From Caulobacterales bacterium (GTDB lineage: Bacteria > Pseudomonadota > Alphaproteobacteria > Caulobacterales > Caulobacteraceae), in NCBI GenBank assembly GCA_947474395.1, contig CANJID010000018.1, positions 1 through 57,214 of the forward strand: a stretch of DNA of 57,214 nucleotides, given 5' to 3'. The translations under genes were made by a program, and so were the position numbers. The notes beneath the pieces are model-generated. The model did not search any database. It was not told the DNA's origin and was given only the letters and a program-made list of their open reading frames with translations. Below are positions 1 to 57,214 of the stretch, in pieces; the stretch's first letter is position 1, and the number at the start of each line of letters is the position of its first letter.

Positions 1-494
<494 letters not shown>

Positions 495-609
495 TCAAAC
501 TCCTTCACGGCGGACGGTCCTGAGGGCCTTCTGAAGCAAGCGCCCAAACCTCTCCGTCCCCTTGTTCGTCCTGTCTTGTTACAGGGGCCGCGAGGGCCCG
601 GACTCGTAG

Positions 610-637
610 CGCGGGGCATCGCCCGACGCTTCGCAAG
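610..637 (-). promoter_or_regulatory. Candidate sigma-32 (RpoH) promoter of dnaK
   Basis: Read on the minus strand there is CTTGCGA, a 14-base spacer, then CCCCGCG, about 120 bases before the dnaK start. This resembles the RpoH consensus (CTTGAA then CCCCAT), and dnaK is normally heat-inducible in this group. The -10 half is only partly consensus, so the call is tentative. Confidence 0.3.
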
Positions 638-723
638 CCGATATGGGAAACCCTGGGCCGGCCGCAAGGGCGCGGCTTTTTCATGGCGAGGGGCTTGCGC
701 GCAACCCTCTACAGCACCGCTGC

Positions 724-745
724 GATTTGGCGTATGTTCCAAATC
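724..745. promoter_or_regulatory. Dyad symmetry GATTTGG-N8-CCAAATC, possible operator
   Basis: Two perfect 7-base arms are separated by eight bases, in a locally AT-richer patch of the dnaK/secreted-protein gap. Overlapping it is GTTC-N7-ATTC (736-750), one mismatch from an alphaproteobacterial LexA box. Which factor, if any, binds is unknown. Confidence 0.3.
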
Positions 746-868
746 AATTCTGTGACTCGACGGCGCGTAGCGTCCCACGGGTTCCCCTTACGTCTTCGCC
801 GCCGTGTCGCGTGACGGTCTGCCCAGCCTGCCGTCCGTGGAGGCTGGTCTACGCCTGGGGAGGCAGAC

Positions 869-1255
869 ATGAACACCGCGTCCTGTTTCGTGCTCGCCTT
901 TGCCGCCGCCGGCCTGATCCTGGCCGGCTCCGCCCATGCCGGCGCCCGCGCCGCCGCCCCGGCGGCGCCCGCGCCCCCCGCGCCGCTGGGGCCGGGCGAG
1001 CGCAGCTTCGCCCTGGTCAACACCGACAAGACCGGCATCACCTCCGTCTACGCCGCCAAGACCGGCTCGGAGGACTGGACCGACGATCTCCTCGGCAAGC
1101 AGACCGCCGGGCCCGGCAAGAGCGTGACCCTGCGGTTCAAGGGCGCCGAGAGCCAGTGCGCCTACGACCTGCAGGTGCTGATGAACGACGGCAAGCCGGT
1201 GCAGAAGTCGAACATCGACCTCTGCCAGACCCAGACCTACCAGTTCGCGCGGTAG
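869..1255 (+). CDS. Small secreted protein of unknown function
   Basis: A 128-residue protein with a clear signal peptide (residues 1 to about 24, ending SAHA) and a proline/alanine-rich linker (about 25-45). The C-terminal 80 residues carry a pattern I associate with small proteins repeated in many alphaproteobacteria: FALVNTDKTGITSVY, then EDWTDDLLG, then a single cysteine in SQCAYDLQVL and another in DLCQTQTYQF. Relatives are often mis-annotated as argininosuccinate lyase; nothing here supports such an activity. The two cysteines could form one disulphide in the periplasm. The start is fixed by GGGGAGG with a five-base spacer. Function unknown. Confidence 0.8.
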   Translation: MNTASCFVLAFAAAGLILAGSAHAGARAAAPAAPAPPAPLGPGERSFALVNTDKTGITSVYAAKTGSEDWTDDLLGKQTAGPGKSVTLRFKGAESQCAYDLQVLMNDGKPVQKSNIDLCQTQTYQFAR

Positions 1256-1354
1256 GTCGGGACCGGCTGATCCCAACGCATTCTCCGACGCCTGTCGGCC
1301 TCGCGGGCTCCGGTTCGTCATGCCAATAGGGGCGACGAAACGGGAGTGACGAGC

Positions 1355-2554
1355 ATGGCGTTTTCCAAGGCGCGGCTGGAACGGCTGTCCGGCTATCTGA
1401 AGGCCCAGGTGGAGTCGGGCGCGGTCGCCGGGGCGGTGGCCCTGCTCGACCGCAAGGGGGAGACCCGCGTCGAGATCGCCGGCGCCGCCGACCTGGAGAC
1501 GGCCGCCCCGATGCAGCGCGACACCGTGTTCCGCATCGCCTCCATGACCAAGACGGTCACCGCCGTGGCGGCCCTGATGCTGGTGGAGGAGGCGAGGATC
1601 CGCCTCGACGACCCGGTCGATCCGTGGCTGCCGGAGCTGGCCGACCGCAAGGTGCTGAAGAGCTGGGACGGGCCGGCGGACGACACGGTCCCCGCCGACC
1701 GGGCGATCACCCTGCGCGACCTCCTGACCTTCCGCATGGGCTTCGGCGCGCTCATGGAGCGCCCTGGCCGCTATCCGATCCAGGCGGCGATCCAGGCGGC
1801 CGGCCTGATGCCCGGGCCCGTCGCGGCCGATCTGACGCCGGACCTGTGGATGGCCCGCCTCGGCGCCCTGCCCCTGCTGCATCAGCCGGGCGAACGGTGG
1901 ATGTACCACACCGGCTCGGACGTGCTCGGGGTCCTGATCGCCCGCCTCTGCGGCCAGCCGCTGGACGTCGTGATGCGCGAACGCATCTTCGAGCCCCTCG
2001 GCATGGCCGACACCGGCTTCCACGCTGCGGGCACGGCCCTCGACCGGCTGGCGACCGCCTATATCCGCGACCCCGCAAACCCCGGCGCCCTCAAGGTCTA
2101 CGACAAGGCCAGGGGCGGAAGCTTCTCCAGTCCGCCATCGTTCCCGGCGGGGGGCGGGGGCCTGGTCTCCACGGCCGACGACTTCCTCACCTTCGCCCGC
2201 ATGCTGATGACCATGGGCAAGGCCGGGCGCACGCGACTGCTGGCCCGCCCGACCGTCGAGCTGATGACCACCGACCAGCTCACCCCCGAGCAGAAGGCGC
2301 GCTCGGCCTTCTTCCCGGGGTTCTGGGACTACAACGGCTGGGGCCTGGGGGTGTCGGTGACGACGGCGCGCAACGGAATCGCCCTCAACCCGGGCAGTTT
2401 CGGCTGGGACGGTGGCTTTGGCACCAGCTGGCGCTCCGACCCGCGGGAGGACATGACGGTGATCCTCCTGATCCAGCGGATGATGGGCGGCGCCGCCGAC
2501 GCGCAGATCAGCCGCGACGTCCTGACCCTGGCCTATCAGGCCATCGACGACTGA
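1355..2554 (+). CDS. Serine hydrolase of the class C beta-lactamase family
   Basis: About 399 residues with the fold of AmpC-like esterases and D,D-peptidases. The nucleophile motif S-x-x-K is seen in FRIASMTKTVTAVAALM near residue 65, and the tyrosine-box position reads WMYHTGSDVLG near residue 190. A glycine-rich FGWDGGFGTSW near residue 350 occupies the place of the KTG/HTG box. Members hydrolyse esters or beta-lactams; the true substrate cannot be told. No convincing signal peptide is present, so it is probably cytoplasmic. I chose ATG at 1355 over the in-frame GTG at 1346 because GGGAG lies eight bases before it. The alkB gene starts 15 bases downstream, so the two may be co-transcribed. 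Confidence 0.88.
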   Translation: MAFSKARLERLSGYLKAQVESGAVAGAVALLDRKGETRVEIAGAADLETAAPMQRDTVFRIASMTKTVTAVAALMLVEEARIRLDDPVDPWLPELADRKVLKSWDGPADDTVPADRAITLRDLLTFRMGFGALMERPGRYPIQAAIQAAGLMPGPVAADLTPDLWMARLGALPLLHQPGERWMYHTGSDVLGVLIARLCGQPLDVVMRERIFEPLGMADTGFHAAGTALDRLATAYIRDPANPGALKVYDKARGGSFSSPPSFPAGGGGLVSTADDFLTFARMLMTMGKAGRTRLLARPTVELMTTDQLTPEQKARSAFFPGFWDYNGWGLGVSVTTARNGIALNPGSFGWDGGFGTSWRSDPREDMTVILLIQRMMGGAADAQISRDVLTLAYQAIDD

Positions 2555-2569
2555 GCCTAGATAGAGGCG

Positions 2570-3166
2570 ATGACCCCCGACGGTTTCCGCCTCTTCCCCG
2601 CCGCCCTCGACGCCTCAGCCCAGGCGGCGCTGGTGGAGGCCGTGCTGGCCGCCGAGGCGGTTGCGCCCTTCTACCGGCCCGTCACGCCGGGGGGAAAAGC
2701 CATGTCGGTGCGCATGACCAACCTCGGGCCGCTGGGCTGGATGACCGACGCGGCGGGTTATCGCTATCAGCCCGGCCACCCGGAGACCGGCCTTCCCTGG
2801 CCCGCCATGCCGCCGGTGCTGCTCGACCTCTGGGAGCGGCTCGCGGGCGGAACCGCGCTCCCGGACGCCTGCCTGGTAAATTTCTATGACGACGAGGCGC
2901 GCATGGGCCTGCACCAGGACAAGGACGAGGCCGACTTTTCCCAGCCGGTGCTGTCGGTATCCCTGGGCGACACCGCCCTGTTCCGCCTGGGCGGGACCAG
3001 CCGCAAGGACCCGACCCGCTCCTTCCGCCTCGCCTCCGGCGATGTCTGCGTCCTGGCGGGGGAGGCGCGCCTGGCCTTCCATGGCGTCGACCGGATCATC
3101 CCTGGCTCTTCCCGCCTGATCCCCGGCGGCGGGCGCATCAACCTGACGCTACGGAGGGCGCGGTAG
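2570..3166 (+). CDS. alkB: Alkylated DNA repair dioxygenase AlkB
   Basis: This 198-residue protein is a 2-oxoglutarate- and Fe(II)-dependent dioxygenase that oxidatively removes methyl groups such as 1-methyladenine and 3-methylcytosine from DNA. The iron-binding HxD is in MGLHQDKDE near residue 107, the distal histidine is in AFHGVDRI near residue 163, and the 2-oxoglutarate-binding R-x-N-x-T-x-R is the near-terminal RINLTLRR. NFYDDEARMG matches the family's NxY motif before HxD. AGAGG sits three bases before the ATG. It follows the serine hydrolase closely and precedes mmcB, another DNA-damage gene. Confidence 0.95.
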   Translation: MTPDGFRLFPAALDASAQAALVEAVLAAEAVAPFYRPVTPGGKAMSVRMTNLGPLGWMTDAAGYRYQPGHPETGLPWPAMPPVLLDLWERLAGGTALPDACLVNFYDDEARMGLHQDKDEADFSQPVLSVSLGDTALFRLGGTSRKDPTRSFRLASGDVCVLAGEARLAFHGVDRIIPGSSRLIPGGGRINLTLRRAR

Positions 3167-3170
3167 GTGA

Positions 3171-3240
3171 GTCGCTCCCCCCTTGGGGGAGCTGTCAGGC
3201 CGAACGGCCTGACTGAAGGGGCTCATGGGCGCGACGGCAA
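3171..3240 (+). repeat. REP-like element, copy A (forward)
   Basis: A hairpin-forming intergenic unit: CTCCCCCCTTGGGGGAG, then CAGGCCGAACGGCCTG, then GAAGGGGCT and GGCGCGACGGCAA. Copy B at 3783-3855 has the same order of parts. It faces inverted copy A' with a few bases between them. Confidence 0.8.
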
Positions 3241-3246
3241 ACGACA

Positions 3247-3312
3247 GCGCCCTTCAGCCCCTATCGTCGGCCCGTTCGGGTCGGATGGTTTCCCCCCGAG
3301 GGGGAAGGACTA
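3247..3312 (-). repeat. REP-like element, copy A' (inverted)
   Basis: Read on the minus strand this gives TCCTTCCCCCTCGGGGGGAA, then CCCGAACGGGC and AGGGGCTGAAGGGC, the same architecture as copy A. With A it forms an inverted pair just upstream of mmcB. The LexA box begins 15 bases after it. Confidence 0.7.
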
Positions 3313-3327
3313 GGAGTCTTGAAATCC

Positions 3328-3342
3328 GAACGAAGCCGGAAC
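3328..3342 (+). promoter_or_regulatory. LexA SOS box GAAC-N7-GAAC upstream of mmcB
   Basis: The sequence GAAC GAAGCCG GAAC is a perfect match to the alphaproteobacterial LexA operator. It lies 11 bases before the GTG I take as the mmcB start. mmcB is a known LexA-regulated mitomycin C resistance gene in Caulobacter, so the site is biologically expected. It also argues against any mmcB start further upstream. Confidence 0.88.
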
Positions 3343-3353
3343 AGATTGCTCAG

Positions 3354-3782
3354 GTGAGCGTCACCGTCGTCATCACCCGCCCCGAGACCACCGCGGCCGT
3401 CACCCGCGGCGCGGCCCGGCTGATGATCGCGCTCGGCTGGGCGCCGGTGGCGGAGATGCCCCTGCCCAATGGGCGCCGCGCCGACCTGATGGTGCTGGGG
3501 CCCAAGGGCGAGCTCGCCATAATCGAGGTGAAGTCGAGCCTCGAGGACTACCGCTGCGACCTGAAGTGGGGGGAGTACGCGCCCTACTGCGACGCCTTCT
3601 ATTTCGCCGTTGCCCCGGAATTTCCCCGCGAGATCATTCCCGAAGGCTGCGGCGTGATCGTCGCCGACGGCTTCGGCGGGGCGATCCTGACGCCCTCTCC
3701 CATCGCTCCGCTGGCCCCCGCACGGCGCAAGGCTTTGACGCTGGCGTTCGCGAGGCTGGCGGCGATCAGGGCGATCGGCTGA
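3354..3782 (+). CDS. mmcB: MmcB family DNA repair protein (putative nuclease)
   Basis: The 142-residue product belongs to the MmcB-like family, whose Caulobacter member is SOS-induced and needed for mitomycin C resistance. The fold resembles a PD-(D/E)xK nuclease: RRADLMVLGPKGELAIIEVK near residues 43-62 supplies the D...E-x-K pattern, followed by YRCDLKWGEYAPYCDAFYFA. I use GTG at 3354 rather than the longer open frame from 3225, because the extra codons lie in repeat DNA and across the LexA operator. The gene is bracketed on each side by an inverted pair of REP-like elements. It probably acts in the cytoplasm on damaged DNA; its exact substrate is not established. Confidence 0.9.
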   Translation: MSVTVVITRPETTAAVTRGAARLMIALGWAPVAEMPLPNGRRADLMVLGPKGELAIIEVKSSLEDYRCDLKWGEYAPYCDAFYFAVAPEFPREIIPEGCGVIVADGFGGAILTPSPIAPLAPARRKALTLAFARLAAIRAIG

Positions 3783-3855
3783 ATCACTCTGCCCCCTTTG
3801 GGGGAAGTGTCGCGCCGAACGGCGCGCCGAAGGGGGCTGGAGGGCGCGACCGCCA
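3783..3855 (+). repeat. REP-like element, copy B (forward)
   Basis: Starts immediately after the mmcB stop codon: CTCTGCCCCCTTTGGGGGAA, then GCGCCGAACGGCGC, then CGAAGGGGGCT and GGCGCGACCGCCAA. The parts and their order match copy A, including the conserved CCGAACGG loop. Confidence 0.85.
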
Positions 3856-3894
3856 ATCTCCAACCCGCCGTGCTGTGCAGTTTGTCGTATCGCC

Positions 3895-3952
3895 CTTTAG
3901 CCCCCTTCGGCCCGAGGCAAGCTCGGGCCACTTCCCCCAAGGGGGCAGAGTG
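3895..3952 (-). repeat. REP-like element, copy C (inverted)
   Basis: The minus strand reads CACTCTGCCCCCTTGGGGGA, AGTG, GCCCGAGCTTGCCTCGGGC and CGAAGGGGGCT, closely matching copy B in reverse orientation. B and C form the second inverted pair, filling the gap between mmcB and actR, and may serve as a bidirectional hairpin terminator. Confidence 0.85.
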
Positions 3953-3957
3953 AAGGC

Positions 3958-4518
3958 CTACCTCGGCGCCCTTTTCGCCAGGATCCGCTGCAGGGTGCGG
4001 CGGTGCATGTTCAGGCGGCGGGCGGTCTCGGAGATGTTGTGGTTGCAGAGCTCGTAGACCCGCTGGATGTGCTCCCAGCGCACCCGGTCCGCGGACATGG
4101 GGTTCTCTGGCGGCGGCGGCGCCACCCCGTCGCGGGCGGCGAGCAGGGCGCGGGCCACGTCGTCGGCGTCGGCGGGCTTGGGCAGGTAGTCCACCGCCCC
4201 GGCCTTCACCGCCGCCACGGCGGTGGCGATGTTGCCGTAGCCGGTCAGCATGACCACCCGGCAGTCCGGCCGGCGGGTGTGGATCACCTCCACCACCTGC
4301 AGGCCATTGCCGTCCTCCAGCCGCATGTCGAGTACGGCGAAGGCGGGGGGGCTTTCCTTGACGGCGGCGACCGCCTCGGCGACCGAGCCGACCAGCCTCA
4401 TGTCGAAGCCCCGGGATTCCAGCGCCCGCCCCAGTCGGGTGCGCAGGGGGGCGTCGTCATCGAGCAGCAGCACCGTCCGGTCTGGCAGGGCGGCGATGGC
4501 GGCGGAGACGTCGGTCAT
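3958..4518 (-). CDS. actR: Redox response regulator ActR/RegA/PrrA
   Basis: At 186 residues this is the compact RegA type: a receiver domain (about 15-125) and a short Fis-like helix-turn-helix (about 140-185). The acidic pocket is D20-D21-D22 and the phosphoacceptor is D64 in FAVLDMRLEDG; the switch lysine is in YLPKPADADD. The C-terminal NISETARRLNMHRRTLQRIL is the characteristic highly conserved RegA DNA-binding helix pair. RegA homologues control respiration, carbon and nitrogen fixation and other redox-linked pathways. The cognate kinase gene lies upstream on the same strand with a gap of about 98 bases, so the two probably form one unit. Confidence 0.95.
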   Translation of the reverse strand: MTDVSAAIAALPDRTVLLLDDDAPLRTRLGRALESRGFDMRLVGSVAEAVAAVKESPPAFAVLDMRLEDGNGLQVVEVIHTRRPDCRVVMLTGYGNIATAVAAVKAGAVDYLPKPADADDVARALLAARDGVAPPPPENPMSADRVRWEHIQRVYELCNHNISETARRLNMHRRTLQRILAKRAPR

Positions 4519-4616
4519 GGACCCATTTCCTCCTGGGAGGCGCAGACGCGCCGATCCCTACAAATCACGCGCTGGACAGAATGTCGCACCTTAAACGCGC
4601 GGATCAAGGCGCCTGT

Positions 4617-6029
4617 TCAGATTTCGGCCGGAGCCTCCACCCGGGCGCGTCGCCACCGCGCGCTTACCAACGCGCCGCCGCGCCGGGCGTTGCGAAATTC
4701 CACCTTGGCGCCGGTCCGCTCGAGCAGGGTCTTGGCGATGAAGAAGCCCAGCCCCATGCCGAGGTGATGCGAGCGTGAATTTTCACCCTGGCTACGGGTG
4801 GTGACATAGGGCTCGCCCAGGCGGGACATCACCTCGGCCGAGAAGCCCGGTCCGTCGTCGCGCACCTCGATCACCAGCCGGTCGCCGTCGTAGTAGGCCA
4901 GCACCTCCACCGAGGTCTCGGCGAAGTCGACGGCGTTCTCCACGAAGGCCGACAGCCCGTGCAGCACCTCGGGCAGGCGGCGCACCTGCAGGATCTGGGC
5001 GCCGGGGGCGCAGGTGACCTCGGTGTTGATGATGATCTGGCCGTTGCGGTGCGGATCGGCCACCTCGTCCATCAGCTGCGACAGGCTCATGCGCGAGTGG
5101 TGGACGTCCCCCGCCTCGGGGGAGCGGGACAGCTTCCTCAGGATCTCGCGGCAGCGGTCGGCCTGGGCGATCAGCAGGGCGACGTCCTCCCCCAGGGGCG
5201 TGGCGGGGTCGAGCCCCCGGGCCATCTCCTTGGTCACCACCTGGATGGTGGCGAGCGGCGTGCCGAGTTCGTGGGCGGCGGCGGCGGCGAGGCCGCCGAG
5301 GGCCGACAGCCGCTGCTCGCGGGCCAGCACCGCCTGGGTGGTGGCGAGCGCCAGCTCCATGCGCTGTGCCTCGGCCTGCGTCTGCCAGGCGTAGGCGGCG
5401 GTGAAGGCCACCCCGACGGCGAGGGCGACCGTCTCGGCGATGCGGATCAGGGGTGGCGGCGTGAAGCCGGCGGCGGCCCAGGGCAGGGGCGCGGACCATA
5501 GGGCCAGGCAGGCGACGCAGATCAGGGCGATCCCGCCGAGCAGGGCCGCGTGCCGGGTCGGCAGGCTGGCCGCCGCCACCGCCACCGGGGCGATCAGCAG
5601 CAGGGAGAAGGGATTGGTCACCCCGCCCGTGAAGCCCAGCAGGAACGCGAGCTGCAGGATGTCGAAGCCGAGCTGCAGCATGGTCTCGGCCCGGCCCGCC
5701 AGGCGCGCCGAACGCGGCCAGCCGAAACTCATCAGCAGATTCATGCCGACGCTGACGGCGATGGTCCCCAGGCACCAGCCCAGCGGCAGGCTGAAGCCGA
5801 GGCCGTAACGTACGCCCAGGACGGCGGTCAACTGGCCGACGACGGAGGCCCAGCGCAGCAGGGTCAGGGTGCGGATCGGCAGGCCCCGGCGGGCCTGGGC
5901 TGAGTCCCAGATGCTTTCGACGTCCCCGCCGGGATCGTCGTGCGGCTCGTCTTGCCACGTCTCGACGCCGGCCCTATCGAGTTCGGGCCCCGGGGGGGGC
6001 GCGGCCGTGGGCGCGTCGGTAGTGGTCAT
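4617..6029 (-). CDS. actS: Redox sensor histidine kinase ActS/RegB/PrrB
   Basis: A 470-residue membrane kinase with about six hydrophobic segments (roughly 60-230), then the DHp and ATPase domains. The H-box is AAAHELGTPLATIQ with phosphoacceptor H253, and the ATP lid shows DDGPGFS and GMGLGFFIAKTLLER. Two RegB hallmarks are present: GGVTNPF (residues 135-141), linked to quinone sensing, and a cysteine C293 in QADRCREIL. The 40-residue spacing from H253 to C293 equals that of H225 to C265 in Rhodobacter RegB, the redox-active cysteine. I start at the ATG before TTTDAPTA; a longer open frame upstream runs antisense through the SCO gene. It is divergent from the SCO gene, as in the classic regB/senC arrangement. 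Confidence 0.94.
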   Translation of the reverse strand: MTTTDAPTAAPPPGPELDRAGVETWQDEPHDDPGGDVESIWDSAQARRGLPIRTLTLLRWASVVGQLTAVLGVRYGLGFSLPLGWCLGTIAVSVGMNLLMSFGWPRSARLAGRAETMLQLGFDILQLAFLLGFTGGVTNPFSLLLIAPVAVAAASLPTRHAALLGGIALICVACLALWSAPLPWAAAGFTPPPLIRIAETVALAVGVAFTAAYAWQTQAEAQRMELALATTQAVLAREQRLSALGGLAAAAAHELGTPLATIQVVTKEMARGLDPATPLGEDVALLIAQADRCREILRKLSRSPEAGDVHHSRMSLSQLMDEVADPHRNGQIIINTEVTCAPGAQILQVRRLPEVLHGLSAFVENAVDFAETSVEVLAYYDGDRLVIEVRDDGPGFSAEVMSRLGEPYVTTRSQGENSRSHHLGMGLGFFIAKTLLERTGAKVEFRNARRGGALVSARWRRARVEAPAEI

Positions 6030-6140
6030 GGCCGGAGCTCGGAAGCGCTGATGGTGCGAAACCCCAAACAGGCCAAACGGCCGTCGCAGCCCGCGTCCAA
6101 GCATGGACGACCCGGCGACGGAACGGAAGCGGCCTCCACC

Positions 6141-6746
6141 GTGACGCGCGCCAGGCTGATTGGTTCCATGGCCATGATGCTGGCGGGCCTGGTGCTGGTG
6201 GTTGTGCTGGGCTGGGCGGCGATGCGCCAGGCCCCCCGGCCGGAGATCGCCACCCTCGGGGCGCCGCTGATCGGCGGGCCCTTCCACATGGTCGACCAGG
6301 GCGGGCGGGCGGTGGACGAGGGGATCCTCCGAGGCAAGTGGAGCCTGCTGTTCTTCGGCTACACCTATTGCCCGGACGTATGCCCTACGACCCTCACGGC
6401 TTTGGGCGGCGCCACGGAGCGGTTGGGGGCAAAGGCGGACAAGGTGCAGGTGGTGTTCGTCTCGGTGGACCCGGGGCGCGACACCCCCGCCCAGGTCAAG
6501 ACCTACCTGGAAAGCCCGGTCTTCCCGAAGAACGCCATCGGTCTTACCGGCACGCCCGCCCAGGTCGCCGCCATGGCCAAGGGCTACAGCGTGTTCTTCG
6601 GCAAGGTGGGCGAGGGGCCCGACTACCTGCTGGACCACACCTCGGCGATCTTCCTGATGGACCCGAAGGGCGGCTTCGTCCGCCTGATCCGCCCGGACGC
6701 CGGCCCGGACACGATCGCCGCCGAAATCGTCAAACAGATGGGCTGA
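6141..6746 (+). CDS. SCO1/SenC family copper chaperone
   Basis: SCO proteins deliver copper to the CuA centre of cytochrome c oxidase or act as periplasmic thiol reductants. One N-terminal membrane anchor is seen (MMLAGLVLVVVLGWAAM), followed by a thioredoxin-like domain with the copper ligands in YTYCPDVCPTTLTALG (CxxxC) and the distal histidine in YLLDHTSAIFLMD. FVSVDPGRDTP is also typical. The start is uncertain: GTG at 6141 gives 201 residues and leaves about 110 bases for divergent promoters, while ATG at 6051 would add 30 residues and leave only 21 bases from actS. The neighbourhood with ActRS supports a respiratory role. Confidence 0.92.
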   Translation: MTRARLIGSMAMMLAGLVLVVVLGWAAMRQAPRPEIATLGAPLIGGPFHMVDQGGRAVDEGILRGKWSLLFFGYTYCPDVCPTTLTALGGATERLGAKADKVQVVFVSVDPGRDTPAQVKTYLESPVFPKNAIGLTGTPAQVAAMAKGYSVFFGKVGEGPDYLLDHTSAIFLMDPKGGFVRLIRPDAGPDTIAAEIVKQMG

Positions 6747-6854
6747 CGGGCCCGACGGGGACCTGCCGGCGGCGATTAGCGGTTGTTAGCGTGGGTTATC
6801 GGCGTTTAAATTCGCAAAACGAACAAAAATAGCCCCCGGGGCGGAGATGCCAGT

Positions 6855-8501
6855 ATGAGTGCAACAGCCGGGTCGGCGCCCCCAATCGCCTCCCAAGAAG
6901 ATGCGCCTGTCCTGATCGCGGGCGGAGGACTGGTCGGCCTGTCGACGGCCATGTTCCTGGCCCAGCATGGGATCAAGTCCCTGGCCATCGAGCGGCTGAA
7001 GACGCCTTCGACCCTGCCGCGGGCCGCCTTCTTCCACATGCGCACCTTCGAGCTGTTCCGCCAGGCGGGGATCGAGGCCCAGGTCCGCGAGCAGTCGGAG
7101 CGGGAGTTCGTCCCCGAGGGCGCCATCGTGGCGGTGGAATCCCTGGCCGGGCGCGAGCTCGCCCACATCATCCCCAACCTCAACGAGGGGGTGGAGGCCT
7201 TAAGCCCCTGCCGCCGCATGTTCGTCAGCCAGCCGGGGCTGGAGCCGATCCTGCGCGCCCGGGCCCTGGAGGCCGGCGCCAGCGTGATCTCGGGCTATGA
7301 GGCGGCCGGCGTCGAGCAGGACGCCGACGGCGTCACCCTGCACGTCCGCGATACGGAGACCGGGGAGCCCCGGTCCTTCCGTGGCCGCTACCTGATCGGC
7401 GCCGACGGCGCCCACTCCAAGGTGCGCGAGGCCCTCGACATCCCGCTCCTGGGGCGGGGGGTCTTCTCCAACTCCGTCACCATCTACCTGCACGCCGATC
7501 TCGCCCCCCTGATCGGCGAGCGCAACTTCTCGATCATCTACATCAACAACCCCCAGATGACCGGCTTCTTCCGGCTGGAGAAGGGCTCCCAGCTCGGCTT
7601 CCTGGTGGTCTCCACCGTGGGCGATCTCTCGCGCCCCGAGGCCAACAACGCCGCCGTGGACGTCTCCCACGAGCGGGTGGTCGAGCTGGTCCGGATCGCG
7701 GCGGGGGATCCGAAGCTGGAGGTGCAGATCGACGGGGTGGCGCGCTGGCGCTGCACCTCCGACGTCGCCGAGTCCTACGGCAAGGGCCGGGTGTTCATCG
7801 CCGGGGACGCGGCCCACCTGATGCCGACCAACGGCGGCTACGGCGGCAACACCGGCATCCACGACGGCCACAACCTGGCCTGGAAGCTGGCCATGGTGCT
7901 GAAGGGCCAGGCGGGTCCGGAACTCCTGGCCACCTACGAGACCGAGCGCCGCCCGGTCGGCTATTTCACCGTCGAGCAGGCCTACACCCGCTACGTCACC
8001 CGCTCGGCCCAGCACCTGAAGGCCGACGACTTCCAGGAGCCGGTTTCCGACTTCGATGTGGAGCTGGGCTACCTCTACCGCTCCCCCGCCATCCTGACCG
8101 AGCCGGGCAGTCCCGAGGTGCACGAGCATCCGTGGGACTCCCACGGCCGTCCCGGCTCGCGGGCGACGCACCTGTGGCTGGAGCGGGACGGCAAGAAGAT
8201 CTCGACCCTCGACCTGTTCGGCCAGGGCTTCGTGGTGCTGGCGGGCCCGGACGGCGGGGCCTGGGAGGCGGCGGTCGCCAAGGTCGCGGCGCTGCGGCCG
8301 GATGTGTCGCTGCAGTTTCACAGCATAGGCGGCGCGGGAATCCACGATCCCGAGGGCCGCTTCAATGAGGCCTATGGCCTGTCCTCTTCGGGAGCGAGCC
8401 TCATACGCCCCGATGGCTTCGTGGCATGGCGGGCCGAGGCGGCGAGTGGTGATCCGGCCGCGGACTTGGCCCGGGCCCTGGGCGTCGTCCTCAAAAGTTA
8501 G
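6855..8501 (+). CDS. FAD-dependent aromatic-ring hydroxylase
   Basis: The 548-residue protein is a class A flavoprotein monooxygenase of the PheA/TfdB/RdmE type. The Rossmann dinucleotide motif is VLIAGGGLVGLSTAMFLAQHG (residues about 18-38), the second FAD motif is GRYLIGADGAHSKVREAL, and the GD motif is GRVFIAGDAAHLMPTNGGYG. The C-terminal thioredoxin-like extension of this subfamily is visible (LDLFGQGFVVLAGPDG). Such enzymes use NAD(P)H and oxygen to hydroxylate phenolic or polyketide rings; the substrate is not predictable. GCGGAG lies eight bases before the ATG. It has its own intergenic region and runs in the same direction as the PHB depolymerase gene. Confidence 0.9.
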   Translation: MSATAGSAPPIASQEDAPVLIAGGGLVGLSTAMFLAQHGIKSLAIERLKTPSTLPRAAFFHMRTFELFRQAGIEAQVREQSEREFVPEGAIVAVESLAGRELAHIIPNLNEGVEALSPCRRMFVSQPGLEPILRARALEAGASVISGYEAAGVEQDADGVTLHVRDTETGEPRSFRGRYLIGADGAHSKVREALDIPLLGRGVFSNSVTIYLHADLAPLIGERNFSIIYINNPQMTGFFRLEKGSQLGFLVVSTVGDLSRPEANNAAVDVSHERVVELVRIAAGDPKLEVQIDGVARWRCTSDVAESYGKGRVFIAGDAAHLMPTNGGYGGNTGIHDGHNLAWKLAMVLKGQAGPELLATYETERRPVGYFTVEQAYTRYVTRSAQHLKADDFQEPVSDFDVELGYLYRSPAILTEPGSPEVHEHPWDSHGRPGSRATHLWLERDGKKISTLDLFGQGFVVLAGPDGGAWEAAVAKVAALRPDVSLQFHSIGGAGIHDPEGRFNEAYGLSSSGASLIRPDGFVAWRAEAASGDPAADLARALGVVLKS

Positions 8502-8579
8502 CTGTGCGACCCTAGCGGCGGTTCCTTCGTTAAGACCTCCGTGCCATTGTGCGGTGCAACGAACAAAGGGACGCGTGCG

Positions 8580-9863
8580 ATGCTCTATGCCATGCAGGAG
8601 TACGCCTATCACCTGGCGACGCCGATGCGGTTGGCCGCGCGGGCGGCCCGGGACATGCTCCGCTCGCCGTCCAATCCGTTCGCCGACACGCCCTTCGCCC
8701 GCAACGCCTATGCGGCGGCCGACATGTTCTCGAACATGACCCGCCGCTACGGCCGCCCCGACTGGCGGATCAACAAGGTGATGGTCGACGGCCATCCCGT
8801 GCGGGTGCGCAAGGTGATCGAGTGGTCGACGCCCTGGGTTAAGCTTACCCACTTCGCCCGCGACCGCTCCGATCTGGTCCGGGCCGGCCGCCGCAAGTTC
8901 GAGCCGGCGGTGCTTTTGGTGGCCCCCCTGTCGGGCCACTTCGCCACCCTGCTGCGCGGCACGGTGGAGACCTTCCTGCAGGACCACGAGGTCTATGTGA
9001 CCGACTGGTCCAACGCCCGCGACGTTCCGGTCCTGGAGGGCCGTTTCGACTTCCACGACTACATGGACCACATCATGGCCATGCTGAAGGCCATCGGCCC
9101 CGGCACCCACGTGGTCGCGGTCTGCCAGCCGGGCCCGCCGACGATGGCCGCCATCAGCCTGATGGCGGAGGACAAGGACCCCCACCGTCCGGCCTCCATG
9201 ACCTTCATGGGCTCGCCCATCGACGCGCGCCTGGCGCCGACCACCCCGACCATCCTGGCCGAGGAGCGTCCCTTCGCCTGGTTCAAGTCGAACCTGATCC
9301 ATACCGTGCCGCCGCCCTATCCGGGGCTGATGCGGCGGGTCTATCCGGGCTTCATCCAGCTCGCCGGGTTCCTGGCCATGAACCCCGAGAAGCACCAGGA
9401 AGCGCACAAGCAGTACTTCCAGGACCTGGTGAAGGGCGACGGCGACGCCGCCGACAAGCACAACGAGTTCTACGACGAGTACCTCTCGGTGCTCGACCTG
9501 ACGGAGGAGTTCTACCTCCAGACCATCGACATCGTGTTCCAGCAGCACCTCCTGCCCAAGGGCAAGCTGGAGCATAACGGCCGGCTGGTCCGGCCTTCGA
9601 AGATCACGGACGTGGCCCTGATGACCGTCGAGGGCGAGAACGACGACATCTCCGGCGTCGGCCAGTGCCAGGCGGCCCACGGCCTCTGCAAGAACCTGCC
9701 GGCGGACCTCAAGGAACTCTACGTCGCCCCCAAGGTCGGCCACTACGGCGTCTTCAACGGCCGGCGCTTCCGCGACACCATCTATCCGAAGATCCGCGAC
9801 TTCATCGTCAAACACGACAACCGCGCGATCGAACCGGTCGAAACGGCCCAGGCCGCCGAATAG
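8580..9863 (+). CDS. phaZ: Intracellular polyhydroxyalkanoate depolymerase
   Basis: A 427-residue alpha/beta hydrolase that mobilises stored polyhydroxybutyrate in the cytoplasm. It starts MLYAMQEYAY, as this family does, with AAAGGGA eight bases upstream. The nucleophile elbow reads VVAVCQPGPP: a cysteine (C182) replaces the usual serine, matching the catalytic cysteine (C183) reported for Ralstonia eutropha PhaZ1. Later motifs include DWSNARDVPV, GEPMKV-like MTFMGSPIDARLAP, the acid-loop region LMTVEGENDDISGVGQC and the C-terminal histidine region VGHYGVFNGRRF. It lies 78 bases after the monooxygenase gene and has no phasin or synthase gene beside it here. Confidence 0.94.
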   Translation: MLYAMQEYAYHLATPMRLAARAARDMLRSPSNPFADTPFARNAYAAADMFSNMTRRYGRPDWRINKVMVDGHPVRVRKVIEWSTPWVKLTHFARDRSDLVRAGRRKFEPAVLLVAPLSGHFATLLRGTVETFLQDHEVYVTDWSNARDVPVLEGRFDFHDYMDHIMAMLKAIGPGTHVVAVCQPGPPTMAAISLMAEDKDPHRPASMTFMGSPIDARLAPTTPTILAEERPFAWFKSNLIHTVPPPYPGLMRRVYPGFIQLAGFLAMNPEKHQEAHKQYFQDLVKGDGDAADKHNEFYDEYLSVLDLTEEFYLQTIDIVFQQHLLPKGKLEHNGRLVRPSKITDVALMTVEGENDDISGVGQCQAAHGLCKNLPADLKELYVAPKVGHYGVFNGRRFRDTIYPKIRDFIVKHDNRAIEPVETAQAAE

Positions 9864-9945
9864 GCCTTTAGCGGCGCCTCTGAAGGTCGGGCGAAAACCG
9901 GCCTATGCTCTCTCCCAACAAGAGTCTTCCTGGGGAGGGTGCATC

Positions 9946-12126
9946 ATGCGGTCCAACAAACTGGCCGTCGCCGCCGCCAGTCTGGCCATGGCTGCGATCG
10001 GCCTCGGCGGCGCCACGAGTTCGTCGGCGCCCACCCGCTTCGGCCAGATTGACGACGCCCGCCTCGCCAAGGCCGACTCCGAGCCGCAGAACTGGCTGGC
10101 CTACGGGGGCAATCACCTCGGCCACCGCTACTCCGCCCTCGACCAGATCAATGTCGGCAACGTCGCCAACCTGAAGCCCGCCTGGGTGTTCGAGTACGAC
10201 ACCAACCGCGGCCAGGAGACCACGCCCATCGTGGTGGACGGGGTGGCCTACGTCACCTCGGCCTGGAGCAAGGTCTATGCGCTGAACGCCAAGACCGGTG
10301 AGCAGATCTGGGCCTACGACCCCAAGGTCCCCGGCGAGGCCGGCATCAAGCCCTGCTGCGACGTAATCAACCGCGGCGCCGCCGTCTACAAGGGCCGGGT
10401 CTATTCGGCGACCATCGACGGGCGGCTGATGGCGCTGGACGCCCGCACCGGCAAGCTGGTGTGGAGCACCATGACGGTCGATCCCGCCGGCCAGACCTCG
10501 ATTACCGGGGCGCCCCGGGTGGCCAACGGCCTGGTCTTCATCGGCAACGCGGGCGGGGACACTGGCGGGCGGGGCTACGCCGGCGCCTACAGCGCCGAGA
10601 CCGGCAAGATGGTCTGGCGGTTCTGGCTGACCCCCGGCAAGCCGGGGGTGAAGGACAACGCCCCCTCCGACGAGATCATGGACAAGCTGGTGCAGCCGAC
10701 CTGGTTCGGGCCCTACAACGAGTACCGGGGCGGGGCCAACGTCTGGGGCTCGATCACCTACGACCCCGAGTTCGACCAGGTGTATCTGGCCACCGGCGAC
10801 GGCTATCCCTGGAGCCGCTGGTACCGATCCGCCGGCCAGGGGGACAACCTGTTCATCGCCTCGGTGGTGGCCCTCGACGCCAAGACCGGCAAGTACCGCT
10901 GGCACTACCAGGAGACCCCCGGCGAGAGCTGGGACCTCGACGCCGTGGCGGACATGATCCTCGCCGACCTCACCATCGGCGGGAAGGTGCGCAAGGTTCT
11001 GATGCACACGCCCAAGGCCGGGCTTTTCTATGAGCTCGACCGCAAGACCGGCGAGGTGATCTCCGGCGTGCCGTTCGTCCCGGGCGTGAACTGGAACCTC
11101 GGCCTCGACCCCAAGACCGGGCGGCCGATCATGAATCCGGCGGTCTATTACGACAACAAGACGCCGGTGCGGGTCTCTCCCGGCGGCGCGGGCGCCCACT
11201 CCTGGCATCCGACCAGCTTCAACCCGAATACGGGCCTGTTCTACCTGCAGGCCCGCCAGGGCCCGCCGGGCCTGACCCAGCCCCAGCCGACCTACAAATA
11301 TGTGGCCGGCCTCACCAACCTCGGCATCTTCGTCTTCGGCCAGACCATTCCGGCGGAGATCACCGCCGCCGCGCCGCCGCAGGTGGCGAATCCGACGCCC
11401 GCCCGCTCCTACCTGATGGCCTGGAACCCGGTGACCCAACAGCCGGTGTGGAAGACCGACGGAAACGGCGGCGGGGTGCTGGCGACGGCGGGCAACCTCG
11501 TCTTCCAGGGATCGTCCCGCAACGTCATGGGCACGCTCAACGCCTTCCGCGCCGACACCGGCCAGAAGGTCTGGAGCTACGACACCCCCAACTCCATCAT
11601 CACCGGGCCGGTGAGCTACATGGTCGACGGCGAGCAGTACGTCATCGTGCCCATGGGCGCGGCGCTCTCGGCCATGGGCGGCGGCAATGACGTCAGGATG
11701 CGCGCCCCCGGCCGGCTGGTGGCCTTCAAGCTGAACGGGCGGGCGACCCTCCCGCCCGACCCCGCCCCGGCGGGTCCGCCCAAGCCGCCCCCGGCTTCGC
11801 AGGCCTGGTCCGCGGGGGACGTCTCCGAGGGCGGCCAGCTCTACGCCGCCATCTGCGCCCGCTGCCACGGCGCGGGGACCCGCTCCAACAACGTCGTGCC
11901 TGACCTGACCCGCTCGGCCTTCCTGCAGAACAAAGACGCCTGGAAGACCGTGGTCGACGACGGCGCCCTGACCGCCACCGGCATGATCAGCTGGGCCAAG
12001 TACATGGAGCCCGGCGGGTCGGAGAAGATCCGCGGTTACGTCGCCGACCAGGCCCGCAAGGCCCTTGTCGCCCCGCCGCCGCCGCCGGCCAGGGGCGTGG
12101 ACACGGGCCCCGGACCGCAGCTCTAA
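9946..12126 (+). CDS. PQQ-dependent quinohaemoprotein alcohol dehydrogenase, paralogue 1
   Basis: A 726-residue periplasmic enzyme with a signal peptide (about 1-27), an eight-bladed PQQ domain with W-motif repeats (AKTGEQIWAYD, ARTGKLVWSTM, ADTGQKVWSYD) and a C-terminal cytochrome c domain with CARCH (C637, C640, H641) and a likely methionine ligand in LTATGMISW. The vicinal disulphide is C137-C138. The catalytic aspartate is D330 in GESWDLDAV, with a second aspartate D332 in the D-x-D pattern tied to lanthanide-using quinoproteins. Unusually, two cofactor/metal positions are changed: D205 where the family has glutamate (GNAGGDTGG) and D285 where it has asparagine (TGDGYPW). The second paralogue, 76 bases on, keeps both. 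Substrate unknown. Confidence 0.93.
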   Translation: MRSNKLAVAAASLAMAAIGLGGATSSSAPTRFGQIDDARLAKADSEPQNWLAYGGNHLGHRYSALDQINVGNVANLKPAWVFEYDTNRGQETTPIVVDGVAYVTSAWSKVYALNAKTGEQIWAYDPKVPGEAGIKPCCDVINRGAAVYKGRVYSATIDGRLMALDARTGKLVWSTMTVDPAGQTSITGAPRVANGLVFIGNAGGDTGGRGYAGAYSAETGKMVWRFWLTPGKPGVKDNAPSDEIMDKLVQPTWFGPYNEYRGGANVWGSITYDPEFDQVYLATGDGYPWSRWYRSAGQGDNLFIASVVALDAKTGKYRWHYQETPGESWDLDAVADMILADLTIGGKVRKVLMHTPKAGLFYELDRKTGEVISGVPFVPGVNWNLGLDPKTGRPIMNPAVYYDNKTPVRVSPGGAGAHSWHPTSFNPNTGLFYLQARQGPPGLTQPQPTYKYVAGLTNLGIFVFGQTIPAEITAAAPPQVANPTPARSYLMAWNPVTQQPVWKTDGNGGGVLATAGNLVFQGSSRNVMGTLNAFRADTGQKVWSYDTPNSIITGPVSYMVDGEQYVIVPMGAALSAMGGGNDVRMRAPGRLVAFKLNGRATLPPDPAPAGPPKPPPASQAWSAGDVSEGGQLYAAICARCHGAGTRSNNVVPDLTRSAFLQNKDAWKTVVDDGALTATGMISWAKYMEPGGSEKIRGYVADQARKALVAPPPPPARGVDTGPGPQL

Positions 12127-12202
12127 TCGCGGCTGCGACAGGCGTCGCCGGCCGGCGGAAACCCGGCCGGCGCGCGTCGTACTAAAAACGGGGGAAACAT
12201 TC

Positions 12203-14380
12203 ATGCGGATCAACCGCCTGCGCCTTGCCGCGACCGTCCTGGCCCTGGCCGCCCTCGGCCTTGTCGGGGCGGCGTCGAAGTCCGGGCCGACCCGCTTCGG
12301 CCAGGTCGACGACGCCCGCATCGCCAATGCGGCCAAGGAGCCCCAGAACTGGCTGGTGCACTCGGCCAACCAGGCGGCCTGGCGCTATTCGGCCCTCGAC
12401 CAGATCAACGTCGACAGCATCAAGGACCTGAAGGTCGCCTGGACCGTGGAGTTCGACACCGACCGCGGCCAGGAATCGACCCCCATCGTCGTCGACGGCG
12501 TCGCCTATGTCTCGACCACCTGGAGCAAGGTCTATGCGGTGGACGCCAAGACCGGCCGGCAGATCTGGTTCTTCGATCCGAAGACGCCCGGGGAAGCCGG
12601 GCTCCTGGCCTGCTGCGACGCCGTCAACCGGGGCGTCGCCGTCTACAAGGGCAAGGTCTATGTCGGGACCCTGGACGGCCGCCTGATCGCCATCGACGCC
12701 CGCACCGGCAAGCAGGTGTGGAGCACCATGACGGTGCCCGAGAACGAGACCTACACCATCACCAGCGCCCCCCGGGTCGGCGGAGGACTGATCTACATCG
12801 GCAACGCCGGCGGCGAGTTCGGCGGGCGGGGCTTCGTCTCGGCCTATGACGCGGAGACGGGCAAGAAAGCCTGGAAGTTCTTCCTCACCCCCGGCAAGCC
12901 GGGCGTGAAGGACGGCGAGGTCTCCGACGAGATCATGGAGAAGGTGGTCCAGCCCACCTGGTTCGGTCCGTATACGGACTATCGTGGCGGGGCGAACGTC
13001 TGGGGCTCGCTGATCTACGATCCCGATCTGAAGCAGGTCTACCTGCCCACCGGCAACGGCTTCCCCTGGAACCGCCAGTTCCGCTCGGACGGCAAGGGCG
13101 ACAACCTGTTCATCGCCTCGATCGTCGCGCTGGACGCCAGGACCGGCAAATACAAATGGCACTACCAGGAGACCCCGGGCGACGTCTGGGACTTCGACGC
13201 GGTGGCCGACATCGTCATGCTGGACCTGCCGGTGAACGGCAAGATCCGCAAGGCCATGATCCATACGCCCAAGGCGGGCTACGCCTGGGAGCTCGATCGG
13301 GTCACGGGCAAGGTGATCTCGGGCGTACCCTTCGTGGACGGCGTCACCTGGACCTCGGGCCTCGATCCGAAGACGGGCCGGCCGATCATGGACGAGGCCG
13401 GCTTCTACGATAACCAGAACCCGGTTCGGGCCCCGGGCTTCGCCCACTCCTGGCAGCCGACCAGCTACAGCCCCAAGACCGGCTACCTCTACCTGCAGGC
13501 CAGCCAGGGGCCGCCGGGCCTGTTCACCCCGACGCCGGCTCCCTACGAATGGCTCAAGGGCATCGATCGGCGGGGCATCTACCGCTACAACACCATCCCG
13601 CCCGAGACGATCGCCAAGCAGCCGCCGCCGCCGCCCAATCCGGTGACGCGGCGGTCATTCCTGTTGGCCTGGGACCCGGTGAAACAGGCGCCCGCCTGGA
13701 AGACCGACGCCAACGGCGGCGGGGTGCTGGCCACGGGGGGCAACCTGGTGTTCCAGGGCCAGGGCCGCGGCAGCGCCATGGGCATCCTCAACGCCTACCG
13801 CGCCGATACCGGCCAGAAGGTCTGGAGCGTCAACACCTCCAACGGCATCTCGACCGGGCCGATGAGCTACATGGTGGACGGGGAGCAGTACGTCCTCCTG
13901 GCCACCGGCACGGCCATGTTCCCGCCGATCGCCACCGATGTGCGCGCCCGCCAGAAGGGGGTGCTGGTCGCCTTCAAGCTGAACGGCAAGGGCGCCATGC
14001 CCGCCGACCCGCCCCCGGCCCCGCCTTTCAAGGTCATCCCCGCCGACCAGCAGTGGCCGGCCGCCGACATCGCCTGGGCCCATGAGACCTTCGCCAGCTT
14101 CTGCGCCCGCTGCCACGGGGACGGGAGCCGCAACAACAACGTGGTCCCGGACCTGCGCCGCTCGGCCTATCTGACCAGCGCGGAGGCCTGGAAGGCGGTG
14201 GTCGAGGACGGCGCCCTGAGGGACCGGGGGATGATCGCCTTCTACCCCCGCTTCCTGCCCCCCGGCGGCGCCGAGAAGCTCCGCGGCTACATCGCCGACG
14301 AAGCCCGCAAGGCCATCGCCGCCCCGGCGGCCGCGGCGGCCCCGCCGCCCACGCCCGTGGGTCCGCCGACGGAGCACTGA
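12203..14380 (+). CDS. PQQ-dependent quinohaemoprotein alcohol dehydrogenase, paralogue 2
   Basis: This 725-residue protein shares length, order of motifs and much of its sequence with the preceding gene, so the pair is a tandem duplication. It has a signal peptide (about 1-24), vicinal cysteines C137-C138, and the canonical cofactor ligands E205 (GNAGGEFGG) and N285 (TGNGFPW), with catalytic D330 and the extra D332 in GDVWDFDAV. The C-terminal haem c motif is CARCH (C634, C637, H638), with methionine in LRDRGMIAF. Oxidation of alcohols or aldehydes in the periplasm with electrons passed to the haem is the family role. The start is the ATG after GGGGGAA; an upstream in-frame extension runs back through the end of paralogue 1 and is ignored. 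Confidence 0.94.
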   Translation: MRINRLRLAATVLALAALGLVGAASKSGPTRFGQVDDARIANAAKEPQNWLVHSANQAAWRYSALDQINVDSIKDLKVAWTVEFDTDRGQESTPIVVDGVAYVSTTWSKVYAVDAKTGRQIWFFDPKTPGEAGLLACCDAVNRGVAVYKGKVYVGTLDGRLIAIDARTGKQVWSTMTVPENETYTITSAPRVGGGLIYIGNAGGEFGGRGFVSAYDAETGKKAWKFFLTPGKPGVKDGEVSDEIMEKVVQPTWFGPYTDYRGGANVWGSLIYDPDLKQVYLPTGNGFPWNRQFRSDGKGDNLFIASIVALDARTGKYKWHYQETPGDVWDFDAVADIVMLDLPVNGKIRKAMIHTPKAGYAWELDRVTGKVISGVPFVDGVTWTSGLDPKTGRPIMDEAGFYDNQNPVRAPGFAHSWQPTSYSPKTGYLYLQASQGPPGLFTPTPAPYEWLKGIDRRGIYRYNTIPPETIAKQPPPPPNPVTRRSFLLAWDPVKQAPAWKTDANGGGVLATGGNLVFQGQGRGSAMGILNAYRADTGQKVWSVNTSNGISTGPMSYMVDGEQYVLLATGTAMFPPIATDVRARQKGVLVAFKLNGKGAMPADPPPAPPFKVIPADQQWPAADIAWAHETFASFCARCHGDGSRNNNVVPDLRRSAYLTSAEAWKAVVEDGALRDRGMIAFYPRFLPPGGAEKLRGYIADEARKAIAAPAAAAAPPPTPVGPPTEH

Positions 14381-14389
14381 CCAAAACAC

Positions 14390-14484
14390 CCGCTCACCCC
14401 GGCGGAAGCCGGGGCCCAGGTTTGAGTTGCAGGTCGGCGCGTTTCAGAAAAAGCCTGGGTCCCGGCTTTCGCCGGGATGAGCGG
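14390..14484. repeat. 95-bp palindromic intergenic repeat, copy 1
   Basis: Outer arms are CCGCTCACCCCGGCGGAAGC and GCTTTCGCCGGGATGAGCGG, with inner arms GGGGCCCAGGTTT and AAAAAGCCTGGGTCCC. A second copy lies at 18187-18280 with the arms conserved and the central 15-20 bases divergent. The arms resemble an abundant alphaproteobacterial intergenic element. It follows the second PQQ dehydrogenase gene and could act as a transcript-end hairpin. Confidence 0.85.
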
Positions 14485-14494
14485 GAATCTGTTG

Positions 14495-14557
14495 TCCCAC
14501 GTGGCCGCCCACCCTCTTGAGGCGGTCGTTGATGGCTTTGCCGAGGCCGATCCCGCC
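14495..14557 (-). pseudogene. Relic of a tsaC/sua5 3' end
   Basis: Minus-strand translation gives IGLGKAINDRLKRVGGHVG, matching the last residues of the intact tsaC gene 0.9 kb away (GLGEAINDRLRRAAGYVG) without gaps at DNA level. Only about 20 codons remain, and there is no stop at the homologous position. It cannot be functional. It marks one flank of the ArsR-SRPBCC cassette, whose other flank is the true tsaC 3' end. Confidence 0.75.
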
Positions 14558-14582
14558 CCCCTTGCACGAGGCCAATCAGCGA

Positions 14583-14616
14583 GTTAAAAACTGAACTATA
14601 TGGTTCAGTTTTTAAC
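14583..14616. promoter_or_regulatory. Perfect 34-bp palindrome enclosing the arsR-like start codon
   Basis: Two exact 14-base arms, GTTAAAAACTGAAC and GTTCAGTTTTTAAC, flank TATATG; the last three of those bases are the ATG start. No Shine-Dalgarno sequence is visible upstream. A self-binding ArsR dimer here would block its own transcription, and the RNA could also fold over the start codon. Confidence 0.85.
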
Positions 14617-14965
14617 ATCTCACCTCGACGCCTCCTTCGCCGCGCTTTCGGACCCCACGCGACGCGGCGTTCTGGAGCAGCTCGGGCGTTCGGATGCTTC
14701 GATCACGGAGCTGGCGGACAAATTCCACATGACCCTCACGGGCATGAAGAAGCACGTCGGCGTCCTGGAGCAGGCGGGGCTGGTCAGGACGCAGAAGGTC
14801 GGGCGCGTGCGGACCTGCAAGCTCGGCCGCAGCCGACTGGCGGAAGAGACAGCCTGGATCGAGGAATACCGCCGGCTTTGGGCCTCGCGCTTCGACGGGC
14901 TGGACCAGATCGTCGAGGAACTGAAACTGAGGGAGACGTCCGATGGACGCAGGCAGACAGAGTGA
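14600..14965 (+). CDS. ArsR-family transcriptional regulator
   Basis: A 121-residue winged-helix repressor: FAALSDPTRRGVLEQL, SITELADKFHMTLTGMKKHV (recognition helix region) and VLEQAGLVRTQKVGRVRTCK (wing). There is no metal-binding cysteine pair of the ELCVCDL type, so it is the non-metal subgroup commonly paired with SRPBCC/AHSA1 proteins, as here: the next gene overlaps its end by 23 bases. The ATG sits in the loop of a perfect palindrome and lacks an obvious ribosome binding site, which suggests a leaderless or very short-leader transcript. Local composition is visibly less GC-rich than the flanking genes, in keeping with acquisition. Confidence 0.92.
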   Translation: MVQFLTSHLDASFAALSDPTRRGVLEQLGRSDASITELADKFHMTLTGMKKHVGVLEQAGLVRTQKVGRVRTCKLGRSRLAEETAWIEEYRRLWASRFDGLDQIVEELKLRETSDGRRQTE

Positions 14966-15461
14966 TTCCGCCGCCGCGAAGGCCCGCACAACGGGGGAGC
15001 GGACATCGGACCGGGAGTTCGTTGTCACCCGGACCGTCGACGGTCCGGCGCGCCTCGTCTTCGAGGCCTGGGCCAACCCCGAGCTGTTCCGGCGATGGTG
15101 GACGCCCAAGTCGTGCGGCCTGACCATGATCTCGTACGAGGCCGATGTCCGCACGGGCGGAACGTACCGCCTGGTGATGGGCCACCCTTCCATGGACCAG
15201 CCCATGGCGTTCTTCGGTCGATACATCGACGTGACGCCGCCCTCCCGCATCGTCTGGACCAATGACGAAGGGGGTGAGGAAGGCCCCGTCACCACGGTGA
15301 CCTTCGAGGAAAAGGACGGCGCGACACGGCTGGTCGTGCACGAGCTCTATCCTTCGAAGGAAGCCCTCGATGAGGCCCTGGCCTCCGGGAGCACGAGCGG
15401 GTGGGGCGAGCAGTTCGAGCAGCTGGACGACCTTATCGCCATCCTGGACGCTAAGGCCTGA
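14943..15461 (+). CDS. SRPBCC/AHSA1-domain protein
   Basis: A 172-residue START/Bet v1-like protein with the AHSA1 signature: FVVTRTVDGPARLVFEAWAN, FRRWWTPKSC, GGTYRLVMGHP, GRYIDVTPPSRIVWTN and TTVTFEEKDGATRLVV, ending in GWGEQFEQLDDLI. The fold binds hydrophobic ligands; the physiological ligand of this ArsR-linked class is not known. Translation is coupled to the regulator by a 23-base overlap. It ends seven bases from the tsaC stop codon, which is convergent. Confidence 0.92.
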   Translation: MDAGRQSDSAAAKARTTGERTSDREFVVTRTVDGPARLVFEAWANPELFRRWWTPKSCGLTMISYEADVRTGGTYRLVMGHPSMDQPMAFFGRYIDVTPPSRIVWTNDEGGEEGPVTTVTFEEKDGATRLVVHELYPSKEALDEALASGSTSGWGEQFEQLDDLIAILDAKA

Positions 15462-15468
15462 CCGCCAT

Positions 15469-16404
15469 CTAGCCCACGTACCCCGCGGCTCTCCGGAGCC
15501 GGTCGTTGATGGCTTCGCCGAGGCCGGTCTCGGGGATAGGGGCGACGGCTATGGCCGAGGGCTTCGCGCGGTCGGCGGCGCGGAGGTAGGCGAAGAGGTT
15601 GGCGGCGGCTTCGCGCACCTCGCCGGTGGCGCTGAGGTTCCAGACCAGGGGGCCTTCCGGCGCCGGTCCGAAAGCGAGGTAGGCTTCCCCCTGGCGCGGT
15701 CCGGAAGCCTCAAGCCGAACCGGGGCGTCGGGCGCGTAGTGGAGCGCGAGGCGCCCAGGCGAGCGTTTGGCGTCGGTCTCGGCCTCGGCGAGCGGCCCGA
15801 CGATCCGCTCGATGGCGGCGCGGTCCATACCGCCGGGGCGCAACAGGCGCAGGGGCCCGTCCAGGCAGGCGACCACGGTGGATTCCAGACCGACGGGGCA
15901 GGGGCCGCCGTCCATGGCCGCGGCGGCGGCGAAGCCGGTCTCCTCCACCGCGTCGGCGAAGTTGGTGGGACTGGGCCGTCCCGAGCGGTTGGCCGACGGC
16001 GCGACCACCGGCCCGCCGAAGGCGTCGAGCAGCATCCGCGTGAGGGGGTGGGCGGGCACGCGCACCGCCACGGTGTCGAGCCCGGCGCGGGCGAGGTCGC
16101 AGACCCCGCCGCCGTCGCGCACCGGCGCCACCAGCGTCAGGGGGCCGGGCCAGAAGGCGTCGGCCAGTCGGCGCGCCCGCTCGTCCAGCACGGCGACCCG
16201 CTCGGCGCCCTCCCGGTCGGCGACATGGGCGATCAGGGGGTTGAAGCGCGGCCGTCCCTTGGCCTCGTAGAGCCGCGCCACGGCCTCCGCGCTCCCGGCA
16301 TCCGCGCCCAGGCCATAGACGGTCTCGGTCGGCAGGATGACGAGGCCGCCCGCCTTCAGGGCGGCGACGGCCTCGGTGATGTCGGACGGCGTGCGCACGG
16401 CCAC
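15469..16404 (-). CDS. tsaC: Threonylcarbamoyl-AMP synthase (TsaC/Sua5)
   Basis: A 311-residue Sua5-type enzyme that makes L-threonylcarbamoyl-AMP from threonine, bicarbonate and ATP for the t6A37 modification of ANN-decoding tRNAs. The TsaC domain shows GGLVILPTETVYGLGADAGS (about 16-35), AKGRPRFNPLIAHV, FWPGPLTLV and VVAPSANRSGRPSPT; the C-terminal Sua5 domain has LRPGGMDRAAIERIVG and SPGRLALHYAPDAPV. The last residues GLGEAINDRLRRAAGYVG recur as a relic at 14495-14557. It is divergent from the acyl-CoA dehydrogenase gene with a 68-base gap. Confidence 0.95.
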   Translation of the reverse strand: MAVRTPSDITEAVAALKAGGLVILPTETVYGLGADAGSAEAVARLYEAKGRPRFNPLIAHVADREGAERVAVLDERARRLADAFWPGPLTLVAPVRDGGGVCDLARAGLDTVAVRVPAHPLTRMLLDAFGGPVVAPSANRSGRPSPTNFADAVEETGFAAAAAMDGGPCPVGLESTVVACLDGPLRLLRPGGMDRAAIERIVGPLAEAETDAKRSPGRLALHYAPDAPVRLEASGPRQGEAYLAFGPAPEGPLVWNLSATGEVREAAANLFAYLRAADRAKPSAIAVAPIPETGLGEAINDRLRRAAGYVG

Positions 16405-16472
16405 GCCAATAGCCGCTTTTCGGCTGCCTTAGCGAGTGACAGGCTGACCTCGCCTGAATCGGAGCCGTCCCC

Positions 16473-18185
16473 ATGAGCTTTCGAGCCCCCGCGCGCGACC
16501 TCGCCTTCGCCCTGACCGAGGTGGCCGGGATCGACGCCGTGGCGGCCACCGGCGCCTTCCCCGACTTCGACCGCGAGATCATGGACGCGGTGCTGGAAGC
16601 CGCCGCGAACCTGGCCGACGACGTCCTGGCCCCGATCAACCGCGAAGGCGACCGCGTCGGCGCCCGGTTCGAGAACGGGCAGGTGATCTCCGCGCCGGGC
16701 TCGCGCGAGGCGTACCGCGCCTTCGCGGAGGGCGGCTGGAACGGCCTCGCCGCCGATCCGGCCTATGGCGGCCAGGGCCTGCCGCGGGCGCTGTCGCTGG
16801 CGGTGTTCGAGATGATGCACGCGGCCAACATGGCCTTCGCCCTCTGCCCGACCTTGACGCAAGGCGCCATCGAGGCGCTGCAGGTCCACGGCAGCGAGGC
16901 CCAGAAGGCCCTCTACCTGCCGCGCCTGATCTCCGGCGAATGGCCGGGCACCATGAACCTGACCGAGCCGCAGGCGGGCACGGACCTGGCGTTGCTGCGC
17001 ACCCGCGCCGAACCGGACGGGCAGGGGGGCTGGAAGCTCTTCGGCGAGAAGATCTTCATCACCTGGGGCGACCACGACTGCGCCGACAACATCGTCCACC
17101 TGGTCCTGGCGCGCCTGCCCGATGCGCCGGAGGGGGTGCGGGGCATCTCCCTGTTCCTGGCGACCAAGCGCAAGACCGACGCCGCGGGGGCGCTCGGCGC
17201 GGCCAATCTGCTGCGCCCCGCCAGCATCGAGCACAAGCTCGGCATCCACGCCTCGCCCACCTGCGTCATGCTCTACGAGGGGGCGTCCGCCGAGCTGATC
17301 GGCCCGCCGCACCAGGGCCTGGCGGCGATGTTCACGATGATGAACGCCGCCAGGGTCAACGTCGGGGCGCAGGGGGTCGGGATCGCCGAGCGGGCCTATC
17401 AGGGGGCCCTCGCCTACGCCCAGGAGCGCCGCCAGGGCCGCTCGCCCTGGTCGGCCGACAAGACCGCGGCGATCTTCGACCACCCGGAGATCCGCCGCTC
17501 GCTGGCCCTGATGAAGGCGAAGATCGAGGCGGCGCGGGGCATCTGCCTGGCCACCGCCGTCGCCGCCGACCTCGCCCTGCACGCGGCGACGCCCGAGGCC
17601 CGCGAGGCCGCCCGCCGCCGCGAGGACCTCTTCACCCCCGTCGCCAAGGCCTGGTCCACCGACGTCGGCGTCGAGGTGGCGTCGGCCGCTTTGCAGGTGC
17701 ACGGGGGCATGGGCTTCATCGAGGAGACGGGCGCGGCCCAGCACTACCGCGACGCCCGCATCGCCCCGATCTACGAGGGGACCAACGGCATTCAGGCCAT
17801 GGATCTCGCGGGTCGCAAGCTTTCCATCGGCGACGGGCTGGCCGTGCGCGAGCTAATCGCCGACATCCGCGGGACCGCCGGTCTCGGCGCGCGGCTTTCC
17901 GCGGGCGTGGATGCGCTGGAGACCGCCACTGCCTGGATGGTCGAGCGGAAGGGCTCGGCCGACTCGCTGGCCTCGGCGACCGCCTACCTCCAGCTCATGG
18001 GCGACGTCTGCGGCGGCTGGATGCTGGCCAAGGGCGCCCTGGCCGCGCCGGACAGCCATCGGCCCGCCCTGGCGCGGCTCTACGCCGAACGGGTGCTCAC
18101 CGCCGCCCCGGGCCTCGCCGCGGGAATCGCGGCGGGCGCGGGGGACTTGGAAGGTTTGGATGCGGAAGCCCTGGCCTCCCAATAA
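16473..18185 (+). CDS. Acyl-CoA dehydrogenase, DmdC-like
   Basis: The 570-residue size and C-terminal extra domain match the DmdC (3-methylmercaptopropionyl-CoA dehydrogenase) branch of the FAD acyl-CoA dehydrogenases. Motifs in order: MNLTEPQAGTDLALLRT (substrate/FAD loop), FGEKIFITWGDHD, EHKLGIHASPTCVM, QVHGGMGFIEETGAAQHYRD and IYEGTNGIQAMDL, which carries the catalytic base E435. The family oxidises acyl-CoA to enoyl-CoA; without neighbouring dmd genes the natural substrate is open, and a general fatty-acid role is as likely. GGAG lies eight bases before the ATG. A 94-bp palindromic repeat follows the stop codon. Confidence 0.93.
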   Translation: MSFRAPARDLAFALTEVAGIDAVAATGAFPDFDREIMDAVLEAAANLADDVLAPINREGDRVGARFENGQVISAPGSREAYRAFAEGGWNGLAADPAYGGQGLPRALSLAVFEMMHAANMAFALCPTLTQGAIEALQVHGSEAQKALYLPRLISGEWPGTMNLTEPQAGTDLALLRTRAEPDGQGGWKLFGEKIFITWGDHDCADNIVHLVLARLPDAPEGVRGISLFLATKRKTDAAGALGAANLLRPASIEHKLGIHASPTCVMLYEGASAELIGPPHQGLAAMFTMMNAARVNVGAQGVGIAERAYQGALAYAQERRQGRSPWSADKTAAIFDHPEIRRSLALMKAKIEAARGICLATAVAADLALHAATPEAREAARRREDLFTPVAKAWSTDVGVEVASAALQVHGGMGFIEETGAAQHYRDARIAPIYEGTNGIQAMDLAGRKLSIGDGLAVRELIADIRGTAGLGARLSAGVDALETATAWMVERKGSADSLASATAYLQLMGDVCGGWMLAKGALAAPDSHRPALARLYAERVLTAAPGLAAGIAAGAGDLEGLDAEALASQ

Positions 18186-18186
18186 C

Positions 18187-18280
18187 CCGCTCACCCCGGC
18201 GGACGCCGGGGCCCAGGTTTTGGCCAAGTTCGCTGCATTTCAGAAAAAGCCTGGGTCCCCGCTTTCGCCGGGATGAGCGG
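18187..18280. repeat. 94-bp palindromic intergenic repeat, copy 2
   Basis: Same outer arms (CCGCTCACCCCGGCGGACGC and GCTTTCGCCGGGATGAGCGG) and the same internal TTTCAGAAAAAGCCTGGGTC as copy 1. It sits between convergent genes (acyl-CoA dehydrogenase and peroxiredoxin), where a symmetric hairpin could end transcripts from both sides. Confidence 0.88.
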
Positions 18281-18288
18281 AATAATGC

Positions 18289-18771
18289 TTAGAGCTGGCC
18301 CAGCATGGTCTCGGCCGAGGAGGCCTTGAACTCGCCGGGGGCCTCGACATTGAGGGTCGTGACCACGCCGTCCTTGACGATCATGGAATAGCGGCTGGAC
18401 CGCTCGCCCATGCCGAAGCGCGAGCCGTCGAACTCCAGGCCGAGGGCCTTGGTGAAGGCGCCGTTGCCGTCAGCCAGCATCAAGACCTTGTCGCCGACGC
18501 TCTGGCTGTCGCCCCAGGCGCCCATGACGAAGACGTCGTTGACCGAGAGACAGGCGATCTGGTCGACGCCCTTGGCCTTCAGCTCGGCGGCCTTGTCCAC
18601 GAAGCCGGGCAGGTGCTTGGCCGAGCAGGTGGGGGTGAAGGCGCCCGGCACGGCGAACAGGCCCACCGTCTTGCCCTTGAACAGGTCGTCGGACGCCAGC
18701 GGCTGCGGGCCGTCCTTGCCCATGGTCATGAAGGTGGCTTGGGGCAGGGTGTCGCCGACTTTGATGGTCAT
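18289..18771 (-). CDS. Peroxiredoxin, Prx5 type
   Basis: A 160-residue thiol peroxidase with the Prx5 signature VPGAFTPTCSAKHLPGF; the peroxidatic cysteine is C49. The second cysteine lies in IACLSVNDVFVM near residue 74, so a typical C-terminal resolving cysteine is absent and an external thiol (glutathione or glutaredoxin) probably reduces it. The arginine of the active site is in GERSSRYSMIV. It reduces hydrogen peroxide and alkyl hydroperoxides in the cytoplasm. It is transcribed divergently from yqgE. Confidence 0.95.
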   Translation of the reverse strand: MTIKVGDTLPQATFMTMGKDGPQPLASDDLFKGKTVGLFAVPGAFTPTCSAKHLPGFVDKAAELKAKGVDQIACLSVNDVFVMGAWGDSQSVGDKVLMLADGNGAFTKALGLEFDGSRFGMGERSSRYSMIVKDGVVTTLNVEAPGEFKASSAETMLGQL

Positions 18772-18931
18772 GGGGGAGGTCTCCTGGACGTCTTCGCCCG
18801 GCCGGGCGGTCGGGCGGAGTTAAGAGCCCAGCGCCCAAGGGTGCAAGGGGTTTGGCGCGCAAGCGGTTCCGGGCATGGCGTCCTTGGCCGCCACCCTTGT
18901 CACCGACGTGGCGAGGGCCGATCTTAGGCGC

Positions 18932-19531
18932 ATGAGCCTGCTGACGGACGGGGAATTCGAGGGGGACGGCGCCGATTTCCTGGGCGGCCGCATGCTGGTG
19001 GCCATGCCGGGCATCGACGACCCGCGCTTCGAGCACGCCGTGATCCTGATCTGCGCCCATACCCTGGACTATGCGACCGGCATCCGGGTCAACAAGCCGA
19101 TGGACGGCCTGGTCCTGCCCGACCTGCTGCGCCGCCTCGGGGTCGATCCCTCGCCCAACCTGGCGCCCCACGGGGTGCTGGCGGGCGGGCCGGTGGAGCA
19201 GGAGCGGGGCTTCGTGCTGCACTCCGACGACTACGCCGTCGGAGACTCCACCCTGCCGGTCACCGAGGGCGTGTCCCTGACCACCACCCGCGAGGCCCTG
19301 CAGACCGTCGCCCGCGCCGGCGACGCCCCCCGCCAGGCGGTCCTGGCCCTGGGCCGCGCCCGCTGGAGCCCCGGCCAGCTGGAACAGGAGCTGAAGGCCA
19401 ACGTCTGGCTGATCTGCGAGACCGACCTCGCCCTGGTGTTCGACGAGGACCACGACACCAAGTGGGCGCGCGCCCTCGCCAAACTCGGCGTCAGTCCGGC
19501 GCAGCTGTCGGTACAGACGGGCAGGGCCTAG
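18932..19531 (+). CDS. yqgE: YqgE/AlgH family protein (UPF0301)
   Basis: The 199-residue product carries the family's conserved blocks: FLGGRMLVAMPGIDDPRFEHAV near the N-terminus, GIRVNKPM, VLAGGPVEQERGFVLHS (the GGPV signature) and LGRARWSPGQLEQEL. Its biochemical role is not settled. The ATG at 18932 gives the standard family N-terminus; an in-frame upstream extension adds unrelated residues. Its stop codon overlaps that of the convergent DUF4345 gene by four bases. Confidence 0.93.
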   Translation: MSLLTDGEFEGDGADFLGGRMLVAMPGIDDPRFEHAVILICAHTLDYATGIRVNKPMDGLVLPDLLRRLGVDPSPNLAPHGVLAGGPVEQERGFVLHSDDYAVGDSTLPVTEGVSLTTTREALQTVARAGDAPRQAVLALGRARWSPGQLEQELKANVWLICETDLALVFDEDHDTKWARALAKLGVSPAQLSVQTGRA

Positions 19532-19989
19532 GCCAGGGCGGCGCCAGCCGGCATGGGTGCGCTCCGCCCTGTGCGCGCCATCCACAGCCAGACCATTGGA
19601 ACGCCGATCAGCTCTGCCGCCAGGGGCGACACCAGGGAGGGGCCGAACAGCACCTCGGGCTGCATGGCCGTGAATCGCGAGAGGCCGCCCAGCATGACGA
19701 GGGCGAAGGCCAGATGGAGGAGGCTTCGCATCCGCTCCAGCCGCGCCGCGCCCGCCGCGACCACCGCCCCGACGCCGATCCAGACGCCGCCGAGGAAGCG
19801 CACATGACTGTCGTGGGCGGCGAACTCGTTGGCGTCGGTCACGGCGAAGAAATCCGTGCCGCCCTGCAGGCCCAGGGTCGCGATGCCGCCGAAGGCGATG
19901 TTCACACCCTCGTAGACGATCGATGCGCCCGCCAGCCCCAGGACCACGCCGAGGGCGATCCGGGACGCCGTGAAATCCTTGCTCATCAT
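19528..19989 (-). CDS. DUF4345 family membrane protein
   Basis: About 153 residues with four hydrophobic segments (about 8-28, 62-80, 88-105 and 122-140). The layout and motifs DSHVRFLGGVWIGVG and MVWLWMARTGR match DUF4345, small integral membrane proteins of unknown role. AAGGAGG stands six bases before the ATG chosen; a second ATG follows at once and a GTG precedes it. The gene is divergent from a TetR regulator across a symmetric AT-rich operator candidate, so it is the likely regulatory target. Confidence 0.85.
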   Translation of the reverse strand: MMSKDFTASRIALGVVLGLAGASIVYEGVNIAFGGIATLGLQGGTDFFAVTDANEFAAHDSHVRFLGGVWIGVGAVVAAGAARLERMRSLLHLAFALVMLGGLSRFTAMQPEVLFGPSLVSPLAAELIGVPMVWLWMARTGRSAPMPAGAALA

Positions 19990-20022
19990 CACATTCCTCC
20001 TTGCCCCTCGGGCTCTGACGCC

Positions 20023-20052
20023 TATTTAAATAATACGCGTAATCCATAAATA
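20023..20052. promoter_or_regulatory. Symmetric operator candidate between DUF4345 and tetR genes
   Basis: A 30-bp imperfect palindrome centred between bases 20037 and 20038: outer arms TATTTA and TAAATA, core TACGCGTA, with 11 of 15 positions complementary. It is the only AT-rich stretch nearby and sits about 35 bases before DUF4345 and 48 before the TetR gene, a standard place for TetR autoregulation. Confidence 0.65.
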
Positions 20053-20099
20053 TCGTGCGAACGCTTGTCAAGCGGGCGCCGAAGGGCGAGGACGGGACT

Positions 20100-20747
20100 A
20101 TGGCGGGTTCAGGAACAGGCGGCGGCGCGCGGGGCCGCCCGCCCAGGTCGACCGGGGAGAGGCTGGTGGTCCAGGCGCGGATCATCGCCACCGCGGCGCG
20201 GCTGTTCCAGGTTGAGGGCTACCGCGCCGTCTCCATGCGCCGCCTTGCGGCCGAGGCGGGGTGCACCACCAAGACCCTCTACGCCTACTTCAGGACCAAG
20301 GCCGACATCCTGCGGGACATCTGGATCGATCTGCTGGAAGCCCTGTTCGCGGACCTCGCCGTCCTGGCGGAGGGGACGCCCGAGCCGCGGGCCCGGCTGG
20401 AGGCGATCGCGCAGGGTTACGTCGGCTATTGGCTGGCCAACCCCGAACACTACCGGGTGGTGTTCATGACCGAGGGCGTCTCCCAGGGCGACGTGGGGGT
20501 TTTCATCACCGGGCCGCGCACAGCCGCCTGGTTCGCTCTGTTCTCCGACGCACTTCGCGCGGGGCTCGAGCGGCCGTCGGAGGATGAGGTGCGGCTGAAG
20601 ACCGACGCCCTGGTCTGCGCAATGCACGGCGTGGCCCACAACCTGGTCACGATCAGCGCCTACCCCTGGAGCGCACCGGATCGTCTTGTGGCCCTGGCTG
20701 TCGAGAGCCTATTCGTCGCTAGCGCAGCTCCCGCTGCTCGTCCTTGA
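20100..20747 (+). CDS. TetR-family transcriptional regulator
   Basis: A 215-residue repressor with the N-terminal helix-turn-helix: IIATAARLFQVEGYRAVSMR, then LAAEAGCTTKTLYAYFRTKA, the recognition helix pattern of the family. The ligand-binding part (about 85-210) contains YVGYWLANPEHYRVVFM, resembling the TetR_C_33-like class. The ATG at 20100 has GAGGA eight bases upstream; a GTG further up would reach into the operator. It probably represses itself and the divergent DUF4345 gene. Its 3' end overlaps the convergent acetyltransferase gene by 29 bases. Confidence 0.93.
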   Translation: MAGSGTGGGARGRPPRSTGERLVVQARIIATAARLFQVEGYRAVSMRRLAAEAGCTTKTLYAYFRTKADILRDIWIDLLEALFADLAVLAEGTPEPRARLEAIAQGYVGYWLANPEHYRVVFMTEGVSQGDVGVFITGPRTAAWFALFSDALRAGLERPSEDEVRLKTDALVCAMHGVAHNLVTISAYPWSAPDRLVALAVESLFVASAAPAARP

Positions 20748-21309
20748 CCAGGCCGAACAGCAGGTGGTCGCGCCACTGGCCGTTGATCTTGAGGTAGGCG
20801 CGGGCGCGGCCTTCGTGGTCGAAGCCGGCGCGTAGGAGAAGCCGCCGCGAGGCCTCGTTCTCCGGCAGACAGGCCGCATCCAGTCGGTGCAGGCCAAGGC
20901 GGCCGAAGGCGAAGCGGGCTACGGCGCGCACCGCCGCCAGGGTGTAGCCCTGCCGGGCGTGCTGGGCCCCGACCCAGTAGCCGAGGGCCCCGCTCTGGGC
21001 CACGCCCCGGCGGATGTCGCGCAGGTTCACGCCGCCCACCAGCACGTTGTCGGGCTTCCTGAAGACGAAGAAGGCATAGCCCTGCCCCAGGTCCTGGTCG
21101 CGGTTGTAGATGGAGAGGCGCCGGCGGAAGGCCGCCCGGGTCAGGTCGTCGGGGGGCCAGGTCGGCTCCCAGGGCTGCAGGAAGGGACGGGACTCCCGCC
21201 GAAGTTCGGACCATTCGCGGTAGTCGGCGGAGCGCGGCGGACGCAGGGTCACCTGCTCGTCGTCGAGCATGAGCCCCGGTTCGGGCGTGATCCAGTCCAG
21301 CACCGCCAT
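20719..21309 (-). CDS. GNAT N-acetyltransferase, RimJ/RimL type
   Basis: A 196-residue acetyl-CoA-dependent acetyltransferase. QVTLRPPRSADYREWSELRR is the typical RimJ N-terminal strand-helix; VGGVNLRDIRRG and GALGYWVGAQHARQGYTLAA carry the acetyl-CoA pyrophosphate loop (Q-x-x-G pattern) and LDAACLPENEASRRLLLRAG is the motif B region. RimJ acetylates ribosomal protein S5 in enterobacteria; in alphaproteobacteria the substrate of such paralogues is uncertain. I use the ATG before AVLDWITPEP; an earlier start adds ten residues. Confidence 0.88.
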   Translation of the reverse strand: MAVLDWITPEPGLMLDDEQVTLRPPRSADYREWSELRRESRPFLQPWEPTWPPDDLTRAAFRRRLSIYNRDQDLGQGYAFFVFRKPDNVLVGGVNLRDIRRGVAQSGALGYWVGAQHARQGYTLAAVRAVARFAFGRLGLHRLDAACLPENEASRRLLLRAGFDHEGRARAYLKINGQWRDHLLFGLVKDEQRELR

Positions 21310-21444
21310 GGGGGCGCAGCCTAATTCGCCCGCGGCCAAGTTGGAACTGCCCGCGCATCCCGTTCCCAGCCTAGCTATGCTAGGGAGGGATCAGAAGGTC
21401 CATCGAGGCGCAGCAAGCCCAGCGGACCCAATGGGAGGATCCAG

Positions 21445-21951
21445 ATGAAAAACGCCGTCGTAGCCGCCATCGCCGCCGCCGTGCTGACGCTCGTCGCGCC
21501 GGCGGTCTCCGCCGCCGCTCAGGCCGATGTCCTGCGCCAGGTGCAGGACCGTGACGAGATCGAAGCCCTGATGTGGAAGTACAACCGCGCCCTCGACACC
21601 CTCAACGCCGACGCCTACGCGGCCGTGTTCACCCCCGACGGCGCCTTCGGGGACACCAAGGGCGCCGCCGCCCTGAAGAAGATGATCGTGGACACCAAGA
21701 AGGGGTTCGACGAGCGTACCGCCAAGGGCAATCCTCCCGGCGCCATGCACCACGTCGAGATGAACGAGCACCTGGAGTTCATCGACCGCGACCATGCGCG
21801 GCTGCACTACTACTGGATGACCGTGTTCGGGGCGGTCAAGCAGGGTGATCCCGCCCGCGTCGCCGCGGTCGATCACGGCGTCGATGACCTGGTCCGCGTC
21901 AACGGCAAGTGGCTGATCAAGTTGCGGAACGTGCGCGCCAAGGACGAGTGA
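21445..21951 (+). CDS. Secreted SnoaL-like (NTF2 fold) protein
   Basis: A 168-residue protein with a signal peptide (about 1-25, cut near SAAAQA) and a SnoaL_4-like cone-shaped domain: VQDRDEIEALMWKYNRALDT at the start, AYAAVFTPDGAFG in the middle and VDDLVRVNGKWLIKLRNV at the end. Relatives include ketosteroid isomerase-like proteins, but catalytic residues cannot be inferred and a binding role is possible. GGGAGGA lies five bases before the ATG. The gene ends three bases from the convergent DUF3237 gene. Confidence 0.88.
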   Translation: MKNAVVAAIAAAVLTLVAPAVSAAAQADVLRQVQDRDEIEALMWKYNRALDTLNADAYAAVFTPDGAFGDTKGAAALKKMIVDTKKGFDERTAKGNPPGAMHHVEMNEHLEFIDRDHARLHYYWMTVFGAVKQGDPARVAAVDHGVDDLVRVNGKWLIKLRNVRAKDE

Positions 21952-21954
21952 GTC

Positions 21955-22443
21955 CTAGCCTAGCTTATAGATCGTGATGGTCACGCCGCCGGTCGCGGCG
22001 GAGATGCTGCTGATGAACAGTGCGTTGTTCAGCCAGCCGTACTTGCCGTTGGGGGCGTTGAAGGTCGGCGCTGCCCAGGCGTAGCCGAGCCCGCCCTTCG
22101 CGTCGCGCACGATCAGCCCGACGTTGCGGACGTGGATGATGGCGTGGTCGTCGGTCTCCAGCATGTAGTCGGCGTCGATCATCGTCGAGCCGTCGCTGCG
22201 CACCAGCTGGAGGTCGGCGCCGCCGGGCAGGATGCGGCCCTTGATGCCCGGGCCGGAGAAGGTCCCCCCTGTGATGGGGATGGCCTGACGCCGTCCGTTG
22301 GGCGTTTCGCCGATCACCTGCACCGGGCCCAGGGTGGCCACCTCCTCGAAGACGAAGGTCACGGCGGGGGGCTTGGGCGCCTCCGCGGCCATGGCGGCGC
22401 CGGCGAAGGCGAACAGGGACAGGGCGGACAGGACGGCCTTCAT
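21955..22443 (-). CDS. Secreted DUF3237 family protein
   Basis: 162 residues with a signal peptide (about 1-19, ending AMAAE). The mature part shows the DUF3237 pattern: GPVQVIGETPNGRRQAIPIT, GGTFSGPGIKGRILPGGADL and ADYMLETDDHAIIHVRNVG. Structures of this family are beta-barrels of unknown activity. Its start is 37 bases downstream of the rnhA stop, and it runs in the same direction, so it may be the last gene of the ispH-thrB-rnhA group. Confidence 0.88.
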   Translation of the reverse strand: MKAVLSALSLFAFAGAAMAAEAPKPPAVTFVFEEVATLGPVQVIGETPNGRRQAIPITGGTFSGPGIKGRILPGGADLQLVRSDGSTMIDADYMLETDDHAIIHVRNVGLIVRDAKGGLGYAWAAPTFNAPNGKYGWLNNALFISSISAATGGVTITIYKLG

Positions 22444-22480
22444 ACGGGACTCCCTAGCTTCGATAGGCTGGGAGCTTCGC

Positions 22481-22933
22481 CTAGGCTGGGGTCGCCGCTA
22501 AGTTTTCCTTCAGCCCCTTGCGGGCGAGCTCGTCGGCGCGTTCGTTCAGGGGGTGGCCTGAGTGGCCCTTGACCCAATGCCAGTAAACCTCGTGGCGGGC
22601 CCGGGCCTCGTCGAGGCGGCGCCACAGGTCCTCGTTCTTCACCGGCTTGCGGTCGGCGGTCTTCCAGCCGCGCACCTTCCAGTGCTGCATCCACTGGGTG
22701 ACGCCCTGGCGCAGGTACTGGCTGTCGGTGTGCAGGTCGACGCGGCAGGGCTTCTTCAGGGTTTCGAGCGCCTGGATCGCCGCCATCATCTCCATGCGGT
22801 TGTTGGTGGTGGGGCTCTCGCCGCCGCAGATGTCCCGCTCATGGGCGCCGGAGATCATCACCGCCCCCCAGCCCCCGGGCCCCGGATTCCCGCTGCAGGC
22901 GCCGTCCGTGTAGATCACCACCTTGGGCGTCAC
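22481..22933 (-). CDS. rnhA: Ribonuclease HI
   Basis: The 150-residue enzyme cleaves the RNA strand of RNA-DNA hybrids. The catalytic carboxylates are in [16 protein letters not shown] (D10), [13 protein letters not shown] (E48), [11 protein letters not shown] (D70) and NERADELAR (D134), with the histidine of [11 protein letters not shown]. Its start overlaps the end of thrB by four bases (ATGA), so the two are translationally coupled, a common arrangement in alphaproteobacteria. Confidence 0.97.
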
Positions 22934-23901
22934 GCGGAGGCGGTCCCGAACAATTGAAGCTGGCCTTTCGCGGCGCGGTGGAAGGCGAGCTTGGACTCGT
23001 ATTCAAGGGGATTGTGGGGCTTCACCAGGGCCCCCGCAGGCGTCGCGCCCCAGTCGGCCAGGCGGGTAAGGAAGAAGCGCATGGCCGCTCCATAGGCCAA
23101 CAGCGGCAGGGCGTCGCGTTCCGCGGAGGACAGGGACCGGCGGCTTTCGTAGCCGGCGACCAGGCTCTGCGCCTTGGTGACGTTGAAGCTTCCGTCGGGT
23201 TCGAAGCACCAGGCGTTCAGGCAGATGCCAAGGTCGTAAGCCAGGATGTCGTTGCAGGCGAAGTAGAAGTCGATCGCCGCGGCGAACTTGCCGTCGAGGA
23301 AGAAGACGTTGTCGGGGAACAGGTCGGCGTGGATCACCCCGGTGGGCAGGTCCCGCGGCCAAGCCAGAGCCAGTTTGAAGAGGTCCTCGTCGATTTCGCC
23401 CGCGAGCCCCGGCTTGAGGCGTTCAGCCTCATCATGGAGAACACTGAAAATTGGAATCCAGTCCGACTGCCCCAGGCCGTTGGCGCGCTTCCCCGGGAAG
23501 CCCTCCGCGGCCAGGTGGAGTTCGGCCAAGCCCTGGCCCGCCTCGCGGCAGTGGCCGATGGTCGGCCGACGCACCGAGACGCCCTTCAGGAAGCTGACCA
23601 TGGCGGCGGGCTTGCCGCCGATCCGCTGCAGCACCTCGCCCTCGCGGTCGGGCAGCGGGCTGGGAGAGGGATAGCCGTGGGCGCCCAGCCAGCGCATCAG
23701 GCCAAGGAAGAACGGCAAGTCCTCCTCCGGCGTGCGGTGCTCGTAGATGGTCAGGATGAAGCGGCCGGCCTCGGTCTCCAGCAGGAAGTTGGAGTTCGAC
23801 ACCCCCTCGGCGATGCCCTTGAACGCCAGGGGCTCGCCCAGACCGTAGCGGGCGAGCAGCGCCTCAAGCTCGGCGTCGGTGATGTCGGTGTAGACGGCCA
23901 C
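22930..23901 (-). CDS. thrB: Homoserine kinase (phosphotransferase-type ThrB)
   Basis: A 323-residue kinase that phosphorylates homoserine for threonine synthesis. It belongs to the APH-like ThrB class of alphaproteobacteria and pseudomonads rather than the GHMP class. The N-terminus [32 protein letters not shown] (nucleotide loop), [13 protein letters not shown] (catalytic loop) and [19 protein letters not shown] (metal-binding D) are all present. It precedes rnhA with overlap and follows ispH on the same strand after a 47-base gap. Confidence 0.96.
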
Positions 23902-23948
23902 GCCGCTTGATCGCGGCAGGGGCTCGACGGGTCAAGTGGATAGCGGCG

Positions 23949-24941
23949 CTATTCGCTCGCCCGTTGCGCAACCCGCGCGGTTTCGCGCCGCAGCGCCCGC
24001 GGCAGCTTGAAGGTGACGGTCTCGCGCTCGCCGTCCCACTCCTGGATCTCGAGCTGGAAGCGGTCGGTCAGGGCGGCCAGCACCTGGTCGACCAGGAGTT
24101 CCGGCGCGGAGGCCCCGGCGGTCAGCCCCATGGTGCTCACCCCGTCGAACCAGGCCATGTCCAGGTGCGAGGCGTCGTCCACCAGCTTGGCGTCGCGGGC
24201 GCCGGCGCGCACCGCCACCTCCACCAGCCGGCGGGAGTTGGAGGAGGTCTCAGAGCCGACCACCAGCACCAGGTCGCAGTCCTGGGCCAGGCGCTTGACC
24301 GCGTCCTGGCGGTTGGTGGTGGCGTAGCAGATGTCTTCCTTGTGCGGCCCGGCCACCTGGGGGAAGCGGGCCTGCAGGGCGGCGACCATCTCGGCGGTGT
24401 CGTCCAGCGACAGGGTGGTCTGGGTGACGAAGGCCAGGTTGTCCGGGTCCCTCGGCGTGAAGTTGCGGGCGTCCTCCACCGTCTCGATCAGGGCGATGGC
24501 GCCGTCGGGCAGCTGGCCCATGGTGCCCTCGACCTCGGGATGGCCGGCATGGCCGATCAGCACGATCTCGCGGCCGGCGGCGAAATGCCGCTCGGCCTCG
24601 ACGTGAACCTTGGAGACCAGGGGGCAGGTGGCGTCGAGGTAGAACAGCTTGCGGGCCTTGGCCTCGGCGGGCACGGCCTTGGGCACCCCGTGGGCGGAGA
24701 AGATCACCGGCCGGTCGTCGGGGCATTCCTCGAGGGTTTCGACGAACACCGCGCCCAGCCTGCGCAGCCGCTCCACGACGTAGCGGTTGTGGACGATCTC
24801 GTGGCGCACGAAGACCGGGGCGCCGTACTGCTCCAGGGTGCGCTCCACGATCTGGATCGCCCGCTCCACCCCGGCGCAGAATCCACGCGGGTTGGCGAGC
24901 AGGACCTTCAGACGCGGACGGACTGGAAGAAGGGCGTTCAT
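23949..24941 (-). CDS. ispH: 4-Hydroxy-3-methylbut-2-enyl diphosphate reductase
   Basis: IspH (LytB) performs the last step of the non-mevalonate isoprenoid pathway, converting HMBPP to IPP and DMAPP with an iron-sulphur cluster. The three cluster cysteines are in [10 protein letters not shown] (C22), [12 protein letters not shown] and [11 protein letters not shown]. The substrate-binding histidines appear in HEIVHN and [13 protein letters not shown], and ETSSNS matches the conserved SSNS motif. I count 330 residues from the ATG at 24941; a GTG eight codons upstream is an alternative. It begins the ispH-thrB-rnhA group. Confidence 0.96.
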
Positions 24942-25091
24942 CGCTGGGGAGATGTATGCCTGCACGTGCCCTCGCGCCAGTGTCGATCGCCCGGTTTCGT
25001 TGCGGCGGCGCGGCGTTAGCGGTAGAGAGGGGGCGGTTGAAGCGCGTCCCGGATAGGCGAGGGCGCCCGCTTCCCACAGGATCTCGTACCG

Positions 25092-25784
25092 ATGCGCCGC
25101 CTTATCCTGCTTTTCCTCGGAGTCTTCCTCCTGGCCGCCATGCCGGCGGCGAGGGGCTACACCCAGTCCCGTGAGGACCAGGACGACCAACGCCGCAAGG
25201 GCGAGGCCGAGGCCGAAAAGAAGAAGAAGCAGAAGGAGAAGGAGTGGAGCATCGGCCAGGCGCCGCTGCCCACCGTCAAGAGCGTCGGGCCCTGCCCCTT
25301 CGTGAAGGTGCTCTACGACGCCAGCCGCTGGCAGGAGTTCAAGGACAAGCGCGAGGCCGCCGCCGCCGTGATGTACACCGGCGAGATCGAGGGCGTGCGG
25401 GCGGTCTGCGAGTACAAGCGCGGCGACCCGATCAAGGTGCAGATGGCCATCGACTTCGCCCTGGGCAAAGGCCCGGAAGGCGCCCGCGGCGGCAAGAGCT
25501 ACCGCTACTGGGTGGCGGTGACCGAGCGCAACAAGCTGGTGATTTCCAAGCAGGACTTCGACTTCACCACCGAGTTCGCCTCGGGCGAGACCGCCGAGCA
25601 CACCGAGATCCTCGACAACATCACCATTCCCCGCGGGGACGAGTCGGTCTCGGGCAACAACTTCGAGATTCTGGTGGGCTTCGACGTGACGCCGGAAATG
25701 GCCGACTTCAACCGCCAGGGTAAGCGGTTCCGGGTCAACGCCGGCCAGACCACGGCCGCCGCGGGTACCAACGCCGGCCGATGA
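25092..25784 (+). CDS. Secreted protein of unknown function, coupled to argS
   Basis: The 230-residue product has a signal peptide (about 1-22), then a highly charged stretch (residues 25-50: [20 protein letters not shown] and more lysine/glutamate) and a globular part with two cysteines ([12 protein letters not shown] and AVCEYKRGD). I recall similar proteins beside argS in Caulobacterales but know no function. Its stop overlaps the argS start by four bases (ATGA). The lysine-rich run after the signal may be a natively unfolded tether. It is divergent from ispH with a 150-base gap. Confidence 0.8.
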
Positions 25785-27541
25785 GCGATCTCAAGGCTGC
25801 GCTGGCCGAGGCGGTCGGAACCGCTTTTGCCGGCGAAGGGCTGGACCCCGCTCTGGGGCGGGTGACCGTCTCGGACCGGCCGGACCTCGCCGACTTCCAG
25901 TGCAACGGCGCCCTCGCCGCCGCCAAGGCCGCCAAGGCCAATCCCCGCGACATCGCGACCCGCGTGGCCGAGCGGCTGCGCGGCGATCCGCGCCTGGCCT
26001 CGGTGGAGATCGCCGGCCCCGGCTTCATCAACTTCCGCGTCGCTGAAAGCCTCCTGGCCGACCGGGCCAACGCCATCGCCGGAGACGTGCGTTGCGGCGC
26101 CGACCCCGTCGCGGCGCCCCGCCGGGTGCTGATCGACTACGCCGGCCCCAACGTCGCCAAGCCCATGCACGTGGGCCACCTGCGCTCCTCGATCATCGGC
26201 GAGAGCCTGAAGCGGCTGTTCCGCTTCCGCGGCGACACGGTGCTGGGCGACGCCCACTTCGGCGACTGGGGCTTCCAGATGGGGCTCCTGATCGTCGCCC
26301 TGTCGGACCTGCAGCCCGACCTGCCCTATTTCGCGCAAGGCGAGGACCCGTTCCCCACCATCAGCCCGGTGAGCCTCGAGGACCTCGAGCGCCTCTATCC
26401 GGAGGCCGCCGCCAGGGCCAAGACCGACCTGGAGTACCGCGACCGCGCCCGCCGGGCGACGGCGGAGCTGCAGGCCGGCCGCCCGGGCTACCGCGCCCTG
26501 TGGAAGCATTTCGTCGCCGTCAGCCGCACCGCGCTCGAGCGCGAGTTCCACGCCCTCGGCGTCGACTTCGACCTGTGGAACGGGGAGAGCGACGCCGATC
26601 CCTTCATCCCCGACATGGTCGCGGACCTGAAGGCCAAGCACCTGGCCATCGAGGACCAGGGCGCCCTGATCGTCCGCATCGCCCGCAATGACGACAAGCG
26701 CGAGCTGCCGCCCCTGCTGGTCCTGTCGTCGGAGGGGTCGGCCATGTACGGCACCACCGACCTGGCCACCATCGTCCAGCGCCGCGGCGAGTTCGATCCC
26801 GCCCTGATCCTCTACGTCGTCGACCAGCGTCAGGCCGACCATTTCGAGCAGGTGTTCCGCGCCGCCCTCCTGGCCGGCTACATCGCCGAGGGCGGGGCCG
26901 AGCACATCGGCTTCGGCACCATGAACGGGACCGACGGCAAGCCCTTCAAGACCCGCGAGGGCGGGGTGCTGAAGCTGCACGACCTGATCGAGATGACCAC
27001 GGCCAAGGCTCGCGACCGCCTGCACGAGGCCGGGCTGGGGGCGGAGCTGTCGCCCGAGGCCTTCGAGGACATCGCCGCCAAGGTGGCGGTGGCGGCGCTG
27101 AAGTTCGCGGACCTGTCGAACTACCGCGGCACTTCCTACGTCTTCGACCTGGATCGCTTCACCAGCTTCGAGGGGCGCACCGGGCCCTACCTGCTCTACC
27201 AGGCGGTCCGCATCAAATCCCTGATGCGCCGGGCCGCCGACGAGAACGCCGCCCCGGGCCCCATCACCGTCGCCGAGCCGGCCGAGCGGGAGCTGGCCCT
27301 GACCCTGGACGGCTTCGACCAGGCGCTGGCTGAGGCCTATGACAAGCGCGCGCCCAACACCATCGCCGAGCACGCCTACCGCCTGGCCCAGAGCTTCTCG
27401 CGGTTCTACGCCGCCTGCCCGGTGCTGGCCGCGCCGACGCCCGCGCTGAAGGCCTCGCGCCTGGCGCTGGCCGGCGCCTGCCTGAAGCAGCTCGAGCTGG
27501 CCCTGGACCTCCTGGGGATCGAGACTCCCGAGCGCATGTGA
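25781..27541 (+). CDS. argS: Arginyl-tRNA synthetase
   Basis: A 586-residue class I synthetase. The N-terminal additional domain (1-110) precedes the HIGH motif as HVGH in [29 protein letters not shown] and [15 protein letters not shown] follow, and the weak KMSKS region is [11 protein letters not shown], which lacks a canonical lysine pair as is common in bacterial ArgS. The C-terminal anticodon-binding domain contains [15 protein letters not shown] and ends [10 protein letters not shown]. The product charges tRNA-Arg in the cytoplasm. Start overlaps the upstream secreted-protein gene by four bases. Confidence 0.97.
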
Positions 27542-27731
27542 CGGGCGCCGCGCCCCCACCGGGACGCCCCGGCTAAATTATTGGCGCCGCCCGCGTTTCG
27601 CGCCTTTCCGTGGCCGCTTTCGCCGACCATATGCAGCCTCGGGACGGGGTGTTCCCGACTGTCGGGCCGATCGGGCCGACGGCCGGTTGTTTGCGCGCCT
27701 ACGCAGGACAGGCGAGGCGCTGGAGGTAGTG

Positions 27732-28091
27732 GTGGTCGAGCGGGCCGTCCGGATCATATGGATCGTCATCGGCCTCGTGCTGATGCTGGTGGGCCTCGTC
27801 GGCATGTTCCTGCCCACGCACCTGCTCGGCGTCTTCATGGTGCTGGGGCTGATGCTCGTGCTCCGCAACTCCCGCAGCGCCCGCAAGCGCTTCGTGCGCA
27901 TGCAGCGGCGCTATCCCCGTTACGTCTATCCCCTGCGGCGCCTGCTGAAGACGCCCCCCCAGGTCTGGCCGGTGATGTGGCACGAGCTCCTGCGCGCCGA
28001 ACGCATCCTGCCCCACCGCTACCGCCGCCTCAGGCGCTGGCGTCGGCGCCTCCGCGGCGAGCGCATCGAACCGGCGCCCGCGGCGCGCTGA
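27732..28091 (+). CDS. Small DUF454-like membrane protein
   Basis: About 119 residues with one long or two short hydrophobic helices (VRIIWIVIGLVLMLVGLVGM, then LLGVFMVLGLMLVL) followed by a strongly basic tail (RRYRRLRRWRRRLRGER). FLPTHLLG between the helices resembles the DUF454/YbaN turn. The function is unknown. I chose GTG at 27732, five bases after GGAGG, over a TTG at 27687; neither is certain. It is convergent with atpF across a hairpin-rich repeat block. Confidence 0.65.
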   Translation: MVERAVRIIWIVIGLVLMLVGLVGMFLPTHLLGVFMVLGLMLVLRNSRSARKRFVRMQRRYPRYVYPLRRLLKTPPQVWPVMWHELLRAERILPHRYRRLRRWRRRLRGERIEPAPAAR

Positions 28092-28095
28092 TTTA

Positions 28096-28245
28096 CCCCT
28101 CTCCCCTGTGGGGAGAGGGGCCATCGCCCATTCGCGCCGCGAATGGGAAGGTGAGGGGGATAGGGGTGAAACGGCTGTTCGCCAGCCCCCCTCACCCGGA
28201 GCGCAGATGCGCTCTCGACCTCTCCCCACCGGGGAGAGGGGTTCA
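28096..28245. repeat. Composite hairpin-rich (BIME-like) intergenic element
   Basis: Four perfect hairpins in 150 bases: CCCCTCTCCCC-TGT-GGGGAGAGGGG (28096-28120), CCCATTCGC-GCC-GCGAATGGG (28127-28147), GAGCGCA-GA-TGCGCTC (28199-28214) and CCTCTCCCC-ACC-GGGGAGAGG (28219-28239). The first and last are near-identical stems. GGTGAGGGGG and CCCCCCTCACC pair at longer range. It separates convergent genes and is a plausible bidirectional transcript end. Confidence 0.85.
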
Positions 28246-28264
28246 GGGGTAACCCTTCAGATAG

Positions 28265-28759
28265 CTACTGCAGCCGTCCGCCGAGCTGCTGGATCGCCTG
28301 GTCGACCAGGGGGTCGGACTTGGCGCCTTCGAGGCGCTTGGCCAGGACGGTTTCCGCCATCTGGGCGGCGAGGTCGGCGGCGGCGGCCTTCACGTCGGCG
28401 GTGGCCTGGGCCTCGGCGACGGCGATGCGGCGGGTGGCGAGTTCGCCCCGGCGCTTGATCTGTTCGGCCAGCTTTTCCTTGGCCTCGGCCTGGAGCCGGA
28501 TGGCCTGCTCCTTGGCCGCTTGCAGGGTCGCGGCCGCCTGCTTTTCGGCGTCGGCGCGCTGCACCTTGATCTGGTCGAGCAGTTCCTGGGCCTCGGCGCG
28601 CAGGCTGGCCGCCTCATCCAGCTGGGCCTGCACCTTCGCGCCGGTTTCGCCGAGCTTGGTCCAGGCCAGCTTGTGCACCCCGACCTTGGCCAGGACGCCG
28701 ACGAAGACCACGAAGGCGACGCCGACCCAGAAGTGGGAGTCGAGGATCAGCTCTTGCAT
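28265..28759 (-). CDS. atpF: ATP synthase F0 subunit b
   Basis: A 164-residue peripheral-stalk subunit: one N-terminal membrane helix ([19 protein letters not shown]) and a long alanine/glutamate/lysine-rich coiled coil reaching the C-terminus, which docks on F1 delta. It is the last gene of the F0 operon. The ATG at 28759 fits AGAGGG five to six bases upstream, and starts two bases after the b' stop; a GTG two codons earlier is an alternative. F1 genes are not in this window, as usual for alphaproteobacteria. Confidence 0.95.
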
Positions 28760-28761
28760 GG

Positions 28762-29316
28762 TCACCCTCTCGACGCGGCGAGTTCGGCCACGCTAGCGGC
28801 CTTGCCGGTCAGTTTCTCGACGATCAGCTGGGCCGTGTCGGAGGCGATGCCTTCGACCGCGGTCATCGCCTTGGCCCGGGCCGCGGCGATGGAGGCCTCC
28901 GCCTTGCCGGTGGTCTCGGCCAGCTTGGCTTCTTCCTCGGCCAGGCGCGCGGCGACCTCGGCCTGGGCCTTGGCGCTCGCCTCCTGGGCCAGTTTGGCGC
29001 TGGCCGCTCGGGTCTGGGCCAGTTCCGCGGCGGCGGCCTTGGCCGTCTCGTCGGCTTCGGACTTCAGGCGGCGAGCCTCGGCCACGTCGCCGGCGATCTG
29101 AGCCTCGCGGGCGTCGATGGTCCCGCCGATCTTCGGCGCCGCGAACAGGCGGATGAACGCCAGCATCGCGAAGAAGATGATCAGGAACCAGGCGATCTGC
29201 CCCGGCCACTGGGCGAAGTCGAACTGCGGCAGGCCCGAAGAGGCATGCTCGGTCGCCGTCCCGTGCGCGGCTTCCGCCGCCCCAGGGGCGGCTTCATCGT
29301 GAGTCTGTGTCGCCAT
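28762..29316 (-). CDS. atpG: ATP synthase F0 subunit b'
   Basis: 184 residues with an N-terminal cytoplasmic extension (rich in Ala/Glu/His), one membrane helix ([20 protein letters not shown]) and a long coiled coil with [20 protein letters not shown], the signature of the divergent b' partner that pairs with b in alphaproteobacteria and plastids. It stands between atpE and atpF in the operon. Confidence 0.94.
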
Positions 29317-29346
29317 CGGGCCGCTCGCGGTCCTTTTCTGCTCTGC

Positions 29347-29571
29347 TTAGCCGAACAGGATGATCAGCGAGACGACGAAGGAGAACAGGCCCATGGTTTC
29401 GGTCAGGGCCATGCCGAGGAACAGCATGGTCTGTTGGCTGGCGGCCGCCGACGGGTTGCGGATGGCGGCTTGCAGGTAGTTGCCGAACAGGTTGCCCAGG
29501 CCGATACCGGCCCCGATCATGCCCGAGGTGGCGAGGCCAGCGCCGATGAGCTTGGCGGCTTCAGCTTCCAT
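29347..29571 (-). CDS. atpE: ATP synthase F0 subunit c
   Basis: The 74-residue rotor proteolipid: two membrane helices joined by the polar loop RNPSAAASQQ (the conserved R-N-P). The proton-binding carboxylate is E58 in GMALTETMGLFSF. Helix 1 shows the glycine ladder GAGIGLGNLFG used for ring packing. No sodium-binding signature (Q in helix 1 with ES/T) is evident, so it is presumably proton-driven. Confidence 0.97.
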   Translation of the reverse strand: MEAEAAKLIGAGLATSGMIGAGIGLGNLFGNYLQAAIRNPSAAASQQTMLFLGMALTETMGLFSFVVSLIILFG

Positions 29572-29605
29572 TGTGAGTAGCCCTCTCTAGAGACGTCAGT
29601 TGGAG

Positions 29606-30433
29606 TTAGTGGCCGTGACCGAAGTTCACGACCTCGTTGAGGTACACGGTGGCGAGCGCCGTGAAGACGAACGCCTGCAGGATCGCCACCACCAGCTCTA
29701 GGCCGGTGAGGGCGACGATCATGCCGAACGAAAGCACGCTGGGAACGAAGGCCAGGGCGGCGACGCCGCCCGACAGGCCGACGATGGCGAGGGCGATCAC
29801 GAAGGAGCCGAACAGGCTCATCACCACGTGCCCGCCCAGCATGTTGCCGAACAGACGCATGGCCAGGGTCACCGGCCGCACGAAGTAGGAAATCATCTCG
29901 ATCGGCACCATGAACACCAGCAGCGCCAGGGGCATGCCGCTCGGCGCGAACAGGCCCAGGAACTTCGGGCCGTGCTTGATGAAGCCGAGGAAGAAGACGC
30001 TGAAGAAGGTCAGGACCGCGAGCGTCGCCGTGATGGCGAGCTGCGAGGTGACCGTGAAGGTCAGGGTCGCGCCGGCGAGGCTGCCGATCGACAGCACCAC
30101 CCCCATCAGGTTCAGGACCAGGATGACCATGAACAGGGTGAAGAGGTAGGGGATGTAGGGCTTGCCGTGGTGGCCGATGATCGGGCCGACCAGCACCTTG
30201 TCGACGATGCTGTAGAGGCCCTCCGCCAGGGCCTGGGCCCGGTTGGGGACGATCTGGCCGCGGGCGGTCAGGGCGAAGAAGAGCACGAGGATCACCGCGC
30301 CGGCGATCATGCTGGCCACCGAGTTGGTGATCGACATGTCGAACGTGAGCCCGCCGATGTCGAATTTCGGCCCCGCCCAGATCTGATGGATCTGGAACTG
30401 GTGCATCGGTTCGATGGCAGGCTGCTGCGCCAT
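29606..30433 (-). CDS. atpB: ATP synthase F0 subunit a
   Basis: A 275-residue membrane subunit forming the proton half-channels. The essential arginine is in TLAMRLFGNMLGGHVV, and GLELVVAILQAFVFTALATVYLNE is the conserved last helix. Five to six hydrophobic segments are visible. I use ATG followed by AQQPAIEPMHQF; the longer frame would overlap atpI. It lies seven bases after the atpI stop codon. Confidence 0.97.
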   Translation of the reverse strand: MAQQPAIEPMHQFQIHQIWAGPKFDIGGLTFDMSITNSVASMIAGAVILVLFFALTARGQIVPNRAQALAEGLYSIVDKVLVGPIIGHHGKPYIPYLFTLFMVILVLNLMGVVLSIGSLAGATLTFTVTSQLAITATLAVLTFFSVFFLGFIKHGPKFLGLFAPSGMPLALLVFMVPIEMISYFVRPVTLAMRLFGNMLGGHVVMSLFGSFVIALAIVGLSGGVAALAFVPSVLSFGMIVALTGLELVVAILQAFVFTALATVYLNEVVNFGHGH

Positions 30434-30440
30434 AAGTCCT

Positions 30441-30791
30441 CTAGTCCTCATCCTCATCGTCGGGGACGCTGGGCAGGGGCCCGGCCTTCTCCAACTCGAT
30501 CTTTTGTATCTTCGTCGCGGATCGAACCGCCACGAAGATGGAAAGCCCCGCGCCGCCCAACAGGCCCGCGATCAGGCCGAACGGCGTGGTCCGGGCGAAG
30601 TGGTCGAGGAGCCAGCCCAAGGCCGCCCCCATGAACACGCCACCCACCACTTCGCCCAGGAAGCGGTAACCCTGCGCCATGGCCCGGTGCGAGTCGCCTC
30701 GCACCTCCCGGGCCTGCGCCGCCTCGGCCGCCTCCAGCCGCACCTCCAGCCGCTCGCGCGCCTTCTGGTGCAGATTGTCCGGGAGCGGCAT
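30441..30791 (-). CDS. atpI: AtpI-like F0F1 assembly protein
   Basis: A 116-residue protein at the head of the F0 operon: a charged N-terminal helix (ARERLEVRLEAAEAAQ), two membrane helices (GEVVGGVFMGAALGWLLDHF and FGLIAGLLGGAGLSIFVAV) and an acidic tail ending DDEDED. The position and topology are those of AtpI, which assists c-ring assembly. Sequence conservation in this family is weak, so the name rests largely on context. Confidence 0.85.
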   Translation of the reverse strand: MPLPDNLHQKARERLEVRLEAAEAAQAREVRGDSHRAMAQGYRFLGEVVGGVFMGAALGWLLDHFARTTPFGLIAGLLGGAGLSIFVAVRSATKIQKIELEKAGPLPSVPDDEDED

Positions 30792-30852
30792 GTGTCAGGG
30801 GCTTTCCAGCCGCGACGTCGCCGCCACGGCGGTGGCTTCAGGTCGCGCGGAA

Positions 30853-30879
30853 CCTATAGAGACGGTTGCAGTGCGTCAA
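30853..30879 (-). promoter_or_regulatory. Candidate housekeeping promoter of the F0 operon
   Basis: On the minus strand TTGACG is followed after 15 bases by TATAGG, about 60 bases upstream of the atpI ATG. The -35 box is excellent for sigma-70 of alphaproteobacteria; the spacer is short. No better candidate is visible in the 188-base gap to smc. Confidence 0.45.
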
Positions 30880-30979
30880 GGCTGGGTGGACGCTTCATAA
30901 GCTGTTGTTTCGGCGCGGTATTTCGGCGGTGCGACAACGGCGCCCGCCGGTGATTCGAGCGGGGCGGCGAAGGGGGCCG

Positions 30980-33900
30980 CTACTGGGCTGCCAGGGCCTC
31001 GGCCTGGCGCAGGTCCACCGAGACCAGCTGCGAGACGCCCCGCTCGGCCATGGTCACCCCGAACAGGCGGTCCATCCGCGACATGGTCACGGCGTTGTGG
31101 GTGATGACCACGAAGCGGGTGTCGGTGCGCCGGCGCATCTCGTCCAGCATACGGCAGAAACGGTCGACGTTGGCGTCGTCCAGGGGCGCATCCACCTCGT
31201 CCAGCACGCAGATCGGCGCCGGGTTGGCCAGGAACACGCCGAAGATCAGGGCCGCCGCGGTGAGGGCCTGTTCGCCCCCGGACATGAGGGACATGGACGC
31301 CAGGCGCTTGCCCGGCGGGCAGGCGAAGATCTCGAGGCCCGCTTCCAGGGGATCGTCGGACTCCACCAGCCGCAGCTCGGCCTGCCCGCCCTCGAACAGG
31401 GTCTGGAACAGGGCCTTGAACCCCTCGTTGATCACCTCGAAGGCGGCCAGCACCCGCTCGCGGCCCTCGGCGTTCAGCTCCTCGATGGCGGCGCGCAGCT
31501 TGGAGACGGCGCCGGAAAGATCGGCCCGCTCGGTCTTCATGGTCTCCAGGCGCGTGGCGTGCTCCTCGGCCTCCTCGGCGGCGCGCAGGTTCACGAGCCC
31601 CACTGCGTCCCGGGCCCGCTCCAGCTCGGCCAGCCGCTGCTCCATGCCGTTAAGGTCGAGGGCGGCGGCCTTCGGGTCCACGGTCTCGGCCAGGGCCTCG
31701 GGCTCCATCCGCGCGGTCTGGCGCAGGGCGTCGGCGGCGGCGGCGAGGCGCTCGGCGGCGGCCTCCTCGCGGGCGGTGTTGGCGGCGCGGGCCTCTCGGG
31801 CCTCGGAGGCGGCGGCTTCGGCGGCCTTGAGCGCCCGCTCAGCTTCGAAGGCGGCGGTCTCGGCGGTGGTGGAGGCGTCGGAGCTGCGGGAGAAGCGGTG
31901 CTCGGCGGTGGTCAGCTCGTCCAGCATGCGCTCGCGTCGGGCGGCGAGCCCGGCGGGGGCCTCCTGCGCCTTCAGCAGGGCCGCCTCGGCGCGGGCGCGG
32001 TCGCGTTCGAGTTCGCGGCGGCGGCCCTCGGCGGTGCGCGCGCGGCGGGTCCAGTCGGCCTGGTCGCGGGTCAGGGCGTCGCGGCGGCGCAGGCGCCCTT
32101 CCTTCTCCCTCTGTTCGGCGTCGAGGGCGGCGCGGGCGCCGGATTCGGCCTCGCGGGCCGCGCCCTGGGCCGAGCGGGCGGCGGCCAGGACGGGCTGGAG
32201 GTCGGCGGCGGGGGTCTCGGCGGCGTCGGCTTCCGCGGTGGCGGCCAGGCCTTGCGCTTCCACGGCCTCGGCTTCGACGGCGGCGAGGGCGGTCTCGCCT
32301 TCGCGGGCCTCGGCCTCGAAGCGGGCGATGGTCTCGTCGAGGGACTGGGCGCGGGCCTCGCGGCGGGCGGCGTCGCGGCCGAACCGCTCGGCGGCTTCGC
32401 GGGCTGTAGCCACCCCGCGTTCGGCTTCGGCCGGGGCCTTGCGGGCCTGACGCAGGGCCTCCTCGGCGCTGTTGAGGCGCTCGATGGCCGCCTTGTGGGC
32501 GGCGGCGGCGGCTTCGGCTGCGGGGGAGGCCGCCAGGATATCGGCTCCCAGCTCCACCAGCCGCGCCTTCTGGGCCAGGCGCTTGGCGGCGGGCTTCACC
32601 GCTTCGGCCTTGGACGTGAAACCGTCCCAGCGCCACAGGTCGCCCTCGCGGGAGACCAGGCGTGCGCCGACAGGCAGCTGCTTCTGCAGCCGCGCCCCGT
32701 CCGCCCGGTCGACGAGGCCGACGTTGGCGAGCCGCGCGGCCAGGGCGTCGGGCGCCTTCACCAGGGGAGACAGGGGCTCGACCCCCTTCGGCCAGACCGG
32801 CGCGGCGGCGTCGGCGCCGCCCCAGAAGGCCAGGGCCAGGGTGTCCAGGGCCGCGTCCAGGTCCTCGCCGATGGCGGCGGCGAGCGCGGCCTCGTAGCCG
32901 CGGTCGGGGGTCACCTGTTCCAGGGCGGGGGGATAGGCCTGTTTGCCGGCGCCCGCCTTGGCGACCTGGATCAGGCCGTCGGCCTCGCTGCGCAGGCGAG
33001 AGAGGGCGTCCTCGGCTTTGCGGGCTTCCCCGCGGGCGGCGGCCTCGGCGGCGAGGGCCAGGCCGCGCTCTCCTTCCGCGGTCTCCATGACCTCGCGGGC
33101 TTGTTGAAGAGCAGAGACGGCGGCCTGCAGAGCGGCGTCGGCGGCGGCGGCAGCGGGATCGACGTCCCCCATGGCCGTGCGGTCGAGGCGGGTGGCCTCC
33201 AGGGCGCGGCGGGTGCGGGCGATGCGGCCCTTGACCTCCTCGACGCGGGCGAGGGCCGCGCGGGCGTGGGCGCCGGCCTGGTCGACGCGATCGGCGGCGG
33301 CCCGGCGGCGGGCGGCGTCGGCGGCGAGCTCGGAGGCCAGGCGCTCGACCTCGGCGTCGGCGGCGGCGCGGGATCCTTCCGCGGCGGTCAGGGCCGCTTG
33401 CAGTTCGGGGGTGCGTTCAGGCGCGGCGGCGATGGCCGCCTCCAGGTCCGCCAGGTCCTTGGCCAGCCGCGCCAGCACCCCGGCCGCGTCCTCGACGATC
33501 TGGCCCTCGCGGCCGTGGTCGGCCTCCAGTCGGGCGATCTCCCCCTCCAGCCGGGCGACCTCGGCCAGGGCCTGCGTCTGCTCGCGCTCGATGCGGTCGC
33601 GCTCGATGCCGAGGCGCTGCACCACGGCGGCAGCGGTCATGGCCTCGTCGCGCAGGGGCTTCAGGGCTTCGGCGGCCTCAAGGGATGTGGTCTCGGCCAC
33701 GGCGACGGCCCGCGTCGCCTGTTCGACCCGCACCTGAGCTTCGGCCAGCTCCGCCGCGACCCGGTCGGCTCCGGCCTTGGCGTCGCTCCAGCGGACATAG
33801 ACGGCGGCGGCCTGGATCGCCCGCATCTCGGCTGAGACGGCCTTGTAGCGTTCGGCCTGCCGGGCCTCCCGGCGCAGGCGGGCCAGGGACGAGTCCAGCT

Positions 33901-34498
33901 CGCCCATCACGTCGGCGAGGCGCGAGAGGTTGGTCTCGGCCGCACGCAGGCGCAGGTCCGCCTCGTGGCGGCGGGTGTGCAGGCCCGACACCCCGGCCGC
34001 CTCCTCCAAGATCAGCCGGCGGTTGGCGGGCTTGGCCGCGATCAGCTCGGAGATCTGGCCCTGGCGGACCAGGGCGGGGGAATTGGCGCCGGTGGAGGCG
34101 TCGGCGAAGAGGAGCTGGACGTCGCGGGCCCGCACCTCCTGGCCGTTGATGCGATAGGTCGAGCCCTCGCCCCGGTCGATCCGGCGTGAGACCTCCAGCA
34201 CGGCGTGATGGTTGAAGGGCGCCGGCGCGTTGCGATCGGCGTTGTCGATCTGCATGACGACTTCGGCGTGGTTGCGCGCCGGGCGATTGCCGGCGCCGCC
34301 GAAGATCACCTCGTCCATGCCGCCGGCCCGCATGGCCTTGGCGGAGTTGGCGCCCATCACCCAGCGGAGCGCCTCCAGGAGGTTGGACTTGCCGCAGCCG
34401 TTCGGCCCGACCACGGCCGTCAGGCCGGGCTCGATCCTGAACTCCGTCGGATCGACGAAGGACTTGAAGCCCGACAGCCGCAGCCGCTGGAAGCGCAC
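30980..34498 (-). CDS. smc: Chromosome segregation protein SMC
   Basis: The 1172-residue condensin ATPase. The N-terminal head has Walker A in [20 protein letters not shown] (about 30-49); two alanine/glutamate/arginine-rich coiled coils (about 165-500 and 660-1000) flank the hinge (about 510-650). The C-terminal head carries the ABC signature [19 protein letters not shown] and Walker [16 protein letters not shown] with ScpAB compacts and segregates the chromosome. A 989-codon open frame on the opposite strand is a composition artefact of the GC-rich coiled-coil codons. The gene follows the DsbA-like genes by 16 bases. Confidence 0.97.
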
Positions 34499-34514
34499 GG
34501 GCTCCTGGCCTTTC

Positions 34515-35135
34515 CTACTTCGCCGCGAGCAGGGGCTGCAGCACCGCGTCGAAGGCGCTGAGCGGCTGTTCGCCCTCGAGCTTCTTGTCGCCGATGTAGA
34601 AGGTCGGGGTGGCCGCCACCTTCTGCACGTTGAGGGCCTTCTCGACCCGGTCGTTCAGGGCTTTGAGGGCCTTGTCGTCCTGGATGCAGGCCATGGTCTG
34701 GTCGTCGTTCATGCCCACCGAGCGGCCGATGCGCAGCAGCACGCCCTTGTAGTCGCCCGAGGAGAACATCTCGTTCTGGCTGTGGAACACCGCGTCGATG
34801 ACGCTGAAATACTTTTCCTTGCCGGCGCAGCGGGCGATCAGGAAGCCGGCGGCGGCCACCTGTTCGGGCGGGGTGAGGAACTCTCGGAACACGTAGCGGA
34901 CCTGGCCGGTGTCCACGTACTTCTTCTTGAAGGCCGGGAAGACCTCCTCGTTGAAGCGGGCGCAGTGCGGGCAGGTGACCGAGGCGTATTCGATCACCGT
35001 CACCTTGGCTTTGGCGTCGCCCAGCGTCATCTCGTCGCCGGAGATCGCGGTCCCGCCGCCGCCGCCTTTGCTGCAGGCGGCCAGCAGGCTCGCCGCGGCG
35101 AGGGCCAATACAATACGTCGAGCGTAGCGCCCCAT
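34515..35135 (-). CDS. DsbA-family thiol oxidoreductase, lipoprotein
   Basis: A 206-residue protein with a lipobox (SLLAAC, lipidated C21) and a thioredoxin-fold domain with active site CPHC (C55-C58) in [14 protein letters not shown]. The cis-proline loop is [10 protein letters not shown]. Two further cysteines lie in [13 protein letters not shown] and TMACIQDDK, a pattern seen in the DsbA group next to smc in alphaproteobacteria. It probably oxidises or isomerises disulphides at the inner face of the outer membrane or outer face of the inner membrane. It is immediately upstream of smc. Confidence 0.92.
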
Positions 35136-35227
35136 GGTCCTGTCCTCAGGTTGGTTTGTCATTCAAGCGCGATTCCACACCCCCCGCACAGTCCCGGGAG
35201 GGGGAAGGCGGTGGAAGCTTGCTGCGG

Positions 35228-35875
35228 CTATCTGGCCCGTAATAGCGGCTGGATAACGGCGTCGAGGGCCGTGAGCGTCTGCTCGCCCGACAGCTTCCTG
35301 TCGCCGACGAAGAAGGTCGGGGTGGAATCGATCTTGTCCACCTCGTAGGAGCGCTGCACCCGGTCATTCAGCAGCTTCATCGCCGCGTCGTCCTGGGCGC
35401 AGGTCTGGGCCTGGGCGTCGCTTAGACCGCCGGCGCGGGCGCCCTTCAGAAGCGTCGGCCCGGCGACGCCGTTCTCGTACATGTTCGCCTGGTCGCGGAA
35501 GAGGGCGTCGATGACGTCGAAATACTTGGCCGGCGGGGCGCAGCGGGCGATCAGGAAGCCGGCGGCGGCCACCTCCATCGGCGAGGTCGGGAACTCGCGA
35601 AACACGTACCGGACCTGGCCGCTGTCGATGTACTTGCGCTTGAATTCGGGGAACACCTCGGCGTTCCAGCGGGCGCAGTGGGGGCAGGTGGTGGAGGCGT
35701 ATTCGATCACCGTCACCTTGGCGGTGGCGCTCCCCAGCGACATCTCCGCCACGCCGACGGGCGGAGCGGGCGCCTTGGTCGCCGCGGGGGCGCCGGCCAT
35801 GGCGCTCTCCGCGCCGAGGGCCATCAGGCCGGCGACGGCCAGCGCGAGAGCGTAACGTCGAGCGATGCGGCGCAT
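35228..35875 (-). CDS. DsbA-family thiol oxidoreductase, soluble periplasmic
   Basis: A paralogue of the next gene (215 residues): EYASTTCPHCARWNAEVFPE holds the CPHC site, [12 protein letters not shown] and [19 protein letters not shown] follow, and IDSTPTFFVGDRKL carries the cis-proline. Here a cleavable signal peptide (about 1-27, ending SAMA) replaces the lipobox, so the protein should be soluble in the periplasm. The two genes share length and motif spacing and arose by duplication. The 92-base gap between them lacks an obvious terminator. Confidence 0.92.
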   Translation of the reverse strand: MRRIARRYALALAVAGLMALGAESAMAGAPAATKAPAPPVGVAEMSLGSATAKVTVIEYASTTCPHCARWNAEVFPEFKRKYIDSGQVRYVFREFPTSPMEVAAAGFLIARCAPPAKYFDVIDALFRDQANMYENGVAGPTLLKGARAGGLSDAQAQTCAQDDAAMKLLNDRVQRSYEVDKIDSTPTFFVGDRKLSGEQTLTALDAVIQPLLRAR

Positions 35876-36092
35876 GTTCTGGTCCTTCGATTCCGGCGGT
35901 CTATCGGGCGCTTTACAACTGCGCCCCGCCGAGCCTGACAGGTTTCCCGCCCGGCCGCTGAATGCGCCCTGAATTCGGAACCGCGCCCGGGCCGGTTTGT
36001 CAATCTTAGCCGGGGCGCAGCGAGGGACTGACGGCGCGGGCTGACCGCTGATAAGCTGACCGCAAAAGCCCAGGAAACGTCAGGATCGCCCC

Positions 36093-36860
36093 ATGTTCCA
36101 CCGCCGCTCGATGATCGCCCTGACGGCCCTCGCCCTCGCTTTGGCAGTGCCGGCCGTCACCTTCGCCGCCGTCGCGGTCAATCCGACCCCGCCCAAGACC
36201 CCCGCCTTCATCCAGCAGGCCATCGACAACCCGGCCCGCAGCGCCACCCAGCGCGCCCGCGACGTGAACCGCAAGCCGGGCGAGACACTCTCGCTGCTCG
36301 GTCTGAAACAGGGCGACCAGGTGATCGAGATCGCCTCGTTCGGCCAGTACTACAGCGACATCCTGTCCCCGGCGATCGGGGCCAAGGGCAAGCTCTACAT
36401 GTTCGACATGCCCTATCTGGAGACGCGCACGGCGCCCGCCTCCAGGGCCTTCGTGACCACCCACCCCAACACCGAGTTCAAGGTCGACAAGTTCGACGAG
36501 CTCGACTACCCCAAGGGCGTCGATAAGGTCCTGATCGTGCTCTACTATCACGACCTGAAGCCCAACAAGGTCGACACCGCCGTCCTCGACAAGAAGCTGT
36601 TCGACGCTTTGAAGCCGGGCGGGCGCCTGCTGATCGTGGACCACAAGGCCGAGGCGGGCTCGGCCTGGCGCGACGCCGGCACCATCCACCGGATGGGGGT
36701 CGAGACCATCGTGCAGGAGCTCACCGCCGCCGGCTTCCGCCAGATCGTCGACTCCAACCTCCTGGCCAATCCGACCGACGACCACGCCAAGATGGTCTTC
36801 TCCCCGGACGAGCGCGGCCACACCGACCAGGCCGTGTTCGTGTTCGAGAAGCCGCGGTAG
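36093..36860 (+). CDS. Secreted methyltransferase-like protein (COG4798 type)
   Basis: A 255-residue class I methyltransferase fold preceded by a signal peptide (about 1-26). FIQQAIDNPARSATQRARDV and ALKPGGRLLIVDHKAEAGSA are typical of the predicted methyltransferases of COG4798, which are often exported. The SAM-binding motif I reads VIEIASFGQYYSDIL: the usual glycine-rich loop is reduced to one glycine, so cofactor binding is doubtful. HRMGVETIVQELTAAGFRQI matches the family's later region. It has its own 217-base upstream region, containing two exact GCTGACCGC repeats 15 bases apart (36040 and 36055). Confidence 0.82.
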   Translation: MFHRRSMIALTALALALAVPAVTFAAVAVNPTPPKTPAFIQQAIDNPARSATQRARDVNRKPGETLSLLGLKQGDQVIEIASFGQYYSDILSPAIGAKGKLYMFDMPYLETRTAPASRAFVTTHPNTEFKVDKFDELDYPKGVDKVLIVLYYHDLKPNKVDTAVLDKKLFDALKPGGRLLIVDHKAEAGSAWRDAGTIHRMGVETIVQELTAAGFRQIVDSNLLANPTDDHAKMVFSPDERGHTDQAVFVFEKPR

Positions 36861-36863
36861 GCG

Positions 36864-37412
36864 CTACTCGTCCCTGAGCACGGCCCGCCCCAGGCGGGTC
36901 AGCGCCTTCTTCAACTTCTCCGGCGCGCCCGCGAGGCTTTCGGCGAGCGCCGCTTCCTGGGCGGCGTCGAGGGGCGCGGACTTGGCCTTTGATTTGGCGG
37001 TCGAGGCCGGCCCCGCGCTCGCGTGCAGCTTCACCGGGCCCTGGACGATGCGCAGCTTGGCGACCGCCCCGGTCCCCAGGAACAGGTTCACCCGAGACAG
37101 GATCTCCGGCGCCTGGTGCTGGATCAAGGCGGCGGCGGGCCCGTCGACGCGGATCTCCAGGGTGGCCGAGCCCCCGCCCCGGGGCTTGGTCAGCTTCACC
37201 GGCTCGGTGCGGCGGGCCAGGATCTCGCCGACGATCTCGCGCCAGCGGGCGGCAAGCCCGTCCGCTCCCGTGCCGAACCGTTCCTCCAGGGCCTTGAGCG
37301 GTTTGGACAGCGACTTGCCGATGGGCGGGGGCGGGCGGCGGATCGGGCGCGTGCGCTTGCGGCCGAGGATTTCGGCGGCCTCTGCGGCGGTTGGCAGGGT
37401 GCGGCGGCGCAT
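36864..37412 (-). CDS. DUF721 (DciA-like) protein
   Basis: A 182-residue basic protein. The DUF721 core is LEERFGTGADGLAARWREIV, then GGSATLEIRVDGPAAALIQH and LFLGTGAVAKLRIVQGP. DciA proteins of this superfamily help load the replicative helicase DnaB; whether this alphaproteobacterial branch does the same is not shown. The arginine/proline-rich N-terminus (KRTRPIRRPPPP) may bind DNA. It is divergent from mutY with only 21 bases between starts, an arrangement conserved in alphaproteobacteria. Confidence 0.88.
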   Translation of the reverse strand: MRRRTLPTAAEAAEILGRKRTRPIRRPPPPIGKSLSKPLKALEERFGTGADGLAARWREIVGEILARRTEPVKLTKPRGGGSATLEIRVDGPAAALIQHQAPEILSRVNLFLGTGAVAKLRIVQGPVKLHASAGPASTAKSKAKSAPLDAAQEAALAESLAGAPEKLKKALTRLGRAVLRDE

Positions 37413-37433
37413 GGGCGGAGTATATCGGCAAGC

Positions 37434-38486
37434 GTGACCGACGTCCCCGCCCTCCGCCGCGCCTTGCTCGTCTGGTACGACGAAAACGCCCGCGCCCTGC
37501 CCTGGCGGGTCGGACCACCCGAGCACGCCGCGGGCGTCCGCGCCGACCCCTACCGGGTCTGGCTCTCCGAGGTGATGCTGCAGCAGACCACGGTCCCTCA
37601 CGCCACCCCCTACTTCCTCGACTTCACCCGCCGCTGGCCGACCGTCGGCGCGCTCGCGGCCGAGAAGGACGAGGTGGTGATGGCCGCCTGGGCGGGGCTC
37701 GGCTACTACGCCCGCGCCCGCAACCTCCTGGCCTGCGCAAGAGCGGTGGCGCGGGGCCATGGCGGCGCCTTCCCCGACACGGAGGAGGGCCTTCTCAGCC
37801 TGCCCGGCGTCGGCGCCTATACGGCGGCGGCCGTGGCGGCCATCGTCTTCGACCGGCCCGCCAATGTGGTGGACGGCAATGTCGAGCGGGTGATGTCGCG
37901 CCTCTTCGCCGTCGAGACGCCCCTGCCGGACTCCAAGCCCGAGCTGAAACGCCTCGCCGCCGGCTTGGTGGCCGACGACCGTCCCGGCGACTGGGCGCAA
38001 GCCCTGATGGACCTCGGCGCCACGGTCTGCCGTCCCCGCGAGCCCCTGTGCGACCGCTGCCCCCTGGCCAAGCCCTGCAAGGCCCGAGCGACCGGCGCCC
38101 CGGAGACCTACCCCCGCAAGACCGCCAAGGCGGTTCGCCCCCGGCGCCACGGTGTCGCCTTCCTGGTCACGCGGGACGGCGAGGTCGCCCTGGTCCGCCG
38201 CCCCGGCAAGGGGCTGCTCGGCGGCATGCTGGCCCTGCCGACCACCGACTGGCGCGGCGCTCCCTGGACCCCCGCCGAGGTCGCTCCGCCCGCCGCCGCC
38301 GACTGGCGGCCCATGGGCGAGATCGAGCACGTCTTCACCCACTTCGCCCTGACCCTGACCGTCTGGCGCGGCGAGACGGCGGGGGATGTGGAGGGCGCGG
38401 TCTGGACGCGGCTTAGCGATGCGGGCGAGGGGCTGCCGTCCGTGTTCCTGAAGGCTCTGCGCGCGGGTCTGACGCGACTGGCCTGA
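37434..38486 (+). CDS. mutY: A/G-specific adenine glycosylase MutY
   Basis: A 350-residue base-excision glycosylase that removes adenine opposite 8-oxoguanine. The QQTTV motif (MLQQTTVPHATPYF), the helix-hairpin-helix LLSLPGVGAYTAAAVAAIVF and the catalytic aspartate in NVVDGNVERVMSR are present. The [4Fe-4S] cluster cysteines are CRPREPLCDRCPLAKPC (C-x6-C-x2-C-x5-C). A C-terminal NUDIX-like domain that reads 8-oxoguanine follows (EIEHVFTHFALTLTV). Start is GTG. The gene converges on ccrM across a 41-base gap holding a hairpin. Confidence 0.96.
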   Translation: MTDVPALRRALLVWYDENARALPWRVGPPEHAAGVRADPYRVWLSEVMLQQTTVPHATPYFLDFTRRWPTVGALAAEKDEVVMAAWAGLGYYARARNLLACARAVARGHGGAFPDTEEGLLSLPGVGAYTAAAVAAIVFDRPANVVDGNVERVMSRLFAVETPLPDSKPELKRLAAGLVADDRPGDWAQALMDLGATVCRPREPLCDRCPLAKPCKARATGAPETYPRKTAKAVRPRRHGVAFLVTRDGEVALVRRPGKGLLGGMLALPTTDWRGAPWTPAEVAPPAAADWRPMGEIEHVFTHFALTLTVWRGETAGDVEGAVWTRLSDAGEGLPSVFLKALRAGLTRLA

Positions 38487-38497
38487 GCCTCTTGGTC

Positions 38498-38520
38498 CTT
38501 CCCCCAAAGGGGGGAGCGAC
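38498..38520. repeat. Short hairpin related to the REP-like elements near mmcB
   Basis: CTTCCCCCAAAGGGGGGAGC matches in reverse the first arm of copy A at 3171 (GTCGCTCCCCCCTTGGGGGA). It lies between the convergent mutY and ccrM genes and may be a truncated or solitary copy. Confidence 0.6.
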
Positions 38521-38527
38521 TTGGCGC

Positions 38528-39613
<1,086 letters not shown>

Positions 39614-39642
39614 CTAATCGCGGACAAGCTCCCTCTTCAGGG

Positions 39643-39657
39643 TTAAGGCGCTGCTAA
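39643..39657 (-). promoter_or_regulatory. CtrA-box candidate upstream of ccrM
   Basis: On the minus strand TTAG-N7-TTAA, one mismatch from the CtrA consensus TTAA-N7-TTAA. It lies 39 bases before the ccrM ATG, in a position to overlap a -35 element. CtrA activates ccrM in Caulobacter, so the site is expected. No GANTC motif is visible between it and the start codon. Confidence 0.6.
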
Positions 39658-39667
39658 GGCCGCGTGT

Positions 39668-40366
39668 CTAGCCCTCGTTGTCGAGGGCACCGCCCGCGAG
39701 CATCGGGTCCCTGCCGGCCAGGGCCAGCATCACCGGCGCCCAGGTCATGCGGTGGACCGGCGACGGGCCGAGGGTCGTCAGGGCCTCGGCGTGGGCGCGC
39801 ACGCCATAGCCCTTGTGGGCGGAAAAGCCGTAACCCGGATAAACCTCGTCCAGCTCGGCCATCAGCCGGTCGCGGGCGGTCTTGGCCAGGATCGAGGCCG
39901 CGGCGATGGAAAGGGAGAGGGCGTCGCCCCCGATCACGGTCTTCACGGTGCAGGGCAGGACGAAGGCGTAGTTGCCGTCCACCAGGGCGGTGCCGGGCAG
40001 GACCCTCAAGCCCTCGACGGCCCGGCGCATGGCGATGCCGGTGGCGTGCAGGATATTGTGCTCGGCAATCTCCTCGACGCTGGCGAAGGCGACGCCCCAG
40101 GCGAGGGCGGAGGCCTTGATCTCGATCTCCAGCGCGTAGCGCTTTCTGGCGGTGAGCTTCTTGGAGTCGTCTATGCCTTCGGGCGTGCGACGGGGGTCGA
40201 GGATCACCGCGGCGGCGCAGACCGGCCCGGCCCAGGGCCCGCGGCCCGCCTCGTCCACCCCGCAGACGGGGCCGAGGCACAGGCCTTCGAGCGTCAGGTT
40301 AGGCCCGAGCGCCGGTTTAGGTTTCGCTTTCGCGCTTGGCGCGGCGGCCGCGCTGCGGGGAGCCAT
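39668..40366 (-). CDS. rnhB: Ribonuclease HII
   Basis: A 232-residue enzyme that nicks at ribonucleotides in DNA. The active-site carboxylates are in [20 protein letters not shown] (D-E), ALVDGNYAF (D) and [17 protein letters not shown] (D). [13 protein letters not shown] is the signature loop and [17 protein letters not shown] the C-terminal conserved block. The N-terminal 25 residues are an Ala/Lys/Pro-rich tail. It precedes ccrM on the same strand; the 63-base gap contains the CtrA-box candidate, so ccrM can be expressed separately. Confidence 0.96.
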
Positions 40367-40439
40367 GGGCGGTGATTCCCGTCACATACCTCCCCGACTT
40401 ACGACGGAGCGTGCGCCTGCGGAAGCGGGACACGTCAGT

Positions 40440-40553
40440 TCAGCTCGCGAGGAACTGCAGGAAGCTGATCGACACCGCGGCGACCAGGAGGCCGACGGTG
40501 GCCGCGCCGGTGGCGCTGGTGAGGTTCAGGAGCTTGGTGGTGAGCCGGTTCAT
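40440..40553 (-). CDS. 37-residue single-pass membrane protein
   Basis: Reads MNRLTTKLLNLTSATGAATV then GLLVAAVSISFLQFLAS. The N-terminus is polar and basic; the remainder is one hydrophobic helix of about 20 residues. GGGGA stands eight to ten bases before the ATG. It runs in the same direction as rnhB, 73 bases upstream of it. I recognise no family. The codon pattern (GC at third positions, no rare codons) supports a real gene but the size makes this tentative. Confidence 0.5.
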   Translation of the reverse strand: MNRLTTKLLNLTSATGAATVGLLVAAVSISFLQFLAS

Positions 40554-40684
40554 GATTTTATCCCCGTGGAGGTTGGCGGGGGGTGAGCCCGCATCAGGCG
40601 TCGGCCTGACGAGGACATTGCTAGGCTCCCTCCGTGTCCCCCGGGCGTCGGCTGCGTGTCAGGGTGTTTCGAGACGGGCCTGAT

Positions 40685-40728
40685 ATGTGTCGCAATGTGT
40701 CGAGGGGCGCCTCCGACAGATTCCGACA
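40685..40728. promoter_or_regulatory. Symmetric four-half-site operator upstream of ompR-type gene
   Basis: TGTCG occurs at 40688 and 40698, and its reverse complement CGACA at 40714 and 40724: TGTCG-N5-TGTCG-N11-CGACA-N5-CGACA, exactly symmetric about base 40708. The direct repeats extend to ATGTGTCG and TCCGACA, each with a 10-base period, the spacing used by tandem OmpR-family dimers. It ends 46 bases before the regulator's ATG. Confidence 0.65.
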
Positions 40729-40774
40729 CTGAAAACCTCGCCCGCGCGCACGCATTCGAGGGCATGATCGGCCC

Positions 40775-41494
40775 ATGGAAGCTGGGCAGCATCTTCTGAT
40801 CGTCGACGACGACCGCGACATCCGCACCCTCCTGGCCGAGCAGCTGCGCGCCGCCGGCTACCAGGTCTCGGCGGCGGGCGACGGGGCGGAGATGCGCAAG
40901 GTGCTGGAGCGCGGCCCGGTCGACCTGATCGTCCTCGACCTCAACCTGCCCAAGGAGGACGGCCTGACCCTGTGCCGCGACCTTCGCGCCCGCTCCACCA
41001 CCCCGGTCATCATGCTGACCGCCCGGGCCGAGGCCATCGACCGCATCCTCGGCCTGGAGATGGGCGCGGACGACTACCTGCCCAAACCCTTCGAGCCTCG
41101 GGAATTGCTGGCCCGCATTCGCAGCGTCCTGCGCCGCTCGCAGGCCTTGCCGGCGAACCTGGAGCCCCTGACGGCGAAGAAGGCGAGCTTCGGCGGCTGG
41201 GCCCTGGATTTCGAGCACCGCCATCTCACCGGCCCCGACGGGCGGGTGGTCATGCTGTCGGGCGCCGAGTTCCGCCTGATGCGGGCCCTGGTGGACCACG
41301 CCAACCGGGTGCTGAGCCGCGAGCAGATCCTGGCCCTGGTCTCCACCCGCACCGGCGAGGCCCACGACCGCGCCATCGACCTGCAGGTCAGCCGCCTGCG
41401 CCAGAAGCTCGACGATCCTGAAAGCGCGACCAGCCTGATCCGCACGGTCCGCAACGAGGGCTATGTCCTCGCCGCCCCGGTGGTGTTCGAATGA
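40775..41494 (+). CDS. OmpR-family response regulator
   Basis: A 239-residue regulator. The receiver domain has LLIVDDDRDIRTLL (acid pocket), phosphoacceptor D53 in VDLIVLDLNLPKEDG, MLTAR and DDYLPKPFEPREL (switch lysine). The C-terminal winged helix has LSGAEFRLMRALVDHANRVL, REQILALVSTRTGEAHDRAI and VSRLRQKLDDPE, and closes with LIRTVRNEGYVLA. The kinase gene overlaps its end by four bases. A symmetric TGTCG array just upstream is its probable autoregulatory site. The signal sensed is unknown. Confidence 0.94.
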   Translation: MEAGQHLLIVDDDRDIRTLLAEQLRAAGYQVSAAGDGAEMRKVLERGPVDLIVLDLNLPKEDGLTLCRDLRARSTTPVIMLTARAEAIDRILGLEMGADDYLPKPFEPRELLARIRSVLRRSQALPANLEPLTAKKASFGGWALDFEHRHLTGPDGRVVMLSGAEFRLMRALVDHANRVLSREQILALVSTRTGEAHDRAIDLQVSRLRQKLDDPESATSLIRTVRNEGYVLAAPVVFE

Positions 41495-42858
41495 GCCGGG
41501 TCCGCGCCTTCTTCGCCTCCATGACCGGGCGGATCTTCCTGATCCTGCTGTTCGGGGTGGCTATCTCCGCCTCCGTGGCCTGGTCCTTCGCGGAGGGTCG
41601 CCGCCAGATGGACGTCCGTCGCATCGGCGTCGAGCGCACCGTCGACCGGGTGCAGAACTTCGTCACCTGGTACGAGGGCGCCTCCGCCGAGGAACGCGCG
41701 CGGATCGGCCCCCGGGGCATCGGCGGCGTCCGCCTGGCGCCCCCGTCGGTCCGCGCCGTCGCCGCCGATCCGGCCCTCACCACGGCGGTCGCTGCCCGCC
41801 TGGGAGACAAGCCGGTCTTCGTCGAGCGCGCCGACTTCTCAAGTTGCCGCCCGCCGCGCCAGCCGGGCGAGCGCATGCCCGATGTCGCGCCCCGCCCCGG
41901 CGGGCCCGGCCGGATCGAGCCGCCCGAGTGCTGGGTTCTGACGGTGAGCGCGGCCTCCGAGACCCTTCGCCTCGTCATGGAGACGCCCCTGCGGGTGGTC
42001 AGCGACCCCCTGGTGCTGGACCCGGTCTATCTCGCCATCCTGGCGCTCGCCGCGGCCGTTCTCGCCTTCTTCGTCGCCCGCATGGCCGCCCGGCCGCTCA
42101 ACGCCCTGTCCCGGGCGGCAGGGAACCTCGGCCAGGACCTGGCCCGCGATCCCATCCCCATCGCCGGCCCCACCGAGGTGCAGAACGCGGCGCGGGCCTT
42201 CAACGCCATGCAGACCCGGCTGAAGCGCCAGCTCTCCGAGCGCACCCACATGCTCGCCGCCATCACCCACGACCTGCAGACGCCCATCACCCGCCTGCGC
42301 CTGCGCCTGGAAAAGGTGGAGGACGAGACCCTGCGCGAGCGGCTGCTGGCGGACCTCGCCGCCATGCAGGGCCTGGTCCGCGAGGGGCTGGACCTCGCCC
42401 GCACCGCCGAGAGCGCCGAGGCCGCTGTCGCCATCGACCTGAAGTCCCTGCTGGAAAGCGTGGTGGAGGACGCCGCCGACGCGGGCCAGGACGTGCGTCT
42501 TACGGGAAGCGTCGCCGCCGACGTGCGCGGGCGGCCCCAGGCCTTGCGCCGCCTGCTGCTGAACCTGGTCGACAATGCCCTGAAGTACGGCGGCTCGGCC
42601 GAGGTCTCCGCCGAGCGGGGGCCGGAAGGCGTGATTGTCCGCGTTCGCGACCACGGCCCGGGCCTGCCCCCCGAGCAGATCGAGGCGGTGTTCGACCCCT
42701 TCGTCCGTCTGGAGGACTCCCGCTCGCGAGACACCGGCGGCGTCGGCCTCGGCCTGACCATCGCCCGCATGCTGGCCGAGAAGGACGGCGCGAACCTGCG
42801 GCTGCGCAATCACCCCGAAGGGGGCGCGGAGGCAGTGCTAACCCTGAAAGCGGCCTGA
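41491..42858 (+). CDS. Sensor histidine kinase, EnvZ-like
   Basis: 455 residues: a first membrane helix (IFLILLFGVAISASVAWSF, about 13-31), a periplasmic domain (about 35-168), a second helix (PVYLAILALAAAVLAFFVARMAA), a HAMP linker, then the kinase core. The H-box is AAITHDLQTPITRLRLRLEK, the N-box LLLNLVDNALKYGG and the G boxes VRDHGPGLP and GGVGLGLTIARMLAE. The periplasmic part has two cysteines (SSCRPPRQPGE and PPECWVLTV), which could form a disulphide. Coupled to the regulator gene by ATGA overlap. Confidence 0.94.
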   Translation: MSRVRAFFASMTGRIFLILLFGVAISASVAWSFAEGRRQMDVRRIGVERTVDRVQNFVTWYEGASAEERARIGPRGIGGVRLAPPSVRAVAADPALTTAVAARLGDKPVFVERADFSSCRPPRQPGERMPDVAPRPGGPGRIEPPECWVLTVSAASETLRLVMETPLRVVSDPLVLDPVYLAILALAAAVLAFFVARMAARPLNALSRAAGNLGQDLARDPIPIAGPTEVQNAARAFNAMQTRLKRQLSERTHMLAAITHDLQTPITRLRLRLEKVEDETLRERLLADLAAMQGLVREGLDLARTAESAEAAVAIDLKSLLESVVEDAADAGQDVRLTGSVAADVRGRPQALRRLLLNLVDNALKYGGSAEVSAERGPEGVIVRVRDHGPGLPPEQIEAVFDPFVRLEDSRSRDTGGVGLGLTIARMLAEKDGANLRLRNHPEGGAEAVLTLKAA

Positions 42859-42871
42859 AGGCCGCTCTAGC

Positions 42872-43210
42872 TCAACTCGTCTTGGCCTTGCAGTTCTTCA
42901 GCGGCTTGGCGGCGCCCTCGATCGTGGCGGTGGTGCCGTCGGTCCAGAACTTCGCCTTGTCATCCGAGAACTGGATGCCGTTGGGCGCCTGGGTCCGCTT
43001 CAGATTGTAGGTCTTGTTATCGCTGGTCGTCACCGTGGCCTTGGTCGGGCGCTCGGAGTCGTAGTCGATGTGGAAGACCTCTCCGCCATCGCAAGTATAG
43101 AAAGCCGAGTTGAAATTGTTCATCGGCGGCTGGTTAGCCGCCGCGGCCAGGGCGGACTGGGTAAGCAAGAACGGCGCAAGCGCGGCGCCGGCCACGAACA
43201 GGGCCTTCAT
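42872..43210 (-). CDS. MliC-like secreted protein (lysozyme inhibitor family)
   Basis: A 112-residue protein with a signal peptide (about 1-22, ending SALA). The mature part AFYTCDGGEVFHIDYDSERP, then ATVTTSDNKTYNLKRT and KFWTDGTTATIEG follows the MliC pattern (FxCxxG, a strand, then WxxG-like and a closing strand). MliC and PliC proteins inhibit C-type lysozyme in the periplasm. The two cysteines (CDGG and KNCKAK) match the family's disulphide. No lipobox is seen, so it should be soluble. Confidence 0.8.
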   Translation of the reverse strand: MKALFVAGAALAPFLLTQSALAAAANQPPMNNFNSAFYTCDGGEVFHIDYDSERPTKATVTTSDNKTYNLKRTQAPNGIQFSDDKAKFWTDGTTATIEGAAKPLKNCKAKTS

Positions 43211-43326
43211 CGTCGGGCTCCTTCCCACTCGCAGCCGATCTCCGCCGGCTGCCCCGCCAGCTTACTCAGTCTGCGCGGATGTTGGAGTCCCTTTGAAAGG
43301 GGGCGTGTAATCGTGAACGGGGCCCG

Positions 43327-44376
43327 CTAGGCGCCTTCGGCGAAACGCCAGCGCATGATTTCGCCGGCGTGGAAGGGCGTCACCGCCTCCGATCCGGTCC
43401 CGACCCGTTCCGGAACGACGTTGGACGCGCGCTCCAGGGTGATCCGGCCGGTGTTGAGGGGCAGGCCATAGAAATTCGGGCCGTGCTCGGAGGCGAACCC
43501 TTCCAGCCGGTCCAGCGCCCCCTCCTCGTCGAAGGTCGTCGCATAGCTTTCCATGGCGAAGGGCGCGTTGAAGATGCCGGCGCATCCGCAGGCCGCCTCC
43601 TTCTTGCCGACGGCGTGCGGCGCTGAATCGGTGCCGAGGAAGAACTTCGCCGATCCGGAGGTCGCCGCCCGGCGCAGGGCAAGCCGATGCACTTCGCGCT
43701 TGGCCACCGGCAGGCAGTAGAAATGGGGCCGGATGCCGCCCTCGAACATGGCGTTGCGGTTTATCCGCAGGTGATGCGGCGTGATCGTCGCGGCGACGTT
43801 CGGGCCCGTCTGCTCGACGAAGGCGACGGCCTCGGCCGTGGTGACGTGCTCGAACACGATCTTGAGCGCGGGGAAGTCGGCAAGGACCTTTAAGAGCACG
43901 CGCTCGATGAAGACCGCCTCGCGATCGAAGATGTCGACGCCGTGGTCGGTGACCTCGCCGTGCAGCAAGAGCGGCATGCCGATACGCTGCATCCGCTCCA
44001 GAACGCGGTGGATATTGCGGATGTCGGTGACCCCGTGCTCGGAGTTCGTCGTCGCGTGCGCCGGATAAAGCTTGCAGGCGGTGAAGACGCCTGCCGCAAA
44101 GCCGCGCTCGATCTCGTCCGGATCGGCGCCGTCGGTGAGGTAACAGGTCATCAGGGGCTCGAAACCCGCGTCGGGATCGAGGGCGGCGAGGATCCTCATC
44201 CGATAGGCGACGGCCAGGGCCACGCTTGTGACCGGCGGGGACAGGTTGGGCATCACGATAGCCCGGGCGAACTGGCGCGCCGTGTGTCCCACCACCGACC
44301 GCAGCATGTCGCCGTCGCGCAGGTGTACGTGCCAGTCGTCAGGTCGACGCATGAGAAGAACGTCGGATGAGGGCAT
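43327..44376 (-). CDS. pyrC: Dihydroorotase (PyrC, class II)
   Basis: A 349-residue monofunctional enzyme, the length of E. coli PyrC (348), that closes carbamoyl-aspartate to dihydroorotate in pyrimidine synthesis. Zinc ligands are in DDWHVHLRDGDML (HxH), the carbamylated lysine in FTACKLYPAHATTNSEHGV, histidines in LLLHGEVTD and FEHVTTAEA, and the catalytic aspartate in FLGTDSAPHAVGKKEAACG. The N-terminal start at the ATG before PSSDVLLM matches family length. Most alphaproteobacteria I know carry a class I dihydroorotase near pyrB, so this form may be extra or acquired; codon use is slightly less GC-biased than neighbours. Confidence 0.95.
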   Translation of the reverse strand: MPSSDVLLMRRPDDWHVHLRDGDMLRSVVGHTARQFARAIVMPNLSPPVTSVALAVAYRMRILAALDPDAGFEPLMTCYLTDGADPDEIERGFAAGVFTACKLYPAHATTNSEHGVTDIRNIHRVLERMQRIGMPLLLHGEVTDHGVDIFDREAVFIERVLLKVLADFPALKIVFEHVTTAEAVAFVEQTGPNVAATITPHHLRINRNAMFEGGIRPHFYCLPVAKREVHRLALRRAATSGSAKFFLGTDSAPHAVGKKEAACGCAGIFNAPFAMESYATTFDEEGALDRLEGFASEHGPNFYGLPLNTGRITLERASNVVPERVGTGSEAVTPFHAGEIMRWRFAEGA

Positions 44377-44477
44377 GGGTGTCGAGCCTGGCTGCGCGCG
44401 GGAGGAACGGCGAACCACCGATTCACCAGCGGATATCTAATCGCAGAGCCGCTGCCGAAGGACTCTAAAATGCCGTC

Positions 44478-45059
44478 TCAGGCCAGCCGCCTCACGTCCT
44501 CATGCCGGAAGCATCCGGTCACGTGGTCGTTGACCATGCCGACCGCCTGCATGAACGCATAGACGATCACCGGACCGCAGAACTTGAAGCCCTTGGCCTT
44601 GAGGGCCTTGGACATGGCCACCGACACTGGGCTCTGGGCGGGCAGGGACTTCTGGTCCGGGATGGCGTTCTGGATGGGCGCCCCGCCGACGAAGCCCCAC
44701 AGGAACTCGGAAAAGTCCTCGCCCGCATCGCGCATGGCCAGATAGGCGCGGGCGTTGCCGATGGTGGCCACGATCTTGGCCCGGGAGCGGATGATGCCGG
44801 GGTTGTCCAGCAGGCGCGCCACATCCGCCTCGGTGTAGCGAGCGATTACCTCGGGGTCGAAGTCGGCGAAGGCCTCGCGGAAGGCTTCGCGCTTACGCAG
44901 GATGGTGATCCAGGAGAGCCCGGCCTGGAACCCGTCCAGGATCAGCTTCTCCCACAGGGCCCGGCTGTCGCGCTCGGGCACGCCCCACTCGAGGTCATGG
45001 TAGGCGCGGTAGAGCGGGTCCGTCCCCGGCCACGCACAGCGAACCGGGGACGACTCCAC
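44478..45059 (-). CDS. tag: DNA-3-methyladenine glycosylase I
   Basis: A 193-residue base-excision enzyme removing 3-methyladenine. The Tag signature is complete: RCAWPGTDPLYRAYHDLEWG (first zinc ligands C and H), DGFQAGLSWITILRKREAFR (substrate pocket, W), then KGFKFCGPVIVYAFMQAVGM and VNDHVTGCFRH (last zinc ligands H and C). It starts ten bases after the upstream secreted-protein gene on the same strand. Confidence 0.96.
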   Translation of the reverse strand: MESSPVRCAWPGTDPLYRAYHDLEWGVPERDSRALWEKLILDGFQAGLSWITILRKREAFREAFADFDPEVIARYTEADVARLLDNPGIIRSRAKIVATIGNARAYLAMRDAGEDFSEFLWGFVGGAPIQNAIPDQKSLPAQSPVSVAMSKALKAKGFKFCGPVIVYAFMQAVGMVNDHVTGCFRHEDVRRLA

Positions 45060-45069
45060 TGATCAGGTC

Positions 45070-45597
45070 TCAGCGGAACGAGCCGAAGTCGGTCCCGTCC
45101 TGGCGGGCGACCCGCACCGGGGTGTTGGGCAGCTCGCCGCGCCGCAGCTGATTGGACAGGTACATGAAGGCCTTGTCCGCATCGCTCCAGGTGGTGGCGC
45201 CGATCTCGTTGTGGATGTCCGTCTCATACCAGCTGTAGCTGATCGGGGTGCTGCGGCCGCCGGTCACGACCGTGCCGGTGACGCTGGCGCCGCCAAGCGC
45301 GATGCTGCGCATGGAGAGGCCGAGGCGCGAGCCCCACTGGCCGGCGGTCGGGCGATTCGGCTTCACGTCTTCGATCACGAGGTTCACGCGATCGGGGCCG
45401 TTGTCGTTGCGGGCGTAGGCGCTACGGACGGAATCGGCGAGCCACTTGGTCAGGTCGTCGAGCTCACGCTGGCCGTAGGTCTCGGCCTTTTTCTGCAGGG
45501 CGGGGCCGATCGTGACGGTGATGTCGGTCTTGGCGAACGCAGGGGCGGCTATGGCGACGGCCAGGGCGGCGACGGCGGGAGCGATGAGGCGGTGCAT
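45070..45597 (-). CDS. Secreted protein of unknown function
   Basis: 175 residues with a signal peptide (about 1-22, ending PAFA). The mature protein begins DITVTIGPALQKKAETYGQR and contains RVNLVIEDVKPNRPTAGQ and LSMRSIALGGASVTGTVVTG; no cysteine is present. The VNLVIEDVKPNRPT segment resembles small periplasmic proteins of Caulobacterales that I cannot name. AAGGAGC lies six bases before the ATG. An upstream open frame extension has no ribosome binding site and is ignored. Confidence 0.78.
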   Translation of the reverse strand: MHRLIAPAVAALAVAIAAPAFAKTDITVTIGPALQKKAETYGQRELDDLTKWLADSVRSAYARNDNGPDRVNLVIEDVKPNRPTAGQWGSRLGLSMRSIALGGASVTGTVVTGGRSTPISYSWYETDIHNEIGATTWSDADKAFMYLSNQLRRGELPNTPVRVARQDGTDFGSFR

Positions 45598-45693
45598 GGT
45601 GATGCTCCTTACGCAACGGCGTTGCGTCTTAGATGGCCCCCCTACCTGAGCCTGCAACCATCATAACATAGCTTGGCGGGCGAAATCAGGGCC

Positions 45694-46521
45694 CTACTCG
45701 CCCGCTGACGGGAGCGTGATCCAAGGGGGCGGGGCCAGGGTCACGGGCCGCCCGTCCACCGTCAGGCCGCCCTGCGCCGCCCGGTCGAGCCGCAGCAGGG
45801 CCATGGCCCGTCCGGCGCGCCCCGACAGCACTTCCCCGGCGCGCAGCGTCCCCGCCAGCACCTCGGCGCCGAAGGCCGGCGCCTCGCCTTCGAAGGCGAT
45901 GGGGACCATGCGGCTCTTCACCGGCCCGCGGCGCTTCATGCGCGAGGTGGTCTCCTGGCCGACGAAACAGCCCTTCTGGAAGTCCACCCCGTTCAGGAGG
46001 TCGAAGTCGGCCTCGATCGGATAGGTCTTGTCCGGGGTGCAGTCCCGCGCCGGGTCGGGCGCTCCGAGCGCCAGCCGGTGGGCCTCGTAGGCGTCGGCGT
46101 CCGACTGCTCAGCGCCGGGGGCGGCGGGCGGGGTCTCGCCGACCGCGCGGAAGCCGAGTTCGGGCAGGCGGGGGTCGGCGGTCCAGCCCACCCCGGCGCT
46201 TTGCGCGCCCCACAGGGCGAAGGCGGCGCCGGGGAGGGGAGCGATCTCCACCTTGGCCCGCAGGCGATAGATCGTCAGGCGCTGGACCAGGGCGTCCCTC
46301 TGCCCGGCCTGGACGTCGAGGACCGCGCCGTCCGGCGTCCCGTGCAGGAAGAGATCGAACAACAGCTTGCCCTGGGGGCTCAGCATGGCGGCGAAGCGGC
46401 AGTCGCCGGCCTCCAGGGTGACGACATCCTGGGTCAGCAGGCCCTGCAGGAAGCTGCGCCAGTCGGGGCCGCCGATGCGGATCAGGGCGCGGTCGTCGAG
46501 GCGGGCGAGCTGGGCGGTCAT
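45694..46521 (-). CDS. ygfZ: Folate-binding protein YgfZ
   Basis: A 275-residue GcvT-like protein that supports iron-sulphur cluster enzymes through folate. The YgfZ signature is DFQKGCFVGQETTSRMKRRG with the conserved cysteine. The N-terminal block SFLQGLLTQDV, then RFAAMLSPQGKLLFDLFLHG is typical. I use the ATG before TAQLARLDDRAL; a frame open for another 260 codons upstream is antisense to the glycosyltransferase. The gene is divergent from the GT9 gene. Confidence 0.93.
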   Translation of the reverse strand: MTAQLARLDDRALIRIGGPDWRSFLQGLLTQDVVTLEAGDCRFAAMLSPQGKLLFDLFLHGTPDGAVLDVQAGQRDALVQRLTIYRLRAKVEIAPLPGAAFALWGAQSAGVGWTADPRLPELGFRAVGETPPAAPGAEQSDADAYEAHRLALGAPDPARDCTPDKTYPIEADFDLLNGVDFQKGCFVGQETTSRMKRRGPVKSRMVPIAFEGEAPAFGAEVLAGTLRAGEVLSGRAGRAMALLRLDRAAQGGLTVDGRPVTLAPPPWITLPSAGE

Positions 46522-46627
46522 GCTGGCTCCGATGTGGGCCCGCAGCCTCGATTGCGCCAGGGTTTTGCGCCGCCCCATCCCCATTGCCGGGAGTCGAACC
46601 CGCCTAAAACCGGCTATAAGGCCTTGG

Positions 46628-47869
46628 ATGGCCGCACCACGCTTCCCCATTCTATTCATCAGCGCCACCCGGATCGGCGACGCCGTCCTGTCCTCCGGCC
46701 TGATCAAGCGGCTGGTGGACGAGATCCCGGACGCGCGCTTCACCATCGTCGCCGGCCCCCTGGCCGCTCCTCTTTTCCGCGACACCCCCGGCCTCGACGG
46801 AATCGTCCCCTTCGAGAAGAGCCGTTTCGGCCTGCACTGGTTCAAGCTCTGGACCAAGGCGCGCCGCCGCCGCTGGGGCCTGGTCCTCGACATGCGCGGC
46901 TCCGGCCTGGCGCGCTTCCTCAACGCCCGCCGCAGGGCGGTCCGCAAGCCCCTGCCGCCCGGCGCGCCGCCGGTGCACAAGGTGATCGAGGCGGCGCGGG
47001 TGCTGAAGGTGGAGGACGATCCGCCGTCCCCCTTTCTCTTCACCAGCCCCCAGACCGAGGCCGAGGCCGACGCCTTCCTGAAGCCCGGGGGGCCGATCCT
47101 GGCGGTGGCGCCGGCGGCCAACTGGGTGGGCAAGACCTGGCCGGCGGAACGCTTCGCGGTAGTGGCGGCCGAACTGCTGGCCAAGGACGGGTTGATGCCG
47201 GACGGCCGGCTGCTGGTCCTGGGCGGCCCTGGCGACCGCTGGGCCTGCGAGGCGGTGCGTCGGGCCATTCCCCGCGACCGGCTGATCGACGGGGTCGGCA
47301 AGCTGGACCTCCTCGCCGCCTACGCCTGTCTGAAGCGGGTGCGGCTGTTCATCGGCAACGATTCCGGCCTGATGCACCTGGCCGCCGCTGCCGGCGCCCC
47401 GACGCTGGGCCTGTTCGGCCCTTCCGACGACCGGCTCTACGGGCCCTGGGGTCCCCGCGCGCGCGCCTTGCGCGGCCCCCGCGATTTCGAGGCATTCAGG
47501 CAGATCGACCCCGGCTTCAACCAGGCGCTCTGCCACATGTTCGACCTGCCCACCGCCAAGGTGGTCGCCGCCGCCACCGAGCTGTTCGAGGCCACCCAAC
47601 CGGAGGCGGCGGCGCCGGAACCGCTCACGCCCGAGCCGGAGCTCCTCGTCGTCGCGTCCGCCGAGATCATCCCCCCCGAGCCGGCGCCTCTGCAGGCCGA
47701 GGCTCCCTCGCCGGGGCCCGCCGACCCTGAGCTGCTCGTAGCCGCTCCGGCCGAGATCGCTCCCGTTGAGGTCGCGCCGGATGCCACCCCCGAGGCCTCC
47801 CCCTCGGCCAGGAAGCCGCGCAAGCGGTCCGCCTCCCGCAAGCCCCGCGCCGGGAAGACCGACGGCTGA
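46628..47869 (+). CDS. GT9 (heptosyltransferase-like) glycosyltransferase with low-complexity tail
   Basis: A 413-residue protein. Residues 1 to about 320 form a family 9 glycosyltransferase, as in LPS heptosyltransferases: ISATRIGDAVLSSGLIKRL at the N-terminus, APAANWVGKTWPAERFAVVA and IGNDSGLMHLAAAAGAPTLG in the donor half. The last 90 residues are unusual: a Pro/Glu/Ala tract with two copies of a PELLV-x5-EI-x-P unit, then a basic end (SARKPRKRSASRKPRAG). The tail could be a flexible tether with a nucleic-acid- or membrane-binding end; it is not part of the GT9 fold. The ATG is close to the divergent ygfZ with a 106-base gap. Confidence 0.88.
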   Translation: MAAPRFPILFISATRIGDAVLSSGLIKRLVDEIPDARFTIVAGPLAAPLFRDTPGLDGIVPFEKSRFGLHWFKLWTKARRRRWGLVLDMRGSGLARFLNARRRAVRKPLPPGAPPVHKVIEAARVLKVEDDPPSPFLFTSPQTEAEADAFLKPGGPILAVAPAANWVGKTWPAERFAVVAAELLAKDGLMPDGRLLVLGGPGDRWACEAVRRAIPRDRLIDGVGKLDLLAAYACLKRVRLFIGNDSGLMHLAAAAGAPTLGLFGPSDDRLYGPWGPRARALRGPRDFEAFRQIDPGFNQALCHMFDLPTAKVVAAATELFEATQPEAAAPEPLTPEPELLVVASAEIIPPEPAPLQAEAPSPGPADPELLVAAPAEIAPVEVAPDATPEASPSARKPRKRSASRKPRAGKTDG

Positions 47870-47925
47870 ACCCGTCGATCTCGTCGTCCGCGGCGGCGAA
47901 ATCCCGAACCACCAGCAGCACGCAC

Positions 47926-47960
47926 GAAAAAGCCCGCGGGAGAGACCCCCGCGGGCTTCG
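47926..47960 (-). terminator. Rho-independent terminator
   Basis: On the minus strand AGCCCGCGGG pairs perfectly with CCCGCGGGCT across a seven-base loop, and the stem is followed by TTTTTC. It lies 22 bases after the stop codon of the cysteine-repeat protein gene. Confidence 0.9.
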
Positions 47961-47981
47961 TCGTTCAGTCAGAGCTGAGGC

Positions 47982-49385
47982 TTAGCGCCGGGTTCCCGCC
48001 GCTGCGGCCGGAGCCGAGGCGACCACGTTGGTCGGCAGGGTGCAGCCCCCGCCGATGCCCTTGGCCGCGGTGCAGGCGATCACCGACTTCACCTTGTCGG
48101 AGCTGGTCTCATACTCGATCACCCAGCCCGGCAGCTTGTCGGAGCAGGCGGTCTCGATGAACTCCGAGGACTCCGCGGTGCCGATCGAACGGGCGCCGGA
48201 AACGGTGCAGGTGGTCTTGCCCTGGGAGGCCAGAGCCTGGGTCAGGCCCGGATAGGCCGCATCGAGGGCCGAGAGCTTGCAGTTCAGCCCGCGGGTGGTG
48301 GCCCGCACGCAGTCATAGAACTTCGCCTTGCTGCCCGAGTCGGTCGGGAAATAGGCGATCACGCTCGCGGGACGATTGGCGCAGGACAGTTCGACCATCT
48401 CGGCCTTGGTGGTCGGGTCGACCGCCAGGAACCGGTACTGCGACACGCTGCAGGTCATGCCCGCGGCGGTGGCCAGCTTGGTGTAGGTGGCGTTCTCAGC
48501 GGTCAGGGCGGTGTTCACGTTGGTGAAGGTGCAGCCGCCGGCGATGCCTTCGGCCTGGGCGCAGTTGAGGGCGCGGACGAACTGCTCGGTGGCGCTGGCC
48601 TCGACCATGAAGCCGGGCTTGCCGCCGTCGCAGCCGTATTCGTAGTACTCGGTGCCCTTGGTCGGATCGCCGGCGACCCAGCGCGCCTGATTGATGGTGC
48701 AATCCTTGGCGAAGGGGGCCGGGGCGGCGATCTTGGCCGCGTGGGAGATCCGCTGGGCCTTCGGGGTGAACTCGCATTCCACCTTGGCCAGTTCGGCCTT
48801 GAGGCAGTTCATCTCCGAGATCTTGGCGGCCGAGCCGGGCTGGGGCGCGTTGAGGATATAGCCCGTGCCTTCGGAGCAGCCGACTTCGTAGATGTTGAGG
48901 CCCTGGGTGTTGTTCATGCCGATCAGGCGGGCGTTGTTGACCGTGCAGGCCGCGCCGCCCGCGGTGGTGACCTTTTGCAGGCCGGAGGCGGGGTTGGCGT
49001 TGGCCGGCAGCAGGCACTTGGTCGCGACCAGCGGGGCGGCGACGCAGTCGAACAGCTGCGGCTTATCCGGGGCGGGCTTGGTCACGAGGATGTAGCCCAT
49101 GCCTTCCGAGCAGGCGAGCTCGTAGAACTTGGCCGTGAAGTCCTTGCCGTCGACCTTCTGGACGCCCGCGCCGACATAGGCGGCGGAGGTGAGCGTGCAG
49201 GGCGCGCCGGAGGCGGTCACCAGCGGCGGCGCCTCCTTCATGCCCTGGTCGATCTGCGGCTTGGTGATGACGGTGGGCGGCTTGGCGGCGGCGGCGCCCG
49301 CGGCCGCTTGGCCGGCGAAGGCCTGCGGCGCGTTGGCGAAGACCACCGCGGCCAGAGCGGCCAGCATGATCATGAAGCGTTGCAT
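47982..49385 (-). CDS. Secreted protein of five tandem four-cysteine repeats
   Basis: A 467-residue exported protein: signal peptide about 1-24, a linker to residue 60, then five modules of about 62-66 residues spaced by 22-26. Each has C-x(20-28)-C-x(21-23)-C-x9-C. The cysteines are 63/92/114/124, 147/170/194/204, 229/252/275/285, 312/335/359/369 and 393/414/438/448, with none outside the repeats. Shared residues include C[TS][VIL]xxxR near the first cysteine, [YFI]E-x2-C at the second, and an aromatic/hydrophobic strand after a glycine. I do not recognise the family. A strong terminator follows the gene and nothing is co-transcribed, so it is a single-gene unit. Confidence 0.9.
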   Translation of the reverse strand: MQRFMIMLAALAAVVFANAPQAFAGQAAAGAAAAKPPTVITKPQIDQGMKEAPPLVTASGAPCTLTSAAYVGAGVQKVDGKDFTAKFYELACSEGMGYILVTKPAPDKPQLFDCVAAPLVATKCLLPANANPASGLQKVTTAGGAACTVNNARLIGMNNTQGLNIYEVGCSEGTGYILNAPQPGSAAKISEMNCLKAELAKVECEFTPKAQRISHAAKIAAPAPFAKDCTINQARWVAGDPTKGTEYYEYGCDGGKPGFMVEASATEQFVRALNCAQAEGIAGGCTFTNVNTALTAENATYTKLATAAGMTCSVSQYRFLAVDPTTKAEMVELSCANRPASVIAYFPTDSGSKAKFYDCVRATTRGLNCKLSALDAAYPGLTQALASQGKTTCTVSGARSIGTAESSEFIETACSDKLPGWVIEYETSSDKVKSVIACTAAKGIGGGCTLPTNVVASAPAAAAGTRR

Positions 49386-49501
49386 CTTGGATCGCTCTCC
49401 TGAAGTTCCCTTGGGCGGAGCTTAAATCTCCGCGCGCGCCGGTGGTCAAGACTCACCTATCAAGCGCCCTGATCGTGGCGAGCCAGTGGCGGGGGAAACG
49501 C

Positions 49502-50626
49502 CTAGGTCCGCGTCATTTTGCCAGGGGTGTAGGCGCCGCCCCCCGTCTGGCCCCTATGGCGCAGGAAGGCGTCGGCCAGGACGCAGGCCATCATGGCCTC
49601 CGCGACCGGCGCGGCGCGCAGGCCGACGCATGGATCATGACGCCCGGTGGTGCGCACCTCGACCTCGTGCCCCGCCTTGTCCAGCGAGGCGCGGGGGGTG
49701 AGGATCGAGGAGGTCGGCTTCAAAGCCATGCGGGCCACCACCGCCTGGCCGGTGGAGATTCCGCCCACGACCCCGCCCGCGTTGTTGGACAGGAAGACCG
49801 GGCCGTCGTCGCCCTCGCGCATCTCGTCGGCGTTCTGTTCGCCGGATAGGGCGGCCGAGCCGAAGCCCGCGCCGATTTCCACGCCCTTGACCGCGTTGAT
49901 CGACATCAGGGCGCCCGCGATCTCGGCGTCGAGCTTGCCGTAGATCGGCGCGCCCCAGCCCGGCGGCACGCCTTCGGCCACGACCTCGACGACGGCGCCG
50001 GTGGAGGAGCCCTTCTTGCGCACCTCGTCGAGGTAGCCCTCCCAGATGGGGGTGGTCAGCGCGTCGGGGCACCAGAACGGATTGGTCTCGGTCTCGGCCC
50101 AGTCGAAGCGTGCGGGATCGATCCTGTGCGGGCCGATCTGCACCAGGGCGGCGCGGATGGTCACGCCTGGCCCCAGGACCTTGCGCGCCACCGCCCCGGC
50201 GGCGACCCGCGCCGCGGTCTCCCGCGCCGAGGCCCGGCCCGAGCCGCGATAGTCGCGCACGCCGTACTTGGCGAAATAGCTGAAGTCCGCATGGCCGGGC
50301 CGGAACTGCGCCGCGATCTCGGCATAGTCCTTCGACCGCTGGTCCACGTTCTCGATCATCATCGAGATCGGCGTGCCGGTGGTGACTGGACCTCCCGTCT
50401 CCGCATCCTCGAAAACCCCGGACAGGATACGTACCTGGTCCGGTTCCCGCCTCTGGGTGACGAAGCGGCTCCCCCCCGGCTTGCGCCGATCGAGCCAGTG
50501 CTGAATCTCCGCCTCGGTAAGGGTCAGTCCAGGCGGGCACCCGTCCACCACGCAGCCGAGCGCCGGCCCGTGGCTTTCGCCCCAGGTCGTCACGCGGAAG
50601 AGATGGCCGAAGGTGTTGTGCGACAT
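49502..50626 (-). CDS. aroC: Chorismate synthase
   Basis: The 374-residue FMN-dependent enzyme makes chorismate from EPSP, the branch point for aromatic amino acids. Motifs: [20 protein letters not shown] (signature 1), [40 protein letters not shown] (signature 2) and [20 protein letters not shown] (signature 3). The length is typical. The J-like gene lies 39 bases upstream on the same strand and may be co-transcribed. Confidence 0.97.
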
Positions 50627-50665
50627 GGGCCCGCTTCTAAACGCCCAGGGGCAAAAGCGCCAATC

Positions 50666-51355
50666 TCAGGCCGCCCAGGGGTGCGCGAGCTTGTGCAGCA
50701 GGGCCGCCGCGCCGTGGCGCTGCTGCTTGACCTGGAACAGCACATAGAGGTCGCCGGCGGGACGGCCGCGGCTGGGCGGCAGGCCGGCGCCCGGCACCCG
50801 CACCATGCGCTGGCGCACGGCCTCTTCCGACAGCCGGAAGCTCCAGGGGCCGAGGGGGGTGGACACCTGCAGCCTGTGGCCGGGCCTGAGCTCGTCGGCG
50901 GCCTTGCGCACGGCCATCCAGACGTCGCCCTGGCGCACCGCGATCTCCGGCTCCTCGTGGATGCGCACCTGCAGCAGCCAGCCCCACACCCACACCAGGT
51001 CGCCGTCGCGCAGGCCCGGGGGAAGCTTGGTCTCGAAGGGGCGGCCGTTGAGCAGGCGCCCGGTCTTCATGCCGCCGGCCATGGCCTCGGCGGGGGTGAG
51101 GTCGATCACCGTGGGCCAGTAGTCGAAGCGACGCCCGCCCACGTCCTCGGGCAGGTGAAGATAGGCCCGCACCACCCGGTAGGCTTCCAGCACCTCGGCG
51201 AACTGCCCGGCGTCGGCGCACTCGGCGCTGCCGCGCGCGACCTCGATGGCCCGGTGGAAGGCGCCCTGCAGCTCGCCGGGCGCAGAATCCCCGGTCAGCC
51301 CGAGACGCGCCCTGGCTTCGTCGATCGTTATCCCGGCGCCGTCCGCATCGAACAT
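50666..51355 (-). CDS. DnaJ-like protein with degenerate J-domain lacking HPD
   Basis: A 229-residue protein. Residues about 10-65 look like a J-domain (ITIDEARARLGLTGDSAPGE, then LQGAFHRAIEVARG and FAEVLEAYRVVRAYL), but where HPD belongs there is only ARG/GSA. The C-terminal part (about 80-215) follows the DnaJ substrate-binding domain: VIDLTPAEAMAGG, KLPPGLRDGDLV, VRIHEEPEIAVRQGDVWM and VPGAGLPPSRGRPAGDLYV. There is no zinc-finger region. Without HPD it should not stimulate DnaK, so it may be a holdase or regulator. Start at the ATG before FDADGAGI; a TTG three codons earlier is possible. Confidence 0.85.
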   Translation of the reverse strand: MFDADGAGITIDEARARLGLTGDSAPGELQGAFHRAIEVARGSAECADAGQFAEVLEAYRVVRAYLHLPEDVGGRRFDYWPTVIDLTPAEAMAGGMKTGRLLNGRPFETKLPPGLRDGDLVWVWGWLLQVRIHEEPEIAVRQGDVWMAVRKAADELRPGHRLQVSTPLGPWSFRLSEEAVRQRMVRVPGAGLPPSRGRPAGDLYVLFQVKQQRHGAAALLHKLAHPWAA

Positions 51356-51440
51356 AGAGACCAAGCTGGCGCCCAGGCCGTCAACGTTGGGTTAACCTGC
51401 GGGGGCGACGCGCGGATAAGCCCCTGGTAAGTGCGGAAAA

Positions 51441-52058
51441 ATGAACGACACGGTTGACGACGAAAAGTTGTTCGAGGGCGACGAGCCCTTCGTCCTGTTC
51501 GACCGCTGGTTCGAGGCGGCCAAGGCCAAGGAGCTGAACGACCCCAACGCCATGGCGCTGGCCACGGTGGACGAAGGCGGCATGCCCGACGTGCGCATGG
51601 TGCTGCTCAAGGGCGTCGATGCAGGCGGCTTCGTCTTCTACACCAACACCCAGAGCGCCAAGGGCGGCCAGCTGGACGGCGCAGGCAAGGCGGCCCTGCT
51701 GTTCCACTGGAAGTCGCTCCGCCGCCAGGTGCGCATTCGGGGGCCGGTCAGCCGGGTGTCGGACGCCGAGGCCGACGCCTATTTCGCCTCCCGTCCCCGC
51801 GACAGCCAGATCGGCGCCTGGGCCTCCGACCAGTCACGGCCCCTGCAGGGACCGCTGGCCCTGGAAAAGCGGGTGGCCGAGTTCGGGCTGAAGTTCGGCC
51901 TGGGGACCGTGCCGCGCCCGCCGCACTGGACCGGCTACCGCGTCGCGCCGGTGCGCATGGAGTTCTGGCGCGACCGGCCGTTCCGCCTGCACGAGCGGCT
52001 GGTGTTCGAGCGCGCCGCACCGGACGCCGCCTGGGCGACCAGCCGCCTGTTCCCCTGA
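51441..52058 (+). CDS. pdxH: Pyridoxamine 5'-phosphate oxidase
   Basis: A 205-residue FMN enzyme that converts PNP or PMP to pyridoxal 5'-phosphate. Motifs: [60 protein letters not shown] and [19 protein letters not shown]; the C-terminal [11 protein letters not shown] and the final WATSRLFP correspond to the conserved R...RLxP end. It is the first gene of a closely packed five-gene run and is divergent from the J-like gene. Confidence 0.96.
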
Positions 52059-52066
52059 TTCCAGCC

Positions 52067-53578
52067 ATGGCCGCCCCCAAGCTCGATCCGGCCCTGGAGG
52101 CCTGGCTGACGGCCGGGGCGGGCATGGGCGCGCCCGCCGACAAGGTGATCGCCACCGCCACGGCCTGGGTTTTCCTCTACCCGGAGCGGGTGCTGAAGCT
52201 GAAGAAGCCGGTGGACTTCGGCTTCCTGGATTTCACCACCCTGGAGAAGCGCTGCTGGGCGGTGGAGCGCGAACTCGCCTTCAACAGCGAGGCCGCGCCG
52301 GACATCTATCGTACGGTCCGCGCCATCGTCCGCATGGCAGGGGGCGGCTTCGCCCTGGATGGGGCGGGTGAGCTGGTCGAGCAGGTCCTGGAGATGCGCC
52401 GCTTCGACGAGACCTGCGTCCTGTCCGAACATCCCACCGACGTGGACGGCGACTTCGCCGAGGCCCTGGGGCGCGCGGTCGCCCGCTTCCACGCCCACGC
52501 CCAGGTCGGCGAGGCGGGGGGAGGCTCGGCCGGAACCGGCTATGTGGTGGGTTCCAACGCCGGGCTGTTCCGCGAACTCCCCGAGGCGCTGGGCCCGGGG
52601 ATCGAGCCGGTGATCGCCGCCACCGACGCGGCCCTGGCGCAAGCCGCGCGCCTGCTGGATTTGCGGGGCGCCCAAGGGTTCGTGCGTCGGTGCCACGGGG
52701 ACCTGCACCTCGGCAATATCGTGGTCGAGGGCGGGGAGGCGGTGCTGTTCGACTGCATCGAGTTCAACGACCGGCTCAGCGAGATCGACGTCCTCTACGA
52801 CCTCGCCTTCCTGCTGATGGACCTGGAGTTCCGCGGGCAGGACGCCGCCGCCAACCGGGTGCTGAACGGCTGGCTGGACGAGGCGGCGCGGGGCTTCGGC
52901 GAGGGCCTGTGGGAGGGGCTCGCCGCCCTGCCGCTCTACCAGTCGATGCGGGCGGGGGTCCGGGCGCACGTCTGCGCCCACGCGGGCGACGCCGCCACCG
53001 CTCGGCTCTACCTGCGCGCCGCCGCGGCGCACCTTGTCCCCGGTGCGCCGCGGCTGGTGGCCGTTGGCGGGTTGTCGGGGACCGGCAAGACCAGCTTCGG
53101 ACGGCTGCTGGCCCCCCGGCTGGGCGCGGCGCCGGGGGCGGTGATCCTGCGCTCGGACGAGATCAGGAAGCGCCTTTGGGGTTGCGCGCCCCGTGAGCGC
53201 CTGCCCGATGAGGCCTACGGACCGGGCTCCAGCGAGCTGGTCTATGAGGCCATGCTCGAGGCCGCCCGCGCCTGCCTCGCCGCCGGCCGCGCGGTGATCC
53301 TCGACGCCGTGTTCCTGCGCCCGGAGGAACGCGCGAACGCGCAAGCCCTGGCCGCCGCGCTTTCCGTCCCCTTCCACGGCGCCTGGCTGGAGGCGCCCGC
53401 CGACCTGCTCCGCGAGCGGGTCTCGGGGCGGGTAGGCGACGCCTCCGACGCGGATGTGCCGGTGCTGGAGGGCCAGCTCGCCCGCGATCCGGGCGAGATT
53501 GACTGGGCACGCTACGACGCCCGCGACCTGCCCGTCGCCGCTGCGGCCCTTCTGGCCAGCCTTGGGGCGCCTCGCTAA
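52067..53578 (+). CDS. Fusion of APH-like phosphotransferase and P-loop kinase
   Basis: A 503-residue two-domain protein. Residues 1 to about 320 form an aminoglycoside-phosphotransferase/choline-kinase fold: RVLKLKKPVDFGFLDF, FVRRCHGDLHLGNIVV (catalytic HGDLHxxN) and VLFDCIEFNDRLSEIDVLYD (metal-binding D). Residues about 325-500 are a P-loop kinase: VAVGGLSGTGKTSFGRLLA (Walker A) and ILRSDEIRKRLWG. Proteins of this joint architecture are common and called bifunctional phosphotransferase/ATP-binding, but their substrate is not known; drug resistance should not be assumed. Eight bases separate it from pdxH. Confidence 0.9.
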   Translation: MAAPKLDPALEAWLTAGAGMGAPADKVIATATAWVFLYPERVLKLKKPVDFGFLDFTTLEKRCWAVERELAFNSEAAPDIYRTVRAIVRMAGGGFALDGAGELVEQVLEMRRFDETCVLSEHPTDVDGDFAEALGRAVARFHAHAQVGEAGGGSAGTGYVVGSNAGLFRELPEALGPGIEPVIAATDAALAQAARLLDLRGAQGFVRRCHGDLHLGNIVVEGGEAVLFDCIEFNDRLSEIDVLYDLAFLLMDLEFRGQDAAANRVLNGWLDEAARGFGEGLWEGLAALPLYQSMRAGVRAHVCAHAGDAATARLYLRAAAAHLVPGAPRLVAVGGLSGTGKTSFGRLLAPRLGAAPGAVILRSDEIRKRLWGCAPRERLPDEAYGPGSSELVYEAMLEAARACLAAGRAVILDAVFLRPEERANAQALAAALSVPFHGAWLEAPADLLRERVSGRVGDASDADVPVLEGQLARDPGEIDWARYDARDLPVAAAALLASLGAPR

Positions 53579-53603
53579 GCTCGGGAAAAAGCGGGAGGCG
53601 CGC

Positions 53604-55196
53604 ATGCTGGGCCTGATGCAGGACTGGCCCCTGACGGTGGACCGGGTCCTGGACCACGCCGCCACGGTGCACGGCACGCGGGAGGTGGTCTCGCGGCGCG
53701 CCGACGGCGGGATCGAGCGCACGACCTACGCCCGTATCCGCGACCGCGCCAAGCAGGTCTCGAACGCCCTGCTGACCGAGGGGGTGCGCCCCGGCGACCG
53801 CATCGGCACCGTCGCCTTCAACACCGCGCGCCACCTGGAGGCGTGGTACGGGGTCATGGGGATCGGGGCGGTGGTCCACACCCTGAACCCCCGCCTGCCG
53901 CCCGAGCAGCTCGCCTGGATCATCAACCACGGCGGCGACCGCATGATCCTGGCCGACCGGGTCTGCGCGCCGCTGCTGGAGGCGATCCTGCCGGCCTGCC
54001 CCGGGGTCGAGAAGGTGCTCTACTTCGACCCGGAGGGTTTCGACGCCTGGATCGAGGGCCGCCCGACCGACTGCGCCTGGGGCGGCTTCGACGAAAATAC
54101 GGCGGCGGGCCTCTGCTACACCTCGGGCACCACGGGTGATCCCAAGGGGGTGCTCTACTCCCACCGCTCCAACGTCCTGCACTCGATGATGGCGATGCAG
54201 CCCGACGTGATGGGGATATCGGCCCGCGACGTGGTGCTGCCGATCGTGCCCATGTTCCACGCCAACGGCTGGGGCATCGCCTTCTCCGCTCCCATGGTCG
54301 GCTCCAAGATGGTGATGCCGGGGGCGCGGCTCGACGGCGCCTCCGTGCACGAGCTGATCGAGACCGAGGGGGTCACCTTTTCCGCCGCCGTGCCGACGGT
54401 CTGGCAGATGCTGCTGCAACACCTGGACGCGACGGGGGGCAAGCTCACGACGCTGCAACGGGTGGTCATCGGCGGCTCGGCCGTGCCGGTGAGCCTGATC
54501 CGCGCCTTCCACGACCGCTATGGGGTGGAGGTCCGCCAGGGCTGGGGCATGACCGAGATGTCGCCGCTCGGCAGCGTCTGTACGCCCACGGCCTCGATCG
54601 CGGACCTGCCGTTCGAGGAGCAGCTCGCCCAGCGCGGCAAGGCCGGCCGCGCGCCCTTCGCGGTGGAGATGCGGCTGGAGGATGACGAGGGCCGGCGCGT
54701 TGTCCATGACGGGCAGACGTCCGGCCGGCTGAAGGTGCGGGGCCCGGCGGTCGCGGGCGCCTACTTCGGCCTCGACAAGCAGGTCCTGGACGCCGACGGC
54801 TGGTTCGACACGGGCGACATCGCCACCATCGACGCCGAGGGGGTGATGCAGATCACCGACCGGGCCAAGGACCTGATCAAGTCCGGCGGGGAATGGATTT
54901 CCTCGGTGGACATCGAGAATGTCGCCGTCGGCCATCCCAAGGTGGCGGTCGCGGGAGTGATCGCGGCGGCCCATCCCAAGTGGGCCGAGCGGCCCTTGCT
55001 GGTCGTCCAGCTCAAGCCCGGCCACACGTCCGACTGCGCCGAACTCCTCGGCTTCCTCGCCGAGCGCATGACCAAGTGGCAGACCCCGGATGACGTGGTC
55101 TTCATCGAGGTCATGCCGTTGGGCGCCACCGGCAAGGTCGACAAGAAGGTCCTGCGCGCCCGCTTCGCCGACCACCAGCTGCCGACCGCCGGATGA
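53604..55196 (+). CDS. Acyl-CoA synthetase (long-chain fatty acid type)
   Basis: A 530-residue adenylate-forming ligase. The P-loop A3 motif is LCYTSGTTGDPKGVLYSHRS, A5 is QGWGMTEMSPLG, A7-A8 are DGWFDTGDIATIDAEGVMQI and DRAKDLIKSGGEWIS, and the catalytic lysine is in PLGATGKVDKKVLR (A10). The features match medium/long-chain fatty-acyl-CoA ligases of the alkK/FadD type. GGGAGG stands five bases before the ATG; an upstream in-frame stretch overlaps the previous gene. DUF1499 overlaps its stop by four bases. Confidence 0.94.
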   Translation: MLGLMQDWPLTVDRVLDHAATVHGTREVVSRRADGGIERTTYARIRDRAKQVSNALLTEGVRPGDRIGTVAFNTARHLEAWYGVMGIGAVVHTLNPRLPPEQLAWIINHGGDRMILADRVCAPLLEAILPACPGVEKVLYFDPEGFDAWIEGRPTDCAWGGFDENTAAGLCYTSGTTGDPKGVLYSHRSNVLHSMMAMQPDVMGISARDVVLPIVPMFHANGWGIAFSAPMVGSKMVMPGARLDGASVHELIETEGVTFSAAVPTVWQMLLQHLDATGGKLTTLQRVVIGGSAVPVSLIRAFHDRYGVEVRQGWGMTEMSPLGSVCTPTASIADLPFEEQLAQRGKAGRAPFAVEMRLEDDEGRRVVHDGQTSGRLKVRGPAVAGAYFGLDKQVLDADGWFDTGDIATIDAEGVMQITDRAKDLIKSGGEWISSVDIENVAVGHPKVAVAGVIAAAHPKWAERPLLVVQLKPGHTSDCAELLGFLAERMTKWQTPDDVVFIEVMPLGATGKVDKKVLRARFADHQLPTAG

Positions 55197-55975
55197 GCGG
55201 CGTCCCCTCCTGGCGCAGCCGCTTCGCCTGGATCGGCCTGTTGCTGGCCGTCGCCTCGCCAGCGACGGTCGGCCTGGCGGTCCTGGGCGCCCGGACGTGG
55301 GGCTGGGACCCCGGCTTCGCCCTGGACGGCCTCAGTCTGACCGTCGCGCCGATCCTGGGGCTGGTCGGCGGCGCGGCGGGAATCGTCGCCCTGATGCTGT
55401 GGCTGGTCCCGCCGAGGGGCGATTTCCGCAAGGCCCTGGCCGCCGTGCTGCTGGCGGCCTTGAGCGTCGCCATCATGGCCCGGGCGCGGGATGTCCGGGC
55501 CGCCGCCCCGCCGGTCCACGACGCCGCCACCGACTGGCGCGACCCGCTCACCTTCAGCCCGGCCGTGATGCAGGCGCGGGGGGCCAAGGCCGCGCCCGTG
55601 GCGCTCGATCCAAAGGTCGACGCCTTCTCCAAGGCGCCCTTCGCGGGGATGCGGGTGGCCGACGTCAACGCCAGGACCTGCCCCGGGGCCCTGGCCATCA
55701 TCGCCGGCGAGAGCCCCGCCCAGGCCTACGCCCGGGCCAAGGCCGCCTTCGCCAAGGCCGGGCTGAAGGCGGTGACGGACGATCCCGCCGCCGGCCGCCT
55801 GGAGGCGAGTGTCCAGACCGACTGGTTCCGCTTCCGGGACGACGTGGTGGTGCGGGTCCGCGCCGAGGGCCCCGGCGCCCGCATCGACATCCGCTCCACC
55901 GGCCGCTCGGCCGGGACCGACGGCGGGTCCAACTGCAAGCGGGTGACGCGGCTGCGCGGCCTGATGGCGGAGTAG
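55193..55975 (+). CDS. Membrane-anchored DUF1499 protein
   Basis: 260 residues: three N-terminal membrane helices (about 10-30, 45-70 and 78-95) followed by a DUF1499 domain (about 140-258) with FAGMRVADVNARTCPGALAI, AGLKAVTDDPAAGRLEASVQ, TDWFRFRDDVVVRVRAEG and GARIDIRSTGRSAGTDGGSN, the last being the family's conserved R-S-x-S/T-R-x-G-x-x-D-x-G-x-N block. The function is unknown. It is translationally coupled (ATGA) to the acyl-CoA ligase gene, suggesting an envelope- or lipid-related role. Confidence 0.9.
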   Translation: MSGVPSWRSRFAWIGLLLAVASPATVGLAVLGARTWGWDPGFALDGLSLTVAPILGLVGGAAGIVALMLWLVPPRGDFRKALAAVLLAALSVAIMARARDVRAAAPPVHDAATDWRDPLTFSPAVMQARGAKAAPVALDPKVDAFSKAPFAGMRVADVNARTCPGALAIIAGESPAQAYARAKAAFAKAGLKAVTDDPAAGRLEASVQTDWFRFRDDVVVRVRAEGPGARIDIRSTGRSAGTDGGSNCKRVTRLRGLMAE

Positions 55976-55979
55976 GCCG

Positions 55980-56474
55980 GTGTTTCCCGATCCCACCGTC
56001 GAATGGCTGCCCTATCCCTCCATCATGGATGGCATGACGCCGCCGCCATACGTGTTCGATCGGGGTTCCCTGTACGGAAGGCTCCACCTGGTCGTCCTCG
56101 ATGGGCCACCAGGAAGGCGCGCCTATGGCGTTGCAATCGACTGCATAGTCTACGGGTCCTTCGACGAGATGATGTACTCGACCTCCAGGCACGGAGGCCG
56201 GACGGGCGACTACGGCGGCGGCGTCTATATCAAACAGGCCAGGCGCTCGCTGCTCATGGAGGAGCTCACCAGGCTCCAGCCTGCCTATGGTCTTCTCAAC
56301 GCCAACCGCATGCCCCGCCATTTCCTGTTCGTGGGCGGCGACTATTGCTTCGAAACCCTCGGTTTCGAGGAGCCGGTCATCCGAGTCTTCGCGAGCGAGG
56401 ATGATGCCTTCGCCTGGGGGCCTGACCGTAACGCCCCGCCTCCCTGGGAAACGCCTCGACCGACATCGCCCTAG
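55980..56474 (+). CDS. Hypothetical protein of unknown family
   Basis: A 164-residue protein beginning at GTG four bases after the DUF1499 stop; an in-frame ATG 15 codons later is the alternative. It has no signal peptide or membrane helix. Visible features are an aromatic N-terminus (PTVEWLPYPSIM), YGVAIDCIVYGSFDEMMYST and FLFVGGDYCFETLGFEEPV. I recognise no domain. Base composition is lower in GC, with codons such as ATA and TCT, than the four preceding genes, which suggests recent arrival at the end of the operon. The stop overlaps the convergent lysK stop by four bases. Confidence 0.7.
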   Translation: MFPDPTVEWLPYPSIMDGMTPPPYVFDRGSLYGRLHLVVLDGPPGRRAYGVAIDCIVYGSFDEMMYSTSRHGGRTGDYGGGVYIKQARRSLLMEELTRLQPAYGLLNANRMPRHFLFVGGDYCFETLGFEEPVIRVFASEDDAFAWGPDRNAPPPWETPRPTSP

Positions 56475-57214
56475 GTCGTCAGCTCGCCCGCCAGCGCCCG
56501 CCCGATCAGGGCGATGGTCTCTTCGACGCCGAAAATGGCCACGAATGACCCGAAACGCGGCCCCTGGCTCTGGCCCAGCAGCACCTCGTAGAGGGCGGTG
56601 AACCAGGCGCGCAGCGGCTCGAAGCCCGCGGCCTTGCCCGCCTCGAACACCTCGGACTGGATAGTCTCGGCGTCGCGGCTGGTGGGCGGGATGGCCTGCA
56701 GGCGGGAAACCAGGTCCAGCATGGCGGCCCGCTCGCGATCGTCGGGCGCGCGGAAGGTCTTCGCCGGCAGGACGAAGTCCTCGTAGTAGTTCAGGGCGTA
56801 GCCCGCGAGCTTGTCCAGGAGGGGCTGGCTCTCAGGGGTGGCGCCGGGGATGTAGCGCGACAGGAACCCCCACAGGATGTCCTTGGAGTGGGCGTTGGCC
56901 GCCGAGACCAGGTTCAGCAGCAGGCTGAACGAGACCGGCGAGCCTTGGGCAGGCGGCGCCCCCCGGTGGACATGCCAGGCGGGGTTGTCGAGCGCGGGCG
57001 CGTTGGCGCCGGCGTCGCGGTTATAGGCGTCGAGCTGCTGCAGATACTCGTCCGTCGCCTTGGGGATGACGTCGAAATAGAGCCGCTTGGCCGACTTGGG
57101 CGACTGGTACATGTAGTAGGCCAGGCTCTCGGGCGTGCCGTAGCGCAGCCATTCCTCCATGGTCAGGCCGTTGCCCTTGGACTTGGAGATCTTCTGGTTG
57201 TTCTCGTCCATGAA
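56471..57214 (-). CDS. lysK: Class I lysyl-tRNA synthetase, C-terminal part, cut by window edge
   Basis: The visible 248 codons contain the class I active-site motif KISKSKGNGLTMEEWLRYGT near the left of the fragment, followed by ESLAYYMYQSPKSAKRLYFD and the alpha-helical anticodon-binding domain. LysK is the class I enzyme used by alphaproteobacteria in place of the usual class II LysS. The N-terminal Rossmann half with the HIGH motif lies beyond the right edge. Identification is secure from the KISKSKG block and its context. Confidence 0.94.
   Translation of the reverse strand, partial: FMDENNQKISKSKGNGLTMEEWLRYGTPESLAYYMYQSPKSAKRLYFDVIPKATDEYLQQLDAYNRDAGANAPALDNPAWHVHRGAPPAQGSPVSFSLLLNLVSAANAHSKDILWGFLSRYIPGATPESQPLLDKLAGYALNYYEDFVLPAKTFRAPDDRERAAMLDLVSRLQAIPPTSRDAETIQSEVFEAGKAAGFEPLRAWFTALYEVLLGQSQGPRFGSFVAIFGVEETIALIGRALAGELTT

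What the first reader, a model, noticed from the sequence alone, without database searches (positions are those of the whole stretch)
47982..49385. Secreted protein built of five tandem four-cysteine modules
The mature protein is entirely made of five modules with strict C-x(20-28)-C-x(21-23)-C-x9-C spacing; the C-x9-C end is invariant in all five and all 20 cysteines are inside modules. An even count and regular spacing suggest two disulphides per module. I know no named domain with this pattern. It is a single-gene unit with its own strong terminator, so it was kept as an independent function, possibly envelope binding or adhesion. Two DsbA-like oxidases encoded 13 kb away could serve it.
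Basis: partly seen in the sequence, partly recalled or inferred. Interest (0 to 1): 0.7.

Follow-up and report, generated by a model that had tools for sequence, protein, structure and literature searches.

The report
Caulobacter-family secreted disulfide-module protein
A secreted protein made of five copies of a small cysteine-rich building block turns out to be carried by nearly every sampled bacterium of the Caulobacter family, was not credibly found in any sampled genome outside it, fits no named protein family, and probably works as a rigid multi-site binding protein of the cell envelope, although what it binds is unknown.

Summary
The ORF at 47982-49385 encodes 467 aa with a signal-peptide-like N-terminus and 20 cysteines in five four-Cys modules. 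The modules are real repeats: their profiles match pairwise at hhalign probability 97.2-99.7. One detail is not a rule: C-x9-C in all five modules occurs in 1 of 68 five-module relatives, this one.

No significant Pfam, NCBIfam or PDB sequence match. Members occur in 381 of 390 genomes of the window's family. No credible hit lies outside it.

Relatives read as complete have one to five modules; single-module proteins keep just the four module cysteines in the mature part. So the module is the unit, probably with two internal disulfides (pairing not shown). AlphaFold gives a helix plus four antiparallel strands (pLDDT 86.9 and 88.2), without a clear solved counterpart. One glutamate is present in 399 of 399 modules. 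A promoter-like motif is conserved upstream.

Best reading: a constitutive, non-catalytic, multivalent periplasmic or secreted binding protein; ligand unknown.

The parts
47982..49385 (-). ORF, 467 aa, secreted five-module protein (P0002)
   Evidence: members in 381 of 390 genomes of the same family
49314..49385 (-). signal-peptide-like N-terminus, residues 1-24 (MQRFMIM...AFA|GQ)
   Evidence: read from the sequence by eye; no signal-peptide predictor was available; hydrophobic N-termini also in the homologs of A1
49005..49262 (-). module 1, residues 42-127 (C63, C92, C114, C124; E89)
48768..48998 (-). module 2, residues 130-206 (C147, C170, C194, C204; E167)
48522..48764 (-). module 3, residues 208-288 (C229, C252, C275, C285; E249)
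48273..48518 (-). module 4, residues 290-371 (C312, C335, C359, C369; E332)
48030..48269 (-). module 5, residues 373-452 (C393, C414, C438, C448; E411)
   Evidence: a fragment of this module was modelled alone
49421..49449 (-). promoter-like motif TTGACC-N-TTTAAG, conserved in position upstream of homologs
   Evidence: TTGAC-N15-20-TTA[AT][GA] within 300 bp in 45 of 50 loci against 19 of 980 random 300-bp stretches of the same loci; pattern drawn after looking at 12 upstream sequences; the generic sigma-70 scan found nothing
47924..47964 (-). GC-rich hairpin with U-run downstream of the stop codon, terminator-like
   Evidence: 61-nt fold -34 kcal/mol, z -4.33 against 200 shuffles; consensus terminator scan found 0

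Best explanation
A Caulobacteraceae lineage protein, exported through a Sec-type signal, that acts as a non-catalytic multivalent binding (scaffold or ligand-binding) protein in the periplasm or at the cell surface. Shown here: the sequence, the five homologous modules, the conservation of 20 cysteines, its presence in nearly all sampled genomes of the family and lack of a credible hit in those sampled outside, natural copy numbers of one to five, and a confident predicted fold per module (helix, then four antiparallel strands, with the four Cys before strand 1, at the end of strand 2, just after strand 4, and about ten residues later). Inferred: two disulfides inside each module (C1-C2 plus C3-C4 looks the simplest, not shown) made by DsbA-type oxidases; a string of rigid modules; and a binding site repeated on each module near the invariant Glu of strand 2, which by strand alternation should lie on the sheet face opposite to the Cys and aromatic residues. 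The conserved housekeeping-type promoter motif suggests steady expression. The ligand (peptidoglycan, LPS, an outer-membrane protein or a foreign hydrolase) is unknown. My confidence in the structural reading is about 0.85; in 'multivalent non-catalytic binder', about 0.45.
For: Homologous modules with position-specific identity: 363 of 364 modules of five-module proteins match best the profile of their own position (the profiles were built from 27 of these proteins, so partly by construction), so the five positions have been kept distinct within the family. Invariant Cys; Glu in 399 of 399 distinct module segments, Cys 2 and 3 in 399 of 399 (segments were picked by a profile that rewards these residues). 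The three segments lacking a Cys at its column are a one-residue shift, a contig end and a long loop. 381 of 390 genomes of the family, 309 of 311 high-quality ones. Natural one-, two-, three- and four-module forms. Models with pLDDT 86.9/pTM 0.70 and 88.2/pTM 0.79. No CxxC in 399 modules and no His in 325 of 399, against a redox or a His/Cys metal site. No operon partner: in 38 of 52 loci the gene just upstream and in 32 of 52 a gene downstream lie on the opposite strand. Own promoter-like motif.
Against: No ligand, phenotype, localisation or expression data. 'Binding' rests on the general logic of small disulfide-rich repeats, not on a test. The invariant Glu could be structural. The inter-module arrangement is predicted only (pTM 0.70), and no coordinates were available to check Cys-Cys distances or surface conservation. 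A purely structural envelope role, an inhibitor or an undiscovered enzyme are not excluded. In the window itself aroC lies 116 bp upstream on the same strand, so read-through from aroC is possible there.
Confidence: 0.45

Rival explanations
1. A multi-headed inhibitor of proteases or other hydrolases, in the manner of tandem cystatin proteins such as kininogen: each helix-plus-four-strand module carries an inhibitory edge.
For: The single-module model aligns over 70 of its 86 residues with monellin, a small helix-on-sheet protein of the cystatin-like fold (fold class recalled), Z 5.7, rmsd 3.0. Tandem, disulfide-bonded, secreted architecture resembles kininogens (recalled).
Against: Z under 8 may mean only a common arrangement (the tool's own note), and unrelated kinase lobes score the same (MphH Z 5.8); Foldseek gives no match at E 0.001. 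The recalled cystatin motifs are not a feature of the family: QxVxG in 5 of 399 modules, PW in 2 of 399. One of those 5 is module 1 of the window protein. Pfam's Inhibitor_I69 appears for 4 of 115 modules at best E 0.008, which is chance level for 115 scans.
Confidence: 0.12
2. A purely structural spacer of the envelope: a rigid rod that sets a distance or strengthens a layer, with no specific ligand on each module.
For: String of similar rigid modules; almost universal in the family with module number free to change; constitutive-type promoter motif.
Against: A spacer would not need an invariant Glu in every module, and changes of length from one to five modules would be poorly tolerated by a fixed-distance spacer. 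No membrane anchor or cell-wall motif was noticed by eye.
Confidence: 0.2
3. Each module is one blade of a five-bladed beta-propeller, closed into a ring that binds sugars.
For: Five copies; four antiparallel strands per copy; Foldseek's whole-model hits are mostly beta-propellers, including PLL/PHL lectins, at E down to 4e-6, and single blades align at 45-61 residues with rmsd about 2-3.
Against: The same whole-model matches have TM-scores 0.11-0.15 and rmsd about 18-26, so the model is not a ring; the modules are separated by helices; complete relatives with one, two, three or four modules exist.
Confidence: 0.05
4. A thiol reservoir, redox buffer or metal-binding protein.
For: Twenty cysteines.
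Against: No CxxC in 399 modules, no His in 325 of 399; Cys spaced 20 residues apart on strand ends; even number per module; exported (signal-like N-terminus), where DsbA-type oxidases act (one search finds two such genes in the window).
Confidence: 0.06

Closest known systems
Type-2 cystatins and tandem-cystatin proteins (kininogen, fetuin); monellin as fold relative
   Same: One helix packed with a four-strand antiparallel sheet (monellin Z 5.7, 70 aligned, rmsd 3.0); four Cys per domain, tandem domains, secreted (family features recalled)
   Different: No sequence similarity found; recalled motifs QxVxG and PW essentially absent; weak Z shared with unrelated folds
Beta-propeller blades (PLL/PHL lectins, WD40-type, cd1 nitrite reductase NirS)
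   Same: Four-stranded antiparallel meander per module; Foldseek E to 4e-6 on the whole model; NirS Z 5.5 over 61 residues
   Different: No closed ring (TM 0.11-0.15), a helix between the modules, disulfides, module number 1 to 5
MliC-type lysozyme inhibitors (one is encoded in the same window, 42875-43228)
   Same: Small secreted beta-rich domain with Cys; a C-x-G turn
   Different: Profile comparison finds no relation (hhalign probability 0.2%, 14 columns)
Secreted tandem disulfide-rich repeat proteins in general (sushi/CCP, kringle, EGF arrays; recalled)
   Same: Design logic: many copies of a small disulfide-stabilised module, usually for multivalent binding
   Different: Different Cys spacing and predicted fold; bacterial and limited, in the samples searched, to one family

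Membership tests
Cystatin superfamily | helix packed on a four-strand antiparallel sheet (cystatin/monellin fold) | tested here: inconclusive
   Monellin Z 5.7, rmsd 3.0, 70 aligned of 86; same Z for kinase lobes; no Foldseek match at E 0.001
Cystatin superfamily | QxVxG hairpin and PW loop (motifs recalled) | tested here: not met
   QxVxG in 5 of 399 modules, PW in 2 of 399
Cystatin superfamily | sequence profile match | tested here: not met
   No cystatin family among the 25 of 34 weak Pfam families shown for 115 modules (the other 9 were not shown, each matched by one module at most), nor among PDB sequences at E up to 10
Five-bladed beta-propeller | closed ring of blades | tested here: not met
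   Whole-model TM 0.11-0.15 to propellers; complete proteins with 1-4 modules
MliC/PliC lysozyme inhibitors | MliC profile match | tested here: not met
   hhalign probability 0.2% against the window's own MliC protein; no MliC hit for the window protein or among the families shown for the modules
Any named Pfam/NCBIfam family | significant profile match | tested here: not met
   Window protein: 0 families at E up to 10. Of 27 homologs the best Pfam E is 0.038 and the best NCBIfam E 0.024; of 115 modules the best Pfam E is 0.0064, all scattered
The new family defined here (tandem four-Cys E-x-x-C modules) | four Cys per module with E-x-x-C2, helix plus four strands, export signal | tested here: met
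   export signal read by eye only

The most novel reading that the evidence does not exclude
A new, lineage-defining extracytoplasmic domain: a cystatin-like helix-plus-four-strand module with two disulfides, used in one to five copies as a multi-headed inhibitor or capture protein (against foreign proteases, cell-wall hydrolases, or phage or predator proteins), kept by nearly the whole Caulobacteraceae as an envelope shield. It would be a bacterial counterpart of the kininogen design.
Probability: 0.1. Interest if true: 0.75.

Novelty: new variant of a known kind. Interest (0 to 1): 0.5.

Why it matters
The Caulobacter family holds a main model organism of the bacterial cell cycle, yet a protein present in 381 of 390 sampled genomes of that family has no family name in the libraries searched. 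A protein that is nearly fixed in one family and undetected outside it in the samples is a candidate for whatever is special in that family's envelope. The natural one-module forms give a small, tractable unit for structure and ligand work, and the modules form a clean new profile that annotation libraries could adopt.

Tried and rejected
Rejected readings. Beta-propeller: suggested by Foldseek on the whole model, rejected by TM 0.11-0.15 and by complete 1- to 4-module relatives. MliC relation: considered because an MliC gene lies in the window; hhalign 0.2%. A relative outside the family: one marginal hit (G057, E 7.6e-4) turned out to lie in a 455-aa ORF with 3 Cys and no module at all (it looks like a succinylarginine dihydrolase, recalled). 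Phage or plasmid origin: no tblastn match in either collection at E 0.01. PHROGs: one chance match at E 3. Viral fold library: only repeat-like matches with TM about 0.1. Regulon hints: EcfG-, CtrA-, Zur- and Fur-type patterns upstream in 0 of 50 loci (patterns recalled); GANTC was commoner than in control (see Noticed in passing).

Led nowhere. Literature: searches (listings only) gave no paper that describes this protein; of PMC2241609 I saw passages, not the tables for this group. I could not learn the Caulobacter crescentus locus tag, so published fitness or proteome data could not be tied to it. Disulfide pairing could not be read: no coordinates are released, and no member has lost a Cys pair. 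Folds absent from the lists are not excluded. Fold search of the model pair did not include predicted cellular proteins (library not on hand).

Weak points of my own counts. The 399 module segments come from the 104 loci in hand, include close relatives, and were picked by a profile that rewards Cys and Glu. The promoter pattern was drawn after viewing 12 of the 50 upstream sequences. The 105 module-bearing ORFs include duplicates of the same place under two locus ids (88 distinct sequences: 74 with five modules, 3 with four, 5 with three, 2 with two, 4 with one) and fragments cut by contig ends (L021, L077, L078, L080). Rows dropped: A1 used 27 of 30 loci (L018, L021, L023 left out as near-duplicates or partial); A3 used 31 of 52 loci plus the window; A4 used 115 of the 135 modules listed (L034, L046, L060, L061 left out). 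Start codons of relatives were chosen by my own scoring.

Full report
What was claimed and what is there. The finding places a secreted protein of five four-cysteine modules at 47982-49385. The only long ORF that fits is on the minus strand, 467 aa. The C-x9-C end is the same in all five modules of this protein, but in relatives it varies: 202 of 362 modules have 9, and 1 of 68 five-module proteins, the window's own, has 9 in all five.

The modules are real repeats and old ones. Profiles of the five positions, each built from 27 homologs, match one another at hhalign probability 97.2-99.7 and E-values from 3e-11 to 1e-25. In five-module proteins 363 of 364 modules match best the profile of their own position (partly by construction, as the profiles come from 27 of these proteins). 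So the five positions became distinct before the sampled lineages of the family parted. Across 399 distinct module segments the Glu of E-x-x-C and the second and third Cys are present in 399, the first Cys in 397 and the fourth in 398 at their columns. The three exceptions are a shift by one residue, a contig end, and a loop of 33 residues with the Cys still there.

The module is the unit. Relatives that I read as complete have one, two, three, four or five modules. The four distinct one-module proteins keep exactly four Cys after the signal-like stretch. Two-module proteins consist of modules best matching positions 1 and 2 (2 of 2), and the one-module proteins best match position 1 (4 of 4). 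With four Cys left in a one-module protein, two disulfides within the module are the simplest reading. Bonds between two chains are not excluded, and the pairing is not shown.

Fold. AlphaFold, with alignments made only of window and the search for related loci sequences, gives pLDDT 86.9 and pTM 0.70 for the whole protein and 88.2 and 0.79 for a module-5 fragment. Each module is a helix followed by four antiparallel strands. Foldseek on the whole model lists mostly beta-propellers with E down to 4e-6 but TM 0.11-0.15: the modules resemble blades, the protein is not a ring. On the single module Foldseek finds nothing at E 0.001 (best 0.15). The slower aligner gives Z 5.8 for a kinase lobe (MphH) and 5.7 for monellin over 70 residues, all below the level at which the tool advises trust. 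I call it cystatin-like only as a lead.

Who has it. Searched by the protein or by profiles, members occur in 36 of 36 sampled genomes of the window's family and in 381 of 390 (309 of 311 high-quality ones; the nine misses include two high-quality genomes, G644 and G699). Outside that family: 1 of 24, shown to be spurious, 41 of 200 genomes of the order match and all 41 belong to the family, 3 of 289 genomes of the class, all of the family, 25 of 41, all of the family, and 0 of 16 others, 7 of 299 genomes of the phylum, all of the family. In named records, 52 loci were found: 44 titled Caulobacter or Caulobacteraceae, 5 Caulobacterales, and 3 only Proteobacteria or Alphaproteobacteria (MAGs). 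That scan used two peptide patterns, so it is not a census. That the unnamed family is Caulobacteraceae follows from shared contigs, for example G005 contig C5 and record NZ_PUIC01000005.1, both 520202 bases with a 43% identical member. No match in plasmids or phages.

Gene setting. In the window the upstream neighbour is aroC, same strand, 116 bp away, and downstream, convergent, lies a family-9 glycosyltransferase. In relatives the neighbours differ: aroC was found in 2 of 52 loci, the glycosyltransferase in 22 of 52 at varying distance (many loci are too short to show it), and in 38 of 52 the gene immediately upstream lies on the opposite strand (it looks like an MBL-fold hydrolase, recalled), so there it cannot share a transcript. 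A TTGACC...TTA motif stands upstream in 45 of 50 loci (19 of 980 random stretches), the last bases usually 32-60 nt before the start codon, 75 at most. The generic sigma-70 scan missed it. A GC-rich hairpin follows the stop codon. This fits a constitutive single-gene unit.

How it works. Export, disulfide formation and a string of rigid modules are well grounded. The rest is inference: small disulfide-rich repeats in several copies usually serve multivalent binding, and here each module carries the same Glu on strand 2. Chemistry is unlikely: no CxxC in 399 modules and no His in 325 of 399. I therefore favour a non-catalytic multivalent binder (0.45), over a structural spacer (0.2), a multi-headed hydrolase inhibitor (0.12), a thiol or metal store (0.06) and a ring (0.05); the remainder is unknown.

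Comparison with what is known. No significant profile match was found in Pfam, NCBIfam or PDB sequences. Weak scattered Pfam hits of single modules (best E 0.0064 among 115 scans) are at chance level. Recalled cystatin motifs are absent in nearly all modules (QxVxG 5 of 399, PW 2 of 399), so membership there is not claimed. The literature searches returned no description (listings only, plus passages of PMC2241609). I rate it a new family of a known kind (secreted tandem disulfide-rich repeats), of solid interest to Caulobacter workers and modest surprise to others.

Noticed in passing
window 42875-43228 (-): A small secreted MliC-type lysozyme inhibitor (Pfam MliC, E 4e-9); not related to the five-module protein by profile.
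   Followed up: partly
window 34518-35162 and 35231-35875 (-): Two adjacent DsbA-like thioredoxin-fold genes (Thioredoxin_4, E 6e-41 and 4e-38), next to a large ORF (30983-34498) that looks like SMC (recalled).
   Followed up: partly
300 bp upstream of the homologs (50 loci): GANTC (CcrM methylation) sites occur in 33 of 50 upstream stretches against 130 of 490 random ones; could hint at cell-cycle-linked expression, or only at intergenic composition.
   Followed up: no
window 45073-45657 (-) and 36093-36857 (+): Further secreted-looking proteins without a Pfam match.
   Followed up: no
L089 4461-5531 and 6689-7708 (-): Two different three-module members stand about 1.2 kb apart on the same strand in one genome, and another genome (L103) has two five-module members 8 kb apart: local duplication.
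   Followed up: no
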